Positions 1 through 45,919 of a stretch of DNA of 45,919 nt are shown in pieces; the first letter of the stretch is position 1, and the number at the start of each line of letters is the position of its first letter. The notes below the pieces were generated by a model. It saw nothing but the letters and a program-made list of their open reading frames with translations. It did no database searches and was not told the origin of the DNA. The DNA comes from a virus, in IMG/VR virus record IMGVR_UViG_3300017613_001278, positions 1 to 45,919 of that record, one strand, 5' to 3'. The position numbers were made by a program, and so were the translations under genes.

Positions 1-1
1 A

Positions 2-652
2 CTAATAAGTTAAAGTATTAAATGTAGGCGTACGCTTACTTAGTTCGTAAGTCCAATCCTTTGCAAGTTGGAACTCAATAACATTCGTATCATCGTCTAC
101 ATTACCGTTTACGGCACGACCATGCAAAATAACAGCACTTGCAACAGGAATGCCAGTAAACAAATTACTAGTTAATGCGTCCAGAGTTCCTACAATACTT
201 TTATCGTGAAGTATAAAATACACCTCTAAAGTATCGCCCTCACAAACAATCTCACTAATTTCTTTTTCTTGCGCTGGAGCTAAACCATCCAGTCTAGCTG
301 TAAAAGATGAAGGAGCAAAAGAAATATGCTTCTTCTTTCCGTCCAACGTAGAATTATCATTCCCACCTTTGCTAATTTCTTCACCAGGAGTGACAATTGG
401 GTCGCCTCCGAATAATGGCAAATAAATAACTTTTGTGCTGTCTGCCGCTACTTTTAATGTATCCCAAGGCGTTACATCTTCGGGTGCATCTCCCACTATT
501 GCAGCAGGTACATTATTCGCTGGTGTGCCTATGTCAAAAATAACTTCTCCCTCTCTTACAAACCAAACTCTATGTACTTGGTTTAGGTTAAATGCGCAAC
601 TACTAGTGCTAATAGTAGTCATAGCTGTTGGTAATGGGCAACATCCTGCCAT
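2..652 (-). CDS. Putative virion structural protein, candidate major tail (tube) protein
   Basis: 216 aa, ATG start, stop TAG at the very edge of the window. It is a soluble, beta-rich sequence with a Cys-rich N terminus (MAGCCP...SSC) and no membrane segment. It is the last gene before the window edge in a minus-strand late operon that continues at 45.9 kb with the portal gene. No obvious tail-tube gene precedes the tape measure elsewhere, and its size suits a tube subunit, so tail tube is inferred by elimination and not from a motif. A head-decoration or neck protein is equally possible. Confidence 0.5.
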   Translation of the reverse strand: MAGCCPLPTAMTTISTSSCAFNLNQVHRVWFVREGEVIFDIGTPANNVPAAIVGDAPEDVTPWDTLKVAADSTKVIYLPLFGGDPIVTPGEEISKGGNDNSTLDGKKKHISFAPSSFTARLDGLAPAQEKEISEIVCEGDTLEVYFILHDKSIVGTLDALTSNLFTGIPVASAVILHGRAVNGNVDDDTNVIEFQLAKDWTYELSKRTPTFNTLTY

Positions 653-729
653 GATATTTTGTATTTAGAATTAAGAAATAACTTTTTGCTTTTCCTTGCC
701 ATTTCTTATCTAAATTGTATTCTTTATGT

Positions 730-1383
730 CTAAGGCATCGTTAACTTTGCCGTTGCTGTAAAACTTGTAATACTCGTACCATCGTACTTTATAAAGTCAT
801 AGTCTACTGTGTACTGTTCGGTCGATGGGTTAGCTGCGAAGGTGTACCAATTGTAGACCCATTCGCTATTGCCTGTCGTACTGCATCTATCGAATGCAAC
901 TGATGCAGGTTCGACCGTTGTTATAGCTGGCGCACCACCCGAAAAAGGCGTGAGGTTTAGGCTTATTTTCTTCAAGTCACATGTAACAGTTGCATCGCAT
1001 GTGATAGTTATTGTGTGTTCCCATGTGCCAGAAGCTGGAAGGGCAGACGCTACGATACTAACCAAACCATCTACAGGAGTTGCAACCCCACAACAATACG
1101 TTTGCGGTGCAGGGTCGTTTATTTCCCTTAGTGTGTTTATTACTCCTGCCTCTGTAGCAGTTAAAAAAGAGGGGTCTACGTCTAACGAACTAAGTTGACC
1201 AGTTAAATTAAGCCAGCCAGCATCTGAAATAGCACTAGCTTGCCCTGCGTCCACCTCTGCTCTCATTACCGCTTCGGTTATTGGAGTGCCAAGGGTAGCG
1301 AATTTCTTCAATGTCTCTAGTAAGAGCATTGCATTGGGTTCTAGTCCTGCTGTGTAGTTACTTGCTAATAGTCTAAAGCTCAT
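730..1383 (-). CDS. Putative structural protein with Cys-rich beta C-terminal half
   Basis: 217 aa. The first ~90 residues are helical and polar; the remainder is rich in Thr, Ser and Val with spaced cysteines (TYCCG, TCDATVTCD, DRCST), as in an extracellular beta-sandwich or Ig-like fold. The start ATG overlaps the stop of the 69-aa gene at 1380-1589 by 4 nt, which indicates translational coupling within the late operon. Family not recognised. Position between large terminase and portal suggests a virion component, but this is inference. Confidence 0.5.
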   Translation of the reverse strand: MSFRLLASNYTAGLEPNAMLLLETLKKFATLGTPITEAVMRAEVDAGQASAISDAGWLNLTGQLSSLDVDPSFLTATEAGVINTLREINDPAPQTYCCGVATPVDGLVSIVASALPASGTWEHTITITCDATVTCDLKKISLNLTPFSGGAPAITTVEPASVAFDRCSTTGNSEWVYNWYTFAANPSTEQYTVDYDFIKYDGTSITSFTATAKLTMP

Positions 1384-1589
1384 AGTCTAATTGTTCTTAC
1401 TTGTACCTCGTTTATTGGCTCAATTCCTAATAAGTCGAAACCTTCTATATTAGGCAGCACTCGTTCGTTCTTGTGAACCTGTGCAATATCTTTATCCTCG
1501 CTTGCATCAGTATTATTATTTTGCCCAAATATAGCTTTATTTAAAAACAAAAGGGCTGCTGATGTTGCTTCATTTCGGGGCTTGCTCAT
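1380..1589 (-). CDS. Small hypothetical protein downstream of large terminase
   Basis: 69 aa, soluble. Its ATG sits on the last bases of the large terminase gene (1-nt overlap) and its end overlaps the next gene by 4 nt, so it is a tightly coupled operon member. An Asn/Asp-rich patch (QNNNTDASEDKD) lies mid-protein. No recognised domain. A head-assembly accessory role is only a guess from position. Confidence 0.6.
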   Translation of the reverse strand: MSKPRNEATSAALLFLNKAIFGQNNNTDASEDKDIAQVHKNERVLPNIEGFDLLGIEPINEVQVRTIRL

Positions 1590-2767
1590 TACCTATTATT
1601 TGTTTTAGCCGTTCTCCTTCTAAGCCCTTGTATGCCGTATCTTAGGGCATCCCATAAATGGTTAAAACTATCTATAGGCTTATTAGTAGGCTTATCGGTT
1701 TTCTTGTCCTTACCCCAAATATACGAAATTTGTTCTTTTTTCCAATATTTACAGGCAACTATATTCAAAGCTTCGTATTTCTTGATGCTCTCTATGCCGT
1801 GTCGTATGCTATCTGCGCCCTTCCTTGCCCCTTTAGCATCCCATCCTAATAGACGCATCTCTTTGATAGTTTTAGGGTCGGCAGAGTCACAATAAATGCG
1901 GTCGTTTTTAGGTACTCCTAATTCGTTTAACGCATTACTGATGTCTTTTGTTGTCATTCCGAAATCATAAATCCAGCGTTGGGCAAATAGTTCTCCATCA
2001 CTTACCCCGCATTTAACCAAAGTTGTAGGGTCATTAGTGAACCCAAAGTCCATGCCCCAACTATGCCGCTTTACATCTTCTGGAAACTCACTTATCCAAT
2101 TTACATGCTTGAATATAACGCCCTCGGTTTTTCCTGTTAGCCCTTGCCCGTACACCCTCCACTTTTCTTTCTTTGTTGGGTCGTCCCTATAGGCTTCTAT
2201 TTTAGCTACAATTTTATCGCTAAGTGAGTGGTTGTGCGTATAGTTTGATATGAATAATTGCGAATACTCTTGCCCTATTAATTCCTCGTGAACCCAAAAA
2301 GGTGTCGTTGGGTTGTAGTCGATAAATACTTGCTTCTCGGTTCTAATGTTCAATTGGTCGAATATAGCATAAGTCACGCCCATTGCCTCGTTTACAAACA
2401 AATAGTCTCTTCTGCCTCCTTGCGCATCCTGTGCATCATCAAAGCTCTTAAACTCCAACGTGCTGCCGTTATGCAAAGTCCATACCCAATTTGTTTTATT
2501 TACCGATTGCACCATTTGCCGAAAGCACGAATTGTCTTTTAGTACAAAACCTAGTGTACGCATTGCGCCTATTTTGAGGTTAGGCATGTCTTGACCGACA
2601 ATGGTTATTATTTGTAGCGGCTCTCTCCAAGCATACACTAGTAGAAGTTGTAGTATGCTGTATGTTTTACCAGAGCTTGAGCCGCCTTGGTTTATTACTA
2701 TAGGCTTGTCGCATTCGTTATTAGCCGTATAGATTGGGGATTCATCAAATTGCAAGTCAACTGCCAT
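1589..2767 (-). CDS. terL: Terminase large subunit
   Basis: 392 aa. It pumps and cuts DNA into the prohead. The N-terminal ATPase shows Walker A QGGSSSGKT (27-35), Walker B with catalytic Glu in DYLFVNEA (121-128) and the coupling motif NPTTP (152-156). The C-terminal RNase-H-like nuclease shows acidic residues in MDFGFTNDP (Asp240), CDSADP (Asp294) and DSFNHLWDALRYG (366-378), a layout typical of the Terminase_3/3C type. Length is normal. The ATG start overlaps the upstream small-terminase candidate by 11 nt. Confidence 0.95.
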   Translation of the reverse strand: MAVDLQFDESPIYTANNECDKPIVINQGGSSSGKTYSILQLLLVYAWREPLQIITIVGQDMPNLKIGAMRTLGFVLKDNSCFRQMVQSVNKTNWVWTLHNGSTLEFKSFDDAQDAQGGRRDYLFVNEAMGVTYAIFDQLNIRTEKQVFIDYNPTTPFWVHEELIGQEYSQLFISNYTHNHSLSDKIVAKIEAYRDDPTKKEKWRVYGQGLTGKTEGVIFKHVNWISEFPEDVKRHSWGMDFGFTNDPTTLVKCGVSDGELFAQRWIYDFGMTTKDISNALNELGVPKNDRIYCDSADPKTIKEMRLLGWDAKGARKGADSIRHGIESIKKYEALNIVACKYWKKEQISYIWGKDKKTDKPTNKPIDSFNHLWDALRYGIQGLRRRTAKTNNR

Positions 2768-3077
2768 CTATATCGCTTTCTTTGGTTGGTAGCTTTACTT
2801 TGGATGGGTTAAATATTAGATTGACCGCTTCCATTGGGTCGCCCGAATGTTCTACAGCCGTATGTTTTGCCATAAAGAACTCCATCACCTTGAGTAGAGT
2901 GTTAGCTTTGTCTTTCGGGCTTTCTATTTCGTTTATGGTTCTAAATAGCGAATCAAAGCCCCCGTTGTCGTTAAACAGAGCTTCTAGTGATTCTTTCTTA
3001 GCTAGAGTAGACTTGTTTTTACTACCCTCTAGCCTTCCTTTGTTGCCTTTAGTGAATCTACCATTTTTATCCCTCAT
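2757..3077 (-). CDS. terS: Putative terminase small subunit (DNA recognition)
   Basis: 106 aa. It begins with a basic GRFTKGNKGR...GSKNK stretch, as found at the N terminus of many phage packaging proteins of the DUF5681/small-terminase type, followed by helical segments. It lies directly upstream of and overlaps terL by 11 nt, the standard place for terS. The call combines this N-terminal signature with gene order; I cannot see a textbook helix-turn-helix. Confidence 0.65.
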   Translation of the reverse strand: MRDKNGRFTKGNKGRLEGSKNKSTLAKKESLEALFNDNGGFDSLFRTINEIESPKDKANTLLKVMEFFMAKHTAVEHSGDPMEAVNLIFNPSKVKLPTKESDIDGS

Positions 3078-3108
3078 TGCGTGTTATTTACCGTAGTTTG
3101 CCGTAAAA

Positions 3109-3360
3109 CTACGGGGTTTCCATATCCATAAGTCTTAAATACTCTTCTATTGTTTTGAGCTTGTCCATGTGGCACTCACTTGGTTTAGCCACTAATGCCA
3201 TTATCTTGAATGCATAAACAGAATGAATCATATCATTGACCTTCGCTTGCTCATACCTACTCTCTAGTTTTTCTTTACTTTGCTTATCTATTGGCTTTAC
3301 TTTGTCGTTTCCTTGTGGCAATTCCAACCCATATACTTCGTTATCGTTTAAATTACTCAT
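3109..3360 (-). CDS. Hypothetical late-operon protein
   Basis: 83 aa, charged and helical (KEKLESRYEQAKVND), soluble. Its start overlaps the stop of the 125-aa gene by 4 nt, and 31 nt separate it from the terS candidate. Family not recognised. The tight coupling to packaging genes suggests a packaging or head accessory role, which is inference. Confidence 0.6.
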   Translation of the reverse strand: MSNLNDNEVYGLELPQGNDKVKPIDKQSKEKLESRYEQAKVNDMIHSVYAFKIMALVAKPSECHMDKLKTIEEYLRLMDMETP

Positions 3361-3734
3361 AGCCCTATCCTTTCCCTAAGTGACTCTAAATTATGTTTAC
3401 CAGTTATCAACTTCATAATAGCATCTAAATTACCCTTTTGGTACTTTGGCAAGTCATAGCTATAAGTTGCCGCCTCAAAACTTAGGTAATTATTAATACT
3501 AGCAAAATACTCTCCAACTGTATTAAATTCATCCTTTACAAGAACATCAAGCAAATCCTCGTTCGTGGTTTCTCCCCCTAGTTCTTCTATCAGTTCCCAC
3601 TTTTCTTTCTTGTTCGCATCCTTGAGCCTTAGTATCTTTAAACGTGCTTTTCCGAACTTTGTTCTGTACACCTTGGCTATGAACTTTTTATGTTTGCGGT
3701 GTGCTTGTCTTGCTTTCTTGTCTGCTAGTGTCAT
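3357..3734 (-). CDS. Hypothetical protein with strongly basic N terminus
   Basis: 125 aa. The first ~40 residues are highly basic (KKARQAHRKHKK, KVYRTKFGKARLK), consistent with nucleic-acid binding; the rest is mixed helical. The start ATG overlaps the stop of the 44-aa gene (TAATG arrangement). It precedes the terminase genes and could be a packaging accessory, but no family is recognised. Confidence 0.6.
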   Translation of the reverse strand: MTLADKKARQAHRKHKKFIAKVYRTKFGKARLKILRLKDANKKEKWELIEELGGETTNEDLLDVLVKDEFNTVGEYFASINNYLSFEAATYSYDLPKYQKGNLDAIMKLITGKHNLESLRERIGL

Positions 3735-3868
3735 TAGTTTAATATTTTACTATGCCCTTTCTTGCCAAAAAAGAATTTAACCTTTGGCACAAACACGACC
3801 CCGTACTTCTTATCCTTCACCCACTTAAAGCACTCATACATTCTGCCTGTTTTTTCGTACTTGCTCAT
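3734..3868 (-). CDS. Small basic protein (44 aa)
   Basis: Translation gives a compact 44-aa basic protein with Cys13 and a hydrophobic core (YGVVFVPKVKFFF). Support: ATG after an A/T-rich leader, a stop overlapping the next start (TAATG), and amino-acid content unlike a random frame. It is the first gene downstream of the terminator at 3936-3968. Function unknown. Confidence 0.55.
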   Translation of the reverse strand: MSKYEKTGRMYECFKWVKDKKYGVVFVPKVKFFFGKKGHSKILN

Positions 3869-3935
3869 AATTTAATTTTAAAAAGGCGGCAGCATTCCCA
3901 CACCACCACCTCGGACACCCAAATACTTATTTCTT

Positions 3936-3968
3936 AAAAAACGGTAGGAGGAACAAACACCCCCTACC
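3936..3968 (-). terminator. Intrinsic terminator in the late leader region
   Basis: On the minus strand, GGTAGGGGG pairs with CCTCCTACC (9 bp, one G-U) around an 8-nt loop and is followed by GTTTTTTAAG. It lies between the 133-aa gene (ending 4082) and the 44-aa gene (starting 3868), upstream of the packaging genes, so it may be a leaky or regulated stop inside the late operon. Confidence 0.65.
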
Positions 3969-4000
3969 ATACTATTATTCCCATTAAAGAATAAAAACCA

Positions 4001-4045
4001 AAGCACCTTAAAACGAATCGAACTTAAGTTATGAAAACGGTGCTT
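4001..4045 (-). other. Hairpin upstream of the terminator, possible leader RNA element
   Basis: Minus-strand AAGCACC pairs with GGTGCTT (7 bp) across a 31-nt loop that contains the perfect palindrome AACTTAAGTT; a GTTTTTATTC tract follows. The 213-nt gap 3869-4081 holds this hairpin, the terminator at 3936-3968 and a promoter-like pair at 4050-4080. A TTG-initiated 64-aa frame across it looks non-coding. Confidence 0.4.
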
Positions 4046-4049
4046 ATCT

Positions 4050-4080
4050 TGAATATACTTCTTTTTCGGCAATTATGCAA
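4050..4080 (-). promoter_or_regulatory. Possible Bacteroidota-type promoter (weak -7)
   Basis: Minus strand: TTTGCA at -33, exactly 20 nt after TTG, then TATATTCA (consensus TAnnTTTG, two mismatches). The TTGCA at -33 matches several other promoters in this window. Transcription would begin just before the hairpin at 4001-4045. Confidence 0.35.
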
Positions 4081-4081
4081 A

Positions 4082-4483
4082 TTAACGCACATATCCAGCA
4101 GCTTTTAAAGCTTTGTGTAACTCGTTCTTTGCTTTTCCCATCGCCTTATTTTCAAACTCAAATATCCTGTCGGTCGGGTCGTCTACGTTCATGTAAAATA
4201 CTCTGTCGATAGCCTTAAAAGGGGCTGGCTGCAAAGTATAAATGTAGTTATTGCCACGCTCTACTATCACAGTAGGAAACCGACAGAAGATGTTTTGAAA
4301 GAAGTCTTTGAGTGCCTGTATAATGTGTTGAGCAAGCGGCAGAACTTCGTCTATAATATCAGAAGTTTGCTCGACTATCTCTATAACATTACGCCCGTTT
4401 ATTTTTCGGGCTATTCTTACTTTCCCATTCGGCAGAACTTCACCGCCTAGTGAATCGTCTTTTGTGCTTACGTATTTAGCCAT
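4082..4483 (-). CDS. Hypothetical late-operon protein
   Basis: 133 aa. N-terminal half has short beta repeats (LPNGKVRIARKINGRNVIEIVE); the centre has a hydrophobic helical stretch around residues 45-65 (VLPLAQHIIQALKDFFQNIF); the C terminus is charged. The ATG follows an A-rich leader and overlaps the 3' end of the 59-aa membrane gene. No family recognised. Confidence 0.6.
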   Translation of the reverse strand: MAKYVSTKDDSLGGEVLPNGKVRIARKINGRNVIEIVEQTSDIIDEVLPLAQHIIQALKDFFQNIFCRFPTVIVERGNNYIYTLQPAPFKAIDRVFYMNVDDPTDRIFEFENKAMGKAKNELHKALKAAGYVR

Positions 4484-4655
4484 TTTCTTTCTTTTGTTTC
4501 TTAACCTTGATATAATTTACAATTGTTGCCAAAAAGAAGGGAATGAGGACAAAACCCCAATGCCAATCTATTTGCTTTGTTAGCTTCAAGTAAATAAACA
4601 TTAATTGTAGCCAGTCCACGAAAGGCATATTTCTTCTCTTGTCGCTATCTTTCAT
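4476..4655 (-). CDS. Small single-pass membrane protein (59 aa)
   Basis: Translation gives one strong transmembrane segment near residues 34-49 (GFVLIPFFLATIVNYI) and a basic C-terminal tail (KVKKQKKENG). The start lies inside the upstream gene (11-nt overlap) and the stop overlaps the next ATG, so it is embedded in the operon. Size and topology would suit a holin-like or membrane-anchoring role, but it is far from the endolysin gene and no family is recognised. Confidence 0.55.
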   Translation of the reverse strand: MKDSDKRRNMPFVDWLQLMFIYLKLTKQIDWHWGFVLIPFFLATIVNYIKVKKQKKENG

Positions 4656-5103
4656 TTATTTTATTTATAACTTCTTGAAACGCATCCCTTTTGCCGTGGT
4701 CTGCGCTTAGTGTTTGTTCTTCTAACCACTCTAATAGTGCCGCCTCTCGTTCTTCTTTCAAGCTGTTGAAGTATTTAGCATCTTTCTCGCTTAATGTTGC
4801 TTTTGATAGTAAATACTGATAGCTACTAATCTTTATTAGCTTTACTTTTACATCTGCTGGAATATTAGCCAACAACAATGCAAGACGCTTTTGTATTTCC
4901 TTCGTATCATCCTCTAACTCCTTACCCTCTACGCAATGCTTATGCAAATCCTTGTACAGTCCGCTTGACGTTACCGCCCATTTAGGCGTATCTTTGTCTA
5001 TTTGAAAGAACAGAAAACCCACTCTAGTTTTTAGCTCCTGCATTTCCGCTTTGATAGCTTCGTACCGCTCTATGGCTTCGGACTTATTCAGCTTTTCCTT
5101 CAT
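4645..5103 (-). CDS. Hypothetical coiled-coil protein
   Basis: 152 aa, almost entirely charged and helical with heptad-like Leu spacing (KLNKSEAIERYEAIKAEMQELK; EEREAALLEWLEEQ). It overlaps both neighbours (20 nt with the 57-aa gene, 11 nt with the 59-aa gene). The size and charge are like small packaging or assembly factors, but nothing diagnostic is visible. Confidence 0.6.
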   Translation of the reverse strand: MKEKLNKSEAIERYEAIKAEMQELKTRVGFLFFQIDKDTPKWAVTSSGLYKDLHKHCVEGKELEDDTKEIQKRLALLLANIPADVKVKLIKISSYQYLLSKATLSEKDAKYFNSLKEEREAALLEWLEEQTLSADHGKRDAFQEVINKINER

Positions 5104-5257
5104 CCTCTTGCTGTTCCTCTACATGCTTCTTAAATAACTTACCCACATATCCATTTAGACTATCGCCCATACTGTTGGCAATTTCTTTCATCTGCTCGAT
5201 AATTCCTATCGTGCGTTTATTCTCTACGTATTTGAAGCTTTTCGGTTTATTATCCAT
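5084..5257 (-). CDS. Small hypothetical protein, first gene of the late operon (57 aa)
   Basis: ATG at 5257; charged and helical (KRTIGIIEQMKEIANSMG), with an acidic tail. It is the first gene after the minus promoter at 5288-5318, with a ~30-nt leader, and overlaps the next gene by 20 nt. Function unknown. Confidence 0.55.
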   Translation of the reverse strand: MDNKPKSFKYVENKRTIGIIEQMKEIANSMGDSLNGYVGKLFKKHVEEQQEDEGKAE

Positions 5258-5287
5258 TTATTACATAACTTTTATGTTATCCTTTCG

Positions 5288-5318
5288 TAAATGTAACATA
5301 ATTTATTTATATTAGCAA
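5288..5318 (-). promoter_or_regulatory. Probable late promoter (minus)
   Basis: Minus strand ATTTGC at -33, 20 nt after TTG, then TACATTTA (TAnnTTTG with one mismatch). It faces the 57-aa gene at 5257 and would drive the terminase genes and, if the contig is circular, the whole structural block beginning at 45.9 kb. The divergent plus-strand operon starts at 5341. Confidence 0.5.
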
Positions 5319-5340
5319 ATATTCACCAAACAAATTAAAA

Positions 5341-5478
5341 ATGGATGATTTCGACAAAGGCATACTAACGGGCGTTTTTATATCCCTCCTGTTTGTTATC
5401 GCCTTGTTGCTGACTTGTCGGATTGAGTTTACATTTATGGGGGATACGGTAATTATTTTAATTAGGATAAATAGATAG
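5341..5478 (+). CDS. Small membrane protein (45 aa)
   Basis: ATG preceded by an A-rich leader (CAAATTAAAAATGG). One clear transmembrane helix at about residues 10-26 (TGVFISLLFVIALLLTC). The stop is 2 nt before the ATG of the 424-aa membrane protein, so the two are in one operon. Function unknown; it may be a small partner of the larger membrane protein. Confidence 0.55.
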   Translation: MDDFDKGILTGVFISLLFVIALLLTCRIEFTFMGDTVIILIRINR

Positions 5479-5480
5479 AC

Positions 5481-6755
5481 ATGGAAAATACATTTGACCA
5501 CCACGACATAAACCAAGAAACCGCCTTTTCGGTAAACCTAGACAAGCACAAAGCATCTAAGAGAAGATACGCACCCAAAACCAAGGCGCAAAGGCTCAAA
5601 GGGGTTTTCTATATCCTTACAACCCTTTGGGTGTTCTGCCAAATCATGAGCGCAGGGCTTGCTAGTACTGGTTTCATTTACTTAGCTACAACAAAACTAA
5701 ATAGCCCCTTTATTGCTGTTCCTTTTGTAATTCTATGTAGTGGGTTCTTGGAATTTGCTTTTAATAGCTTCATTACGATAATACATAAGCAGAAATGGGA
5801 TGATAAAACAACTGTTAGCCCTATCCTATACGGCTTAGTTGCTGTATTTGGGCTATTCTATGTGCTTAGTACATTCTTTGGTACTCCCTCTGCTGTAGAA
5901 GCATTGGCAGCCACACCAAACTATCACGACATTGAGCAAATAAGCATTGAGCATGACATTGTAATTCAATCGGATTCTACATTTTGGAGTAGTAAAACAT
6001 CTAAGTCTAGCGCTTCGCTGGCTTCTTTCGTTGTAGCTCAAAGCAAATACGATAGTAAGTTAGATACTATTAGGCTAAGAACAAGTTCTATTAAGGACCA
6101 CAGAAAGATAAAGGCATCACATGACACGCTAGAAAATCAAAGCCTTGCGTCTAATTTGGCTCTGCAATCCGCCAAGAAAATAGCTATTTTTGAGGCAGAA
6201 AAAGAGAACAAGGAAATGAGAAAAGAACATGAGGCTTGGTGTGCTTCTTTTGGGTTCGGGCTTTCTTTTTTTAGTATCTTCTTTGTTGTGGTATTTATAC
6301 TTTCTTTCTCTTGGTGTGCATGGTATAAGAGATTTGAAATGGCGGACAATGACTCTATTTTACTAAAGAAACAAGAGCAAAGAGATAAAGAAAGAGAGGA
6401 AATTCAAAAGATGAAAGACAAAGAAGATGCTAAAGAAAAAAGAAAAGAAAGACAAAAGAAAGATGCACCTATTAATGAGGCAGTTACAACGGGTCAAGCT
6501 TCCAATATACAAGAAGTATTTGCGGCTAAAAAAGAAGAAATAACTAAAGAAGATGGTCGTGTCTTTACCGATAAAGATGGAGAACAAAAGATTTGGCATA
6601 AACTAAAGAGAGGAACATCTAAAGCAAAGAAAGGGGATTTGGTTATTAAGACAAAAACAGAATACCGTAACATGATGAACAATTGCACATCTGCCGATAC
6701 TGCCCAACAAATGAAAGCTAATTTGAGGGGATTTAAAACTACTAAAAAAAACTAA
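5481..6755 (+). CDS. Polytopic membrane protein with periplasmic-type helical domain and basic coiled-coil tail
   Basis: 424 aa. Predicted membrane segments at ~41-70, 74-100, 114-133 and 257-282. Between segments 3 and 4 lies a ~120-residue soluble helical domain (140-255). After segment 4 comes a Lys/Glu-rich coiled coil (residues ~295-330) and a basic C terminus. Family not recognised. It sits in a three-gene plus-strand operon inserted between the late and replication blocks, with its own terminator. The architecture (membrane anchor plus long cytoplasmic basic tail) could suit superinfection exclusion, replication tethering or membrane remodelling; none is proven. Confidence 0.6.
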   Translation: MENTFDHHDINQETAFSVNLDKHKASKRRYAPKTKAQRLKGVFYILTTLWVFCQIMSAGLASTGFIYLATTKLNSPFIAVPFVILCSGFLEFAFNSFITIIHKQKWDDKTTVSPILYGLVAVFGLFYVLSTFFGTPSAVEALAATPNYHDIEQISIEHDIVIQSDSTFWSSKTSKSSASLASFVVAQSKYDSKLDTIRLRTSSIKDHRKIKASHDTLENQSLASNLALQSAKKIAIFEAEKENKEMRKEHEAWCASFGFGLSFFSIFFVVVFILSFSWCAWYKRFEMADNDSILLKKQEQRDKEREEIQKMKDKEDAKEKRKERQKKDAPINEAVTTGQASNIQEVFAAKKEEITKEDGRVFTDKDGEQKIWHKLKRGTSKAKKGDLVIKTKTEYRNMMNNCTSADTAQQMKANLRGFKTTKKN

Positions 6756-6758
6756 ATC

Positions 6759-7055
6759 ATGACAATAGTAAACGCAATCCTACTATTCGGGATAGGTTGG
6801 GGGTTTTGGCTCGTTTGGGAAGTTGTCAAGCACACACAGGCGGCTAAAATAGAAGCTTGGAGGTACAAACAACGAGTAATAAGAGAGTATGAGGCTATGA
6901 AGGTGCAACAGGCTTTAAAATGGGCAGAACGCAACAAGATAGAAGAGTGCGAGGTTGAGGAGTGGGATGTTGTGGAGCAGGGTAAAAGAGAGCCTAAACA
7001 ATACCCCGTACTAAAACTAGAAATATCTAATTTACCAGTTAAAAATAGGGGATAA
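6759..7055 (+). CDS. Single-pass membrane protein with charged cytoplasmic helix
   Basis: 98 aa. An N-terminal hydrophobic helix (residues ~3-22, ILLFGIGWGFWLVWEVV) is followed by a long charged helix (KIEAWRYKQRVIREYEAMK) and a short tail. It starts 3 nt after the 424-aa gene and ends before the terminator at 7106. Topology resembles small phage membrane accessory proteins; no specific family recognised. Confidence 0.6.
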   Translation: MTIVNAILLFGIGWGFWLVWEVVKHTQAAKIEAWRYKQRVIREYEAMKVQQALKWAERNKIEECEVEEWDVVEQGKREPKQYPVLKLEISNLPVKNRG

Positions 7056-7105
7056 ATAGAAGTTTTACTATCTTTGTGATGTGTAATTCTCTATCTATCC
7101 CCCCT

Positions 7106-7136
7106 AGCCGCTGCATTCTGTGTAGTGGCTTTTTTT
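7106..7136. terminator. Terminator between convergent operons
   Basis: AGCCGCT pairs with AGTGGCT (7 bp including one G-U), loop 11 nt, followed by TTTTTTTATTTT on the plus strand. It ends the 5341-7055 operon and abuts the stop of the minus-strand gene at 7135, so it may act on both strands. Confidence 0.75.
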
Positions 7137-7755
7137 ATTTTACTTGGGCTGGGATGCGTTTTAGGTCAGATATAAGATACCGCCCTATGAAACCATTTGC
7201 TTTGTCATAAATAACCGCTCGATTCTCCTGTATGCAACAAACCAACCCTATGTCGCTTGGTAAACTAAAGTCTGCGCTGTCTGCCGCCTCGACTAGGCAG
7301 CCGAAAACTATTTCTTCGCTTTCCTTGTCGTTAACCTTATTCAGTCCAGCAATAGCAATAGCCCAATCGTTGCCGTAACTCCCTAGCGTCTTTATTCTCC
7401 CACTGTTTTTGCCAATAAAATCACAATCATCCTTTAATTGGTCGTCAAATCGCCCCTTATCGTTATCAGGTGCGCCCAAATTTAACGCCTTTTCTGCTTC
7501 CTGTATATTTTGTCGTAAAACAAGTAACTCGCTCTTAAATCGCTCTTTTTCGGCTTTGAGTGCTTTGTTGTCGGTTTCTAGTAATTCGTTAGCCCCTCGC
7601 TCGGCTGTCAGTAGGGTATTGAGTTTCTTTGTAGCTTCGTTTGTTTCGCTCGCTTCGGCTTTGAGTTCCTTGATTTTCCCAATCAGTTCTTTTTCTAGCT
7701 TGCTTAGGCGTTTTTTAAAACCTTTAATCTGCTCTTTTAATAGTTTCTTTTTCAT
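7135..7755 (-). CDS. Coiled-coil protein with small C-terminal domain
   Basis: 206 aa. Residues 1-95 are a continuous coiled coil (KKLLKEQIKGFKKRLSKLEK ...). The C-terminal ~100 residues form a mixed alpha/beta domain (DWAIAIAGLNKV, CLVEAADSADFSLPS, GLVCCIQENRAVIYDKANG). It is the last gene of the replication operon and overlaps the preceding 64-aa gene by 4 nt. Family not recognised. Confidence 0.6.
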   Translation of the reverse strand: MKKKLLKEQIKGFKKRLSKLEKELIGKIKELKAEASETNEATKKLNTLLTAERGANELLETDNKALKAEKERFKSELLVLRQNIQEAEKALNLGAPDNDKGRFDDQLKDDCDFIGKNSGRIKTLGSYGNDWAIAIAGLNKVNDKESEEIVFGCLVEAADSADFSLPSDIGLVCCIQENRAVIYDKANGFIGRYLISDLKRIPAQVK

Positions 7756-7946
7756 AATTCTGTTTGTTCAATTTTATTAAATTCATCGAATGTTCTTTTT
7801 ATTCGTTTTATTATTTCCCTAAGGTTCAAATTCTCTTTCATAACATCATCGACAATATCCGACAGCTTCTCTGCTGCCTCTTCATCGCCCTTAATTGCTT
7901 TTCTCATTAGTCGGCTTGTCACTAGAGAGTTTACTGGTTCGTTCAT
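7752..7946 (-). CDS. Small hypothetical helical protein
   Basis: 64 aa, charged and helical (RLMRKAIKGDEEAAEKLSDI; NLREIIKRIKRTFDEF). Overlaps both neighbours by 4 nt, a translational-coupling pattern that supports it as real. No domain recognised. Confidence 0.55.
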   Translation of the reverse strand: MNEPVNSLVTSRLMRKAIKGDEEAAEKLSDIVDDVMKENLNLREIIKRIKRTFDEFNKIEQTEL

Positions 7947-8137
7947 TGTTCTAGTTTTTGCATCAGTTCAATCAATCGTTTTTTATACGGCACAACCATT
8001 TTCCTGCCCTCGTTCGCTTCCAAGTACCTCAAATGAGACTTTACGAACTTTGCCGTGTTGGAGCAATGCCAGCCGTCTATCGTTGTTGTTTCGGGTAGGG
8101 TTGCGGTGGAGTAGAATTGTTTTAGTTCGCTTACCAT
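7943..8137 (-). CDS. Small hypothetical protein
   Basis: 64 aa, soluble, with basic and aromatic residues (HLRYLEANEGRKMVVPYKKR). Overlaps neighbours at both ends (4 nt and 7 nt). No domain recognised. Confidence 0.55.
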   Translation of the reverse strand: MVSELKQFYSTATLPETTTIDGWHCSNTAKFVKSHLRYLEANEGRKMVVPYKKRLIELMQKLEQ

Positions 8138-8583
8138 GCTGTTGATGCAATAATGTCAGCTTGAGGATGCAGTTTCATGTGTTCCTCGAAAGATATTTCT
8201 TTACCCTCGGATGTAACCTTTAGTTTCGCCCATTCAGAACGGGGTACTAGAATAATATCATCCTCATTGTCCATTTCATCAATACTAATGCCCGTTGTTA
8301 GCTCATGTATTTCAATTGCTTCGATAATTGTTTTTGCGGCTACCCAAGTAGATTCTGATTCCTTGAACTCGTAGATATTTAATTCGTTACTTTTTACGTT
8401 TCTTGGGTCAAATATCACTTTTGCCGTAAACGATTGCAGCCCGTTTGTGTAAATAGATTGCCGCTGAACATCTATTGTTGCGCCCTTGCTCGTTATTGTT
8501 TTTAGAAACTGCTCTAAATCGTCAATATAGTTGCCCTTTTCAAAGTGTGCCGTTTTGATTTGCTTGTTCTTTTTCATTGTCAT
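8131..8583 (-). CDS. Hypothetical protein of the replication operon
   Basis: 150 aa, soluble alpha/beta. The start may be the first ATG or the third codon (MTMKK); both follow an A-rich leader. The C-terminal third is acidic (DEMDNEDDIILVPRSEW). It sits between small replication-operon genes. Family not recognised. Confidence 0.55.
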   Translation of the reverse strand: MTMKKNKQIKTAHFEKGNYIDDLEQFLKTITSKGATIDVQRQSIYTNGLQSFTAKVIFDPRNVKSNELNIYEFKESESTWVAAKTIIEAIEIHELTTGISIDEMDNEDDIILVPRSEWAKLKVTSEGKEISFEEHMKLHPQADIIASTAW

Positions 8584-8588
8584 TTCGT

Positions 8589-8819
8589 TTATTTCGTTCT
8601 TTTAAGTTTATAAAATCGTTTATCCTCAAAGTCTCCAAACTCCGCCACATAGTACCCTTTTTTCTTGTACGTAGCTAGATGCTCTTTTACGGATTGGAGT
8701 TCCTTGGGTGTGTAAATTATCGTTATTGTGCTTTGTTCTCTAATTGTCATAGCTTCTAAAAATTGTTTTGCTATTGCGCCAACTGGCATCGGTTTATTAA
8801 AACGGTGTTTCAGATTCAT
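8589..8819 (-). CDS. Small basic protein downstream of the helicase gene
   Basis: 76 aa from the ATG at 8819 (MNLKHRFNKPM...). An alternative ATG at 8858 would add 13 residues and a 62-nt overlap with the helicase gene, so the inner start (23-nt overlap) is preferred. Short alpha/beta protein ending KLKRTK. Function unknown. Confidence 0.5.
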   Translation of the reverse strand: MNLKHRFNKPMPVGAIAKQFLEAMTIREQSTITIIYTPKELQSVKEHLATYKKKGYYVAEFGDFEDKRFYKLKRTK

Positions 8820-10242
8820 TTGAAATTCTTTGTTTAAAGTTATCAATATGGTTTGCATTCATATCTTGCATAGTAACCAGTCTCATATCGTACATGTCAC
8901 AAGTCACTTTGTTGTCTGTATCAAAATCGTAGTCCATGAACTCGGACATTCCCATATCAAAAAACAAATAGTCTCTACCTATTTCGCCAAATCGGTTTTT
9001 CTTTGTTATCAATGCCGTTACACCTTCTAAGCTTCTGCCTTGTTCGTCCTCTGTTATGCCGTAGTACCCTGGTCTGTAAATAAAAGTCACTACTGTCGCA
9101 TCTTGCTCTATTGCTCCCGAATCCCTCAAGTCTGACAATTGAGGAACTTTAGAACCGCCTCTGGTTTCTACGGCTCGGCTAAGTTGGCAAAGTGGAATTA
9201 TTGCAATACGCAAAGCCGATGCAACACCCTTTAACGTTCTTGATATAAATTCAATTTCCTTATTCCTGTTGCTTTTGGCTTCGCAGTCAATTAGCTGCAT
9301 GTAGTCAATTACTACAAATTTTATATCGTGGTCTCGCTTTAGTTTGTGAATTTTAGACACGATGTAAGTTAATTGAGGGCTTGTGTCGTCAATAAATAAT
9401 TTAGAATCACTCTCTTTTGATAGTTGGTTGAAAATGTGTTCAATTTGAAGTTCTGAAACTTTATTCTTTCTCAAATCTCCAGCAGATACGCCCGACTGTT
9501 GGGCTATCAATATCCTGCAAAGTTGCTTTTTACTCATTTCCAAGCTAAAGAACGCCCCACTATACCCAAATAGTTTTTGTGCGTTTTGTGCCATTTGTAG
9601 GGCTAATGTCGTTTTGCCCATAGATGGACGAGCCGCAATTATTATCAATTCCCCATCAGTTGATAAACCTCCTATTCGCTTGTCGTAACTCTCGAACCCC
9701 GTTGGCACTCCTGTTACTTCTTTGAATTTGCCCAAATTATCGCTTATTTCACGTGCTAGGCTTAACGAAACATCATGAGCCGTATGTTCTTCTTCTATGT
9801 GGTTAGATATTGCCTCATTTAGCGTATTTTGCGATTTGCTTATTTCTGTGTCAATATTCGTATTCGGGTCAAACGCTGCTTGTGTTAGCTTGTGGTTTGA
9901 TATTATCGTTTTCCTTCTTACGCTTTTGTCGTGCAGAATCTTGGCGCATCCAGTAACATCTACGTTGAAATGCTTACTTGTAAATTCTGCCATGCCAGCG
10001 AAGCCGCCAAGTTCCTCTAATTGCTTTTTGTTTTTTAGTGTATTGCAAATGGTCACTAAGTCAATATCTAATTTTTTGTTGTGGTGTTCAATTATTGCAT
10101 TCCAAATATTCTGATGCTTGCTAGTGTAAAAACAATCTTCCGTTAGTAAGTGGATGCAATTAAATAACCCGTGAGGCACTAGTAGGATGGTGCTAAGTAA
10201 AGCCGCTTCAATTTCTGGGGCGTTTGGTAGTTCTTGGTTCAT
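8797..10242 (-). CDS. dnaB: Replicative DNA helicase, DnaB-like
   Basis: 481 aa. Hexameric 5'-3' helicase at the phage fork. N-terminal DnaB domain (residues ~5-105; PNAPEIEAALLSTIL), then a RecA-like core with Walker A ARPSMGKT (204-211), Walker B FVVID (309-313), and LCQLSRAVE...LSDLRDSGAIEQDA (351-382), hallmarks of DnaB. Length is normal. It overlaps the upstream initiator gene by 4 nt, an arrangement like lambda O/P, where initiator and helicase-loading genes are adjacent. No phage polymerase or primase is seen, so host factors probably finish the replisome. Confidence 0.93.
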   Translation of the reverse strand: MNQELPNAPEIEAALLSTILLVPHGLFNCIHLLTEDCFYTSKHQNIWNAIIEHHNKKLDIDLVTICNTLKNKKQLEELGGFAGMAEFTSKHFNVDVTGCAKILHDKSVRRKTIISNHKLTQAAFDPNTNIDTEISKSQNTLNEAISNHIEEEHTAHDVSLSLAREISDNLGKFKEVTGVPTGFESYDKRIGGLSTDGELIIIAARPSMGKTTLALQMAQNAQKLFGYSGAFFSLEMSKKQLCRILIAQQSGVSAGDLRKNKVSELQIEHIFNQLSKESDSKLFIDDTSPQLTYIVSKIHKLKRDHDIKFVVIDYMQLIDCEAKSNRNKEIEFISRTLKGVASALRIAIIPLCQLSRAVETRGGSKVPQLSDLRDSGAIEQDATVVTFIYRPGYYGITEDEQGRSLEGVTALITKKNRFGEIGRDYLFFDMGMSEFMDYDFDTDNKVTCDMYDMRLVTMQDMNANHIDNFKQRISNESETPF

Positions 10243-11063
10243 GCGTTGCTTGTTTTGTCGTTAAATGAAAAAGTAGGAATAAACCCGTTTTTGGCTTTTG
10301 CTTTTTTATCTCTGTTTTTAGTCCACTTTGGATTCCATGAGACATTCCCTTGTTTTTCAGTCTCTTGAAATGCTTTTATAATTTCCAATTCGCTGTAGTC
10401 GTTGGTGTAACTTTTAATTGCGCTCACTTGGCTGGATATAGTTCCGATAACTCCCCAACGGTCTGACTTTTTCGATTCGATGTAACGCCAGAAGCTTAGT
10501 ATCTCATTTTGGAAGTTATCCGACCAGTCAGAAGGGAACAGCCCAAAGTGAAAGTTTTTATCTAATTGTGTTGCTCGGACTAGTTCGCCTTTTTGTATTT
10601 TTTGAAATTCGCTTATAAGGGGATATTTTTCTTTTCCTTCTTCTCCTTCTTCTTTATTCTTTTCATTCTTGTATGTGTCTTTCTGCTGTTCTTCTGTTGT
10701 CTTTCTGTTGTCTTTCTGTTGTCCAGTCTGTTGTTCTTTTGCTTGATAAAAGTCGTAGTTTACTATCGTCAAAACCTGTGTTATTCGGCTTTTCGCTATT
10801 TTTATCTGTTGTTCTTTTTCTAGGTCTTTTAGGAATTTTCTTACTTTGGTTCTTGACCACTTCCATCTATCGGATAATTCAACTTCTGACCGTCCAACTT
10901 GACCACGCCCAACAATAACTTTATTCCCACGCTTGTAGAAAAATGATTCTTTATGATTTGCTAATAACAATAAATCAACCCAAGCCTGTCCTCTAGAAAA
11001 TGGCTCACTGCTCCAAAAATCATTATCTTGAATTGCTCTATGTAATTTTATCCATCCCTCCAT
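10239..11063 (-). CDS. Replication initiator / replisome organiser-like protein
   Basis: 274 aa. The N terminus (GWIKLHRAIQDNDFW...PFSRGQAWVDLLLLAN) and a winged-helix region (RSEVELSDRWKWSRTKVRKFLKDLE, split over residues ~58-82) match phage replication initiators of the DnaD/lambda-O-like kind; the centre is a Gln/Lys/Glu-rich linker (~112-145) followed by a helical C-terminal domain. It directly precedes dnaB (4-nt overlap). The linker DNA contains tandem 11-bp repeats, suggesting that the origin lies inside this gene. Confidence 0.75.
   Translation of the reverse strand: MEGWIKLHRAIQDNDFWSSEPFSRGQAWVDLLLLANHKESFFYKRGNKVIVGRGQVGRSEVELSDRWKWSRTKVRKFLKDLEKEQQIKIAKSRITQVLTIVNYDFYQAKEQQTGQQKDNRKTTEEQQKDTYKNEKNKEEGEEGKEKYPLISEFQKIQKGELVRATQLDKNFHFGLFPSDWSDNFQNEILSFWRYIESKKSDRWGVIGTISSQVSAIKSYTNDYSELEIIKAFQETEKQGNVSWNPKWTKNRDKKAKAKNGFIPTFSFNDKTSNA
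10674..10741. repeat. Tandem ~11-bp iterons, candidate replication origin
   Basis: Six consecutive units around TTGTCTTTCTG (plus strand), with spacing 12, 11, 11, 11, 12 and 11 nt; two central copies (10697-10707, 10708-10718) are identical. The 11-nt period is not a multiple of three, so conservation is at DNA level and not a protein repeat. Location within the initiator gene parallels the iterons of lambda O. Confidence 0.55.
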
Positions 11064-11341
11064 TAGTAGTTGTCTTTTAGTAGGTCACCACGGTACTCGT
11101 CCATGAATATTTTACCATTAACTAGTCCTAAATCAAAAATACTATTTAGCTTAATAATGGCATTTTCGGCTATCAATGCTTCCTTCTTTGTCTTGTAATA
11201 TTTTAGGACAATAAAAGTATCAAAATCCTTTTTTAACCCCCTATGTTCCTTTATTCTTTTAAGTATTCTGCCGCTGGTTGTTACTCCAACGTAGCAGGGC
11301 TTTAAGTCTTTTACTAAGCAATAAACTACATATTCTTTCAT
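11063..11341 (-). CDS. GIY-YIG family nuclease-like protein
   Basis: 92 aa. The N terminus carries a degenerate GIY-YIG pair: VVYCLV (4-9) and CYVGVT (16-21), followed by Arg residues (RILKRIKEHR) and a Glu in ALIAENAIIK, the expected order of catalytic residues. It is a single minimal domain with no DNA-binding extension, typical of phage stand-alone proteins. It overlaps the initiator gene by 1 nt and has the leader shared with the gene at 12293. Confidence 0.75.
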   Translation of the reverse strand: MKEYVVYCLVKDLKPCYVGVTTSGRILKRIKEHRGLKKDFDTFIVLKYYKTKKEALIAENAIIKLNSIFDLGLVNGKIFMDEYRGDLLKDNY

Positions 11342-11364
11342 AATTGTTTTTGGTTAGGGGGTTA
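11339..11364 (-). repeat. Shared leader repeat, copy 1
   Basis: 26 nt from the stop of the 182-aa gene through the ATG of the GIY-YIG gene; on the minus strand it includes CCCCCTAACC and ends AACAATTATG. It differs at one base from 12291-12316, which occupies the same place between the next gene pair. It probably acts as a translation-initiation or intergenic junction cassette. Confidence 0.75.
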
Positions 11365-11910
11365 AAGTGATTCTAGCAATTCAAAAACTAACTCCATGTC
11401 TGGATTGCGGAAAGCATAATTAAGGTAGTCCGTTGGCTTGTTGTAATGGTAGTGATTTAATTTTATATGTTCCTTTATTGACTTCTCGGTAAGAAAAGCA
11501 TTCTTGTATTCGTGTTCTTTAGTCACCCAAATCTCTCTGTACCCAATTTCTTCAAGCTTACTGGCGTAGTCGTTAGAATCAACTAATTGCGTAGCTAATT
11601 CTAATGCTTTTAGCGCAATATGCTCGTCTGAATCATCCTCTAACTCAATATGTTTAGACATTTCATCTTCATTCTCATAGAAATAACCCGATAGAAACTC
11701 TATTATTTCCTTGTCCTCCCTTAATTCACCTTCCCCATTTTCGTTAATATAAATACATTCACCGTTGCCCTCTGTGCTTATTACCTCTTTTTCGCATTGT
11801 ATTTGATAAAAATAAGGCTTTGCTGTTGCCCTGTTGTCTTGCGTTTTGATTTCGTTGGATAGGTCTTTTAGTCTTCTGTATAGGTCGTCTGATATTGATA
11901 TTGTTTTCAT
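11362..11910 (-). CDS. Conserved phage hypothetical protein
   Basis: 182 aa. N terminus MKTISISDDLYRRLKDLS is helical; then QDNRATAKPYFYQIQ, a pattern I associate with a phage protein family of unknown function, followed by an acidic region. It begins downstream of the structured leader RNA at 11928-12080. The first ~30 codons are duplicated, base for base, at 13278-13489. Function unknown. Confidence 0.7.
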   Translation of the reverse strand: MKTISISDDLYRRLKDLSNEIKTQDNRATAKPYFYQIQCEKEVISTEGNGECIYINENGEGELREDKEIIEFLSGYFYENEDEMSKHIELEDDSDEHIALKALELATQLVDSNDYASKLEEIGYREIWVTKEHEYKNAFLTEKSIKEHIKLNHYHYNKPTDYLNYAFRNPDMELVFELLESL

Positions 11911-11927
11911 AATGGTAAGTATTTAAA

Positions 11928-12080
11928 TAGAAAAAGCCTCAAAGGGTATGAATAGTTTAGGAACGTGCGGACAGATGCACATATACTATTCCCCTTTGAG
12001 GCTTTCACCAACAAATAAGATTTGTTTATTCTGTCCTATGTCAGCATTGTAGTGAGAGTTCCTAATTCTAACTACTGCCG
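11928..12080 (-). ncRNA. Structured leader RNA / attenuator 1
   Basis: Between the promoter at 12087-12117 and the ATG at 11910. Minus-strand RNA: hairpin AACAAAT/ATTTGTT (12010-12026); then a long hairpin with outer stem of 14 bp (11933-11946 with 11992-12005), 3-nt bulge, inner stem GAATAGT/ACTATTC of 7 bp, apical stem GTGC/GCAC (11965-11968, 11977-11980). The 8-nt apical loop carries 7 nt (11969-11975) complementary to 12030-12036. The outer stem runs into TTTTT, so it can terminate. Either a ~150-nt small RNA or a 5' attenuator of the 182-aa gene. 5' end is estimated. Confidence 0.6.
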
Positions 12081-12086
12081 TTACCC

Positions 12087-12117
12087 CAAATATACGCAAC
12101 TTCTCGCAGCTATGCAA
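12087..12117 (-). promoter_or_regulatory. Promoter of leader RNA 1
   Basis: Minus strand CTTGCA at -33, 20 nt after TTG, then a perfect TATATTTG (TAnnTTTG). Transcription would start about 12080. The 12-nt upstream segment (TTGGCATAAAC) resembles the paired TTGCAA boxes at 17.7 kb. Confidence 0.7.
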
Positions 12118-12119
12118 GT

Positions 12120-12293
12120 TTATGCCAATAACTCTTTTAAATCTTCAACAACTCTTTGGTAAGTTACCACCTTGGATTCTGCAACATTATACGCTACTGG
12201 GTTCTTTAGTGCGTACATCTTCATTGTTTTCTTGTTGAATAATATTTCGATGTTGTACGCCTCTATTAAGAGCTGTATTTCTTTCTTTTTCAT
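12120..12293 (-). CDS. Small hypothetical protein (57 aa)
   Basis: Translation gives MKKKEIQLLIEAYNIEILFN followed by a basic middle and helical end (VVEDLKELLA). ATG is preceded by the same 26-nt leader as the GIY-YIG gene, which supports its start. The promoter of leader RNA 1 begins directly after its stop. Function unknown. Confidence 0.6.
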   Translation of the reverse strand: MKKKEIQLLIEAYNIEILFNKKTMKMYALKNPVAYNVAESKVVTYQRVVEDLKELLA

Positions 12294-12316
12294 AATTGAT
12301 TTTGGTTAGGGGGTTA
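12291..12316 (-). repeat. Shared leader repeat, copy 2
   Basis: 25 of 26 bases identical to 11339-11364, again spanning from an upstream stop codon to a downstream ATG (57-aa gene). Confidence 0.75.
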
Positions 12317-12973
12317 GAGTTCAAAATTCAATACCCCTTGTGTTACTTGCTTTGATTCGTGTACTTTGATAGCTGCGTCTAGTATTGCTTTTCCAGCTAC
12401 GTAGTCTACCAGGTTACGGGCTATCTTGTTTTTGCGCTGTGTTCCCTTGTAGGATGATAGGTCTATTTCGTGGAATTTGCATAATATTTCTAATTCGTTT
12501 TTGATATTAGAGCCAACGACACCGCTTTCATTTTCCCTCTTTTTTGTATTGTATGGAATTTGAAAGTTTGACCAATAGATATGCCTACCTCGCTTTTGCC
12601 CTGGAATAAGTAATTTATAAAACGGTATCACGTTCTCAATGCAAAATAAGCCCTCAAAATAGTGATGCAAAAGAATTATCTCTTGGTATAGCTTCATATC
12701 TGGGTAAGCGTCTTTAAAACTGTCTCTATTTTTCTGCGAGTGTCTAACTCGGCTATGAGTAGGACAAGGCGGTGAACTCCAAATAAAATCAAACTCTTTG
12801 TAATGGTCAAGCAAATACTGATGTGCATCCCCAGCTATTACAGTATCGTTCGGAAAGCGTTCTTTGTACATTCTCGCTAATTCGGGGTCAAGCTCAACGG
12901 CTGTAATTTCGTGACTGTCGCCCCATTTAAAGCGGTTTCCTCCCAAACAGGCGTATAATATAAGTATTTTCAT
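12314..12973 (-). CDS. DNA cytosine-5 methyltransferase-like protein
   Basis: 219 aa. Transfers a methyl group to C5 of cytosine. Visible motifs: degenerate SAM-binding motif I ILYACLGGNR (4-13), acidic AVELDP (25-30), catalytic motif IV SSPPCPTHSR with Cys70, and motif VI IENVIP (112-117). It is shorter than bacterial C5 enzymes (usually above 300 aa) with little room for a target-recognition domain, as in several phage enzymes. A likely role is self-modification against restriction, alongside the helicase-methyltransferase at 13.5-15.8 kb. Confidence 0.8.
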   Translation of the reverse strand: MKILILYACLGGNRFKWGDSHEITAVELDPELARMYKERFPNDTVIAGDAHQYLLDHYKEFDFIWSSPPCPTHSRVRHSQKNRDSFKDAYPDMKLYQEIILLHHYFEGLFCIENVIPFYKLLIPGQKRGRHIYWSNFQIPYNTKKRENESGVVGSNIKNELEILCKFHEIDLSSYKGTQRKNKIARNLVDYVAGKAILDAAIKVHESKQVTQGVLNFEL

Positions 12974-13009
12974 ATCAAAATAGTTTCATTTGTCGGTTCT
13001 CGTAGTTGG

Positions 13010-13258
13010 TTATTTAATTTTGTACAAGCTTAGGGTGTGAGAAACACTACCAAAGACACTAGATTTGCATCCATTATCGTTAGCTAAGGACACGTAATAA
13101 TTTCCATCAACTAAAGCCATTAGCCAGTTGTTTGTTGATGTATCCTTGTAGAGTTTCTTTATTCTGCTCACCCCGTTTTTACCTAAATAACTTAAAGCGT
13201 TTTCAGTAAACACATGCCCATCTATAGGGATTTCTATTAGCTCTTTCAAATCTTTCAT
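13010..13258 (-). CDS. Small hypothetical protein
   Basis: 82 aa, soluble, beta-rich (NWLMALVDGNYYVSLANDNG), ATG start. It lies between the C5 methyltransferase and a decayed gene fragment. No family recognised. Confidence 0.5.
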   Translation of the reverse strand: MKDLKELIEIPIDGHVFTENALSYLGKNGVSRIKKLYKDTSTNNWLMALVDGNYYVSLANDNGCKSSVFGSVSHTLSLYKIK

Positions 13259-13277
13259 AACTATTTATTAAGGCGTA

Positions 13278-13489
13278 TTAGTAAATGTCTTTTAATACAA
13301 TTGAGAATTGAGATGCGTTCTTGTAAACCTCCTTAATGCATTTTGTATCTAAATTTTCTCTATCGCTCCAGTCCTCGTTTTCGTCAATATAAATACATTC
13401 ACCGTTGCCCTGTTGTCTTGCGTTTTGATTTCGTTGGATAGGTCTTTTAGTCTTCTGTATAGGTCGTCTGATATTGATATTGTTTTCAT
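13278..13489 (-). pseudogene. Frameshifted paralogue of the 182-aa gene (5' duplication)
   Basis: From the ATG at 13489 the first ~30 codons are identical to 11910 downward. A 61-nt deletion then removes the segment between two copies of AGGGCAAC present in the intact gene (61 = not a multiple of 3), so the frame breaks and the ORF stops after 46 codons at 13349. In the original frame, homology resumes (GECIYIDENEDW) and runs to a stop at 13278. Identity begins exactly at the ATG and not in the leader. It could encode a 46-aa peptide but is best read as a broken copy. Confidence 0.75.
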
Positions 13490-13549
13490 GATTGTTATTT
13501 TAAAAGTTAATTAATTTCAAGTCGCAAAGCAGAACCTTTCGGAACGCTG

Positions 13550-15754
13550 CTAGAATAGGGTTTTTTGTCGTTCCTCAATAATAGCATCTCTATGGTTTTT
13601 TTTATTCAAGTTAAAATAACTCTCTTTTAACTCAATAGATACACTCTTTCTCTTCATCTTCAAAGCAGTATAACCTTCTGACCCTATGCCCCCAAATGGA
13701 CTAAAAACAGTATCTCCCTCGTTGCTATACAAGTGCAAAATGCGCTCAATAGTATCTAATTGTAAAGGGCAAATGTGTTTTTCATCATTCCCATCTCTAG
13801 CACTTCTATATTGCAACGTTCTTCTATAGTCTACATCCATCCAAACTGGAGATGCGTATTTTTGCCACAAATCTACTGGCAAATAGTCGGGCTTGGTAAA
13901 ATCATCCGCTTGATGTGTGATAGGCGTTTCGTTATCGCCTTCGTTTCTAAAGAACAAAACATAGTCAGGTATTCCAACTCTAGACATTACGCTATCCTTT
14001 TTTATAGTCTTATGGAGCAAACCAAGAGCCTTAGTTCTTTGCATTTCTGTTACTGGGTTCTTCCATATCGTAACCCGTGAATGATAAATAAAGCCCTGTT
14101 CTATAAACCAATTTATAAGCATTCCGCTAAAGTCTCTTAACCCGATAAACCCTTCTTTTCCTTTTTGAATAGGCAAATCCATACAATGAACCGCACATAT
14201 TCTACCAGCCTTTAAAACTCTTTTGATTTGTGGAATCAAGTATTTAAAGTGATGCTCAAATTCCTTGTAATTCTTTACATTCCCCATATCCGCAGCCTTA
14301 TCGCTATAAACATACAGCTCTGCAAAAGGAGGACTAAAAACGCATACATCAACACTATTAGCTGGTAGACTTTTAGATGCTTCTACGCAATCCCCGTTAA
14401 TTATGTGGTATCTATCGTTTTTTACTTCTTTTGTATCAACTACTGCCCCTTTTGAAGACTTGTAATTATGCTCTGCGCTGTATTTTGCCATTTCTCCAAT
14501 CATTTCTTTATGTTTTCCTTCTTTTTCTAAAATAGTTCTTCTTACGTTCGTTTGTGATTCTGGAATAAGTATGTGAACTTTTACCTTTTTAGTTTGTCCG
14601 AACCTATAACAACGCCTAACAGCTTGATAAAAAGCCTCAAATTTGAAGTCGTACGAACAAAAAACCATATTGCAGCAGTTTTGGTAATTCATCCCGAAAC
14701 TAGCGATTGATGTTTTTGTTACTAGTACTCTAAACTCATTATCTGCAAACCCTAATAACCTATCAGCCTTTGTTTGTGGTTTGTCACTACCTTGTACATT
14801 AACAGCATCATCAATGCTTCTTGATAGGAGGTCGGTTTCTTTGTTCTGTAAGCCCCAAACTATCCATTGTTCATTGTTTGAATTAACTAGTTCTGTCGCC
14901 AATTTTACCCTATCAGCCATTGAACGCCTTAAATCTTTATTCAAATCAGTTGCAGATACCGCAGCAGTAACAAATAAAGTATTAGTATTATTCTCTACGG
15001 GTATAATGTGTTCGATATACTCTATTTCTGGCAGGTCGTACCCTTCCATGTTATACCCTAAAGTACTAGGCTTATCTATAGATATAGACCATGTACATAC
15101 AAACTTCCAAAAGTCATCTTTTGCATGCTTTCTTAGTCTCCATTTAGAAGTCTGCCCACCATCATGAACAAAATACATAGCTAACATTTCTAAGTAACTC
15201 ATAGCCCCTAAAAATTGGGCATGTTGTCCTAGTTCCATGTGGTCGTTTGGTGATGGTGTCGCTGTACATGCGAGTCTATACGGGGTTTGCTGGAATGACT
15301 CTATGATAAGTCTGCTTAGTTTTCCATCCCTTCCTTTTAAGATACTAGATTCGTCTAATACAACACCCCCAAAGATAGAAGCATCTATATTCTTTAACTG
15401 GTCGTAATTTGTTATGTATATCCCATCCAAAGAATCATCGTTTCCGTTTTCGTATCTTGATATATTTATGCCAAATTTGACCCCTTCATTAATTGTTTGT
15501 TGAACTACTGCCAACGGGGATAATATCAAAACAGGTTTTTTTGTCTCAAATGCAACTTGCTCCGACCATGCTAAGAATTGAATAGTTTTACCTAGTCCGC
15601 AATCTTCAAACAATGCAAACCTACCTTTTTTGCATGCTAATTTTACTACATGCTTTTGATATTCGTATAAGTTTTGATTTAAGTCTTTAGCCTCGAATCC
15701 GCAAGCGATAAAACTCTTTTCTTTTGTCTTTAAAAACTCCTGATAATTATTCAT
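13550..15754 (-). CDS. SNF2-type helicase fused to beta-class N4/N6 DNA methyltransferase
   Basis: 734 aa. The N-terminal SF2/SNF2 ATPase has Walker A DCGLGKT (51-57), motif II LDESS (133-137), motif III TATPSPND (164-171), and C-lobe motif VI QAVRRCYRFGQ (377-387). The C-terminal methyltransferase has catalytic FSPPF (473-477, a variant of D/N/SPPY) before SAM motif FSPFGGIGSE (684-693), the beta-class order. No nuclease domain is seen. It could modify phage DNA processively or block restriction, as proposed for helicase/methyltransferase proteins such as P1 DarB; this is analogy only. It is preceded by leader RNA 2. Confidence 0.9.
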   Translation of the reverse strand: MNNYQEFLKTKEKSFIACGFEAKDLNQNLYEYQKHVVKLACKKGRFALFEDCGLGKTIQFLAWSEQVAFETKKPVLILSPLAVVQQTINEGVKFGINISRYENGNDDSLDGIYITNYDQLKNIDASIFGGVVLDESSILKGRDGKLSRLIIESFQQTPYRLACTATPSPNDHMELGQHAQFLGAMSYLEMLAMYFVHDGGQTSKWRLRKHAKDDFWKFVCTWSISIDKPSTLGYNMEGYDLPEIEYIEHIIPVENNTNTLFVTAAVSATDLNKDLRRSMADRVKLATELVNSNNEQWIVWGLQNKETDLLSRSIDDAVNVQGSDKPQTKADRLLGFADNEFRVLVTKTSIASFGMNYQNCCNMVFCSYDFKFEAFYQAVRRCYRFGQTKKVKVHILIPESQTNVRRTILEKEGKHKEMIGEMAKYSAEHNYKSSKGAVVDTKEVKNDRYHIINGDCVEASKSLPANSVDVCVFSPPFAELYVYSDKAADMGNVKNYKEFEHHFKYLIPQIKRVLKAGRICAVHCMDLPIQKGKEGFIGLRDFSGMLINWFIEQGFIYHSRVTIWKNPVTEMQRTKALGLLHKTIKKDSVMSRVGIPDYVLFFRNEGDNETPITHQADDFTKPDYLPVDLWQKYASPVWMDVDYRRTLQYRSARDGNDEKHICPLQLDTIERILHLYSNEGDTVFSPFGGIGSEGYTALKMKRKSVSIELKESYFNLNKKNHRDAIIEERQKTLF

Positions 15755-15769
15755 TGTTCGATGTGTTAA

Positions 15770-15911
15770 ATAAAAAAGCCCGTTTCAAAAGTAATTAATT
15801 GGCTTGGTGAGCATTGTCTATACACATCGAAAAGACAGCAATTAATTACCCTTGAAACGGGCTATTAAATATTTTATTGATGTGTTATTTGCTTAGAGTA
15901 CCACCTCATAG
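15770..15911 (-). ncRNA. Structured leader RNA / attenuator 2
   Basis: Minus-strand RNA between the promoter at 15917-15947 and the ATG at 15754. Outer stem 12 bp (15777-15788 with 15852-15863), 3x3 internal loop, inner stem 10 bp TAATTAATTG/CAATTAATTA (15792-15801, 15839-15848), apical stem TGTCT/AGACA (15815-15819, 15833-15837). The 13-nt apical loop has 7 nt (15822-15828) complementary to 15879-15885, and 9 nt (15822-15830) complementary to 15758-15766 just before the start codon. The outer stem is followed by TTTTTTATTT. Same design as leader 1 with unrelated sequence. Confidence 0.6.
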
Positions 15912-15916
15912 CGTTT

Positions 15917-15947
15917 CAAAGATAATATAATTATTGAAATAAACTAA
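15917..15947 (-). promoter_or_regulatory. Promoter of leader RNA 2
   Basis: Minus strand perfect TATCTTTG, preceded after 20 nt by CTTA at -33 (weak match to TTTG). The start of transcription is estimated at about 15911. Confidence 0.55.
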
Positions 15948-15958
15948 GTAATGGGTAA

Positions 15959-16423
15959 CTATTTATTCAATTGTTCCAACCCGTACTTTTTGATAATGCT
16001 ATTTATCTTAGCACGGTAGGATTTGGAAGTGAAATAATGGCACTCTTGGAGGGCATAAAGCCATCCTTTAGTGGTTTTCGGGTTTAAGCCTTTGTAACAG
16101 CCCTGATTTAACACTTTTGCCCACTTCTCGAAGCAAGCAACACGGCTCTCAAACTCCTGATACTGTCCGCTTTTCTTGATGCCTAACCAATTGCACTTAT
16201 TGATACAAAGATTTGACGTACCCCATCCACTTTCTAGTGCTGCCTGTGCTATTAGGAGCGATACTGGCAGCCCGTTCTTGTCGCAGACGTGTTTTGAATC
16301 ATCGTAGATATTGTTGATAAATAGGCTTACTCGCTTGTTGTCGATGTTCCGTAGACAATTTGCCCTGTCTTTGTCCGTGCTTAGTAAGCAGAAGGCTATA
16401 AGGGCTATTATTATTCGTTTCAT
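15959..16423 (-). CDS. Endolysin: secreted glucosaminidase (GH73/FlgJ-like)
   Basis: 154 aa. Cleaves the peptidoglycan glycan backbone for lysis. N-terminal hydrophobic signal (MKRIIIALIAFCLLS) suggests Sec export or a signal-anchor endolysin; Cys12 does not form a good lipobox. The core has GLPVSLLIAQAALESGWGTS (51-70) with putative catalytic Glu64, then NWLGIK and the conserved YKGLN/Y...FTSK parts of the glucosaminidase fold. Several cysteines (73, 77, 97, 109) could form disulfides in the periplasm. It is separated from the small late membrane proteins that may be holins. Confidence 0.85.
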   Translation of the reverse strand: MKRIIIALIAFCLLSTDKDRANCLRNIDNKRVSLFINNIYDDSKHVCDKNGLPVSLLIAQAALESGWGTSNLCINKCNWLGIKKSGQYQEFESRVACFEKWAKVLNQGCYKGLNPKTTKGWLYALQECHYFTSKSYRAKINSIIKKYGLEQLNK

Positions 16424-16433
16424 TTTCGGTTGT

Positions 16434-16727
16434 TTAAGATTTTGGCTTGTAGTTTTTAGCTCTTAAAATATACTCTTCTGCATAAGCAATCTTTTTCTTT
16501 AGGCTTTCTATGCTTTTTGCTTGAGCATTAATAACAGCATCTTTTGCCTCCTTTGGTGTGTCGTAAAATGTATGATAACTACATTTTTTTACTTCACGAG
16601 TTATATGCTCGTTTTTTTTCTTTGTGAGCCAATCGGTGCGATAAAACCACACCGAATGTTCGGTTGTTCGTTCAACTTCAACCTCTTCTATGTTGTTATC
16701 GTAACCCACTCTATACATTTTTTTCAT
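16434..16727 (-). CDS. Hypothetical charged protein
   Basis: 97 aa. Beta-rich N-terminal half (YRVGYDNNIEEVEVERTTEH...FYRTD), then a Lys-rich helix (SIESLKKKIAYAEEYILR). Its ATG overlaps the stop of the 39-aa gene and it ends 10 nt before the endolysin start. No family recognised. Confidence 0.6.
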   Translation of the reverse strand: MKKMYRVGYDNNIEEVEVERTTEHSVWFYRTDWLTKKKNEHITREVKKCSYHTFYDTPKEAKDAVINAQAKSIESLKKKIAYAEEYILRAKNYKPKS

Positions 16728-16830
16728 CTTGGTTTGCTTTTGACCTCCGCAGCTCGAACCGTACGCAGTTCTCTAGTACGGGCTTTGGCTTTGGAGTGTT
16801 TAATTGTTTTAGTTTGTAGTCCTCAATCAT
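16711..16830 (-). CDS. Very small protein (39 aa)
   Basis: ATG at 16830 overlaps the TGA of the upstream gene (ATGA), and its TAG lies within the start of the next gene. The protein begins MIEDYKLKQLNTPKPKP and is basic. The coupling at both ends supports translation; function unknown. Confidence 0.45.
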   Translation of the reverse strand: MIEDYKLKQLNTPKPKPVLENCVRFELRRSKANQDEKNV

Positions 16831-17330
16831 AGCATCGGTAAGGGGTTGTCCTTGGTTGCTTCTGCTAAGTCTGCGAAAGTAAGAACTTTAACCCCGTCTC
16901 TAAATTCGTGACTACTACTAAGATAAGCCGCCTTTTGACTTATCCCTATCCAGTAATTGCCCGACCTAATAAGCCATTCCGTTGGGTTTTTATCTACGTA
17001 TTCCCAACCCGAAAACAATACCGCTTTCTTGGCTTGCTCGTAGGCTTTGCAGTCTGCTGTCCACTGATTTAGCTCATCCGCTGACCATCCTAGCGAATCT
17101 ATTAGGTTTTCATCAAAGTGGCTGTGGTGTCCGTTGTAATGGTCGTAGTTATTCGGCTCGGAAACTGGCACACCATCCACGCACGGCACGAAATGAGATA
17201 GAGAAACGGTTTCTTTGAGCAATTCGGCATGTTCAAAAAGTATATCCCAAGCACGGTCAATGTTATGGGATTCAGTCACGTAGTCGTTTAGTTCGCTGAA
17301 TATTGCGCTTAGTGTTAATAGCTTTTTCAT
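16827..17330 (-). CDS. Hypothetical protein (167 aa)
   Basis: The start chosen is the ATG at 17330, which follows an A-rich leader (AAAACAAAGCAATG); the longest frame would begin 25 codons earlier inside the previous gene. Sequence is Trp/His/Asp-rich (YDHYNGHHSHFDENLIDSLG) without membrane segments apart from a modest N-terminal hydrophobic stretch. Family not recognised. Confidence 0.55.
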   Translation of the reverse strand: MKKLLTLSAIFSELNDYVTESHNIDRAWDILFEHAELLKETVSLSHFVPCVDGVPVSEPNNYDHYNGHHSHFDENLIDSLGWSADELNQWTADCKAYEQAKKAVLFSGWEYVDKNPTEWLIRSGNYWIGISQKAAYLSSSHEFRDGVKVLTFADLAEATKDNPLPML

Positions 17331-17379
17331 TGCTTTGTTTTTAAGTTCTTTAATAGCCGCTTTGGGCAGGGGTTGGGGG

Positions 17380-17634
17380 TTAGGCGAAATCCAATAGGGA
17401 ATCAAAGTCAGCTCTAGCTTGAATTAAAATCATTTCCTTTTTGTCTTGCACGGCTTTTTCTCTGCGCAGGTCATAGAGCAAGGACACGAGGGAATTAAAG
17501 GCGGGTATATTGGTGCATTTAGCTTTTTCTAATCGGGTAGACTCTATTTCTTTCCTTAATGCTTTAATTTCGGTTCTAGTTCTGCTTATTTTACCATCGT
17601 ATTCGGCTATTACTTTTTTGATTCTCGCTTTCAT
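17380..17634 (-). CDS. Small coiled-coil protein
   Basis: 84 aa, mostly a charged helix (SRTRTEIKALRKEIESTRLE). Leader AAAACAAACAAAATG is identical to those of the plus-strand genes at 19706 and 23560, and the strong promoter at 17675-17705 lies just upstream. It heads the endolysin-containing cluster. Function unknown. Confidence 0.6.
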   Translation of the reverse strand: MKARIKKVIAEYDGKISRTRTEIKALRKEIESTRLEKAKCTNIPAFNSLVSLLYDLRREKAVQDKKEMILIQARADFDSLLDFA

Positions 17635-17674
17635 TTTGTTTGTTTTGTTGTTAGTAATTGTTTGTTTCGATATT

Positions 17675-17705
17675 CAAATATAAAACGAATAATTCGGTTT
17701 TGCAA
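17675..17705 (-). promoter_or_regulatory. Strong promoter with TTGCAA box
   Basis: Minus strand: TTGCAA with its TTG as the -33 element, 20 nt, then perfect TATATTTG. A second TTGCAA lies 6 nt upstream of the first (17712-17717). This is the same arrangement as the plus promoter at 19207-19238. Confidence 0.75.
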
Positions 17706-17717
17706 GTTTATTTGCAA
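17700..17717. promoter_or_regulatory. Candidate operator TTGCAA-N6-TTGCAA, copy 1
   Basis: Two self-complementary TTGCAA hexamers 12 nt apart centre to centre, the downstream one covering the promoter -33 element. The same pair occurs at 19196-19213. It may be a regulator site (activator or repressor). Confidence 0.5.
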
Positions 17718-17726
17718 TTCTTTTTT

Positions 17727-18392
17727 CTAAACACACATTTTAGGTTTAAAACTTCTTGTTTTTCGCATAAAATTAACTGGTTTAAGTTTTTTGGCACTCC
17801 TAAAGTCCTTAATAGCATCCTGTATTACAGTCCTTAATTCCCCGTTATCATCAGAGTTAAATTCCTTTACTATTTGTTGGGCTTTTTCTAGCATAGATAT
17901 AGCATCTTGTATTGTTCTGTATAGCCCCAAATACAACCCCCCTCCATGAAAGTTATTATTATCTGGAAGCGTTACTGTCGCTTTGTAGGCTGTTTTCCTT
18001 GAGTTAAAGGATATTCCTACTGGCACCCCTGTTAGTTTTGCTAATTTCTTACCGTAATGGTCTTTTGAGTTATTTTCTCCACGGGTTATTCTTTGTAAAT
18101 TACAAATCCTATCGTCATACGGAATGTTGTTAATATGGTCAATAACATAACCTTTCGGTATATCCCCAGCAAAAGCAAGTACCACTAAATGAGACACTAA
18201 TGCAGACTTTGCTTTTCTCCCTCCATTCGATAAAGTCACAATTCGTCTACATCTAGGTTCTTGGGAAAGGTAAACTATTCCAAAGTATTCTATCTTTCTA
18301 ATTCTCCCAATGTTGGATATTTCATAAAGCCCTGTGTAGTCAATTCCTTTGTATTTTACTGGCTTCCATTGTTCTTTTGATAATACGCTCAT
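17727..18392 (-). CDS. HNH homing endonuclease with NUMOD4 domain
   Basis: 221 aa. NUMOD4-like N terminus (EQWKPVKYKGIDYTGLYEIS, residues 7-26, then NIGRIR) followed by an HNH domain with VSHLVVLAF (66-74), VIDHINN (83-89) and ICNLQ (96-100). The C terminus holds an AP2-like stretch (GISFNSRKTAYKATV...LGLYRT), as in free-standing phage homing enzymes. It overlaps the VRR-NUC gene by 4 nt. It probably acts as a mobile, intron-less homing gene. Confidence 0.88.
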   Translation of the reverse strand: MSVLSKEQWKPVKYKGIDYTGLYEISNIGRIRKIEYFGIVYLSQEPRCRRIVTLSNGGRKAKSALVSHLVVLAFAGDIPKGYVIDHINNIPYDDRICNLQRITRGENNSKDHYGKKLAKLTGVPVGISFNSRKTAYKATVTLPDNNNFHGGGLYLGLYRTIQDAISMLEKAQQIVKEFNSDDNGELRTVIQDAIKDFRSAKKLKPVNFMRKTRSFKPKMCV

Positions 18393-18877
18393 TTTAAATT
18401 CATTTTAGGGTAAATAAATTGGTTTATAACGGCTAAGCTGTTGGATGATGCCTCTAGATATGCGCTTATAACTCGCTTTGCAGGCTCTAAACCAACAACA
18501 AAACCAGCGATATAGTACCGTTCCTTTAGGGCAGTTAAATACTCAAGCTGACTTTTTAAATGGTCGTCTTTCCTAAGGGTGCCATCCCTTTTAGACACCT
18601 TAGTGCCTGTTCTTTTGAACTCAATAGCTAGACCGCAATATTTGTCTAAAAACCATTCTTGAAAAATTAAATCAGGATGCCCTTTTCTTGCGCGTGTACT
18701 CATTATTCTGCGCTGCCCCATATTTAGCCTTATCCCTCCAAGGTCTACCGTATAGAGAATGTCAGGGTAATTCTTTTTTATCCACCTACAAAGCTCTGTT
18801 TGTTCTTGTTCTTCCGTTGGGGTTTTCCCTTTAAACATCCGTTGGTACTGCTTCGCTGTTATTTTCTTTTGTTTCAT
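18389..18877 (-). CDS. VRR-NUC domain nuclease
   Basis: 162 aa. PD-(D/E)XK type fold: TEEQEQTELCRWI (21-33), GHPDLI with Asp69 (66-71), AIEFKRTG with Glu86 and Lys88 (84-91), and HLKSQLEYL with Gln110. This is the order expected for VRR-NUC phage nucleases, which may process branched recombination or replication DNA. The start lies 47 nt inside the upstream gene. Context with the Rad52-like protein supports a recombination role. Confidence 0.85.
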   Translation of the reverse strand: MKQKKITAKQYQRMFKGKTPTEEQEQTELCRWIKKNYPDILYTVDLGGIRLNMGQRRIMSTRARKGHPDLIFQEWFLDKYCGLAIEFKRTGTKVSKRDGTLRKDDHLKSQLEYLTALKERYYIAGFVVGLEPAKRVISAYLEASSNSLAVINQFIYPKMNLK

Positions 18878-19130
18878 TTTCTTTTAATTTGATAACTCCA
18901 AATGTTTTTTGATGCTTGGTCCCAAAGAAGGCTAATAGTTTGCTCTGTTTATTAACATGCATATTACTATAAGAGTCTAATTTTATAATTTTCCAAAGCG
19001 TTCTCCAACCAACAGGGCAGCCAAATATCTCTTTGATGTTCGCCTTTTGAATGTTACCCCAATTAATAGAGTTTTCTTCCATAAAGTCAGCAATCGAACC
19101 CTTCAAGGATTCTCTAATTTCTTTCTGCAT
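18831..19130 (-). CDS. Possible DNA-binding regulator, divergent from early operon
   Basis: 99 aa. Residues ~25-70 (NIQKANIKEIFGCPVGWRTL ... KQSKLLAFFG) have spacing reminiscent of a compact XRE-like helix-turn-helix, but the match is weak. It is the first gene from the minus promoter at 19160-19190, divergent from the early promoter, a common place for a switch repressor. The C terminus is Glu/Asn-rich. Regulator status is inference. Confidence 0.5.
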   Translation of the reverse strand: MQKEIRESLKGSIADFMEENSINWGNIQKANIKEIFGCPVGWRTLWKIIKLDSYSNMHVNKQSKLLAFFGTKHQKTFGVIKLKENETKENNSEAVPTDV

Positions 19131-19159
19131 AATGTATATTTTTTAGTAATTGTATAACT

Positions 19160-19190
19160 CAAAGATAATATTTTTTCTTGGAAATACAAT
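19160..19190 (-). promoter_or_regulatory. Minus promoter of the divergent pair
   Basis: Minus strand ATTG at -33, 19 nt after TTG, then perfect TATCTTTG. It drives the 99-aa gene at 19130 and the downstream nuclease genes. Confidence 0.65.
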
Positions 19191-19195
19191 CTTTT

Positions 19196-19213
19196 TTGCA
19201 ATAAAGTTTGCAA
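19196..19213. promoter_or_regulatory. Candidate operator TTGCAA-N6-TTGCAA, copy 2
   Basis: Two TTGCAA hexamers at 19196-19201 and 19208-19213 lie between the two divergent -33 elements; the second contains the plus-promoter -33 TTG. A protein bound here could affect both promoters. Confidence 0.5.
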
Positions 19214-19238
19214 CTTCCAAAACTAAATTATATCTTTG
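19207..19238 (+). promoter_or_regulatory. Early promoter (plus)
   Basis: TTTG, 20 nt, TATCTTTG: a full match to the Bacteroidota sigma-ABfr-type consensus. Start of transcription near 19245, upstream of the 47-aa gene at 19279. Confidence 0.8.
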
Positions 19239-19245
19239 TAACATC

Positions 19246-19283
19246 AACGAATCAAAAAACAAACAAAAACTAGTAGTTATGAA
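19246..19283 (+). repeat. 38-nt leader direct repeat, copy 1
   Basis: Runs from AACGAATC through ACTAGTAGTT to ATGAA of the 47-aa gene. Copy 2 at 19424-19461 is identical and occupies the same place before the next gene. Confidence 0.9.
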
Positions 19284-19422
19284 AACTTATAATTATAGAG
19301 GTTACACAATCACCCCATCGAAGTACAGCACTACAATCTCAAAGGATGGTAAATATGTAAATAGACTAGATTCGGCTTCTAGTGCTGAATATTTTATTGA
19401 CACGGTACTTTTAGACCAATAA
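19279..19422 (+). CDS. Small early protein (47 aa)
   Basis: ATG chosen because it closes the repeated leader; the longer upstream frame would start inside the promoter. MKTYNYRGYTITPS begins a compact basic beta protein. First gene of the early operon. Function unknown; a host-takeover peptide is possible from position. Confidence 0.6.
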   Translation: MKTYNYRGYTITPSKYSTTISKDGKYVNRLDSASSAEYFIDTVLLDQ

Positions 19423-19423
19423 A

Positions 19424-19461
19424 AACGAATCAAAAAACAAACAAAAACTAGTAGTTATGAA
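19424..19461 (+). repeat. 38-nt leader direct repeat, copy 2
   Basis: Identical to 19246-19283. It starts just after the stop of the 47-aa gene and ends at the ATG of the 76-aa gene. Confidence 0.9.
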
Positions 19462-19687
19462 CGGTCAAAAAATTAAGAAAATAACAGTAACGAGAGCGAA
19501 TCCAGAGTATGATTTTTGGTATGAAGTCGGAAGCATGGGAGTCACTGAAATAGTAGACATGAGTTTTGCGGGTGATAATTATGTTAGTGCTTATGTAATT
19601 TACGGCAAAGAGGTTGATTGTAAAAGAGAGGTTATCGCCCAATTAGAAGGCTTGCCCGTTGTTATAGAGTACTCACCCATTTCTTAA
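19457..19687 (+). CDS. Small early protein (76 aa)
   Basis: Starts in the second leader repeat. Mixed alpha/beta, acidic (YDFWYEVGSMGVTEIVD), no membrane segment. Second gene of the early operon. Family not recognised. Confidence 0.6.
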   Translation: MNGQKIKKITVTRANPEYDFWYEVGSMGVTEIVDMSFAGDNYVSAYVIYGKEVDCKREVIAQLEGLPVVIEYSPIS

Positions 19688-19705
19688 CCCCATAAAACAA
19701 ACAAA

Positions 19706-20140
19706 ATGAACTACAAAACAGGCGACACGGTGCGTGTCAAAGCAACAGGTCAGATAGCAATTATCTCTGGCGAAGACTTAAACCGCTTTGAATTGGAAGA
19801 CCTAGAAGGCGGCTATATTATGAAAGATGGGGCGCATAGTTTCACCTCTGACGAGCTAGAGAAAGTGGAGCTAGAAGGCGGCACAGACCCTATCGACTTT
19901 AGTGAGCCTCCAACTTGGAACGCTTTAGAGGTTTACCATAATGCAGAGATAGCCAAGCGTAAGGCGGCAGAGGATGCCAAAGAATGCGCTTTACACAAGC
20001 TGCTAGAAGAAAGCGGCTTCCCTGACGATGATAAGGAAGAACCCGAGCTAACGCCCGAGCAAAAACTTGCTTATCAGTACGAGCATTTGGAGCATGAACA
20101 ACAACAACAATTAATTCACCCTGATATTAACAATCTATAA
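19706..20140 (+). CDS. Hypothetical acidic early protein with SH3-like N terminus
   Basis: 144 aa. First ~55 residues (TGDTVRVKATGQIAIISGED) resemble a small KOW/SH3-type beta barrel; the remainder is very acidic and ends in a Gln-rich patch (EHEQQQQLIHP). Leader AAAACAAACAAAATG. Its last base is shared with the Rad52-like gene start, so the two are coupled. Possible partner of the annealing protein, by position only. Confidence 0.55.
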   Translation: MNYKTGDTVRVKATGQIAIISGEDLNRFELEDLEGGYIMKDGAHSFTSDELEKVELEGGTDPIDFSEPPTWNALEVYHNAEIAKRKAAEDAKECALHKLLEESGFPDDDKEEPELTPEQKLAYQYEHLEHEQQQQLIHPDINNL

Positions 20141-20880
20141 TGAACTTAAACGAATTATCAAAGCCTCTACCAATTGAGAGCGTAGAGTTTAGAGTACAAA
20201 GCATAAATAAAGGCGGATATGCAACTATATTAGCCTATAAAGATGCTCGTGTAGATATGAATAGACTGGATGACGTTGTAGGAGTTGGCTATTGGAAAAG
20301 AGAACATATCACAATTAACGGGTCGATGTTCTGCCGTGTTAGTATCTACAATAAAGATATTAGCGAATGGGTAGGAATGGAGGACGTAGGCACGCAAGCT
20401 ATGGCAGAATCCAATAAGGATTCCGAAAAAGGACTTGCTTCTGATGCGTTTAAACGTGCTTGTTTTAATTGGGGAATAGGTAGAGAGTTGTATGCTTATC
20501 CTGTTATTCAAACAAAGCTAAATTCTAATGAATTTGAACTTTACAAGGATAGGAACGGGAAGGAAAGGGTTAGGCAAACCTATAATTTAAAGCTAAAAGA
20601 ATGGATTTGGGGCGCAAAGTTTGAGGGCAATAATATAGTTCAATTAGTTGCCAAAGACAACAAAGGTGCAGTCCGTTTTAATTGGGCAGCAAAGAAAACA
20701 AGCAAACCAACGGATATAACAAAACCGCCTTATCCTGTTAAGAATTACGAAAAACTAGCCAACTCTCTATTTACTAACAAATGTACACTAGAGCAAGTGA
20801 AAGAGCAGTACACGGTATCAGCAGCAGCAAAGAAAACTATCATGGGTCACGTTGAAGCCTTGCAAAACCAGTCGAAATAA
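20140..20880 (+). CDS. Rad52-family single-strand annealing protein
   Basis: 246 aa. Anneals complementary single strands in phage recombination. Diagnostic features: YATILAYKDARVDMNRLDDV (27-46), GYWKRE, EWVGMEDVGTQ, and EKGLASDAFKRACFNWGIGR (97-116), the Rad52/Sak-type core. The C-terminal ~70 residues are a variable linker and helix. Located in the early operon, coupled to both neighbours by 1-nt overlaps. Candidate partner: the VRR-NUC nuclease at 18.4-18.9 kb. Confidence 0.85.
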   Translation: MNLNELSKPLPIESVEFRVQSINKGGYATILAYKDARVDMNRLDDVVGVGYWKREHITINGSMFCRVSIYNKDISEWVGMEDVGTQAMAESNKDSEKGLASDAFKRACFNWGIGRELYAYPVIQTKLNSNEFELYKDRNGKERVRQTYNLKLKEWIWGAKFEGNNIVQLVAKDNKGAVRFNWAAKKTSKPTDITKPPYPVKNYEKLANSLFTNKCTLEQVKEQYTVSAAAKKTIMGHVEALQNQSK

Positions 20881-21143
20881 TGAGCAGCTATCAAAGAAAC
20901 GTAGAAAAACACTTCGCTTGGCTGGACGCAATGTTCCCTCCACAGGCAGAAGGGCAGCCCCACGAACCAAACCGACCGCTACCCTTTAACCAATCTTTAA
21001 TAGCCCAATACAGGGCAGCAAATAGGGATGATAGGCATGTAGTCGAGAATGTACACACGCTGACAGACGTGGCTAACGATAAGGATATAATTAATTCAGA
21101 AACTTGGAAAGCATTGAGCGAAGATGATACAACTAAGCAATAA
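20880..21143 (+). CDS. Hypothetical early protein
   Basis: 87 aa, Pro-rich and charged (PQAEGQPHEPNRPLPFNQ). Overlaps the Rad52-like gene by 1 nt and the next by 20 nt. Possibly a recombination accessory from position; no domain recognised. Confidence 0.55.
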   Translation: MSSYQRNVEKHFAWLDAMFPPQAEGQPHEPNRPLPFNQSLIAQYRAANRDDRHVVENVHTLTDVANDKDIINSETWKALSEDDTTKQ

Positions 21144-21576
21144 ATCACAGCAAGATATTATCGACATGGTATGTCAGCTATTGGACTGGTACGAACAAAA
21201 CGCCTCCAATGCTGATATACTAACCCTGCTAGACTTCCAAGATAAGCTTAGTCTTTTGAGCGTAAATTTAGCCCATATTACAGCAGTTAACAAAGGTTCT
21301 TACCTTCGTGCTTACTTCAACAGAAAGCTAACTTTTAGCATGAAGAAATTAACCTTTATAGAGGATGGGGAAAAGATAGGCAAGGCAGAGGAAAAGGCAT
21401 CTATTCAATTGGGCGATGTAAAAGAAATAGAAATAAGAACCCACGTAGAAGCCGACAGCTTGAACCTAACACTTAGGCAGGTGAACAAAGTATTATCTGC
21501 TGCTCAACAACGACTAAGCTTTATGAAGTCAGAGAAGCAAAGAATGGAGGCATTAACGCACGACAACAAAAGCTAA
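21124..21576 (+). CDS. Hypothetical early helical protein
   Basis: 150 aa, largely helical and charged (QDIIDMVCQLLDWYEQN; LRQVNKVLSAAQQRLSF). Might bind DNA or ssDNA-protein complexes, but nothing diagnostic is visible. Coupled to neighbours at both ends. Confidence 0.55.
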   Translation: MIQLSNKSQQDIIDMVCQLLDWYEQNASNADILTLLDFQDKLSLLSVNLAHITAVNKGSYLRAYFNRKLTFSMKKLTFIEDGEKIGKAEEKASIQLGDVKEIEIRTHVEADSLNLTLRQVNKVLSAAQQRLSFMKSEKQRMEALTHDNKS

Positions 21577-21806
21577 TGGCATCAATACACAAACTACGCA
21601 ACGGCAAGCACAAAGTAAGCGCATCAAGTAGGCGTTTTGGTCAAATAGCAATTGGTCATTACGAATGCGAGGATATGGCTAAGATAATTAAACAGGTGGC
21701 GGACTTTCTGCTGCTTGATAAGAAAATAAACCGTACTATCTTCCTAGAGCATATCAATTATGTTCGGAGGGCTTACGGATTGAAGAACTTAAAAAGAAAA
21801 GAATAA
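21576..21806 (+). CDS. Small basic early protein
   Basis: 76 aa. Basic with KVSASSRRFGQIAIGHYE and a basic C terminus (RRAYGLKNLKRKE). The N-terminal pattern faintly recalls AP2-like beta sheets, too short to call. 1-nt overlaps on both sides. Confidence 0.5.
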   Translation: MASIHKLRNGKHKVSASSRRFGQIAIGHYECEDMAKIIKQVADFLLLDKKINRTIFLEHINYVRRAYGLKNLKRKE

Positions 21807-22258
21807 TGAGAACAATAGAGTTTAGAGGAATAAGAAAAGATAGCAAAGAATGGGTTCACGGCTTTGTCGTTAGATTCCAGAATGATGATTCTACGTATAG
21901 TTATTACATACAGGAAGATACCTTGCACGAGGTAGACCCGAAAACAATAGGGCAGTACACAGGGCTAAGAGACAACACCCGAACAGAAGAACATCCCGAA
22001 GGTGTAAAGGTGTTCGATGGGGATTTGTTCGAGATGGTTTATTCAAATGTTCCTGATGGGTATTCTATACTAGGAGGAAAAAAAGAGGTAAAAATTGCTA
22101 TCGCTATTGTTGTTTACAAATGGGGTCAATTTCTACTAGAATACAACCATCCCGAAACGGGGCAACTATTATACGCTAGCCTTTATGAGGTGCTAAAAAA
22201 GAATGATGAAAAGGTTGTGATAGGAAACATTCACCAAAACCCAGAATTAAAACCATAA
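21806..22258 (+). CDS. YopX-like phage protein
   Basis: 150 aa. Matches the YopX pattern: REFRG-type start (TIEFRGIRKDSKEWVHGF), VDPKTIGQYTGLRD (residues 48-61), VKVFDGDLF, and the terminal VIGNIHQNPEL. YopX proteins are common in phage early regions; their biochemical role is unknown. Length is typical. Confidence 0.8.
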   Translation: MRTIEFRGIRKDSKEWVHGFVVRFQNDDSTYSYYIQEDTLHEVDPKTIGQYTGLRDNTRTEEHPEGVKVFDGDLFEMVYSNVPDGYSILGGKKEVKIAIAIVVYKWGQFLLEYNHPETGQLLYASLYEVLKKNDEKVVIGNIHQNPELKP

Positions 22259-22260
22259 CA

Positions 22261-22548
22261 ATGAAGTTCACAAAGAAAGATTTAGCAATGATTCAAGCGT
22301 TATTAAAGCACAGAATCCAAATAGTAATACTAAGCAACACAGAGATAGAACTAAGAGAGTCGACCATTTCCTTTGCTGTATGGCTAGAGGTTGAGCTTAT
22401 CGAGGGTAAAAGCCTTTATAAACTAATTACTAAGCAACTTAAGCGACAAATAAAACTGGACTCTAATAATGAAAGGTATTTTGAGTACATAAGCGATTTG
22501 AGGGCTATTTTAAAATCAATTAAGAACGCTGTAAAAAACATAGAGTAA
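22261..22548 (+). CDS. Hypothetical early protein
   Basis: 95 aa, helical (KKDLAMIQALLKHRIQIVIL), ends AVKNIE. The stop overlaps the ATG of the next small gene (TAATG). Function unknown. Confidence 0.55.
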   Translation: MKFTKKDLAMIQALLKHRIQIVILSNTEIELRESTISFAVWLEVELIEGKSLYKLITKQLKRQIKLDSNNERYFEYISDLRAILKSIKNAVKNIE

Positions 22549-22727
22549 TGAAAGCGAAAATTATAGAACTATTAAGAACAAGTAAAAGTCACTTAGATTC
22601 AGTTGATATTTGTTTCAGAATGCAGATAAGCGCAGACAAAGGGATGCGACTACTTAGCGAAATGGAAGAAAGCGGAAAAATAAAGCGTGTGAATAATTGC
22701 GCTGCTTATTATTATGTAGCCTTGTAA
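22548..22727 (+). CDS. Small winged-helix-like protein (59 aa)
   Basis: Sequence MKAKIIELLRTSKSHLDSVD then ICFRMQIS, KGMRLLSEMEESGKIKRV and a terminal YYYVAL strand: helix-helix-helix plus wing spacing typical of minimal winged helix-turn-helix proteins. It may be an early transcription regulator. TAATG overlap supports the start. Confidence 0.6.
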   Translation: MKAKIIELLRTSKSHLDSVDICFRMQISADKGMRLLSEMEESGKIKRVNNCAAYYYVAL

Positions 22728-22737
22728 ATTATCGACA

Positions 22738-23043
22738 ATGAACCTAATTAACCGAATCAAAAACAGGCTATACAAGCAACCTAAAACCCGTTTCTGCATT
22801 GGGCAGCCTATCCGCTTAGAAGCTCCTAAAATGGTGCGTTTAGGGGGTATTTTAAACACTACAGAAGCGACAAGGCAAGTTTGTATTAAAGAGCATTACA
22901 TCTTGCAGTACCACGGGCAGAGTGAGACAGATTACAGGTTTATCGTAAAGGTAAATGCAGAGCCGAAAAGCGAAATAAGAAACAATACGCTTATATTAAT
23001 TAGTAAAACGTCATTTGAGAACTTGAAATATAAAGAATTATGA
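22738..23043 (+). CDS. Hypothetical early protein
   Basis: 101 aa, basic at the N terminus (INRIKNRLYKQPKTR), beta-rich later. TGA overlaps the next ATG (ATGA). Family not recognised. Confidence 0.55.
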   Translation: MNLINRIKNRLYKQPKTRFCIGQPIRLEAPKMVRLGGILNTTEATRQVCIKEHYILQYHGQSETDYRFIVKVNAEPKSEIRNNTLILISKTSFENLKYKEL

Positions 23044-23120
23044 ACCAAGCAAAAACACCCCAAGACGATATTTTTACAGACGATAACGGTATTCTGTGGG
23101 GAGATTTTCCGCAGCATTAA
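23040..23120 (+). CDS. Possible 26-aa peptide
   Basis: ATGA-coupled to the preceding gene; MNQAKTPQDDIFTDDN then GILWGDFPQH. Acidic. Last frame before the terminator at 23166. Short, so only modestly supported. Confidence 0.35.
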   Translation: MNQAKTPQDDIFTDDNGILWGDFPQH

Positions 23121-23165
23121 AAACTCGACACGTCTTTTAATATAGTATAGTAAAATAATTTCACT

Positions 23166-23203
23166 CGCTGGAATCCTTTATACATAGGGGTTTCAGCGTT
23201 TTT
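23166..23203 (+). terminator. Terminator of the first early operon
   Basis: CGCTG...CAGCG stem, extended by AA/TT and CC/GG pairs with mismatches, loop of ~10 nt, then TTTTTC. It precedes the promoter at 23248-23279. Confidence 0.65.
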
Positions 23204-23236
23204 CTTCTAATAATTCTAAATAAAGTTAGAAATAAA

Positions 23237-23258
23237 TACCGTGTAAACTTGCACGGTA
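23237..23258. promoter_or_regulatory. Palindromic operator TACCGTG-N8-CACGGTA
   Basis: 7-bp perfect inverted repeat whose spacer contains the -33 TTG of the promoter, so a bound dimer would occlude RNA polymerase. Confidence 0.6.
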
Positions 23259-23279
23259 ACTTTATTTGCCCTATATTTG
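23248..23279 (+). promoter_or_regulatory. Second early promoter (plus)
   Basis: CTTG, 20 nt, TATATTTG (perfect). The extended -33 TAAACTTGCA is shared with the minus promoters at 12.1 and 17.7 kb. Drives the genes from 23322. Confidence 0.75.
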
Positions 23280-23321
23280 TATTAACAACAACGCAATTAT
23301 TAACAACAAAACAAACGAATC

Positions 23322-23501
23322 ATGTACAATTTCTCACTTTTCAACTGCAACACAAATAAAACAATTGAAACATTTAGCTTTGAAACTAAAAAGGAAGCTA
23401 ATAGAGAATTAAGAAAAGTAATAAAAACGAATGACCTACAAAGACACGCTGGGCATATCGTCAATTACAGTACAGGTTTAGAGATAAACAAACAATACTA
23501 A
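23322..23501 (+). CDS. Small early protein (59 aa)
   Basis: ATG after AACAAAACAAACGAATC leader, 43 nt from the promoter. MYNFSLFNCNTNKTIETFSF then a basic helix. Function unknown. Confidence 0.6.
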   Translation: MYNFSLFNCNTNKTIETFSFETKKEANRELRKVIKTNDLQRHAGHIVNYSTGLEINKQY

Positions 23502-23507
23502 CAAGCA

Positions 23508-23525
23508 AGGGGCGACCCTATTTTT
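23508..23525 (+). terminator. Small GNRA-loop hairpin with T tract
   Basis: AGGG-GCGA-CCCT followed by ATTTTT. Only 4 bp, so probably a weak terminator or leader element. A matching, stronger version is at 23849-23868. Confidence 0.4.
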
Positions 23526-23554
23526 AAAACACTTTTAAAACACTTTTAAAACAA
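23522..23554 (+). repeat. Three tandem 11-nt repeats before a start codon
   Basis: TTTTAAAACAC x2 then TTTTAAAACAA, ending 5 nt before the ATG at 23560. A related pair occurs at 23865-23884 before the 155-aa gene. Confidence 0.8.
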
Positions 23555-23559
23555 ACAAA

Positions 23560-23766
23560 ATGACTGTTCAAGAAATTATCAACATCGGAAAAGTAACAAA
23601 AGTAGACATTTTAAACTTTGTAGATGGCGTAGGGTGCTACGGTGAAGTACAAAAAACATTAAATGAGGCTACTGGCTTCGAGAAAGCTGGCATCGACATT
23701 AACACAGACGAAGCAACAAACGAAGAAATTCTTTCTGCTGGAATCATTGATGTTACCCCTTTTTAA
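23560..23766 (+). CDS. Small acidic early protein (68 aa)
   Basis: Acidic; MTVQEIINIGKVTKVDILNF then Asp/Glu-rich C-terminal half. Leader AAAACAAACAAAATG. Flanked by two GNRA hairpins. Function unknown; the acidic character recalls phage DNA-mimic inhibitors but that is speculation. Confidence 0.6.
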   Translation: MTVQEIINIGKVTKVDILNFVDGVGCYGEVQKTLNEATGFEKAGIDINTDEATNEEILSAGIIDVTPF

Positions 23767-23821
23767 TACATTCTCAACACGTGGGAAGATAAGCACCTAT
23801 TTAGAGATATAAAGGCGTTTA

Positions 23822-23842
23822 TTTTCTCGCATAATGAGAAAA
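23822..23842. other. Perfect hairpin TTTTCTC/GAGAAAA
   Basis: 7-bp stem with a 7-nt loop, between the 68-aa gene and the next terminator. May be a transcript-end or processing element. Confidence 0.35.
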
Positions 23843-23848
23843 CCAAAC

Positions 23849-23868
23849 GAGGGGCAACCCTCTTTTTT
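23849..23868 (+). terminator. Terminator with GCAA tetraloop
   Basis: GAGGG-GCAA-CCCTC followed by TTTTTT: a compact intrinsic terminator after the 68-aa gene and 24 nt before the next start. Confidence 0.65.
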
Positions 23869-23892
23869 AAAACTTTTAAAACAAAGAAGAAA

Positions 23893-24360
23893 TTGAATTA
23901 TTCAGAAAGAAGATGGAAATGGGCGAACGAACAAGAAGCCGCTCAAAGCAAAAAACATTCATGCGGGAACACCTTTTCTGACGACATGAACTACCTAATA
24001 GGGGAAATTCAAGAGGCAGCAGAGAAGTTTGCCGAATCAGATAAGGGAAAGGCTCAGGCAGCCTTTCGGCAAAGATATGTTAAAGAAGTTGGGGAATTCG
24101 CAAGAACCCTATGCCCTAAATGGAAAGTGGGCGGTGGGTTCAACTTCAACTCCTTGAAGCTGTGGAATTTAGCAGTTTCTTTCCACCCATACAAAGGGGG
24201 CTTGTCTATGAGGGGAATAGGAGAAATATCTATGTTTGAGAAACTCATGCCAGAGGACATCGAGGGGGCTAAAGAATACATATTAAGGCTGGCGGAGTTT
24301 GGAGCCATAACAGGCGCAGACCTGTGTAATGAAAAAATAAAATTCCTTAATGGGCTATAG
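23893..24360 (+). CDS. Hypothetical early protein with TTG start
   Basis: 155 aa starting at TTG (MNYSERRWKW) after a TTTTAAAAC-repeat leader. Central region Gly/aromatic-rich (KWKVGGGFNFNSLKLWNL). No recognised domain. Upstream terminator suggests attenuated expression. Confidence 0.55.
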   Translation: MNYSERRWKWANEQEAAQSKKHSCGNTFSDDMNYLIGEIQEAAEKFAESDKGKAQAAFRQRYVKEVGEFARTLCPKWKVGGGFNFNSLKLWNLAVSFHPYKGGLSMRGIGEISMFEKLMPEDIEGAKEYILRLAEFGAITGADLCNEKIKFLNGL

Positions 24361-24366
24361 TAATAA

Positions 24367-24591
24367 ATGATGGAACTACAAGCCAAACTCCACGCCTACG
24401 CATCCAAACACGGGCTATCTATGTGGAAAATAAGGGATGGGCATAAACCAAACCCGTTCCCAATCGGGCGCAAAAATATAGGTCTACTGCATTCGTGGGA
24501 AGATGGCAGACCGCAATTATCCGAAAGACTACAAACCGTTCTTAGTATGTTCTTCGAGAACGAGGAACTTAAAGAACAACTAAATCAATAG
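24367..24591 (+). CDS. Small hypothetical early protein
   Basis: 74 aa from tandem ATG codons (ATGATG). Sequence LHAYASKHGLSMWKIRDGHK then a helix (QLSERLQTVLSMFFENEEL). The helical C-terminal part could be DNA-binding but no clear helix-turn-helix is seen. Confidence 0.5.
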   Translation: MMELQAKLHAYASKHGLSMWKIRDGHKPNPFPIGRKNIGLLHSWEDGRPQLSERLQTVLSMFFENEELKEQLNQ

Positions 24592-24593
24592 GA

Positions 24594-25145
24594 ATGAAAA
24601 CTAAAAAATGCCCTCGATGCAAAGAAACAAAGCCTAGAACATTAGAGTATTTCCATAAGTCGAAAACTAGGAAGGACGGGATGAATGGGGTTTGCAAGGA
24701 TTGTATAAAAGAGTGGAATAGAAAACAAAGGGAGAGGTACAAGAACGACCCTGAATATAGGAAAAAACGCCTAGAATACGACAGGAAATACAAGGAGTCA
24801 GGCAAAAGATACTTGAGCAACAATAAGCCGAAAAACAGAGAACGAGCAAGAGAGTACTCTAAAAAATACAACAAAGAAAATAGAGAAAAATTAAATGCGT
24901 TTTCTAGAGAGTATAGAAAAAAAAAGCCTGAAATAGTTAAAAAACTAGGGAAAAGAGCGAACAGTAAGGCGGTAACGAATCTGCCTGACCATTATGTCAG
25001 AAATAGAATACAGCAACAAATTAAACGGGGGCAAATAAAAATATCACCCGAAGACATAACCCCCGAAATGATAGAAACAAAGAGACTATTAATATTTATT
25101 AACCGTGAATTAAAAATTCAAAAGAATGGAAAACAACCAAATTAA
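24594..25145 (+). CDS. Zinc-ribbon, HNH-associated-type phage protein
   Basis: 183 aa. N-terminal Cys pairs CPRC (6-9) and CKDC (~34-37) with the KTRKDGMNGV spacer typical of zinc modules at the front of phage HNH-type proteins. The middle is a very basic Lys/Arg/Tyr coiled coil; the C terminus (ITPEMIETKRLL) resembles a tail shared by many phage small proteins. No HNH catalytic motif, so probably a DNA-binding relic or accessory. Confidence 0.65.
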   Translation: MKTKKCPRCKETKPRTLEYFHKSKTRKDGMNGVCKDCIKEWNRKQRERYKNDPEYRKKRLEYDRKYKESGKRYLSNNKPKNRERAREYSKKYNKENREKLNAFSREYRKKKPEIVKKLGKRANSKAVTNLPDHYVRNRIQQQIKRGQIKISPEDITPEMIETKRLLIFINRELKIQKNGKQPN

Positions 25146-25332
25146 AAAAAGTAGCGATTTAAACTTATTCCTTTCCGAAACCTTGGCAGGTATTAAAAAC
25201 GGAAGCATTGATTTAGGTTCTGCAAAGGCAATAGCCCTAGTAGCCGACAAAATCAACAAGAATAACATGAACGGTATTCAGTACAAAAAAATAACTAGCC
25301 ACCGAAAGAAGCTAGATTTTTTTGAAGAATAA
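25126..25332 (+). CDS. Small hypothetical protein
   Basis: 68 aa, helical (LNLFLSETLAGIKNGSIDLG). Overlaps the zinc-ribbon gene by 20 nt and is the last early gene before the terminator. Function unknown. Confidence 0.55.
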   Translation: MENNQIKKSSDLNLFLSETLAGIKNGSIDLGSAKAIALVADKINKNNMNGIQYKKITSHRKKLDFFEE

Positions 25333-25341
25333 ACCACTACT

Positions 25342-25368
25342 AGCCTCTACTTCGGTAGGGGCTTTTTT
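25342..25368. terminator. Terminator with UUCG tetraloop between convergent operons
   Basis: AGCCTCTAC-TTCG-GTAGGGGCT (9 bp, one G-U) then TTTTTT on plus. It closes the early operon; the minus-strand late operon ends at 25367, so the element probably serves both. Confidence 0.85.
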
Positions 25369-25588
25369 ACGTCAATGCCTCTTTAATTTTCTTCCCTATT
25401 AGTATCATCCACTTGCCGCATTTAAAACCTGGCACCAAGTTACTAGATACATATTCCGTACCTGTTGCATCTATAGGGGTTAGCCAAGTTTCCTCGTTAT
25501 CCAAGTCCTCAACTTTCACCTGTCCTAGTGTCGTATTGTAGTGAATTTTACACGTTTCACAATCACTCGTTTCTGAATTCCAGCTCAT
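25367..25588 (-). CDS. Small Cys-containing hypothetical protein, end of late operon
   Basis: 73 aa; CETCKIH near the N terminus, otherwise beta-rich, GKKIKEALT tail. Follows the putative holin-like genes with a 1-nt overlap. Function unknown. Confidence 0.55.
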   Translation of the reverse strand: MSWNSETSDCETCKIHYNTTLGQVKVEDLDNEETWLTPIDATGTEYVSSNLVPGFKCGKWMILIGKKIKEALT

Positions 25589-25806
25589 TATTTAATGTTT
25601 AAATTGTTGACATATTCAAGCCCTGAACTATCGTCAAAGCTCGGTAAAAATTGCTCAAAGAACACAGCAATAAAACCATAGGCATCTATCGAGTAAGCAT
25701 CCAACAGCGAACCCAATAAAAAGCAAGATACAACTAACACAACAAGTAAATGATAGTAAGGGTATATCTTTTTTGACTTTAGATAAAAGTTGTATTTATT
25801 CATCAT
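25588..25806 (-). CDS. Small membrane protein, possible holin
   Basis: 72 aa. Basic N terminus (KYNFYLKSKK), one strong hydrophobic helix ~19-37 (YHLLVVLVVSCFLLGSLL), a weaker one (YGFIAVFFEQF) and an acidic tail. Located at the end of the tail-gene cluster where lysis membrane proteins often lie; holin role is inferred only from topology and place. Confidence 0.5.
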   Translation of the reverse strand: MMNKYNFYLKSKKIYPYYHLLVVLVVSCFLLGSLLDAYSIDAYGFIAVFFEQFLPSFDDSSGLEYVNNLNIK

Positions 25807-26062
25807 TCGGGTGTTTTAATTCTTTCTTTAATTTCTCTAACCTCCTTACTAAGTCCTTTGCCATGTCGAGCCTGTTCTCTAACAATTCGCCTTTTACATC
25901 ATCCGTTGAGCTGTCTATTGATTTCTTTATATCCTCCACTATGTCGTACATGTGAAAAAGAAACTCAACAGGCGTTAAAGGCTGTGGTCTATTTAGATAA
26001 AGCCAAGCAGACCAAATGATGTCAACACTCAAAAATAGCAACAAAATCACGTCCCAATTCAT
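25796..26062 (-). CDS. Membrane-anchored coiled-coil protein, possible holin/spanin
   Basis: 88 aa from ATG at 26062 (a TTG at 26083 would add 7 residues). One N-terminal membrane helix (~5-22) followed by a coiled coil (LENRLDMAKDLVRRLEKLKK). The anchor-plus-coiled-coil layout is like inner-membrane spanins or holin accessories; no family proven. Overlaps the 72-aa gene by 11 nt. Confidence 0.5.
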   Translation of the reverse strand: MNWDVILLLFLSVDIIWSAWLYLNRPQPLTPVEFLFHMYDIVEDIKKSIDSSTDDVKGELLENRLDMAKDLVRRLEKLKKELKHPNDE

Positions 26063-26091
26063 ATTATAGATTTTAGGCAACAATGGGGTAA

Positions 26092-26143
26092 TATATTTAT
26101 ATCAAGCAGCTATCAAGGGACGTTAATTGCTGCGAGGTTTTTG
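26092..26143. other. Hairpin gap between tail fibre and lysis-like genes
   Basis: GCAGC pairs with GCTGC around an ~18-nt loop; on the plus strand a TTTTTGTTTT tract follows. It would terminate antisense (plus) transcripts better than late mRNA. Short stem, weak. Confidence 0.3.
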
Positions 26144-26145
26144 TT

Positions 26146-27618
26146 TTAATTAATAGAGGCAATAATACCACCGTAAGCGTCCGCCCTCGCCCCAGTTGGG
26201 GTAGGAGTAATACAAAGCACTATAGTATCAGGAACTCCATCTAAATCTATTCCTATTTTCCTATTTAACCCAACGCTCCCACTTTGGGTTTCTCTGGTTA
26301 ATTTACCGCTAAAGCCTCCCCAAAATTCCATGCCGCCAGTAACAGTCGTGGTAGATGGGTTTGTACCCATGTCGGGGTCAGCGTATTGCAACCCTAAATT
26401 TTGCCCGTTTTCGTCTGTTAATTCAGTCCATGCACCCATAGCACCAGCAACGGTAGGGTTAATTCTAAGAGATATCCAAACATCATCGTTAGTTGTACTA
26501 AGAGAATCAATTGCGAGCGATAATAAGGACTTACTTAGCCCGATTGTTGGACTTAATCTAATAGCTTTTAGCATGTAAGTAACATTAGCCGTGTTTGCGT
26601 TTACTTTATTGGTGCTTAACGGGGTCACTATTTGCGTACCAGTTAACTCCAACGTTCCCGATGTTGTCACGTCTGCACAAATTTGTTGCATGCTTCCTGT
26701 GCCTGTTGTGCTGCGTATTTCCCAACGAACTGGCAATGAAGGGCTTTTTACTATTGTTCCGTCTTTGATACCTGCATGTAAATACGTATGCATCAAAACA
26801 AATGCGCCATCTACCATAAGCCAAAGGCGCACGGCTGTACCTCCTAGATACAGGAAGTCTATAGCCATAACGGTAAACTTCGTCAAATCAAAACTAGTTG
26901 TTTGGTTATTCCAGCTTGCTTGCGGAACTCTTACCTCTGTTCCTAAGTTGCCGTTTGCTATAACTAGGTTATAGGTTGTTCCATCGCTTTCTATATAAAA
27001 GCCGTCATAATTCGTGTTATAAGGAGCTACTCGGTCTGAAGTGAAGTATCCTTTTTTCTTTGTTACATTTACTTCATGACCAAAATCATCAAATGTAATT
27101 TCGCTTTTTTGCGCCTTTCCTGCAAAGTACGGATGAACTTGGAACGACTGACAAACGGCATATTGACCAGCGGTAACAGACATAGTCACCTCGCCTTGAC
27201 TCCATACCTGCGTTCCTGTTCCTTTTCGGTCTAGCAAATAAGGCAAGCTATGTACATCCATTACATAGTTACCTAAGATGGTTTTTTGTGAAACGGGTAG
27301 GTTTCCGTCTGCGTCTAGTGGGGGTAGTGTGCCTATATCATTCCCCTCGTCTTCTTCTTCCTCTGTTCTTACGTCACTCCTAAATATAAAGCCATCAAAG
27401 TATTTTATAATATCCTCACGGTCACCAATTGGAGAACCACCACTATCTTGAATATTGCCCGTTGCATCTGTTCGGCTGTCGTTTGTGAAAGTATCTATTA
27501 CAGTTACATCGTTTCCGATAATGATATACTTAGCCCTGTCTTGTCTTATCGTCAAGAGACTGTAACTAGTTTGGTCTACTAGTACGTTATCACCGCTAGG
27601 ATAAACTTTCATTGCCAT
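26146..27618 (-). CDS. Putative receptor-binding / tail fibre protein
   Basis: 490 aa. Residues ~1-85 form a module shared with the two upstream genes (IIGNDV..., GSPIGDREDIIKYFDGF). The rest is a large beta-rich region with QVHPYFAGKAQKSEITFDD and AIDFLYLGGTAVRLWLMVDG (near 250-270), a pattern I associate with phage tail-surface proteins. No enzymatic motif. As the largest and last of the tail genes it is the likeliest host-binding protein; inference. Confidence 0.6.
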   Translation of the reverse strand: MAMKVYPSGDNVLVDQTSYSLLTIRQDRAKYIIIGNDVTVIDTFTNDSRTDATGNIQDSGGSPIGDREDIIKYFDGFIFRSDVRTEEEEDEGNDIGTLPPLDADGNLPVSQKTILGNYVMDVHSLPYLLDRKGTGTQVWSQGEVTMSVTAGQYAVCQSFQVHPYFAGKAQKSEITFDDFGHEVNVTKKKGYFTSDRVAPYNTNYDGFYIESDGTTYNLVIANGNLGTEVRVPQASWNNQTTSFDLTKFTVMAIDFLYLGGTAVRLWLMVDGAFVLMHTYLHAGIKDGTIVKSPSLPVRWEIRSTTGTGSMQQICADVTTSGTLELTGTQIVTPLSTNKVNANTANVTYMLKAIRLSPTIGLSKSLLSLAIDSLSTTNDDVWISLRINPTVAGAMGAWTELTDENGQNLGLQYADPDMGTNPSTTTVTGGMEFWGGFSGKLTRETQSGSVGLNRKIGIDLDGVPDTIVLCITPTPTGARADAYGGIIASIN

Positions 27619-27619
27619 A

Positions 27620-28150
27620 CTAAATATGTGTTTCTGTTACTTGGGCATCGCCAACCGCTGCGCTCCAATACCCGTGAATAATACCTTTGTAGTCTGTTAT
27701 TGTTGCTAACTTGCCAGCACCTACTTGTTTATTAGTAAAGCTTCCAATTCCTGCACCTGTTCCGTATTTTATGTACAAAGTGGATGTGCTGTTATTGTAA
27801 ATATGCGCTGTTATTCTGTGTTCATTTGCGGCTAATAACAAAGTACTTGCCATTGCAGCAACTACTACACTTGATGTTGCGTTTGATGCTCTTACTATTA
27901 CTTGCGCTCCTATAAATTGGTCGAGGTAGTTAATAACTGTCGCTTCACTAACTAATAGAGTTCCGTTTATGTCTTGTATTTTAGTCTTGTCTGCTATTAA
28001 AATATTTCTACTCTCGCAAGAAAAGTAAACGTCATTTCCTGATATAGAGTAATGTAAACAGTCCATAGCGGTTATAGTAAACTCTTCGCCCTCTGGCTCT
28101 AAGTGAACGTTAGCCCCGTTTAAGTATATTTTAGTAACTGGATAAGCCAT
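27620..28150 (-). CDS. Tail-cluster protein with repeated N-terminal module
   Basis: 176 aa. The N-terminal ~90 residues share a pattern with neighbours (ISGNDVYFSC; LLVSEATVINYLDQFIGAQ). The C-terminal ~85 residues are a small beta domain (TAHIYNNSTSTLYIKYGTG). Two nt separate it from the next gene. Probably a small tail-tip or fibre attachment protein. Confidence 0.6.
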   Translation of the reverse strand: MAYPVTKIYLNGANVHLEPEGEEFTITAMDCLHYSISGNDVYFSCESRNILIADKTKIQDINGTLLVSEATVINYLDQFIGAQVIVRASNATSSVVVAAMASTLLLAANEHRITAHIYNNSTSTLYIKYGTGAGIGSFTNKQVGAGKLATITDYKGIIHGYWSAAVGDAQVTETHI

Positions 28151-28151
28151 T

Positions 28152-28415
28152 TTATATTGCTTTTACTGCTCCAACAAAGGCATCTAGATAAGTCCTTACC
28201 GCTGCCTCGTTTCCGATAGCTGCACCTGCTGCTGTTTCCAAAAGCGTAACAGTTTCAACCCCTAACCATACATACGGCTGGACTTGAAAAAAGTTAACAA
28301 CTAGACCTTTTATATCATATTTCAAATTGCCTGACGAATAATTTGATATTGCGCCAGTTCCTCTTTGTAGTGTAACCTGTCCAGTTCCTGCTACTAAACC
28401 TATTCTTAAAGCCAT
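28152..28415 (-). CDS. Tail-cluster module protein (stand-alone)
   Basis: 87 aa consisting of the shared module alone (YDIKGLVVNFF; AAIGNEAAVRTYLDAFVGAV). Together with the two downstream genes it forms a run of three paralogous N-terminal modules. Possibly an adaptor for fibre attachment. Confidence 0.6.
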   Translation of the reverse strand: MALRIGLVAGTGQVTLQRGTGAISNYSSGNLKYDIKGLVVNFFQVQPYVWLGVETVTLLETAAGAAIGNEAAVRTYLDAFVGAVKAI

Positions 28416-28427
28416 AATTTATAATTT

Positions 28428-29780
28428 TTAACAGTTAGTTTTTCTATTGTTTTTGCTTCTCTCTGTAAATACGAGGTTTATCCATATTGCACGGTTTAAA
28501 ACCTCAAACTCATTACCGCTTGAATCATTCATAACAACGGGTAATAATTCGTATCTATAAGAGTGGTTATTTTTGTTGTAGTCACTTATGAATAGCTCGT
28601 TGCTGAATAGTATAAAGTCTCTCAATTCACGTGCCATGCATTCGGGTATGTTGTTCGCTTGGTAAACATATTCCTTGTTATTGGACATTGTTATCTGCCC
28701 TTCAAACATTTTAAGCCCTTTCTTTTGCGAGAATATTAGGTTTTCTTGTACCCATTTATCCTGTGGGTTGCCAAAATATCCGCTTAGTCTCAAACTATGC
28801 TCAAAACCACTATCTTTAAAGTCTATGTCTACAGCCTCTAATTTACCATCTTGCTTACAGTCTATCCTCGTTGTGCCGTTCGCCTTGTTAATAGTCCAGT
28901 TTTCAAGCTTGTAGCTAAATGGAGTATCTACATTAATTGCTATTCCTGCGATAGTCACAACTTTTCTAAGTGTAAAAGTATCTTCGCCCCAAATGTTTAA
29001 TATTTTGCGCCATTCTACCATGAAATACGAAAGCTCTGTATTAGTGTGTAATGGGTCAAAATCGTATAAAACTCCATGTGTTCCATCTACTAGCGCAACC
29101 GTTCCCATACTGCCAATTATTTGATAAATAACCGTATCGGCTGGTGTTTGTCGTTGGAAGTAGATAGTTGTAAAGTCGTTCATGTACGGGTCTGTGTCGC
29201 TTAATGATGCGAGGACTAGACCTTGGTTACAACATTCTGCATACCCTCTGTCTGGTGGTTCGTCTTTTGGCAGAGTAACCTTAACAGCGTAGCCAATTGT
29301 TCTCTCTTCAAATAGACAATTCTCGGCTGCAACTACTTCCTGGCAGTCGGAACATGTCGAGTAGGTTGCCGCAATTGTTAGAACTTCGTCGTAGGTGCTT
29401 ATTAATTCGCTTACTATCCAGCATGTACATTCACCATCGAATCTTAATACATCACCTATAGTTTGAGCAGCTACTAGTTTTACTTGTCGGTTGCTTTTAG
29501 GGTCTTGACAATTAGTAACTCTATACATTTTGTCAGCGTCAGGGTCTGCGCAACTAGTAAGCCGTGCCGCTAATAGTGGAGGCATCCACCCTGTAGACAA
29601 GCCCGAATTTAAGCCCAAACTAACTACTAAATAAGTCTCTGCCTGTGGTTGCCCAACTATCGAAACTATCAAGCCTGAATAGTTACTAGGGGTCACAGGA
29701 ACAGCCAACGAAACTATATCTGAATAGCTCGAAGGGTTACAACTTTGAAGCGTGTATAGATATTTATCTGTGTCTGCCAT
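28428..29780 (-). CDS. Cys-rich tail tip protein with repeat domains
   Basis: 450 aa. N-terminal part contains repeats of the form YxxTxC-xDP...VGxVVxIxG...CWxV (for example YRVTNCQDP and GECTCWIV), known in structural proteins of Bacteroidota and other large phages. Later sections are beta-rich (QVKLVAAQTIGDVLRF; FKDSGFEHSLRLSGYF). Near the end of the tail cluster, so tail tip or fibre base is inferred. 1-nt overlap with the 831-aa gene. Confidence 0.6.
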   Translation of the reverse strand: MADTDKYLYTLQSCNPSSYSDIVSLAVPVTPSNYSGLIVSIVGQPQAETYLVVSLGLNSGLSTGWMPPLLAARLTSCADPDADKMYRVTNCQDPKSNRQVKLVAAQTIGDVLRFDGECTCWIVSELISTYDEVLTIAATYSTCSDCQEVVAAENCLFEERTIGYAVKVTLPKDEPPDRGYAECCNQGLVLASLSDTDPYMNDFTTIYFQRQTPADTVIYQIIGSMGTVALVDGTHGVLYDFDPLHTNTELSYFMVEWRKILNIWGEDTFTLRKVVTIAGIAINVDTPFSYKLENWTINKANGTTRIDCKQDGKLEAVDIDFKDSGFEHSLRLSGYFGNPQDKWVQENLIFSQKKGLKMFEGQITMSNNKEYVYQANNIPECMARELRDFILFSNELFISDYNKNNHSYRYELLPVVMNDSSGNEFEVLNRAIWINLVFTERSKNNRKTNC

Positions 29781-32275
29781 TATTTACATCCTATTCTACC
29801 ACTAGACTTGTATCTAGTAGCGTCTATTAATTTATTACTATCAATTCTACCCTCTACAATTATTTTACTAGTAGATACCCAAGTAACCTCTGCTAGTGTT
29901 TTTGTAGGTATTGGAATTATCGGGTTATCGTTTTCTGGCAAATGCACACTAGACAACTGTCTGAATGCTTTTTGCCCTGCTCCACCATCTACCTCAAAAC
30001 AATTTACCCCGTAAACATTGGCATCAACAAACGCCTGATTTGCCCACGGTGTACCAGTAGAAGTGTATTCTATATCGTACCATACTGTTTCACCATCAAT
30101 AATAACTCCTAAAGGTAAGCCGCTTATAGGGTCTGTACCCCCTAATAATTGCGCTCCTTTTACCCCGTTATTGTCTCTATACCATTTTATACTAGTTGAG
30201 ATAGTACTGTTACTATTGTAGTCTAAAATAGTTAGGTTTCTTAGGTTTTGATACCTTACTGCATTGCCATCTAAAGTAGCATCTATATTGACAAAGAATT
30301 TAAGCGACCATCCAGCGGTTTGATAATAGTGATACCAGTCATTATTTAACCCATCCTTTTTCTCTGTATTGTCATAAAAAGCACTAGGAACATTGAGGCG
30401 TTTTAGCCAGTCCTCCCAACGAATTTTAAAACCATACCAACCTAGTACACCTTTCAAAGTGCCACTATCTGCGGCTGCATTGTGGTCAACTTTTATCCAG
30501 TTCTTATCGTTTCCAGCCCCTAATTTAAAGCCTCTACTTGCATCAAAATTAAATTGTGTCGGGTCTGGGTAAACGGTTAAGTCTACCGTTGTATTATCTA
30601 GCACAAATTGGAAGTCATCACTATTTCTTTGTGCTAAAAAGCCGTAGCTAATAGCTGTAGGTATTGGGATTGTACTACTTACAGCCGTATCTATTTGGAA
30701 TGCTATTTTAGCCAAAAAGTCGTCTTCAACATACATTGAATTACCGCAAACTATAGGAGTATCGGTATAAACCTGGGGATGGTCTGTAAAAGAAATATCT
30801 AACCCATCCCAAGAACCAATTACAACAGGTTCGGTTATCATTGTATTAAAGTCGAGTCGTAAACTTACCCTATCACCTAAGTTTGTATCAGGTGCTTGGT
30901 CTCCTACGCTTACCCAAAGAACGTATTTTCTTTCATTGTCGCTCAATGCATCCATAAAGGTCGTAAAGGCGGCAGAAGGTACAAAGGTCGCTGTGAATAT
31001 AATATCACTACCGCTTTGAACGAAACTAATATCTTTAGCGTCCATTGTTGCCCCATCGTGGCTGTAACCCGTTCTTAGTGCTGCGTGAACAGTTGGAGAA
31101 ACTGGGAATACATCGCCTAAACTTGCAGCTTGTGAACCTGTATTTACCTTGTAGTTTTCATGTACGGGGTAATTATTGCTTTTAAAGTCATCTTCATCTA
31201 GCGAATACCAAGCAAAGCCATATTGACAGCGAGAAGCACCCGAAACATTAGGTACACCGCTTATCGTAGTTGTTACCGTTATGGGATTTGCATAGTCCAA
31301 TTGGCTTACTATGTCTCCTGCGGCATTGGTATAAACAACGTCTGTATGAGTAAACAAGTTAGGCAGCTGGTTAAAGTTCTCGTCAAACCATCCTGTGTTA
31401 CCTTTCTTTTGGGTTAATTTAGGGTCGTTCTTTATTCTTACATTTGGATTATTGTAGACTGGCAGCCCTTCAATGAGATAGTTAGCTGTTAGGGCTTCTA
31501 TTCCTTTTGCATTGTCAGGGGCTGTTTCATTTGTCATATCTCCAATACTTCCAAAAGGTGGCAGCATAAAGATAATAGCTATTTTATAATTATATCGGTG
31601 TCCATTTGCGCCTAAGTATTCGCATGTTACCAGTTCGGCACTCGTTCCACTTTTAAAGTTTAGTGAGTGGGTAAACTGAACAGGAGAAAGCATTGATAAA
31701 GCATGGGCGTTTTCTAGTACAAATTTAGTTATAGTTCCATCTAACGAGCTTGCCAAAGTTCCGCTTATAGACTGGCTATTGGTAGGCTGTCCAAAGGTGA
31801 AATTTATCCCTTGAGGTCTAGCATCTGACCAAACTATTACATTAGCTATCTCTTTGTCGCTATTCACCATAACAGGTGCTATTTGTCCAAAGTTATAGCC
31901 CCATGTTGTTTTAGGGCTTCCGAAAGCATCATTTGCATAGAGTGTGCTACCCGAAACAGAGCCTACTACGAATGTAATAAGGTTTGTGGTTGAAGTTATT
32001 GAGCCGTTAGGGTTTGTTTGATACACAATAAATTTAAGCGTACAAGACATGCCAACAGCAAAACCGTGGTCTCTCCAGTTTGTACCATCATTTAATATCA
32101 ACTCGTTGGGGTCGGATATTGTCAAAGAGGCTAATGGGCTAAAACGGTACTCAACAGCGAATTGACAAGTAAGCTCTAACTTTAGCCAGTCGCCTACGTT
32201 CCCTAATTGCCAGTTCGTAGAAGATGCTGGCTTAAAAGGGGTAATAAATTCTTCTGTTAATATCGTTACGCTCAT
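29780..32275 (-). CDS. Large tail protein, probable baseplate/tip component
   Basis: 831 aa, beta-rich with several Ig-like-looking sections, no catalytic motif or membrane segment. It sits between the 600-aa tail protein and the Cys-rich protein, consistent with a central tail-tip or fibre-bearing component. Family not recognised. Confidence 0.6.
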   Translation of the reverse strand: MSVTILTEEFITPFKPASSTNWQLGNVGDWLKLELTCQFAVEYRFSPLASLTISDPNELILNDGTNWRDHGFAVGMSCTLKFIVYQTNPNGSITSTTNLITFVVGSVSGSTLYANDAFGSPKTTWGYNFGQIAPVMVNSDKEIANVIVWSDARPQGINFTFGQPTNSQSISGTLASSLDGTITKFVLENAHALSMLSPVQFTHSLNFKSGTSAELVTCEYLGANGHRYNYKIAIIFMLPPFGSIGDMTNETAPDNAKGIEALTANYLIEGLPVYNNPNVRIKNDPKLTQKKGNTGWFDENFNQLPNLFTHTDVVYTNAAGDIVSQLDYANPITVTTTISGVPNVSGASRCQYGFAWYSLDEDDFKSNNYPVHENYKVNTGSQAASLGDVFPVSPTVHAALRTGYSHDGATMDAKDISFVQSGSDIIFTATFVPSAAFTTFMDALSDNERKYVLWVSVGDQAPDTNLGDRVSLRLDFNTMITEPVVIGSWDGLDISFTDHPQVYTDTPIVCGNSMYVEDDFLAKIAFQIDTAVSSTIPIPTAISYGFLAQRNSDDFQFVLDNTTVDLTVYPDPTQFNFDASRGFKLGAGNDKNWIKVDHNAAADSGTLKGVLGWYGFKIRWEDWLKRLNVPSAFYDNTEKKDGLNNDWYHYYQTAGWSLKFFVNIDATLDGNAVRYQNLRNLTILDYNSNSTISTSIKWYRDNNGVKGAQLLGGTDPISGLPLGVIIDGETVWYDIEYTSTGTPWANQAFVDANVYGVNCFEVDGGAGQKAFRQLSSVHLPENDNPIIPIPTKTLAEVTWVSTSKIIVEGRIDSNKLIDATRYKSSGRIGCK

Positions 32276-32577
32276 TTCTTAATTCTTAATGCGTTTAGTG
32301 CTTTTAGTTTCTGCTCTTTGGTCATGCTTGTACTCGTTTGTATTCGCTTGACTTGCATAATTACCATAGCAACCTTGTTTTGTTCATGCGGTGTTAAATG
32401 CCCTATCTTGTCCATTACGCTATCCATTTGAGTAGCCGAATCCTTTATGGCTTTATTGAAGCTTTTAGTTGCTATCCATTGTTGCTCGGCAGCATCTAAA
32501 AGATACTTAGCTGTCTTAGCTTCTACATCTTTAGGGTCGGTGTTCTCTGCTATGTATCTTGCTTTATCTTCGCTCAT
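32272..32577 (-). CDS. Small helical tail-cluster protein
   Basis: 101 aa, charged, entirely helical (HEQNKVAMVIMQVKRIQTST). Overlaps both neighbours by 4 nt. A tail-assembly accessory from position; no domain recognised. Confidence 0.55.
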   Translation of the reverse strand: MSEDKARYIAENTDPKDVEAKTAKYLLDAAEQQWIATKSFNKAIKDSATQMDSVMDKIGHLTPHEQNKVAMVIMQVKRIQTSTSMTKEQKLKALNALRIKK

Positions 32578-34376
32578 TCTATAAACGTTACTTTTAATTT
32601 ATCATCATAAACGCTTTCTATCTCATAACTTATTGTTGCGTGACCTTCTTCATACGACCAATCAAGCTCTAATATCTTAACCTTGTTCCCTTCTGCGTCC
32701 TCAACTACATTATTATTTGATAAAGATACGAAATTTTCAAAACAAAAAGGTATTTGCTTATCCTTTACAATTAGTCGCTGTGCGTTCTTGTCCTTTATTG
32801 TTACGAAACTTTTGAGAAAATGGTACTTTTCCCATAGGTTTTTTGCACTTAATATTTCCCTTTGGTCTAAAGCTAGACTATTTCCAGCCATAACTACCAT
32901 CTTAGGACGTGATGTAAAGTGACTAGACAAGTGCATTGCTCCAACTCTTGCAGAGAATTGCCCAGCAAAAGAGTTAGGTTGTCCTAATTGACCGCTTAAA
33001 AAGTCCGCAGCTTGTAGGAATATCTTTAAAGCTTCCTCTATTACGGTTAGTTTATCTTTGCGAACCGCCATAGAAAGGGGAACATTTATTGTTTCTAAGC
33101 CTTTTATATTTACTAGTTCGGGGTTGGTTACGGTCTTTGGGGATGTGATAACTTGATAAGCTCTACCTTGGCTATTGTCCAAAGTGTTCATATCTTGCTG
33201 GTCGGTATCCCAAAGAATCTCAAAGTTCGCCTTTATTGCGCTTGTATTTACTGTGTATGGGTTTGTTAGGTCGGTTTGGTCGGTTAATGTGTCGGGCACA
33301 ACATAACTAGAATTGTTATCCCAATAGTCCTCACGTTCAAACTCAAATACACCATCTCTAATTCTGTAGTCTGCATTAAACACACTACTATAAACCCGTA
33401 TTGCGTCGCCTAAATTGTCTATACCATCCTCTTTAGTTGGTACTCCTGTTTCTACCCAAGACCCTGTATCTGCGCCCGTTGGAGGACTGCCGCCTTTATG
33501 CCCCTTCTTTGGAATTACTACCCATTTATTTGCGCTTGTGTCTATCGCATCTAGTAGGTCACTTTTAAGGGTATAGCCTAAGTAGTCGCACCCTTTTTGG
33601 AACAATTGGCGTACTGTCATGCCTAGATGGTAGCGTTTCTTAGGGGCTAATTGGTCAATTATCTGTTCGGTTAGTTTTACTAGTGCTACTATTATTCCAA
33701 CAGTATAGGCGACTGTGACTGCTAAATTTATCACGGCTGCTATAATATCCCCCAAATCCCAAGCGGTAACAGCGCCAGCACCTAAGCCTACGGATTGCCC
33801 GACTACAGGAGTAACCCCGTTTATCAAGTCGGTTGTTTGCTCTGCTATGGATTGGATAGACTCAACAAGTTCTTTTGTGAGCATAAATGTACTGATAGAA
33901 AGCAAAAGCAATTCTACACCATCTGGAATGTAATTAATAACATAGGGTACTCCGCTATAGTCGCTTGATGTAATTTTACCAGCACCGTTGTAGCTATCAC
34001 TAGCAAGGTATCTATAAGAAAAGCTTTCTGCATTCTCTTTCATCCAGTCCTCACCTTGTAGCTTTTTGAGGGCAATTGCTATGATGTTAGGGGCTATTAT
34101 CGTGGGTTCGTCTGTTGCATCTAAATAGCCGTTATAAGTTAACACAGGGTTTAGGGGTTCGCCCACCTCTATGTCATAAGGGATGCCCTCAAAATAGCCT
34201 TTTGTGTTTAGTATTTCTTGTATATCAGTAGCAGACTGCCCCTTAAATAGCAAGTTATCTAGTTTTATGGTAGCGTCTATTTTACCCTTTTCCCAACTAG
34301 CTACAACTTTGAATTGTTGCCAGTTTTCGGGTTCTTCGACTTGTTGACCGTTTAAATAGTGTCTAGAATTTGCCAT
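32574..34376 (-). CDS. Tail protein following the tape measure, distal-tail/hub candidate
   Basis: 600 aa. N-terminal beta region (~1-120) recalls distal-tail-type proteins; two hydrophobic stretches (~154-175 and ~209-240, IIAAVINLAVTVAYTVGIIV) could be membrane-interacting, useful in DNA injection. Follows the tape measure, as hub or distal-tail proteins do. Domain identity not proven. Confidence 0.6.
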   Translation of the reverse strand: MANSRHYLNGQQVEEPENWQQFKVVASWEKGKIDATIKLDNLLFKGQSATDIQEILNTKGYFEGIPYDIEVGEPLNPVLTYNGYLDATDEPTIIAPNIIAIALKKLQGEDWMKENAESFSYRYLASDSYNGAGKITSSDYSGVPYVINYIPDGVELLLLSISTFMLTKELVESIQSIAEQTTDLINGVTPVVGQSVGLGAGAVTAWDLGDIIAAVINLAVTVAYTVGIIVALVKLTEQIIDQLAPKKRYHLGMTVRQLFQKGCDYLGYTLKSDLLDAIDTSANKWVVIPKKGHKGGSPPTGADTGSWVETGVPTKEDGIDNLGDAIRVYSSVFNADYRIRDGVFEFEREDYWDNNSSYVVPDTLTDQTDLTNPYTVNTSAIKANFEILWDTDQQDMNTLDNSQGRAYQVITSPKTVTNPELVNIKGLETINVPLSMAVRKDKLTVIEEALKIFLQAADFLSGQLGQPNSFAGQFSARVGAMHLSSHFTSRPKMVVMAGNSLALDQREILSAKNLWEKYHFLKSFVTIKDKNAQRLIVKDKQIPFCFENFVSLSNNNVVEDAEGNKVKILELDWSYEEGHATISYEIESVYDDKLKVTFIE

Positions 34377-34441
34377 TTAATATTTTTATTACTATATTGA
34401 GACATAACAAGCACATCAAGCTTTTGTTTATTAAAGAAATA

Positions 34442-34471
34442 GCCTTGAAGATACTCCAATATCTATCAAGG
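34442..34471. other. Two-part hairpin after the tape measure gene
   Basis: CCTTGA pairs with TCAAGG and an inner GATA with TATC, loop CTCCAA; the plus strand continues with TTTTTTTATTT. The 100-nt gap 34377-34476 otherwise shows no gene. It would terminate plus-strand (antisense) RNA, or mark a processing site in the late mRNA. Confidence 0.45.
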
Positions 34472-34476
34472 TTTTT

Positions 34477-37035
34477 TTATTTCCCTCTCAATATTTCCCT
34501 TCTAATTATTTTCATATTCTCTTTATTCTCTGTTTTTATCATACTGTAAACAGCTTTATAGAGCTTTTCTACCTCAATACTTACATTAGGTTGTGAGGCT
34601 AATTGTTTTCTAATTCCTTGTAATTCTTGCAGCATTTGACTATCGTTAAGCACTTGACTATCCGACTTACTAACGCCACTTTCAAACGCCTGTTTTTGCT
34701 TAGAAAACAAGCTTTGAGTAGTTGCGCCCTGTGGCTGAAAATGGTCGCTCATTGCTTCCCCAAACTCACTACCGCTTTTACCTGTCAACCCATAGGCGGC
34801 TGTATCTTTTGCATTTACGATATATTCTTTACCATGCGTATAGTATAAACCAGCTATTTGTTTTTGACCTACGTCACCAGTATATCCGCCTTTCTCAAAT
34901 CCTGTTGCAAGTAATGTTAATAAGCTTATGTCAGTCAATGCGTTTTGCAAAGCGTTTTCATCTCCACTAGTAGCATAAGCAGTCACCAAAGAGAACAAAG
35001 CGGCTATCTTTTGAGCCTGTTCAGCTTCTTTTTGTCTGCGTTGTGCTTCTGCTTGGCGTTTAGCTAATTGTTCTTCTTCAAATACTAAATTCGTTTCCAG
35101 CCCTTCGGCTGCTCTTTGTCTTGCTGCGCTTAGGTTTTCGGCTTGCTTATCAACACTTTCCTTTGCTAAGTCGGCTTGTTTGGTGAATAATTCGGTAATT
35201 AATTCGCCTACCTTGGCGGCATTCTCCCTAACAGACTCTAATAATTCATCGTTAGACTTTTTCTTTTTGGTATTCGCTTCTTCTACTAGTGCGACCTCTT
35301 CATTCAAGATAGCCGCTTGTTTATCTAGTTCATCCTGTTGTACACTAATAGTACTAAGTTCCTCGGTTTTTAGAGCAAATTCCTTGCGGATATTCAACAA
35401 GTTTTCTTGATGCGTTTTTAATTGCTCAACTTCTAAATTATCATGTATTCCTTGTAGTGCTAGAATGTCTTTATTAGCCTGTTCTCTAAATGCTGCTAGT
35501 TCTTCGCTACCTTCGCCAAACAAGTCTATAATTTGCGCCTCCTGTGTTGCTATTTGGGCTTTTAATAACTCAAAGTTGTTAGCCCGTTGCGATTGCTCCA
35601 CCTTAAAACGTTCATCCTCTAAAGCGGTTAGTTGCGTCTGCCTGTCCTCAATGTTATTTATCTCCGCATCAGTCAACTTTTTACCTAGTTCTTCGATTGC
35701 TTCTAGGCGTTCTTTTTCACTTGTTTGTATCTCAATTAATAGGCTCTTTTGCTTTTCGAGTAGCTTGTTTTGTTCCTCAATAGCTTTCTTTCTTGCCTCG
35801 GATTGGGCTGCTAATTTCTCGCCTGTGGTGGCTTCTACTTTTTGGTTTTTATTAAACTCTTCTTGTTCAGCTAAAACAGCATTATAACCCTCTTTGAACT
35901 TGTCTATAATGGCACTCGTATTGATAGCATTGTTTTGTATTTGCCTGTCCAGTGCTGCTACCTTTCTATTGGCTGCGTCTAAGTCTCCGCCCGACAGTTT
36001 AGCGAATAGTCGTTCTACTTGTGCAATTGTTCTTTGTATCCTAAGAGATACCTCGTTAAACGTTCGACCTATTACCGCACCAAATTCTTTAAAGGCTGCT
36101 ATTGTTCCCCCTAACAGGGCTGGTATCTTGGTTATGCTGGTTATTATGCCGTTGAATACCCATCCAATCTTACTAAATACCCATCCTAATATACTACCTT
36201 CTTTAGATACGCTAGCAATTTTACTAGCTACAAAGGCAAGTGTATTAAATAAACTAGTTAAAGGACCTGCTATAAAGTTTAGAAACTTCTCGGCTACTAA
36301 TGTTAAATTCTGCTTGAGTATAGAGAACGAATCACTAAGCTTTTTGAATGCAGGATTGGAGTCCTTGCCAGCTTCGACAATGTCACCCAAAGCACCTGCC
36401 ATACGTATAGCACCATCAATAATAGTACGACCTACAAAGACACGCATTAAGGTTTTACGCAGTCGTTTCATCCCCTTCTCGTAGTTGCCTACGCTGCGTC
36501 TGTGGTCTCCCGTTGCTTCCTCTAGTGCTTTTAATTGTCGTGTTAATTGCTTTTTGGTTGCTACTAATTTCTTACCTTCCTTTCCGTTTACCTGCTCCGC
36601 TACTGTTAGTTTTTTCCAGTCTAAAGTAACCAGCGATAATTGCGCCCTAAGGGCTGCTACTGATTGCTTTTCATTTGTCTGAATAATAGCCAATTGCTTG
36701 GCACGTTGCATCTGTTCACGCCTTGCTAGTTTCTCTTTTTGTAGTTGTATTAGTAGTTCTTGGTTGGTTTCTAGGTTCTGCTTTTTGGCTTTCTCTAATA
36801 GTAGCTCTTGCTTAGTTAAGCTTTTCTTTGCTGTCTCTAATTTCTTAACATCCTTGGTAAGCTTCTCAATGGCTGCGGTGTCTTTTGGGGTTGCCTTATC
36901 GAAAGCCTTATCTAAGTCCTTCGCCATATCTAATAAGTCCGCCTTTAGAATTTTTATGTTCTTACGAAGTTCATCAAAACCACCTCCTACGTTTATCAGG
37001 TCGTCAAATTCTAATATAGCGTCACCTTCAGCCAT
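34477..37035 (-). CDS. Tape measure protein
   Basis: 852 aa, the longest protein. It sets tail length and is threaded in the tail lumen. Long coiled coils at ~28-180 and ~395-680 (EEQNKLLEKQKSLLIEIQTS), hydrophobic stretches between ~200 and 320 (KIPALLGGTIAAFKEFGAV), and helical C terminus. Directly follows the frameshifted chaperone pair (8-nt overlap). At ~0.15 nm per residue this implies a tail near 125 nm, an estimate from length only. Confidence 0.88.
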   Translation of the reverse strand: MAEGDAILEFDDLINVGGGFDELRKNIKILKADLLDMAKDLDKAFDKATPKDTAAIEKLTKDVKKLETAKKSLTKQELLLEKAKKQNLETNQELLIQLQKEKLARREQMQRAKQLAIIQTNEKQSVAALRAQLSLVTLDWKKLTVAEQVNGKEGKKLVATKKQLTRQLKALEEATGDHRRSVGNYEKGMKRLRKTLMRVFVGRTIIDGAIRMAGALGDIVEAGKDSNPAFKKLSDSFSILKQNLTLVAEKFLNFIAGPLTSLFNTLAFVASKIASVSKEGSILGWVFSKIGWVFNGIITSITKIPALLGGTIAAFKEFGAVIGRTFNEVSLRIQRTIAQVERLFAKLSGGDLDAANRKVAALDRQIQNNAINTSAIIDKFKEGYNAVLAEQEEFNKNQKVEATTGEKLAAQSEARKKAIEEQNKLLEKQKSLLIEIQTSEKERLEAIEELGKKLTDAEINNIEDRQTQLTALEDERFKVEQSQRANNFELLKAQIATQEAQIIDLFGEGSEELAAFREQANKDILALQGIHDNLEVEQLKTHQENLLNIRKEFALKTEELSTISVQQDELDKQAAILNEEVALVEEANTKKKKSNDELLESVRENAAKVGELITELFTKQADLAKESVDKQAENLSAARQRAAEGLETNLVFEEEQLAKRQAEAQRRQKEAEQAQKIAALFSLVTAYATSGDENALQNALTDISLLTLLATGFEKGGYTGDVGQKQIAGLYYTHGKEYIVNAKDTAAYGLTGKSGSEFGEAMSDHFQPQGATTQSLFSKQKQAFESGVSKSDSQVLNDSQMLQELQGIRKQLASQPNVSIEVEKLYKAVYSMIKTENKENMKIIRREILRGK

Positions 37036-37369
37036 TATCTTTATTTTTCTTTTTTATGTGGTCTAGTAGGCTATAAAACCTAAAGACAGTCATTTTATTA
37101 ACATCTTCGCTAGTGTGTTCTGACACCGAAAAAACAAACTCCTCAAAATTTATATCTTCCTCTAATTCTGCATTGTTCTCTATGTACATATTCCAAACAC
37201 GGGGCTTTGACAGCCTTAACATCTCCGCTTCATGCTCTTTTCTCTCTGTGTCTGTATCGTTACCAAGTAGCTTTTGAATCCTTGCGCCCAATTGTTTTAA
37301 AAGGGCTACGTTATAGTTTAAATCTACATAAAAATGTGAGGCGTGATAAATTCTTATTTCTTCCTCAAT
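37028..37369 (-). CDS. T part of a G-T tail assembly chaperone made by -1 frameshift
   Basis: This frame has no ATG; its first possible start is TTG at 37291, yet it is open from the A run ending the upstream gene (37369-37378) to the stop at 37028. A -1 slip on the A run would join ~139 aa of G to ~113 aa of T (EEEIRIYHASHFYVDLNYNV ...), giving a ~250-aa fusion as in lambda gpG-T. Location directly before the tape measure is classic. Confidence 0.65.
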   Translation of the reverse strand: MEEEIRIYHASHFYVDLNYNVALLKQLGARIQKLLGNDTDTERKEHEAEMLRLSKPRVWNMYIENNAELEEDINFEEFVFSVSEHTSEDVNKMTVFRFYSLLDHIKKKNKDNG

Positions 37370-37788
37370 TTTTTTTTTAGATAAGTTACCGTTTCATCCA
37401 AAAGTAATTTAGTAAAACCTATTTCATCAAGCTTATCTTGAATCTTATTCAAAGTGGATTCTTCAAAGTCCTCATATTGATGCCCGTTAATACTGTGAAC
37501 CATAACAGCTAAAGCCATGCCTTTAGGGCTGTATTCTTCTAGTGCATGGTGCAAGGTATTCTCACGGTTTATTAATTCAGTTTCGGCACTTTTATAGTCC
37601 TCTGCTCTTATGTATCCCAAGCTTCTACCGCCTCGTTTCCTGTAGTCTTCGATACTATCACCTACTCCTAAATCAATCATCAGGAACTTATTAAAACGCT
37701 GATAACGCCTAATCGTTAGAAGCCTGTCTGAGTCAAAAAACTTAATTATGTGCTTTTGCTTTCCTTGTTTAATTTCTACTTCATGCAT
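37354..37788 (-). CDS. Tail assembly chaperone (G-like)
   Basis: 144 aa, small, charged, beta then helix (HEVEIKQGKQKHIIKFFDSD). Ends in a Lys-coding A run of about ten bases followed by LRKK. Gene order (upstream of tape measure, downstream of tail completion) and the slippery site identify it as the short product of the chaperone pair. Confidence 0.7.
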   Translation of the reverse strand: MHEVEIKQGKQKHIIKFFDSDRLLTIRRYQRFNKFLMIDLGVGDSIEDYRKRGGRSLGYIRAEDYKSAETELINRENTLHHALEEYSPKGMALAVMVHSINGHQYEDFEESTLNKIQDKLDEIGFTKLLLDETVTYLKKKLRKK

Positions 37789-38076
37789 TTATGTTAAATA
37801 TTTCTTTGATAAAGAACTAATCGAAGCGCATAAAAAGCCCCAATATAAATAATTAATATCCCAATGATAGCAGGAATAAGCTATTGCGCCTATTGTTGCT
37901 GTGTGGTTCTCCATGCAAAACTCACATTCACTAACCCCTAATAAGAACCATTTCAAAGGTCGTATTTTTGTGCCATTACCTGCCCCCTCTAGTATTCGCA
38001 TCAAGATATTATCTTTGTACAAAATACACATTACCCACCAGAACAGGAGATAAAAAACTATAAATTCTATTATCAT
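37789..38076 (-). CDS. Membrane protein with CxxC motif (DUF1360-like)
   Basis: 95 aa. Hydrophobic N terminus (~3-18), CEFCMENHTA motif (~51-60) and a second hydrophobic region (~75-88). The C-x2-C-x3-H layout resembles DUF1360 phage/host membrane proteins of unknown role. It lies 0 nt from the chaperone gene, inside the tail block, which is odd for a membrane protein. Confidence 0.55.
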   Translation of the reverse strand: MIIEFIVFYLLFWWVMCILYKDNILMRILEGAGNGTKIRPLKWFLLGVSECEFCMENHTATIGAIAYSCYHWDINYLYWGFLCASISSLSKKYLT

Positions 38077-38336
38077 AATATTTTTGGTTGGTACTTTTTA
38101 CTTCGCTTTAATTCTACTGCCTCCTTGTGTCTTAATTTTTTGTATTTCTTTAAAAAAGGGTAGCCTTTTTGGTCTTTGTTGTTTATTTTCAGGATGACCC
38201 ATTCTTCATCAACAGAGTGACACATACGGTAACTCGTAGCTACTTTTAGCATCTCTTGATAGTTCGGGTCTTTTACTGGTACTTCGTAATATCTTGTATT
38301 GGGCATATTTTCTATGTTGGTACAAAGCCTTGCCAA
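38073..38336 (-). CDS. Small hypothetical tail-block protein
   Basis: 87 aa, basic C terminus (KKYKKLRHKEAVELKRSKKY). The start lies 25 nt inside the preceding gene, and 4 nt overlap the membrane gene. Function unknown. Confidence 0.5.
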   Translation of the reverse strand: MARLCTNIENMPNTRYYEVPVKDPNYQEMLKVATSYRMCHSVDEEWVILKINNKDQKGYPFLKKYKKLRHKEAVELKRSKKYQPKIL

Positions 38337-39772
38337 TTAGCTAAAGCCATGTTTAAAGTTTGTACGCTATTTACAGTTACTGTTCCATCATTCGGAAACC
38401 TAACATTATTGTATAGTTCTTGAGATAACCCGTTACTAAATCGAGGATTTAAAATCAGATTAGAAACGTCTTCTGGGGCTTTCGGCCTCCCTCCATTTTC
38501 GTCATCTGTTATAAATGCTTGGTTTTGTTCGGCAATCCAAATTCTAGGTTCTGTCATGTATCCAGCGAAAGGGTAAGCCATTCCTGCCGTGTTTCCAAGC
38601 ATGGGAACTACAGCGTTAAGTATGCTAGATGTCACAATAGAATGCGTAATAGTTGGAGTTTGCAAGGCAGCATTAATATACATATTTACACCGCTTGCAT
38701 TGCCAGAGCCGTTAGAGGTCATAGAAACATGATTCCAAGCATTCAAGGTGATGGAAGCCGCTGGGGATGTCATTTGTATTTTGTTCGATGCCGTAGCAGA
38801 TATAGAAACAAACAAACTTCCATCGCTTCGCCCCCAAAATCTAAAACCGTTATTAGTTACTGTATTCTCCCACTTAGAATAAATTGAGCCGTTATGGTAG
38901 GATGTTATGTAAATCCAGCATGTAATAGTAATAGCCTGCGTGTAGTCAAAGTCGATACCTGCTACATTTGGCATTTCTATACCATCATTTACCCCATCCA
39001 ACAAGACCGACTTAGTATTTGCATACCCTGCGCCTCCGCAATATCTTGTTATAACATCCGTTTCTTGTTGTGTTGTGAGTGGAGCTATTGACATGTCGTA
39101 TGTCGGCAGGATACAATAGTCTTTATCATCTTGTGATAAGTTCTGCAATATAGCACCGCAACGGTTTAAGCTCACACCAGCGCAATCCTCTCTAAAGGTC
39201 ATTACTAGGTCGAATCTAAAATAAGTCATGGGCAAATACTGCTTGCCTGTTTTCCCTGCTTCAATATCAATATCCCAGTCACTCCAAACGCTTACAAAAT
39301 CTCTTGTTTCGTTTACGGTTTCTAGTTGATAGGATTTGCCTAGTGCCTTTCTTTTTACCACTTGCCTTACATCTTCCATAAGATGTTCGGTAAAGTCCTC
39401 TGTTAATAGTAAGGTCGAGTCTATTGTTTTGAGGTTACAGGAGAATATTAAAGACACAGGATAGGACATGTAGTTAAACTTACCGACACTTTGATTTATG
39501 TTAGTTGCATCTCCTACGGTTATAAAGTTCTGTCCTTGTTTATCGTTATCGGGTGTCGATGGGAAATAACTAGTTTTTGAAGTGCCTAAGTATATTTGGG
39601 GTAGGAATTGAGTAACGCCATTCCCCCGTACTTTACTGAATGTGTAGGCTCTGCCCATTCCATTAGTCAGCCAAAGCAAATTAGTATCTAGCAGCATTTG
39701 CAAGTCAATTACATGAGCATCTATACCCTTTGCTTGGGTTGCTGTCGGTATGGTAGGATTCTGAATACTCAT
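38312..39772 (-). CDS. Tail terminator-like protein fused to a LamG domain
   Basis: 486 aa. Residues ~1-215 are an alpha/beta domain at the position of tail-completion proteins. After a linker, residues ~255-425 form a concanavalin/LamG jellyroll (SVLLDGVNDGIEMPN; ITITCWIYITSYHNGSIYSK; LNAWNHVSMT; GYMTEPRIW). The order places a sugar- or surface-binding lectin-like module on a virion neck or tail component. TAATG overlap with the 146-aa gene. Terminator role is inferred from order only. Confidence 0.65.
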   Translation of the reverse strand: MSIQNPTIPTATQAKGIDAHVIDLQMLLDTNLLWLTNGMGRAYTFSKVRGNGVTQFLPQIYLGTSKTSYFPSTPDNDKQGQNFITVGDATNINQSVGKFNYMSYPVSLIFSCNLKTIDSTLLLTEDFTEHLMEDVRQVVKRKALGKSYQLETVNETRDFVSVWSDWDIDIEAGKTGKQYLPMTYFRFDLVMTFREDCAGVSLNRCGAILQNLSQDDKDYCILPTYDMSIAPLTTQQETDVITRYCGGAGYANTKSVLLDGVNDGIEMPNVAGIDFDYTQAITITCWIYITSYHNGSIYSKWENTVTNNGFRFWGRSDGSLFVSISATASNKIQMTSPAASITLNAWNHVSMTSNGSGNASGVNMYINAALQTPTITHSIVTSSILNAVVPMLGNTAGMAYPFAGYMTEPRIWIAEQNQAFITDDENGGRPKAPEDVSNLILNPRFSNGLSQELYNNVRFPNDGTVTVNSVQTLNMALANWQGFVPT

Positions 39773-40212
39773 TATCTACTTATTATTGTTTGCCAGTTCT
39801 GCTTTAATATAGGCTTAGTGTACTTAATAATAAAATCCTTCATTAAGTCGCTTTGTATGCCTAGAATTACGTTATTTTCATAGTGAGTTACAAGGTACTT
39901 AAAATACTCCACATTAGCCGTAATTATCGCCTGTGTTGTGGTTGTATCAATTTGTATGCTTCTGTATAAGTCTCCTGTATCTTTTAGTGTTACTCTATTG
40001 GTCGGCTGTCCTTTTCTTCGCTTATATTGCTTGGTACTATCTGCATAGCTAGGAACAAAACTAATGTTTAGCGAGTCCTTGCCGCTATCCATTTGGTCGG
40101 TTTGGTCGTCTATTAGAACACCCTTGTTTCTATCTATCGACTCTTTGATGCTTGGATTGATAGCTTTTTCAAGTGCGTTTATCTTTCTTATTAGTCGTTC
40201 CGCTGCTCCCAT
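39772..40212 (-). CDS. Head-tail joining / tail completion protein
   Basis: 146 aa with basic helical start (AAERLIRKINALEKAI), then LKDTGDLYRSIQIDT, resembling HK97-gp10-type or related virion-morphogenesis proteins (a helix, then D-T-G-x-L motif followed by beta strands). Follows connector genes and precedes the LamG protein. Confidence 0.65.
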   Translation of the reverse strand: MGAAERLIRKINALEKAINPSIKESIDRNKGVLIDDQTDQMDSGKDSLNISFVPSYADSTKQYKRRKGQPTNRVTLKDTGDLYRSIQIDTTTTQAIITANVEYFKYLVTHYENNVILGIQSDLMKDFIIKYTKPILKQNWQTIISR

Positions 40213-40399
40213 TTTCTACCGCCTTTTTAATTCTGTCAATAAAAGATTGCATTTCTGCTTTATGCTCTTTAGTTTCATCATAAAGCACTTGTTTACTATC
40301 GCTTATAATAGAACTAATAGAAGAAATTATATCATACTTTTCTTGTATCTCTTGCTCAATCTTTGTGTTTTTCGGTTTAAGTGGGGTTGCTTGTATCAT
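40169..40399 (-). CDS. Small helical protein of the connector region
   Basis: 76 aa, charged, helical (TKIEQEIQEKYDIISSISSI). Overlaps the next gene by 44 nt and the previous by 4 nt. Function unknown. Confidence 0.45.
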   Translation of the reverse strand: MIQATPLKPKNTKIEQEIQEKYDIISSISSIISDSKQVLYDETKEHKAEMQSFIDRIKKAVENGSSGTTNKKDKRT

Positions 40400-41553
40400 C
40401 CCGCTGCCCCGTATTTAGTCTTAGGAAGTTTAGCACTTGGCAAACAATCACCTCTAACATTGCCCATGTCCAAATTTAAAGCTTCTATGGCTTTTGATAG
40501 CTTTTGATTTAGTGGGGGGTTGTCAGTATCTGTCGTTCCTTCCAGGTCTCTAATTATCATTATTTTTACACTTTCCTCAATGTTGTTTAGCTGTGTGCTA
40601 GACTTCATCATTTCGAGTACCTTCATGGCAACTGCCAAACCTATTACATTGGCAAAGTTTCTCCTGTTGTCCTTCCAAAATTGAGTAAGGTCGCATCCAA
40701 TTGTGATGTTAAAATTAAAACCCCAATTATTCGTATTGGTTTGAATAACTATCGAAGGGTTGAACATTGTACCCTTTGCAGGAAGTGACGCACTAGGTAC
40801 GTAAAATCCCTTCATCACTAAGCGGTTTCTAATGCTTTTATACTTAACATCATTCGCCTTTGCTGTAGCTCCACATTGATTACAATACCCATTAAGCCAG
40901 TTCATAGCAGAATACTGGACAGCTTGCGAACTCTGTAAGGCTAAATCATCCTGATAGTATCCGATATACCAAGTTCCTCCAGAAATAACACCATTATCAA
41001 AATCAAGTATCTGCCTATGTTCTTCCCATCCGAAAGAGTACGTTGCAGTAGATGAATATTGGAATATCGTAACAGGCGTGGTTTTGCTACTATGATAAAC
41101 GTAGATATCTAAGTCAGTTACCGCAGCGGTTAAATACAGCCCAATTCGGTTAATTATAGCCCGTATGCCTGTCTCTTGCGACACTTCAAACATTACCCCA
41201 CAAAAACGGCTTTCGTTCGTCATTGTAGCAGTTTTGCGACCGACATTATAAACTACATTGTTAGTTGCTATTGTTTTTCCAAAACGCCCCAATTGCTTCT
41301 CAGTAACTATTCGGTTTAGTACTTGTGTAATTCCATCAGTTTCTACATCTGCCAAGAACGTTGTAAGCGGTCTTTCATCTAGCAAAGAAGTGATATAGTC
41401 TAACCGTACCAGCTCATTAAAGCCTTGGTAATATTGACCAGATAGAGGCGTATCAGTATAAGGCGCACCAAGTGCAGGAATTTCGGCTGCGTTCCAAAAA
41501 TCCTTCCAACTGACTACCGTTTTTAAAATATCTACAATGCTATTATCAAACAT
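40396..41553 (-). CDS. Structural protein following the capsid gene, connector candidate
   Basis: 385 aa. Helical N-terminal part (~1-100), a beta-sandwich-like middle (GLYLTAAVTDLDIYVYHSS; SGGTWYIGYYQDDLA), one CNQCG pair, then a helical C terminus. In gene order it occupies the place of head-tail connectors. The middle looks like an inserted adhesin-type beta domain. Family not recognised. Confidence 0.5.
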   Translation of the reverse strand: MFDNSIVDILKTVVSWKDFWNAAEIPALGAPYTDTPLSGQYYQGFNELVRLDYITSLLDERPLTTFLADVETDGITQVLNRIVTEKQLGRFGKTIATNNVVYNVGRKTATMTNESRFCGVMFEVSQETGIRAIINRIGLYLTAAVTDLDIYVYHSSKTTPVTIFQYSSTATYSFGWEEHRQILDFDNGVISGGTWYIGYYQDDLALQSSQAVQYSAMNWLNGYCNQCGATAKANDVKYKSIRNRLVMKGFYVPSASLPAKGTMFNPSIVIQTNTNNWGFNFNITIGCDLTQFWKDNRRNFANVIGLAVAMKVLEMMKSSTQLNNIEESVKIMIIRDLEGTTDTDNPPLNQKLSKAIEALNLDMGNVRGDCLPSAKLPKTKYGAAG

Positions 41554-41561
41554 AATTTTTA

Positions 41562-41596
41562 TAATAAAAGGGGCTTCTAAATGCGAAAGAAGCCCC
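41562..41596 (-). terminator. Terminator after the major capsid gene
   Basis: Minus strand GGGGCTTC...GAAGCCCC (8 bp, 11-nt loop) then TTTTATTAT, immediately before the ATG at 41553. Probably leaky, raising capsid mRNA relative to downstream genes. Confidence 0.75.
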
Positions 41597-41623
41597 CCGA
41601 AATTGACAAGTAAAAGCTTCTTT

Positions 41624-42682
41624 CTATGCTGTTAAAAAGTCTACTGCTCTAATTACACCACCTTTGGCTTGCGCACCGCTGCGGTAAGGAGTCAATATAC
41701 CATAATGTACAGCAAATTGGTGTACTTCTTGTACTGCGGCTACATCGGCAGCGTTGCCAGTTAGTGCGTTAATGTCTGCGCAATCAGAATAGTACATAGT
41801 ATCTATTTGAGTTTGCAGAACATCATCGTAAACAGTACCATAAATTTTTCCTGTAGTTGTCGGTCTAGCAGCTTTCTCATCTGGAGCATTACGGAAAATC
41901 ATCCCATAAGAACCTTTAGGAGTAATGTAGCAAGATGCATCTGATGCAGCCCCAACAGTTACGCTATTGGTGAAATTGAAGTCGAACAAGCCCAGCTGAT
42001 AAGCTTCGTTCGTGTCATTACCTGCGCCTTGTGCGCCCATTTCACGAACAATTGACTCTAAGTTTGTTGAACCCAAAACATCCATGCGACCGTAAATATC
42101 ATCTGATTTTTGGATAGATGTATAGTCGTTAAATAGACCAGGGCGAAGGGCTAAAGAACATTGCAAGCGGTCGGCTACAAATGCCCCATACTTGTTACCT
42201 GCTCCTATATAGCTATTCGTATACTGCGCTTCTGGTGCTTGGGCGGCTATTAAAGCGGTATCAACGGCAGTATCTAAATTTGCATAAAGCAAATGCATGT
42301 TGTCCGTATATTTACGAGCAAACTCTTGGTTGTAGCTAATTTCGTTTTGGTCGTTCTTGGTCTGTTCCATTGTAAAAGCAACAGATACGGTTACCCAAGT
42401 AACGTTTACAAATGCACTAATAGCATCCGTTCCAGTTGCTGCACATGTGATTCCAGTACCCAAAGCACCTGCCGAAGTACTCATTACAGGGATGTCAATT
42501 GTACGCCCCCAAGAGTTACGAGCCTTCATTATTAGGTCGTTAGAAATAATACCCGTTCCGCTGTTTGCGTATTGGATAGCTTTACTTAAAAGTCCGTACT
42601 CTGCTGTGCGAACATTATATTGGTCTAAAAGGTTAGGATAATTAATTTTTATGTTATCTAAAGCCGTGGCAGTCATCGCCAT
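41624..42682 (-). CDS. Major capsid protein
   Basis: 352 aa. Follows the scaffold gene and has typical features: N-terminal arm, long helix (~100-140, EISYNQEFARKYTDNMHLLY), many small residues, balanced beta segments, no enzyme motif. Probably HK97 fold, but I judge this from order, size and composition. Contains YSDCADINALTGNAADV near the C terminus. Followed by a strong terminator, consistent with high expression. Confidence 0.85.
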   Translation of the reverse strand: MAMTATALDNIKINYPNLLDQYNVRTAEYGLLSKAIQYANSGTGIISNDLIMKARNSWGRTIDIPVMSTSAGALGTGITCAATGTDAISAFVNVTWVTVSVAFTMEQTKNDQNEISYNQEFARKYTDNMHLLYANLDTAVDTALIAAQAPEAQYTNSYIGAGNKYGAFVADRLQCSLALRPGLFNDYTSIQKSDDIYGRMDVLGSTNLESIVREMGAQGAGNDTNEAYQLGLFDFNFTNSVTVGAASDASCYITPKGSYGMIFRNAPDEKAARPTTTGKIYGTVYDDVLQTQIDTMYYSDCADINALTGNAADVAAVQEVHQFAVHYGILTPYRSGAQAKGGVIRAVDFLTA

Positions 42683-42697
42683 AATTGATAAAATTTA

Positions 42698-43594
42698 TCA
42701 CTCTAAAGACAGACCGTTTGGAAAATAGTGGTCTTGTGTAGCCTTAAAGAGGTCTTTTGTACGCTTCTCATGCCATGCCCACCCTTTGGGCTGGATGACC
42801 TTAACAAACTCATCTTTGAGTTGTGCAAAGGATTTGATATTTATAATGTTAGGAATTGCGACAATATCACCCTTAATTTTGCCTTTTCCTGCATCATCGT
42901 CAGCGTTGCCGCCTTCTTTTTTTACTTGAAACATTGAGCTAAATTCAACCGCTGCCACTTCCTGCGCTGTCATTGGCAAACCGTTGGGATTCATGTAAGG
43001 CTCATTCGTTTTGTTGTAAAATATTGTTTTGCCTCCTACTTCTTTAGCCCTCCCTATGATGCTATTTGTACGAATTTCCCTCAATTCCTGCAAGTCATCT
43101 TTAGAGTAACTTTGTTTAAAAGTTTGGTCACTTAAATAAGAGTTTATATTGTTTGCTATATTGGTACTATATTCTTTGTCGGCAAATGCTGCTATTTGCT
43201 TCCTAAGTGCTTCGTTATCTTCGTTCACTTTTGCTAATTGGGCAGCGTGTAACTGGTCTTTGTCTGTAGACTCTTTTTGTTGTTGCTCCTGATTGCCAAC
43301 TTTGTCTAATAGCTTTTTGTATTCAGTTGCCAAATGCCCAGCGTATTGACTAGTATTCATACCTTCGGGTCTTTCCTCTAAACCCATTGCAGATAATACA
43401 GCGTCATCCACTTGCTTCCATCCTTTGCCCATCGCTTTTTTACCTAGTTCTACCTCGTGTATCTCTAGATATTTCTTGCCATGCTGGTTAAGAATAGCCG
43501 CAAATTCGGGCTTATCTTTCACCATGTCAATCATTTGCTGTGTTGTTAATTCTTTTTGTTGTTCCTGTGTTGCTTTTTCTTGCTCGTTTGCCAT
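42698..43594 (-). CDS. Scaffolding protein
   Basis: 298 aa, charged, Gln/Glu/Lys-rich; central coiled coil (~85-150, LAKVNEDNEALRKQIAAFAD). Between portal-associated and capsid genes, the standard scaffold position. No protease domain seen. Its C-terminal ~60 residues are a basic helical segment likely to contact the capsid. Confidence 0.8.
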   Translation of the reverse strand: MANEQEKATQEQQKELTTQQMIDMVKDKPEFAAILNQHGKKYLEIHEVELGKKAMGKGWKQVDDAVLSAMGLEERPEGMNTSQYAGHLATEYKKLLDKVGNQEQQQKESTDKDQLHAAQLAKVNEDNEALRKQIAAFADKEYSTNIANNINSYLSDQTFKQSYSKDDLQELREIRTNSIIGRAKEVGGKTIFYNKTNEPYMNPNGLPMTAQEVAAVEFSSMFQVKKEGGNADDDAGKGKIKGDIVAIPNIINIKSFAQLKDEFVKVIQPKGWAWHEKRTKDLFKATQDHYFPNGLSLE

Positions 43595-43609
43595 AACGCC
43601 CTAGTTGTT

Positions 43610-44086
43610 TTAGAATGATTTAATGTATGCTTTTACTCTGTCAAATGACACCCCTACCTCTTTGGCTATTGCTTTTAGCCCCTCATCATCTTGCCCTTTT
43701 CCTTCCTCCATCAGTGCGTTTACTTTGCTCTTTTGGGTTGGGCTAAGGTCTTTTACTTTTGGTTTCTTTGGAGCTGATGCTGGTAGAGTTGGGTTGTTAA
43801 GTATTACCACTTTGGCAAATGCTCCATTAAACACAGTTTTAACACGTCCGCTTGTTACTTCTCGCTTCATGTCTTGCCATTTGTTAATAGAAGAGTACAC
43901 AGTCCTTGCGGTGTGTATTTTACTCATTCCATCGAGCGCATCACGTGAGCGGATGCCAATACACACGTAATGGTATTTAGCTTCTGTTTCGTGTATAAGT
44001 TTAGGTATCTTGTAGTCTCCTAAATCAAGATTGCTCAATTCCTTGGTCGCTTGCGCCAGTTGGTTGGGCTGTATCATCGCTTTCAT
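43610..44086 (-). CDS. Hypothetical protein with C-terminal helix-turn-helix
   Basis: 158 aa. The C terminus AIAKEVGVSFDRVKAYI (~139-155) fits a helix-turn-helix; the middle (KPKVKDLSPTQKSK) is basic. The first ATG lies 62 nt inside the portal gene; an inner ATG at 44077 is also possible. It lies between portal and scaffold, unusual for a DNA-binding protein. Confidence 0.55.
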   Translation of the reverse strand: MKAMIQPNQLAQATKELSNLDLGDYKIPKLIHETEAKYHYVCIGIRSRDALDGMSKIHTARTVYSSINKWQDMKREVTSGRVKTVFNGAFAKVVILNNPTLPASAPKKPKVKDLSPTQKSKVNALMEEGKGQDDEGLKAIAKEVGVSFDRVKAYIKSF

Positions 44087-45791
44087 CTTGTGGTAGTTTC
44101 TGTTTTGTATAATGTAATAAAGTTTTTTTGATGCTTTCTATTTTCTTATCGTAGGTCAAGTCTTTGCCAAACTCTACAATACTTCCGTTCTCTCTTTCAA
44201 ACTGTCCTAAAAGGTCGTTAAAATTGGACTTGATATAATAGTCCTCTTTTGTTATCATGAACTCCTTAAACTTATCCCTTGCCTCTATTTGTGTATCAAA
44301 AGCGTTCGGCTCTACGTCCTTTGCAATTAACATCTTTTGGATCAGGTCAGGGTTGTTCTTGTACTTCGTATGGATAAGCAATTTATTAAGCTGCTCAATT
44401 TCGGTACTTTGAACCCCTGCTATTTTAGCTTGTTGAATTACTGCTAGTATCTCTTTTTCGGTCAAGATAAAAAACTCTGTTCCAAAACTAGCACTAACCT
44501 TTACGTCAACATTGTACACTAGCTTAACCATTCCTTTAACTATCCACTTGTATAGCTCATTCAAGTAACTAGCTATATCAAGTAAAGGCTTCTTTCTGCT
44601 CTCCATAATAGCCATAACTTGTGTCTCATTCATTGCCTCACGGCTCAATGCACTATTATAGCCTGTTGTGTTAACTTTTATACTGTTTACCCTTCCTGCT
44701 TGCTTTTCTCCTGTGTATTTTAAAGAATTTACATCAGGTGCGATAAATTGGGTCAAGCCTCTTGTGTCTTGGTCTTCTTTATCTGTTCCGACTACTACAC
44801 CTACTAACGTTCCAGGTCCTATCAATTGCTTATTCGCACAGCTTGGGCATTCTGTATGATAACCCTCTGTAGTTACAACATTGTCCTCGTTCTGAATAGG
44901 TTCAATATAAAGCTGCCCGTTTGTACAACCTCTGTCGCAATCATCATCTGCGTGTTGCAATATCTGAAACGCTGCGAAGTTGTCTTGATAGAACTCGAAC
45001 AAGTCAATTTGGTTGTATTGCTTCATTAGCCCACGAACAGGAGATAACGGCACACACCTATCAAAATGATGTTCATCTATCAATGGCTTATCGAAAAAGA
45101 ACTTTGCTGGGCAATACCCTAAATTATGAGGGGCATCTAATACCTCGCTTAACATTCCTTTTTCTTCCAATACCACACGGTAAGACTTTGCATCATAAAC
45201 AGCGTACTTTGTCCATTCTTTACCGTCCTCGGTCTTTCCTGTTGAATGTATAAAGATAAACACCGTAAAGTTACCGTGCTTATCGTCCTGATAGCCAACT
45301 ATTCTTTCATTTGGAATAGCCAGTAGCAACGGTTCGCCCTTATCGTCTTTATCCAATACTACAACCGTATTAGGCGCACACTTTAGAACTCTTTTACCTT
45401 TTGCTTCTATCCAATTACGAACATTGAGCATAGACAACATTCCCTCTGCTGCCTCCTTTGCTCTGTCATTAGGATAGTCAACACTAAAATGAGCATTGCG
45501 CCCATCGAATACCTTATACAAATCAAGCATTATATCGTTAGATATGTTGTTGATAGGCAAAGGAAGGGCATAGTACTTGGTTATAGCTTTGAATTTCTCT
45601 GCCGTTAGTTTATTAGCTAACGAACTTTCAAGCTCCTGCCAAGCAGTCTCATTACTCAAAGCATACCCATCTAAGGGCAAAGTAAAAACACGAAGCCTAG
45701 ACTGGTACTTATTCCCCTCCGCTATCTTCGCTTGGTTTGGTCTTCTTTTTACCAGTTCGACCGCTTGGGAGTTTGATAAGTTCATTTCCAT
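44025..45791 (-). CDS. Portal protein
   Basis: 588 aa. Dodecameric ring at the packaging vertex. Size, acidic/helical C terminus, and position before scaffold and capsid support the call. The middle contains an unusual Cys cluster, Cx3C at 285/289 and Cx2C at 315/318, able to bind zinc. Starts within the 64-aa frame (83-nt overlap), so an internal start may be used. No protease or ADP-ribosyl domain seen. Confidence 0.82.
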   Translation of the reverse strand: MEMNLSNSQAVELVKRRPNQAKIAEGNKYQSRLRVFTLPLDGYALSNETAWQELESSLANKLTAEKFKAITKYYALPLPINNISNDIMLDLYKVFDGRNAHFSVDYPNDRAKEAAEGMLSMLNVRNWIEAKGKRVLKCAPNTVVVLDKDDKGEPLLLAIPNERIVGYQDDKHGNFTVFIFIHSTGKTEDGKEWTKYAVYDAKSYRVVLEEKGMLSEVLDAPHNLGYCPAKFFFDKPLIDEHHFDRCVPLSPVRGLMKQYNQIDLFEFYQDNFAAFQILQHADDDCDRGCTNGQLYIEPIQNEDNVVTTEGYHTECPSCANKQLIGPGTLVGVVVGTDKEDQDTRGLTQFIAPDVNSLKYTGEKQAGRVNSIKVNTTGYNSALSREAMNETQVMAIMESRKKPLLDIASYLNELYKWIVKGMVKLVYNVDVKVSASFGTEFFILTEKEILAVIQQAKIAGVQSTEIEQLNKLLIHTKYKNNPDLIQKMLIAKDVEPNAFDTQIEARDKFKEFMITKEDYYIKSNFNDLLGQFERENGSIVEFGKDLTYDKKIESIKKTLLHYTKQKLPQDESDDTAQPTGASDQGIEQS

Positions 45792-45903
45792 CTAAGGCGT
45801 ATTTTTCAGTCTCTACAATCTTAAAACGCTTATGCGCTCCCTTGAGCTTTAACAATGCCGCAGCATGTTCAAAACTAAGTTCTACAACCGTGTCAGACTG
45901 CAA
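45709..45903 (-). CDS. Small protein upstream of portal, TTG start at window edge
   Basis: 64 aa from TTG at 45903 after an A-rich stretch (AAAAATTAAAAAATTG). Joined to the other window end, it would lie 15 nt after the stop of the 216-aa gene at position 2. The C terminus is basic then acidic (GKKKTKPSEDSGGE). If the contig is circular the start is as given. Function unknown. Confidence 0.5.
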   Translation of the reverse strand: MQSDTVVELSFEHAAALLKLKGAHKRFKIVETEKYALDGNELIKLPSGRTGKKKTKPSEDSGGE

Positions 45904-45919
45904 TTTTTTAATTTTTACT

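Follow-up and report, generated by a model that had tools for sequence, protein, structure and literature searches.

A putative divergent member of a proposed family of loop-kissing, promoter-proximal attenuators in the leader of a phage helicase-methyltransferase operon

What kind of RNA keeps its design while changing its letters? The question is raised by two leaders on the minus strand of a virus record of 45,919 nucleotides (IMG/VR IMGVR_UViG_3300017613_001278; this whole stretch is called the window below), which is related to the FCV-1 group of Flavobacterium columnare phages (70.7% identity in the helicase). A preliminary description, made from the letters alone, had proposed that these leaders, RNA 1 and RNA 2, share an architecture without sharing sequence. 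We have examined RNA 2, which precedes a helicase-methyltransferase gene, on its own, against its one close relative, and against a large set of phage leaders of similar layout.

The stems, apical stem, 7-nt pairing and poly-U that had been ascribed to RNA 2 were all located on the minus strand. Upstream of them lies the sequence TATCTTTG (15917–15924), which matches the Bacteroidota sigma-A -7 box TAnnTTTG. From the position of this box in Flavobacterium psychrophilum, -12 to -5 (PMC9723704), transcription is predicted to start at about 15912, the first base of a small 5'-terminal hairpin (GCUAUGAGGUGGUACUCUAAGC, 15891–15912) that is drawn in the fold and is nearly unchanged in the close relative. 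The 5' pairing segment ACACATC (15879–15885) comes next, followed by a terminator-like hairpin (15774–15866) with an asymmetric internal loop on its 3' side. The outer and inner stems of this hairpin pair 15774–15801 with 15839–15866 (28 nt, 89% complementary), and the fold of RNA 2 has a z-score of -5.2, with 0 of 200 shuffles equally stable. An apical stem, TGTCT/AGACA (15833–15837 with 15815–15819), is absent from the minimum-free-energy fold and appears once the pairing segment is held unpaired; it closes a loop of 13 nt (15820–15832) containing GATGTGT (15822–15828), which can form seven Watson–Crick pairs with the 5' segment. The hairpin ends in a U-tract (15770–15779), and 19 nt past the hairpin, at 15754, stands the ATG of the downstream gene (13550–15754), encoding a 734-aa fusion of an SNF2-type helicase with an N6/N4 DNA methyltransferase (Pfam PF01555, PF00176 and PF00271; phrog_16). 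Just before this start codon a third copy of the pairing segment, ACACATCGA (15758–15766), is complementary to the loop over nine Watson–Crick pairs, as had been claimed. The duplex of the loop with this 3' copy is the stronger of the two (-11.8 kcal/mol vs -7.5 with the 5' segment), so that competition between both partners for the loop is plausible. We also observed that the loop of the 5'-terminal hairpin, GUGGUA, and the 3' side of the internal loop, CUCACCAAG (15800–15812), are both conserved in the close relative and could pair over 4–5 nt (UGGU/ACCA), a possible second long-range contact.

Taken singly, the pairing in RNA 2 is only moderately beyond chance. The 7-nt match between leader and loop was reached in 601 of 20,000 dinucleotide shuffles (3%), which makes RNA 2 no more than suggestive on its own; the 9-nt 3' match was reached in 256 of 20,000 (1.3%). 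RNA 1 has a -7 box TATATTTG (12087–12094, minus strand), a 5' pairing segment GGACAGA (12030–12036) and a terminator-like hairpin with the loop ATCTGTCC (11933–12005), upstream of a gene at 11362–11910 for which just two weak relatives were found; its leader match was reached in 317 of 20,000 dinucleotide shuffles (1.6%).

Searches with exact RNA 2 patterns returned either nothing or just the known relative, contig L001, and BLAST with RNA 2 against isolated phages gave nothing above chance. The helicase of L001 is 89% identical to that of the window, and its leader aligns with RNA 2 along the entire length. In the stem, two base pairs have undergone double compensatory change, one from U-A to A-U and the other from A-U to G-C, and there are one-sided changes as well; the 5' segment and the loop core are identical in both leaders, and the 3' copy is at least partly conserved (ACACATCA). 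The promoter of L001 (about 4820–4830) reads TAAATTGC, which fits not TAnnTTTG but TAnnTTGY (SM5), an alternative sigma box of F. psychrophilum (PMC9723704); transcription of this leader may depend on a different sigma factor in each of the two phages.

The argument for a class comes from leaders collected irrespective of their loops. We scanned IMG/VR with the pattern TATATTTG-N30-60-AAAGCC-N28-58-GGCTTTTT, in which loops are unconstrained, and obtained 74 distinct elements with promoter and hairpin. A Watson–Crick match of at least 7 nt between loop and leader was present in 50 of the 74, where 3.2 were expected from permuting leaders between elements, and one of at least 8 nt in 21 (1.0 expected). 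Elements found independently of this pattern also showed an excess (14 of 46 with at least 7 nt, 2.2 expected); in most of these enrichment tests the elements had been chosen for their U-tracts. Unlike a single 7-nt match, then, the loop/leader match as a class feature is beyond chance, and the earlier proposal of an RNA class selected for shared design rather than for sequence is borne out by these counts.

The same proposal was open to the objection that such matches might be frequent near terminators in general. Here the outcome depended on the promoter: hairpins with an upstream promoter had a large excess (20 with a match vs 5.3 expected), terminators lacking one had none at 7 nt or more (29 vs 29.6), and all terminator-like hairpins pooled had almost none. 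Simple descriptor scans in which neither a promoter nor an ORF was required were drowned in noise from coding regions and were set aside. With the same pattern, cellular genomes of all phyla gave no clear excess (10 of 117 among the matches listed, 5.8 expected), and 397 Flavobacteriaceae genomes yielded six matches, one with a 7-nt loop/leader pairing; a host origin of the class was rejected for the clade tested. The class thus recurs in dozens of phage contigs, with letters that differ each time and without enrichment in the cellular genomes searched.

Covariation within one family is consistent with the same pairing. Sixteen pattern matches that share a common backbone were aligned, having been chosen regardless of pairing. 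The kissing helix is 99.1% paired in this alignment, both partners change in three of its seven pairs, and its covariation score was reached by 0 of 500 shuffles, whereas control structures slid along the alignment pair in 27–44% of cells and have covariation near zero. Two-sided changes of the kiss are also found in the small families L112/L156, L087/L105 and L037/L039. One element, L141:5944–6048, has a single kiss mismatch (GTCGAAG vs CTACGAC), and its close relative L097 pairs perfectly.

The layout of the class is compact. In 61 curated elements the 5' segment mostly begins 9–15 nt past the -7 box (about +6 to +12), the terminator hairpin follows 21–28 nt past the segment, and the ATG mostly lies 13–18 nt past the hairpin, leaving no space for another promoter. 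In 47 of 81 leaders a small hairpin presents the 5' segment in its loop (6.7 expected with shuffled flanks), and this loop is often 7 nt long and fully complementary to a 7-nt terminator-hairpin loop; the pairing would therefore usually be a loop–loop kiss within one RNA. Kiss segments are richer in GC than the remaining leader (56% vs 30%), and the median kiss duplex has an energy of -9.4 kcal/mol. The terminator hairpin often carries an internal loop, (G/U)AGUA/GAA(A/C) or GGA(U/C)/UGAA, the first of which resembles a bulged-G (loop E) motif, and several members have a perfect stem with no such motif. A U-run of at least five is present in 60 of the 61 curated elements, a set itself chosen with a T-tract; a search that dropped this requirement yielded 87 elements and 10 decoys, and U-runs were present in nearly all of the elements. 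The promoter, the 5' kissing hairpin, the internal-loop motifs, the ATG spacing of about 15 nt and the restriction to phages had all been overlooked in the preliminary description.

Its suggestion that the loop pairs before the start codon did not carry over to the class. A 3' copy of at least 7 nt was present in two of 60 scored elements (0.15 expected), and as a class feature it was rejected, being confined to RNA 2, L001 and L077. In L077 the third copy (CATCCAC) overlaps the start codon, and this is the sole other independent case like RNA 2.

How does RNA 2 compare with the typical element? It has the class core, namely a Bacteroidota promoter (15924–15917) upstream of the 5' segment, a terminator loop with at least 6–7 Watson–Crick pairs to the leader (ACACATC/GATGTGT), a U-tract, and an ATG shortly after the hairpin. 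Like RNA 1, it has no hairpin around the 5' segment, the feature of the majority, and in place of the AGUA/GAA or GGAU/UGAA internal loop it has a 1 x 13 nt asymmetric loop. Judged by these parts, RNA 2 is a divergent class member, and RNA 1 and RNA 2 are both atypical.

The elements nearly always precede an ORF. Where the downstream family is recognisable, it is mainly a helicase-methyltransferase, a methyltransferase, a replication initiation or primosomal protein, or an HNH endonuclease; the frequency of helicases is partly by design, because the starting loci were fetched with the window helicase. Full-length relatives of this helicase in L021, L032, L090 and L150, and shorter ones in L082 and L095, have equivalent leaders, those of the full-length relatives with unrelated pairing sequences; L082, L090, L095 and L150 came from the unbiased scan and not from the helicase fetch. 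The kisses found at orthologous helicase genes are ACACATC, CTTGTAC, TGGTGG, GTTGCAT and GTTGCAG. Where one contig carries two elements, their pairing sequences differ in six of six cases. Among cultured phages, an element is present in the FCV-1 group (65 records) and in Croceibacter phage P2559S. The element of the FCV-1 group lies near 40,393–40,455 of KY979235 and that of P2559S near 33,947. BLAST of isolated phages with the typical elements of L150 and L119 found none. Since most elements are on unassigned metagenomic viral contigs, the assignment to a host phylum rests on the promoter type and these two cultured phage groups.

Other leaders were encountered alongside the class. Near position 12011 of L180 (about 12,011 in FCV-1), a promoter-proximal terminator-like hairpin before a 420-aa gene has no kissing match, so the kiss is not in every such leader of these phages. 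Two contigs, L012 and L014, have a different structured leader upstream of the helicase gene, which ends at the start codon and consists of a long GC-rich outer stem (GGGGCUGCAA.../...UUGCAGCCCC) around a shared motif, AAGGCAAUUAAGCCG, without a U-tract. On another viral contig, L122:10391–10423 scores above the gathering threshold for the DUF805b cis-regulatory RNA (RF02914).

These features suggest a model, to which we give about even credence: phages of Bacteroidota would possess a hitherto undescribed family of leaders that act in cis, close to the promoter, as attenuators, and RNA 2, the leader of the helicase-methyltransferase operon, would be one of its divergent members. After initiation by the host sigma-A polymerase, the first tens of nucleotides of the leader to emerge would include a short pairing segment, which most members present in the loop of a 5' hairpin. 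The loop of the following terminator hairpin would then kiss this segment; as both are transcribed before the 3' arm of the hairpin, the kiss could form first. The hairpin and U-tract ahead of the start codon could stop transcription before the first gene, and the level of read-through would depend on whether the kiss forms and probably also on a contact that a protein or the polymerase makes with the hairpin. In RNA 2 the third copy beside the start codon would be a second partner for the loop and could add translational repression. A conditional terminator is the simplest reading of a strong hairpin and U-run placed between promoter and first gene with no space for a second promoter. The sequences point to this model through the promoter, pairing, hairpin, U-tract, pre-gene position, enrichment, and covariation in one family; pairing in vivo, termination, the direction of the effect and any effector are what we infer for the class. 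Counting against the model, the kiss could apparently coexist with the completed hairpin without steric conflict, and RNA 2 has no 5' kissing hairpin, no recurrent internal loop and a weak cis pairing (p ~0.03). Ribosome-mediated (trp-type) attenuation was rejected as a class feature, a closed ATG ORF of at least five codons being found in just 26 of 90 leaders.

The strongest rival is that the element protects the mRNA and presents its start site. A kissed 5' end and a stable hairpin would shield the message from 5'-end-dependent RNases, and the hairpin, ending about 15 nt before the AUG, would offer the ribosome an unstructured U/A-rich initiation site, the U-tract being a feature of initiation and no terminator. 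The closeness of the 5' segment to the predicted 5' end (about +6 to +12), the clustering of hairpin-to-ATG distances at 13–18 nt and the ORF that nearly always follows would all suit such a role. However, a GC-rich stem followed by 5–9 U is the signature of an intrinsic terminator and needless for protection, and the segments of RNA 2 (near +28) and RNA 1 (near +50) lie away from the 5' end; we hold this reading to be unlikely. The next rival, which we think quite improbable, is a trans-acting antisense or immunity RNA of the P1/P7 c4 or P4 CI type: once terminated, the leader would act as a small RNA, and its loop would pair with other copies of the transcript, at their 5' segment or, for RNA 2, at their start region. 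A kiss that varies on a constant backbone is what a specificity code would look like, the hairpins of RNA 2 and L077 are flanked on either side by a copy, an arrangement reminiscent of the complementary sites in P4, and loops of the P1/P7 c4 RNA act on ant mRNA near its start (PMC12197685). Yet the best partner of the loop is usually in cis, a few tens of nucleotides away, flanking 3' copies are rare, the downstream genes of known family serve mostly replication and DNA modification, and the differing pairings on all six two-element contigs speak against shared trans control.

A leader that senses a ligand or protein would place the specificity elsewhere, in an AGUA/GAA or GGAU/UGAA internal loop that binds an effector, either as a terminator-embedded riboswitch or as an operator for a ribosomal or phage protein. 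These motifs do recur among otherwise unrelated stems, and a terminator-embedded riboswitch with a conserved terminator loop has a precedent (HMP-PP, PMC6478431). However, a metabolite pocket would need more conserved nucleotides than are seen, the motif is missing from RNA 2 and from several members whose stem is perfect, and a freely chosen loop sequence argues against a metabolite aptamer, which leaves sensing with a low probability. An ordinary terminator with a chance loop/leader match would be in keeping with the shuffles of RNA 2 alone (p ~0.03), but for the class it is refuted by the statistics, and with the conservation in L001 taken into account we regard it as very improbable for RNA 2. 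The attenuator model is the one that we prefer.

Is such an RNA already known? The elements had not been recognised as a riboswitch or leader class, and this stands: Rfam gave no match on them (window, E<=1; 13 loci with typical elements, gathering thresholds), and no description of such a class was found in the open-access literature searched. The pairing that defines the class is a pseudoknot, which covariance models are unable to represent. The HMP-PP (thiS) riboswitch (PMC6478431) likewise has its control element inside the terminator hairpin of a gene leader and a possible pseudoknot with the terminator region, but it has conserved loop nucleotides and a metabolite, whereas here the loop is free provided that it matches the 5' segment. 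The present class, moreover, comes from viral contigs and shows no enrichment in the cellular genomes searched. Fully pairing 7-nt loops, and loop pairing coupled to a terminator, are familiar from the pT181 and pIP501 plasmid antisense attenuators and from ColE1 RNAI/RNAII, in which loop–loop kissing takes place between different RNAs; here both loops are in one leader. P4 CI RNA, which governs phage immunity and has complementary sites flanking its hairpin, resembles RNA 2 in this flanking arrangement, and it shares with P1/P7 c4 RNA phage hairpin loops complementary to phage leader sites. Both are trans-acting regulators of immunity, released by processing or made as separate RNAs, whereas here the partner lies in cis within about 20–30 nt and two elements on one contig differ. 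HK022 put, too, is a leader RNA in an early phage transcript and changes termination, but the terminators on which it acts lie further downstream, and it contains none itself.

We tentatively suggest, at somewhat less than even probability, that Bacteroidota phages use a general, sequence-free device in which the 5' end of a transcript kisses, loop to loop and in cis, the terminator hairpin before the first gene, with a 7-nt code peculiar to each leader; such a device would attenuate early operons for replication and DNA modification in a programmable way. Because pairing and not sequence is conserved, such a class would escape homology and Rfam searches. Since its pairing code appears to be freely exchangeable, it could also serve as an orthogonal control part in Bacteroidota genetics. 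If correct, this would be a widespread regulatory RNA class in the phages of a major bacterial phylum, and it raises the questions of whether a loop–loop kiss can set intrinsic termination in cis and of how Bacteroidota phages time their early genes.
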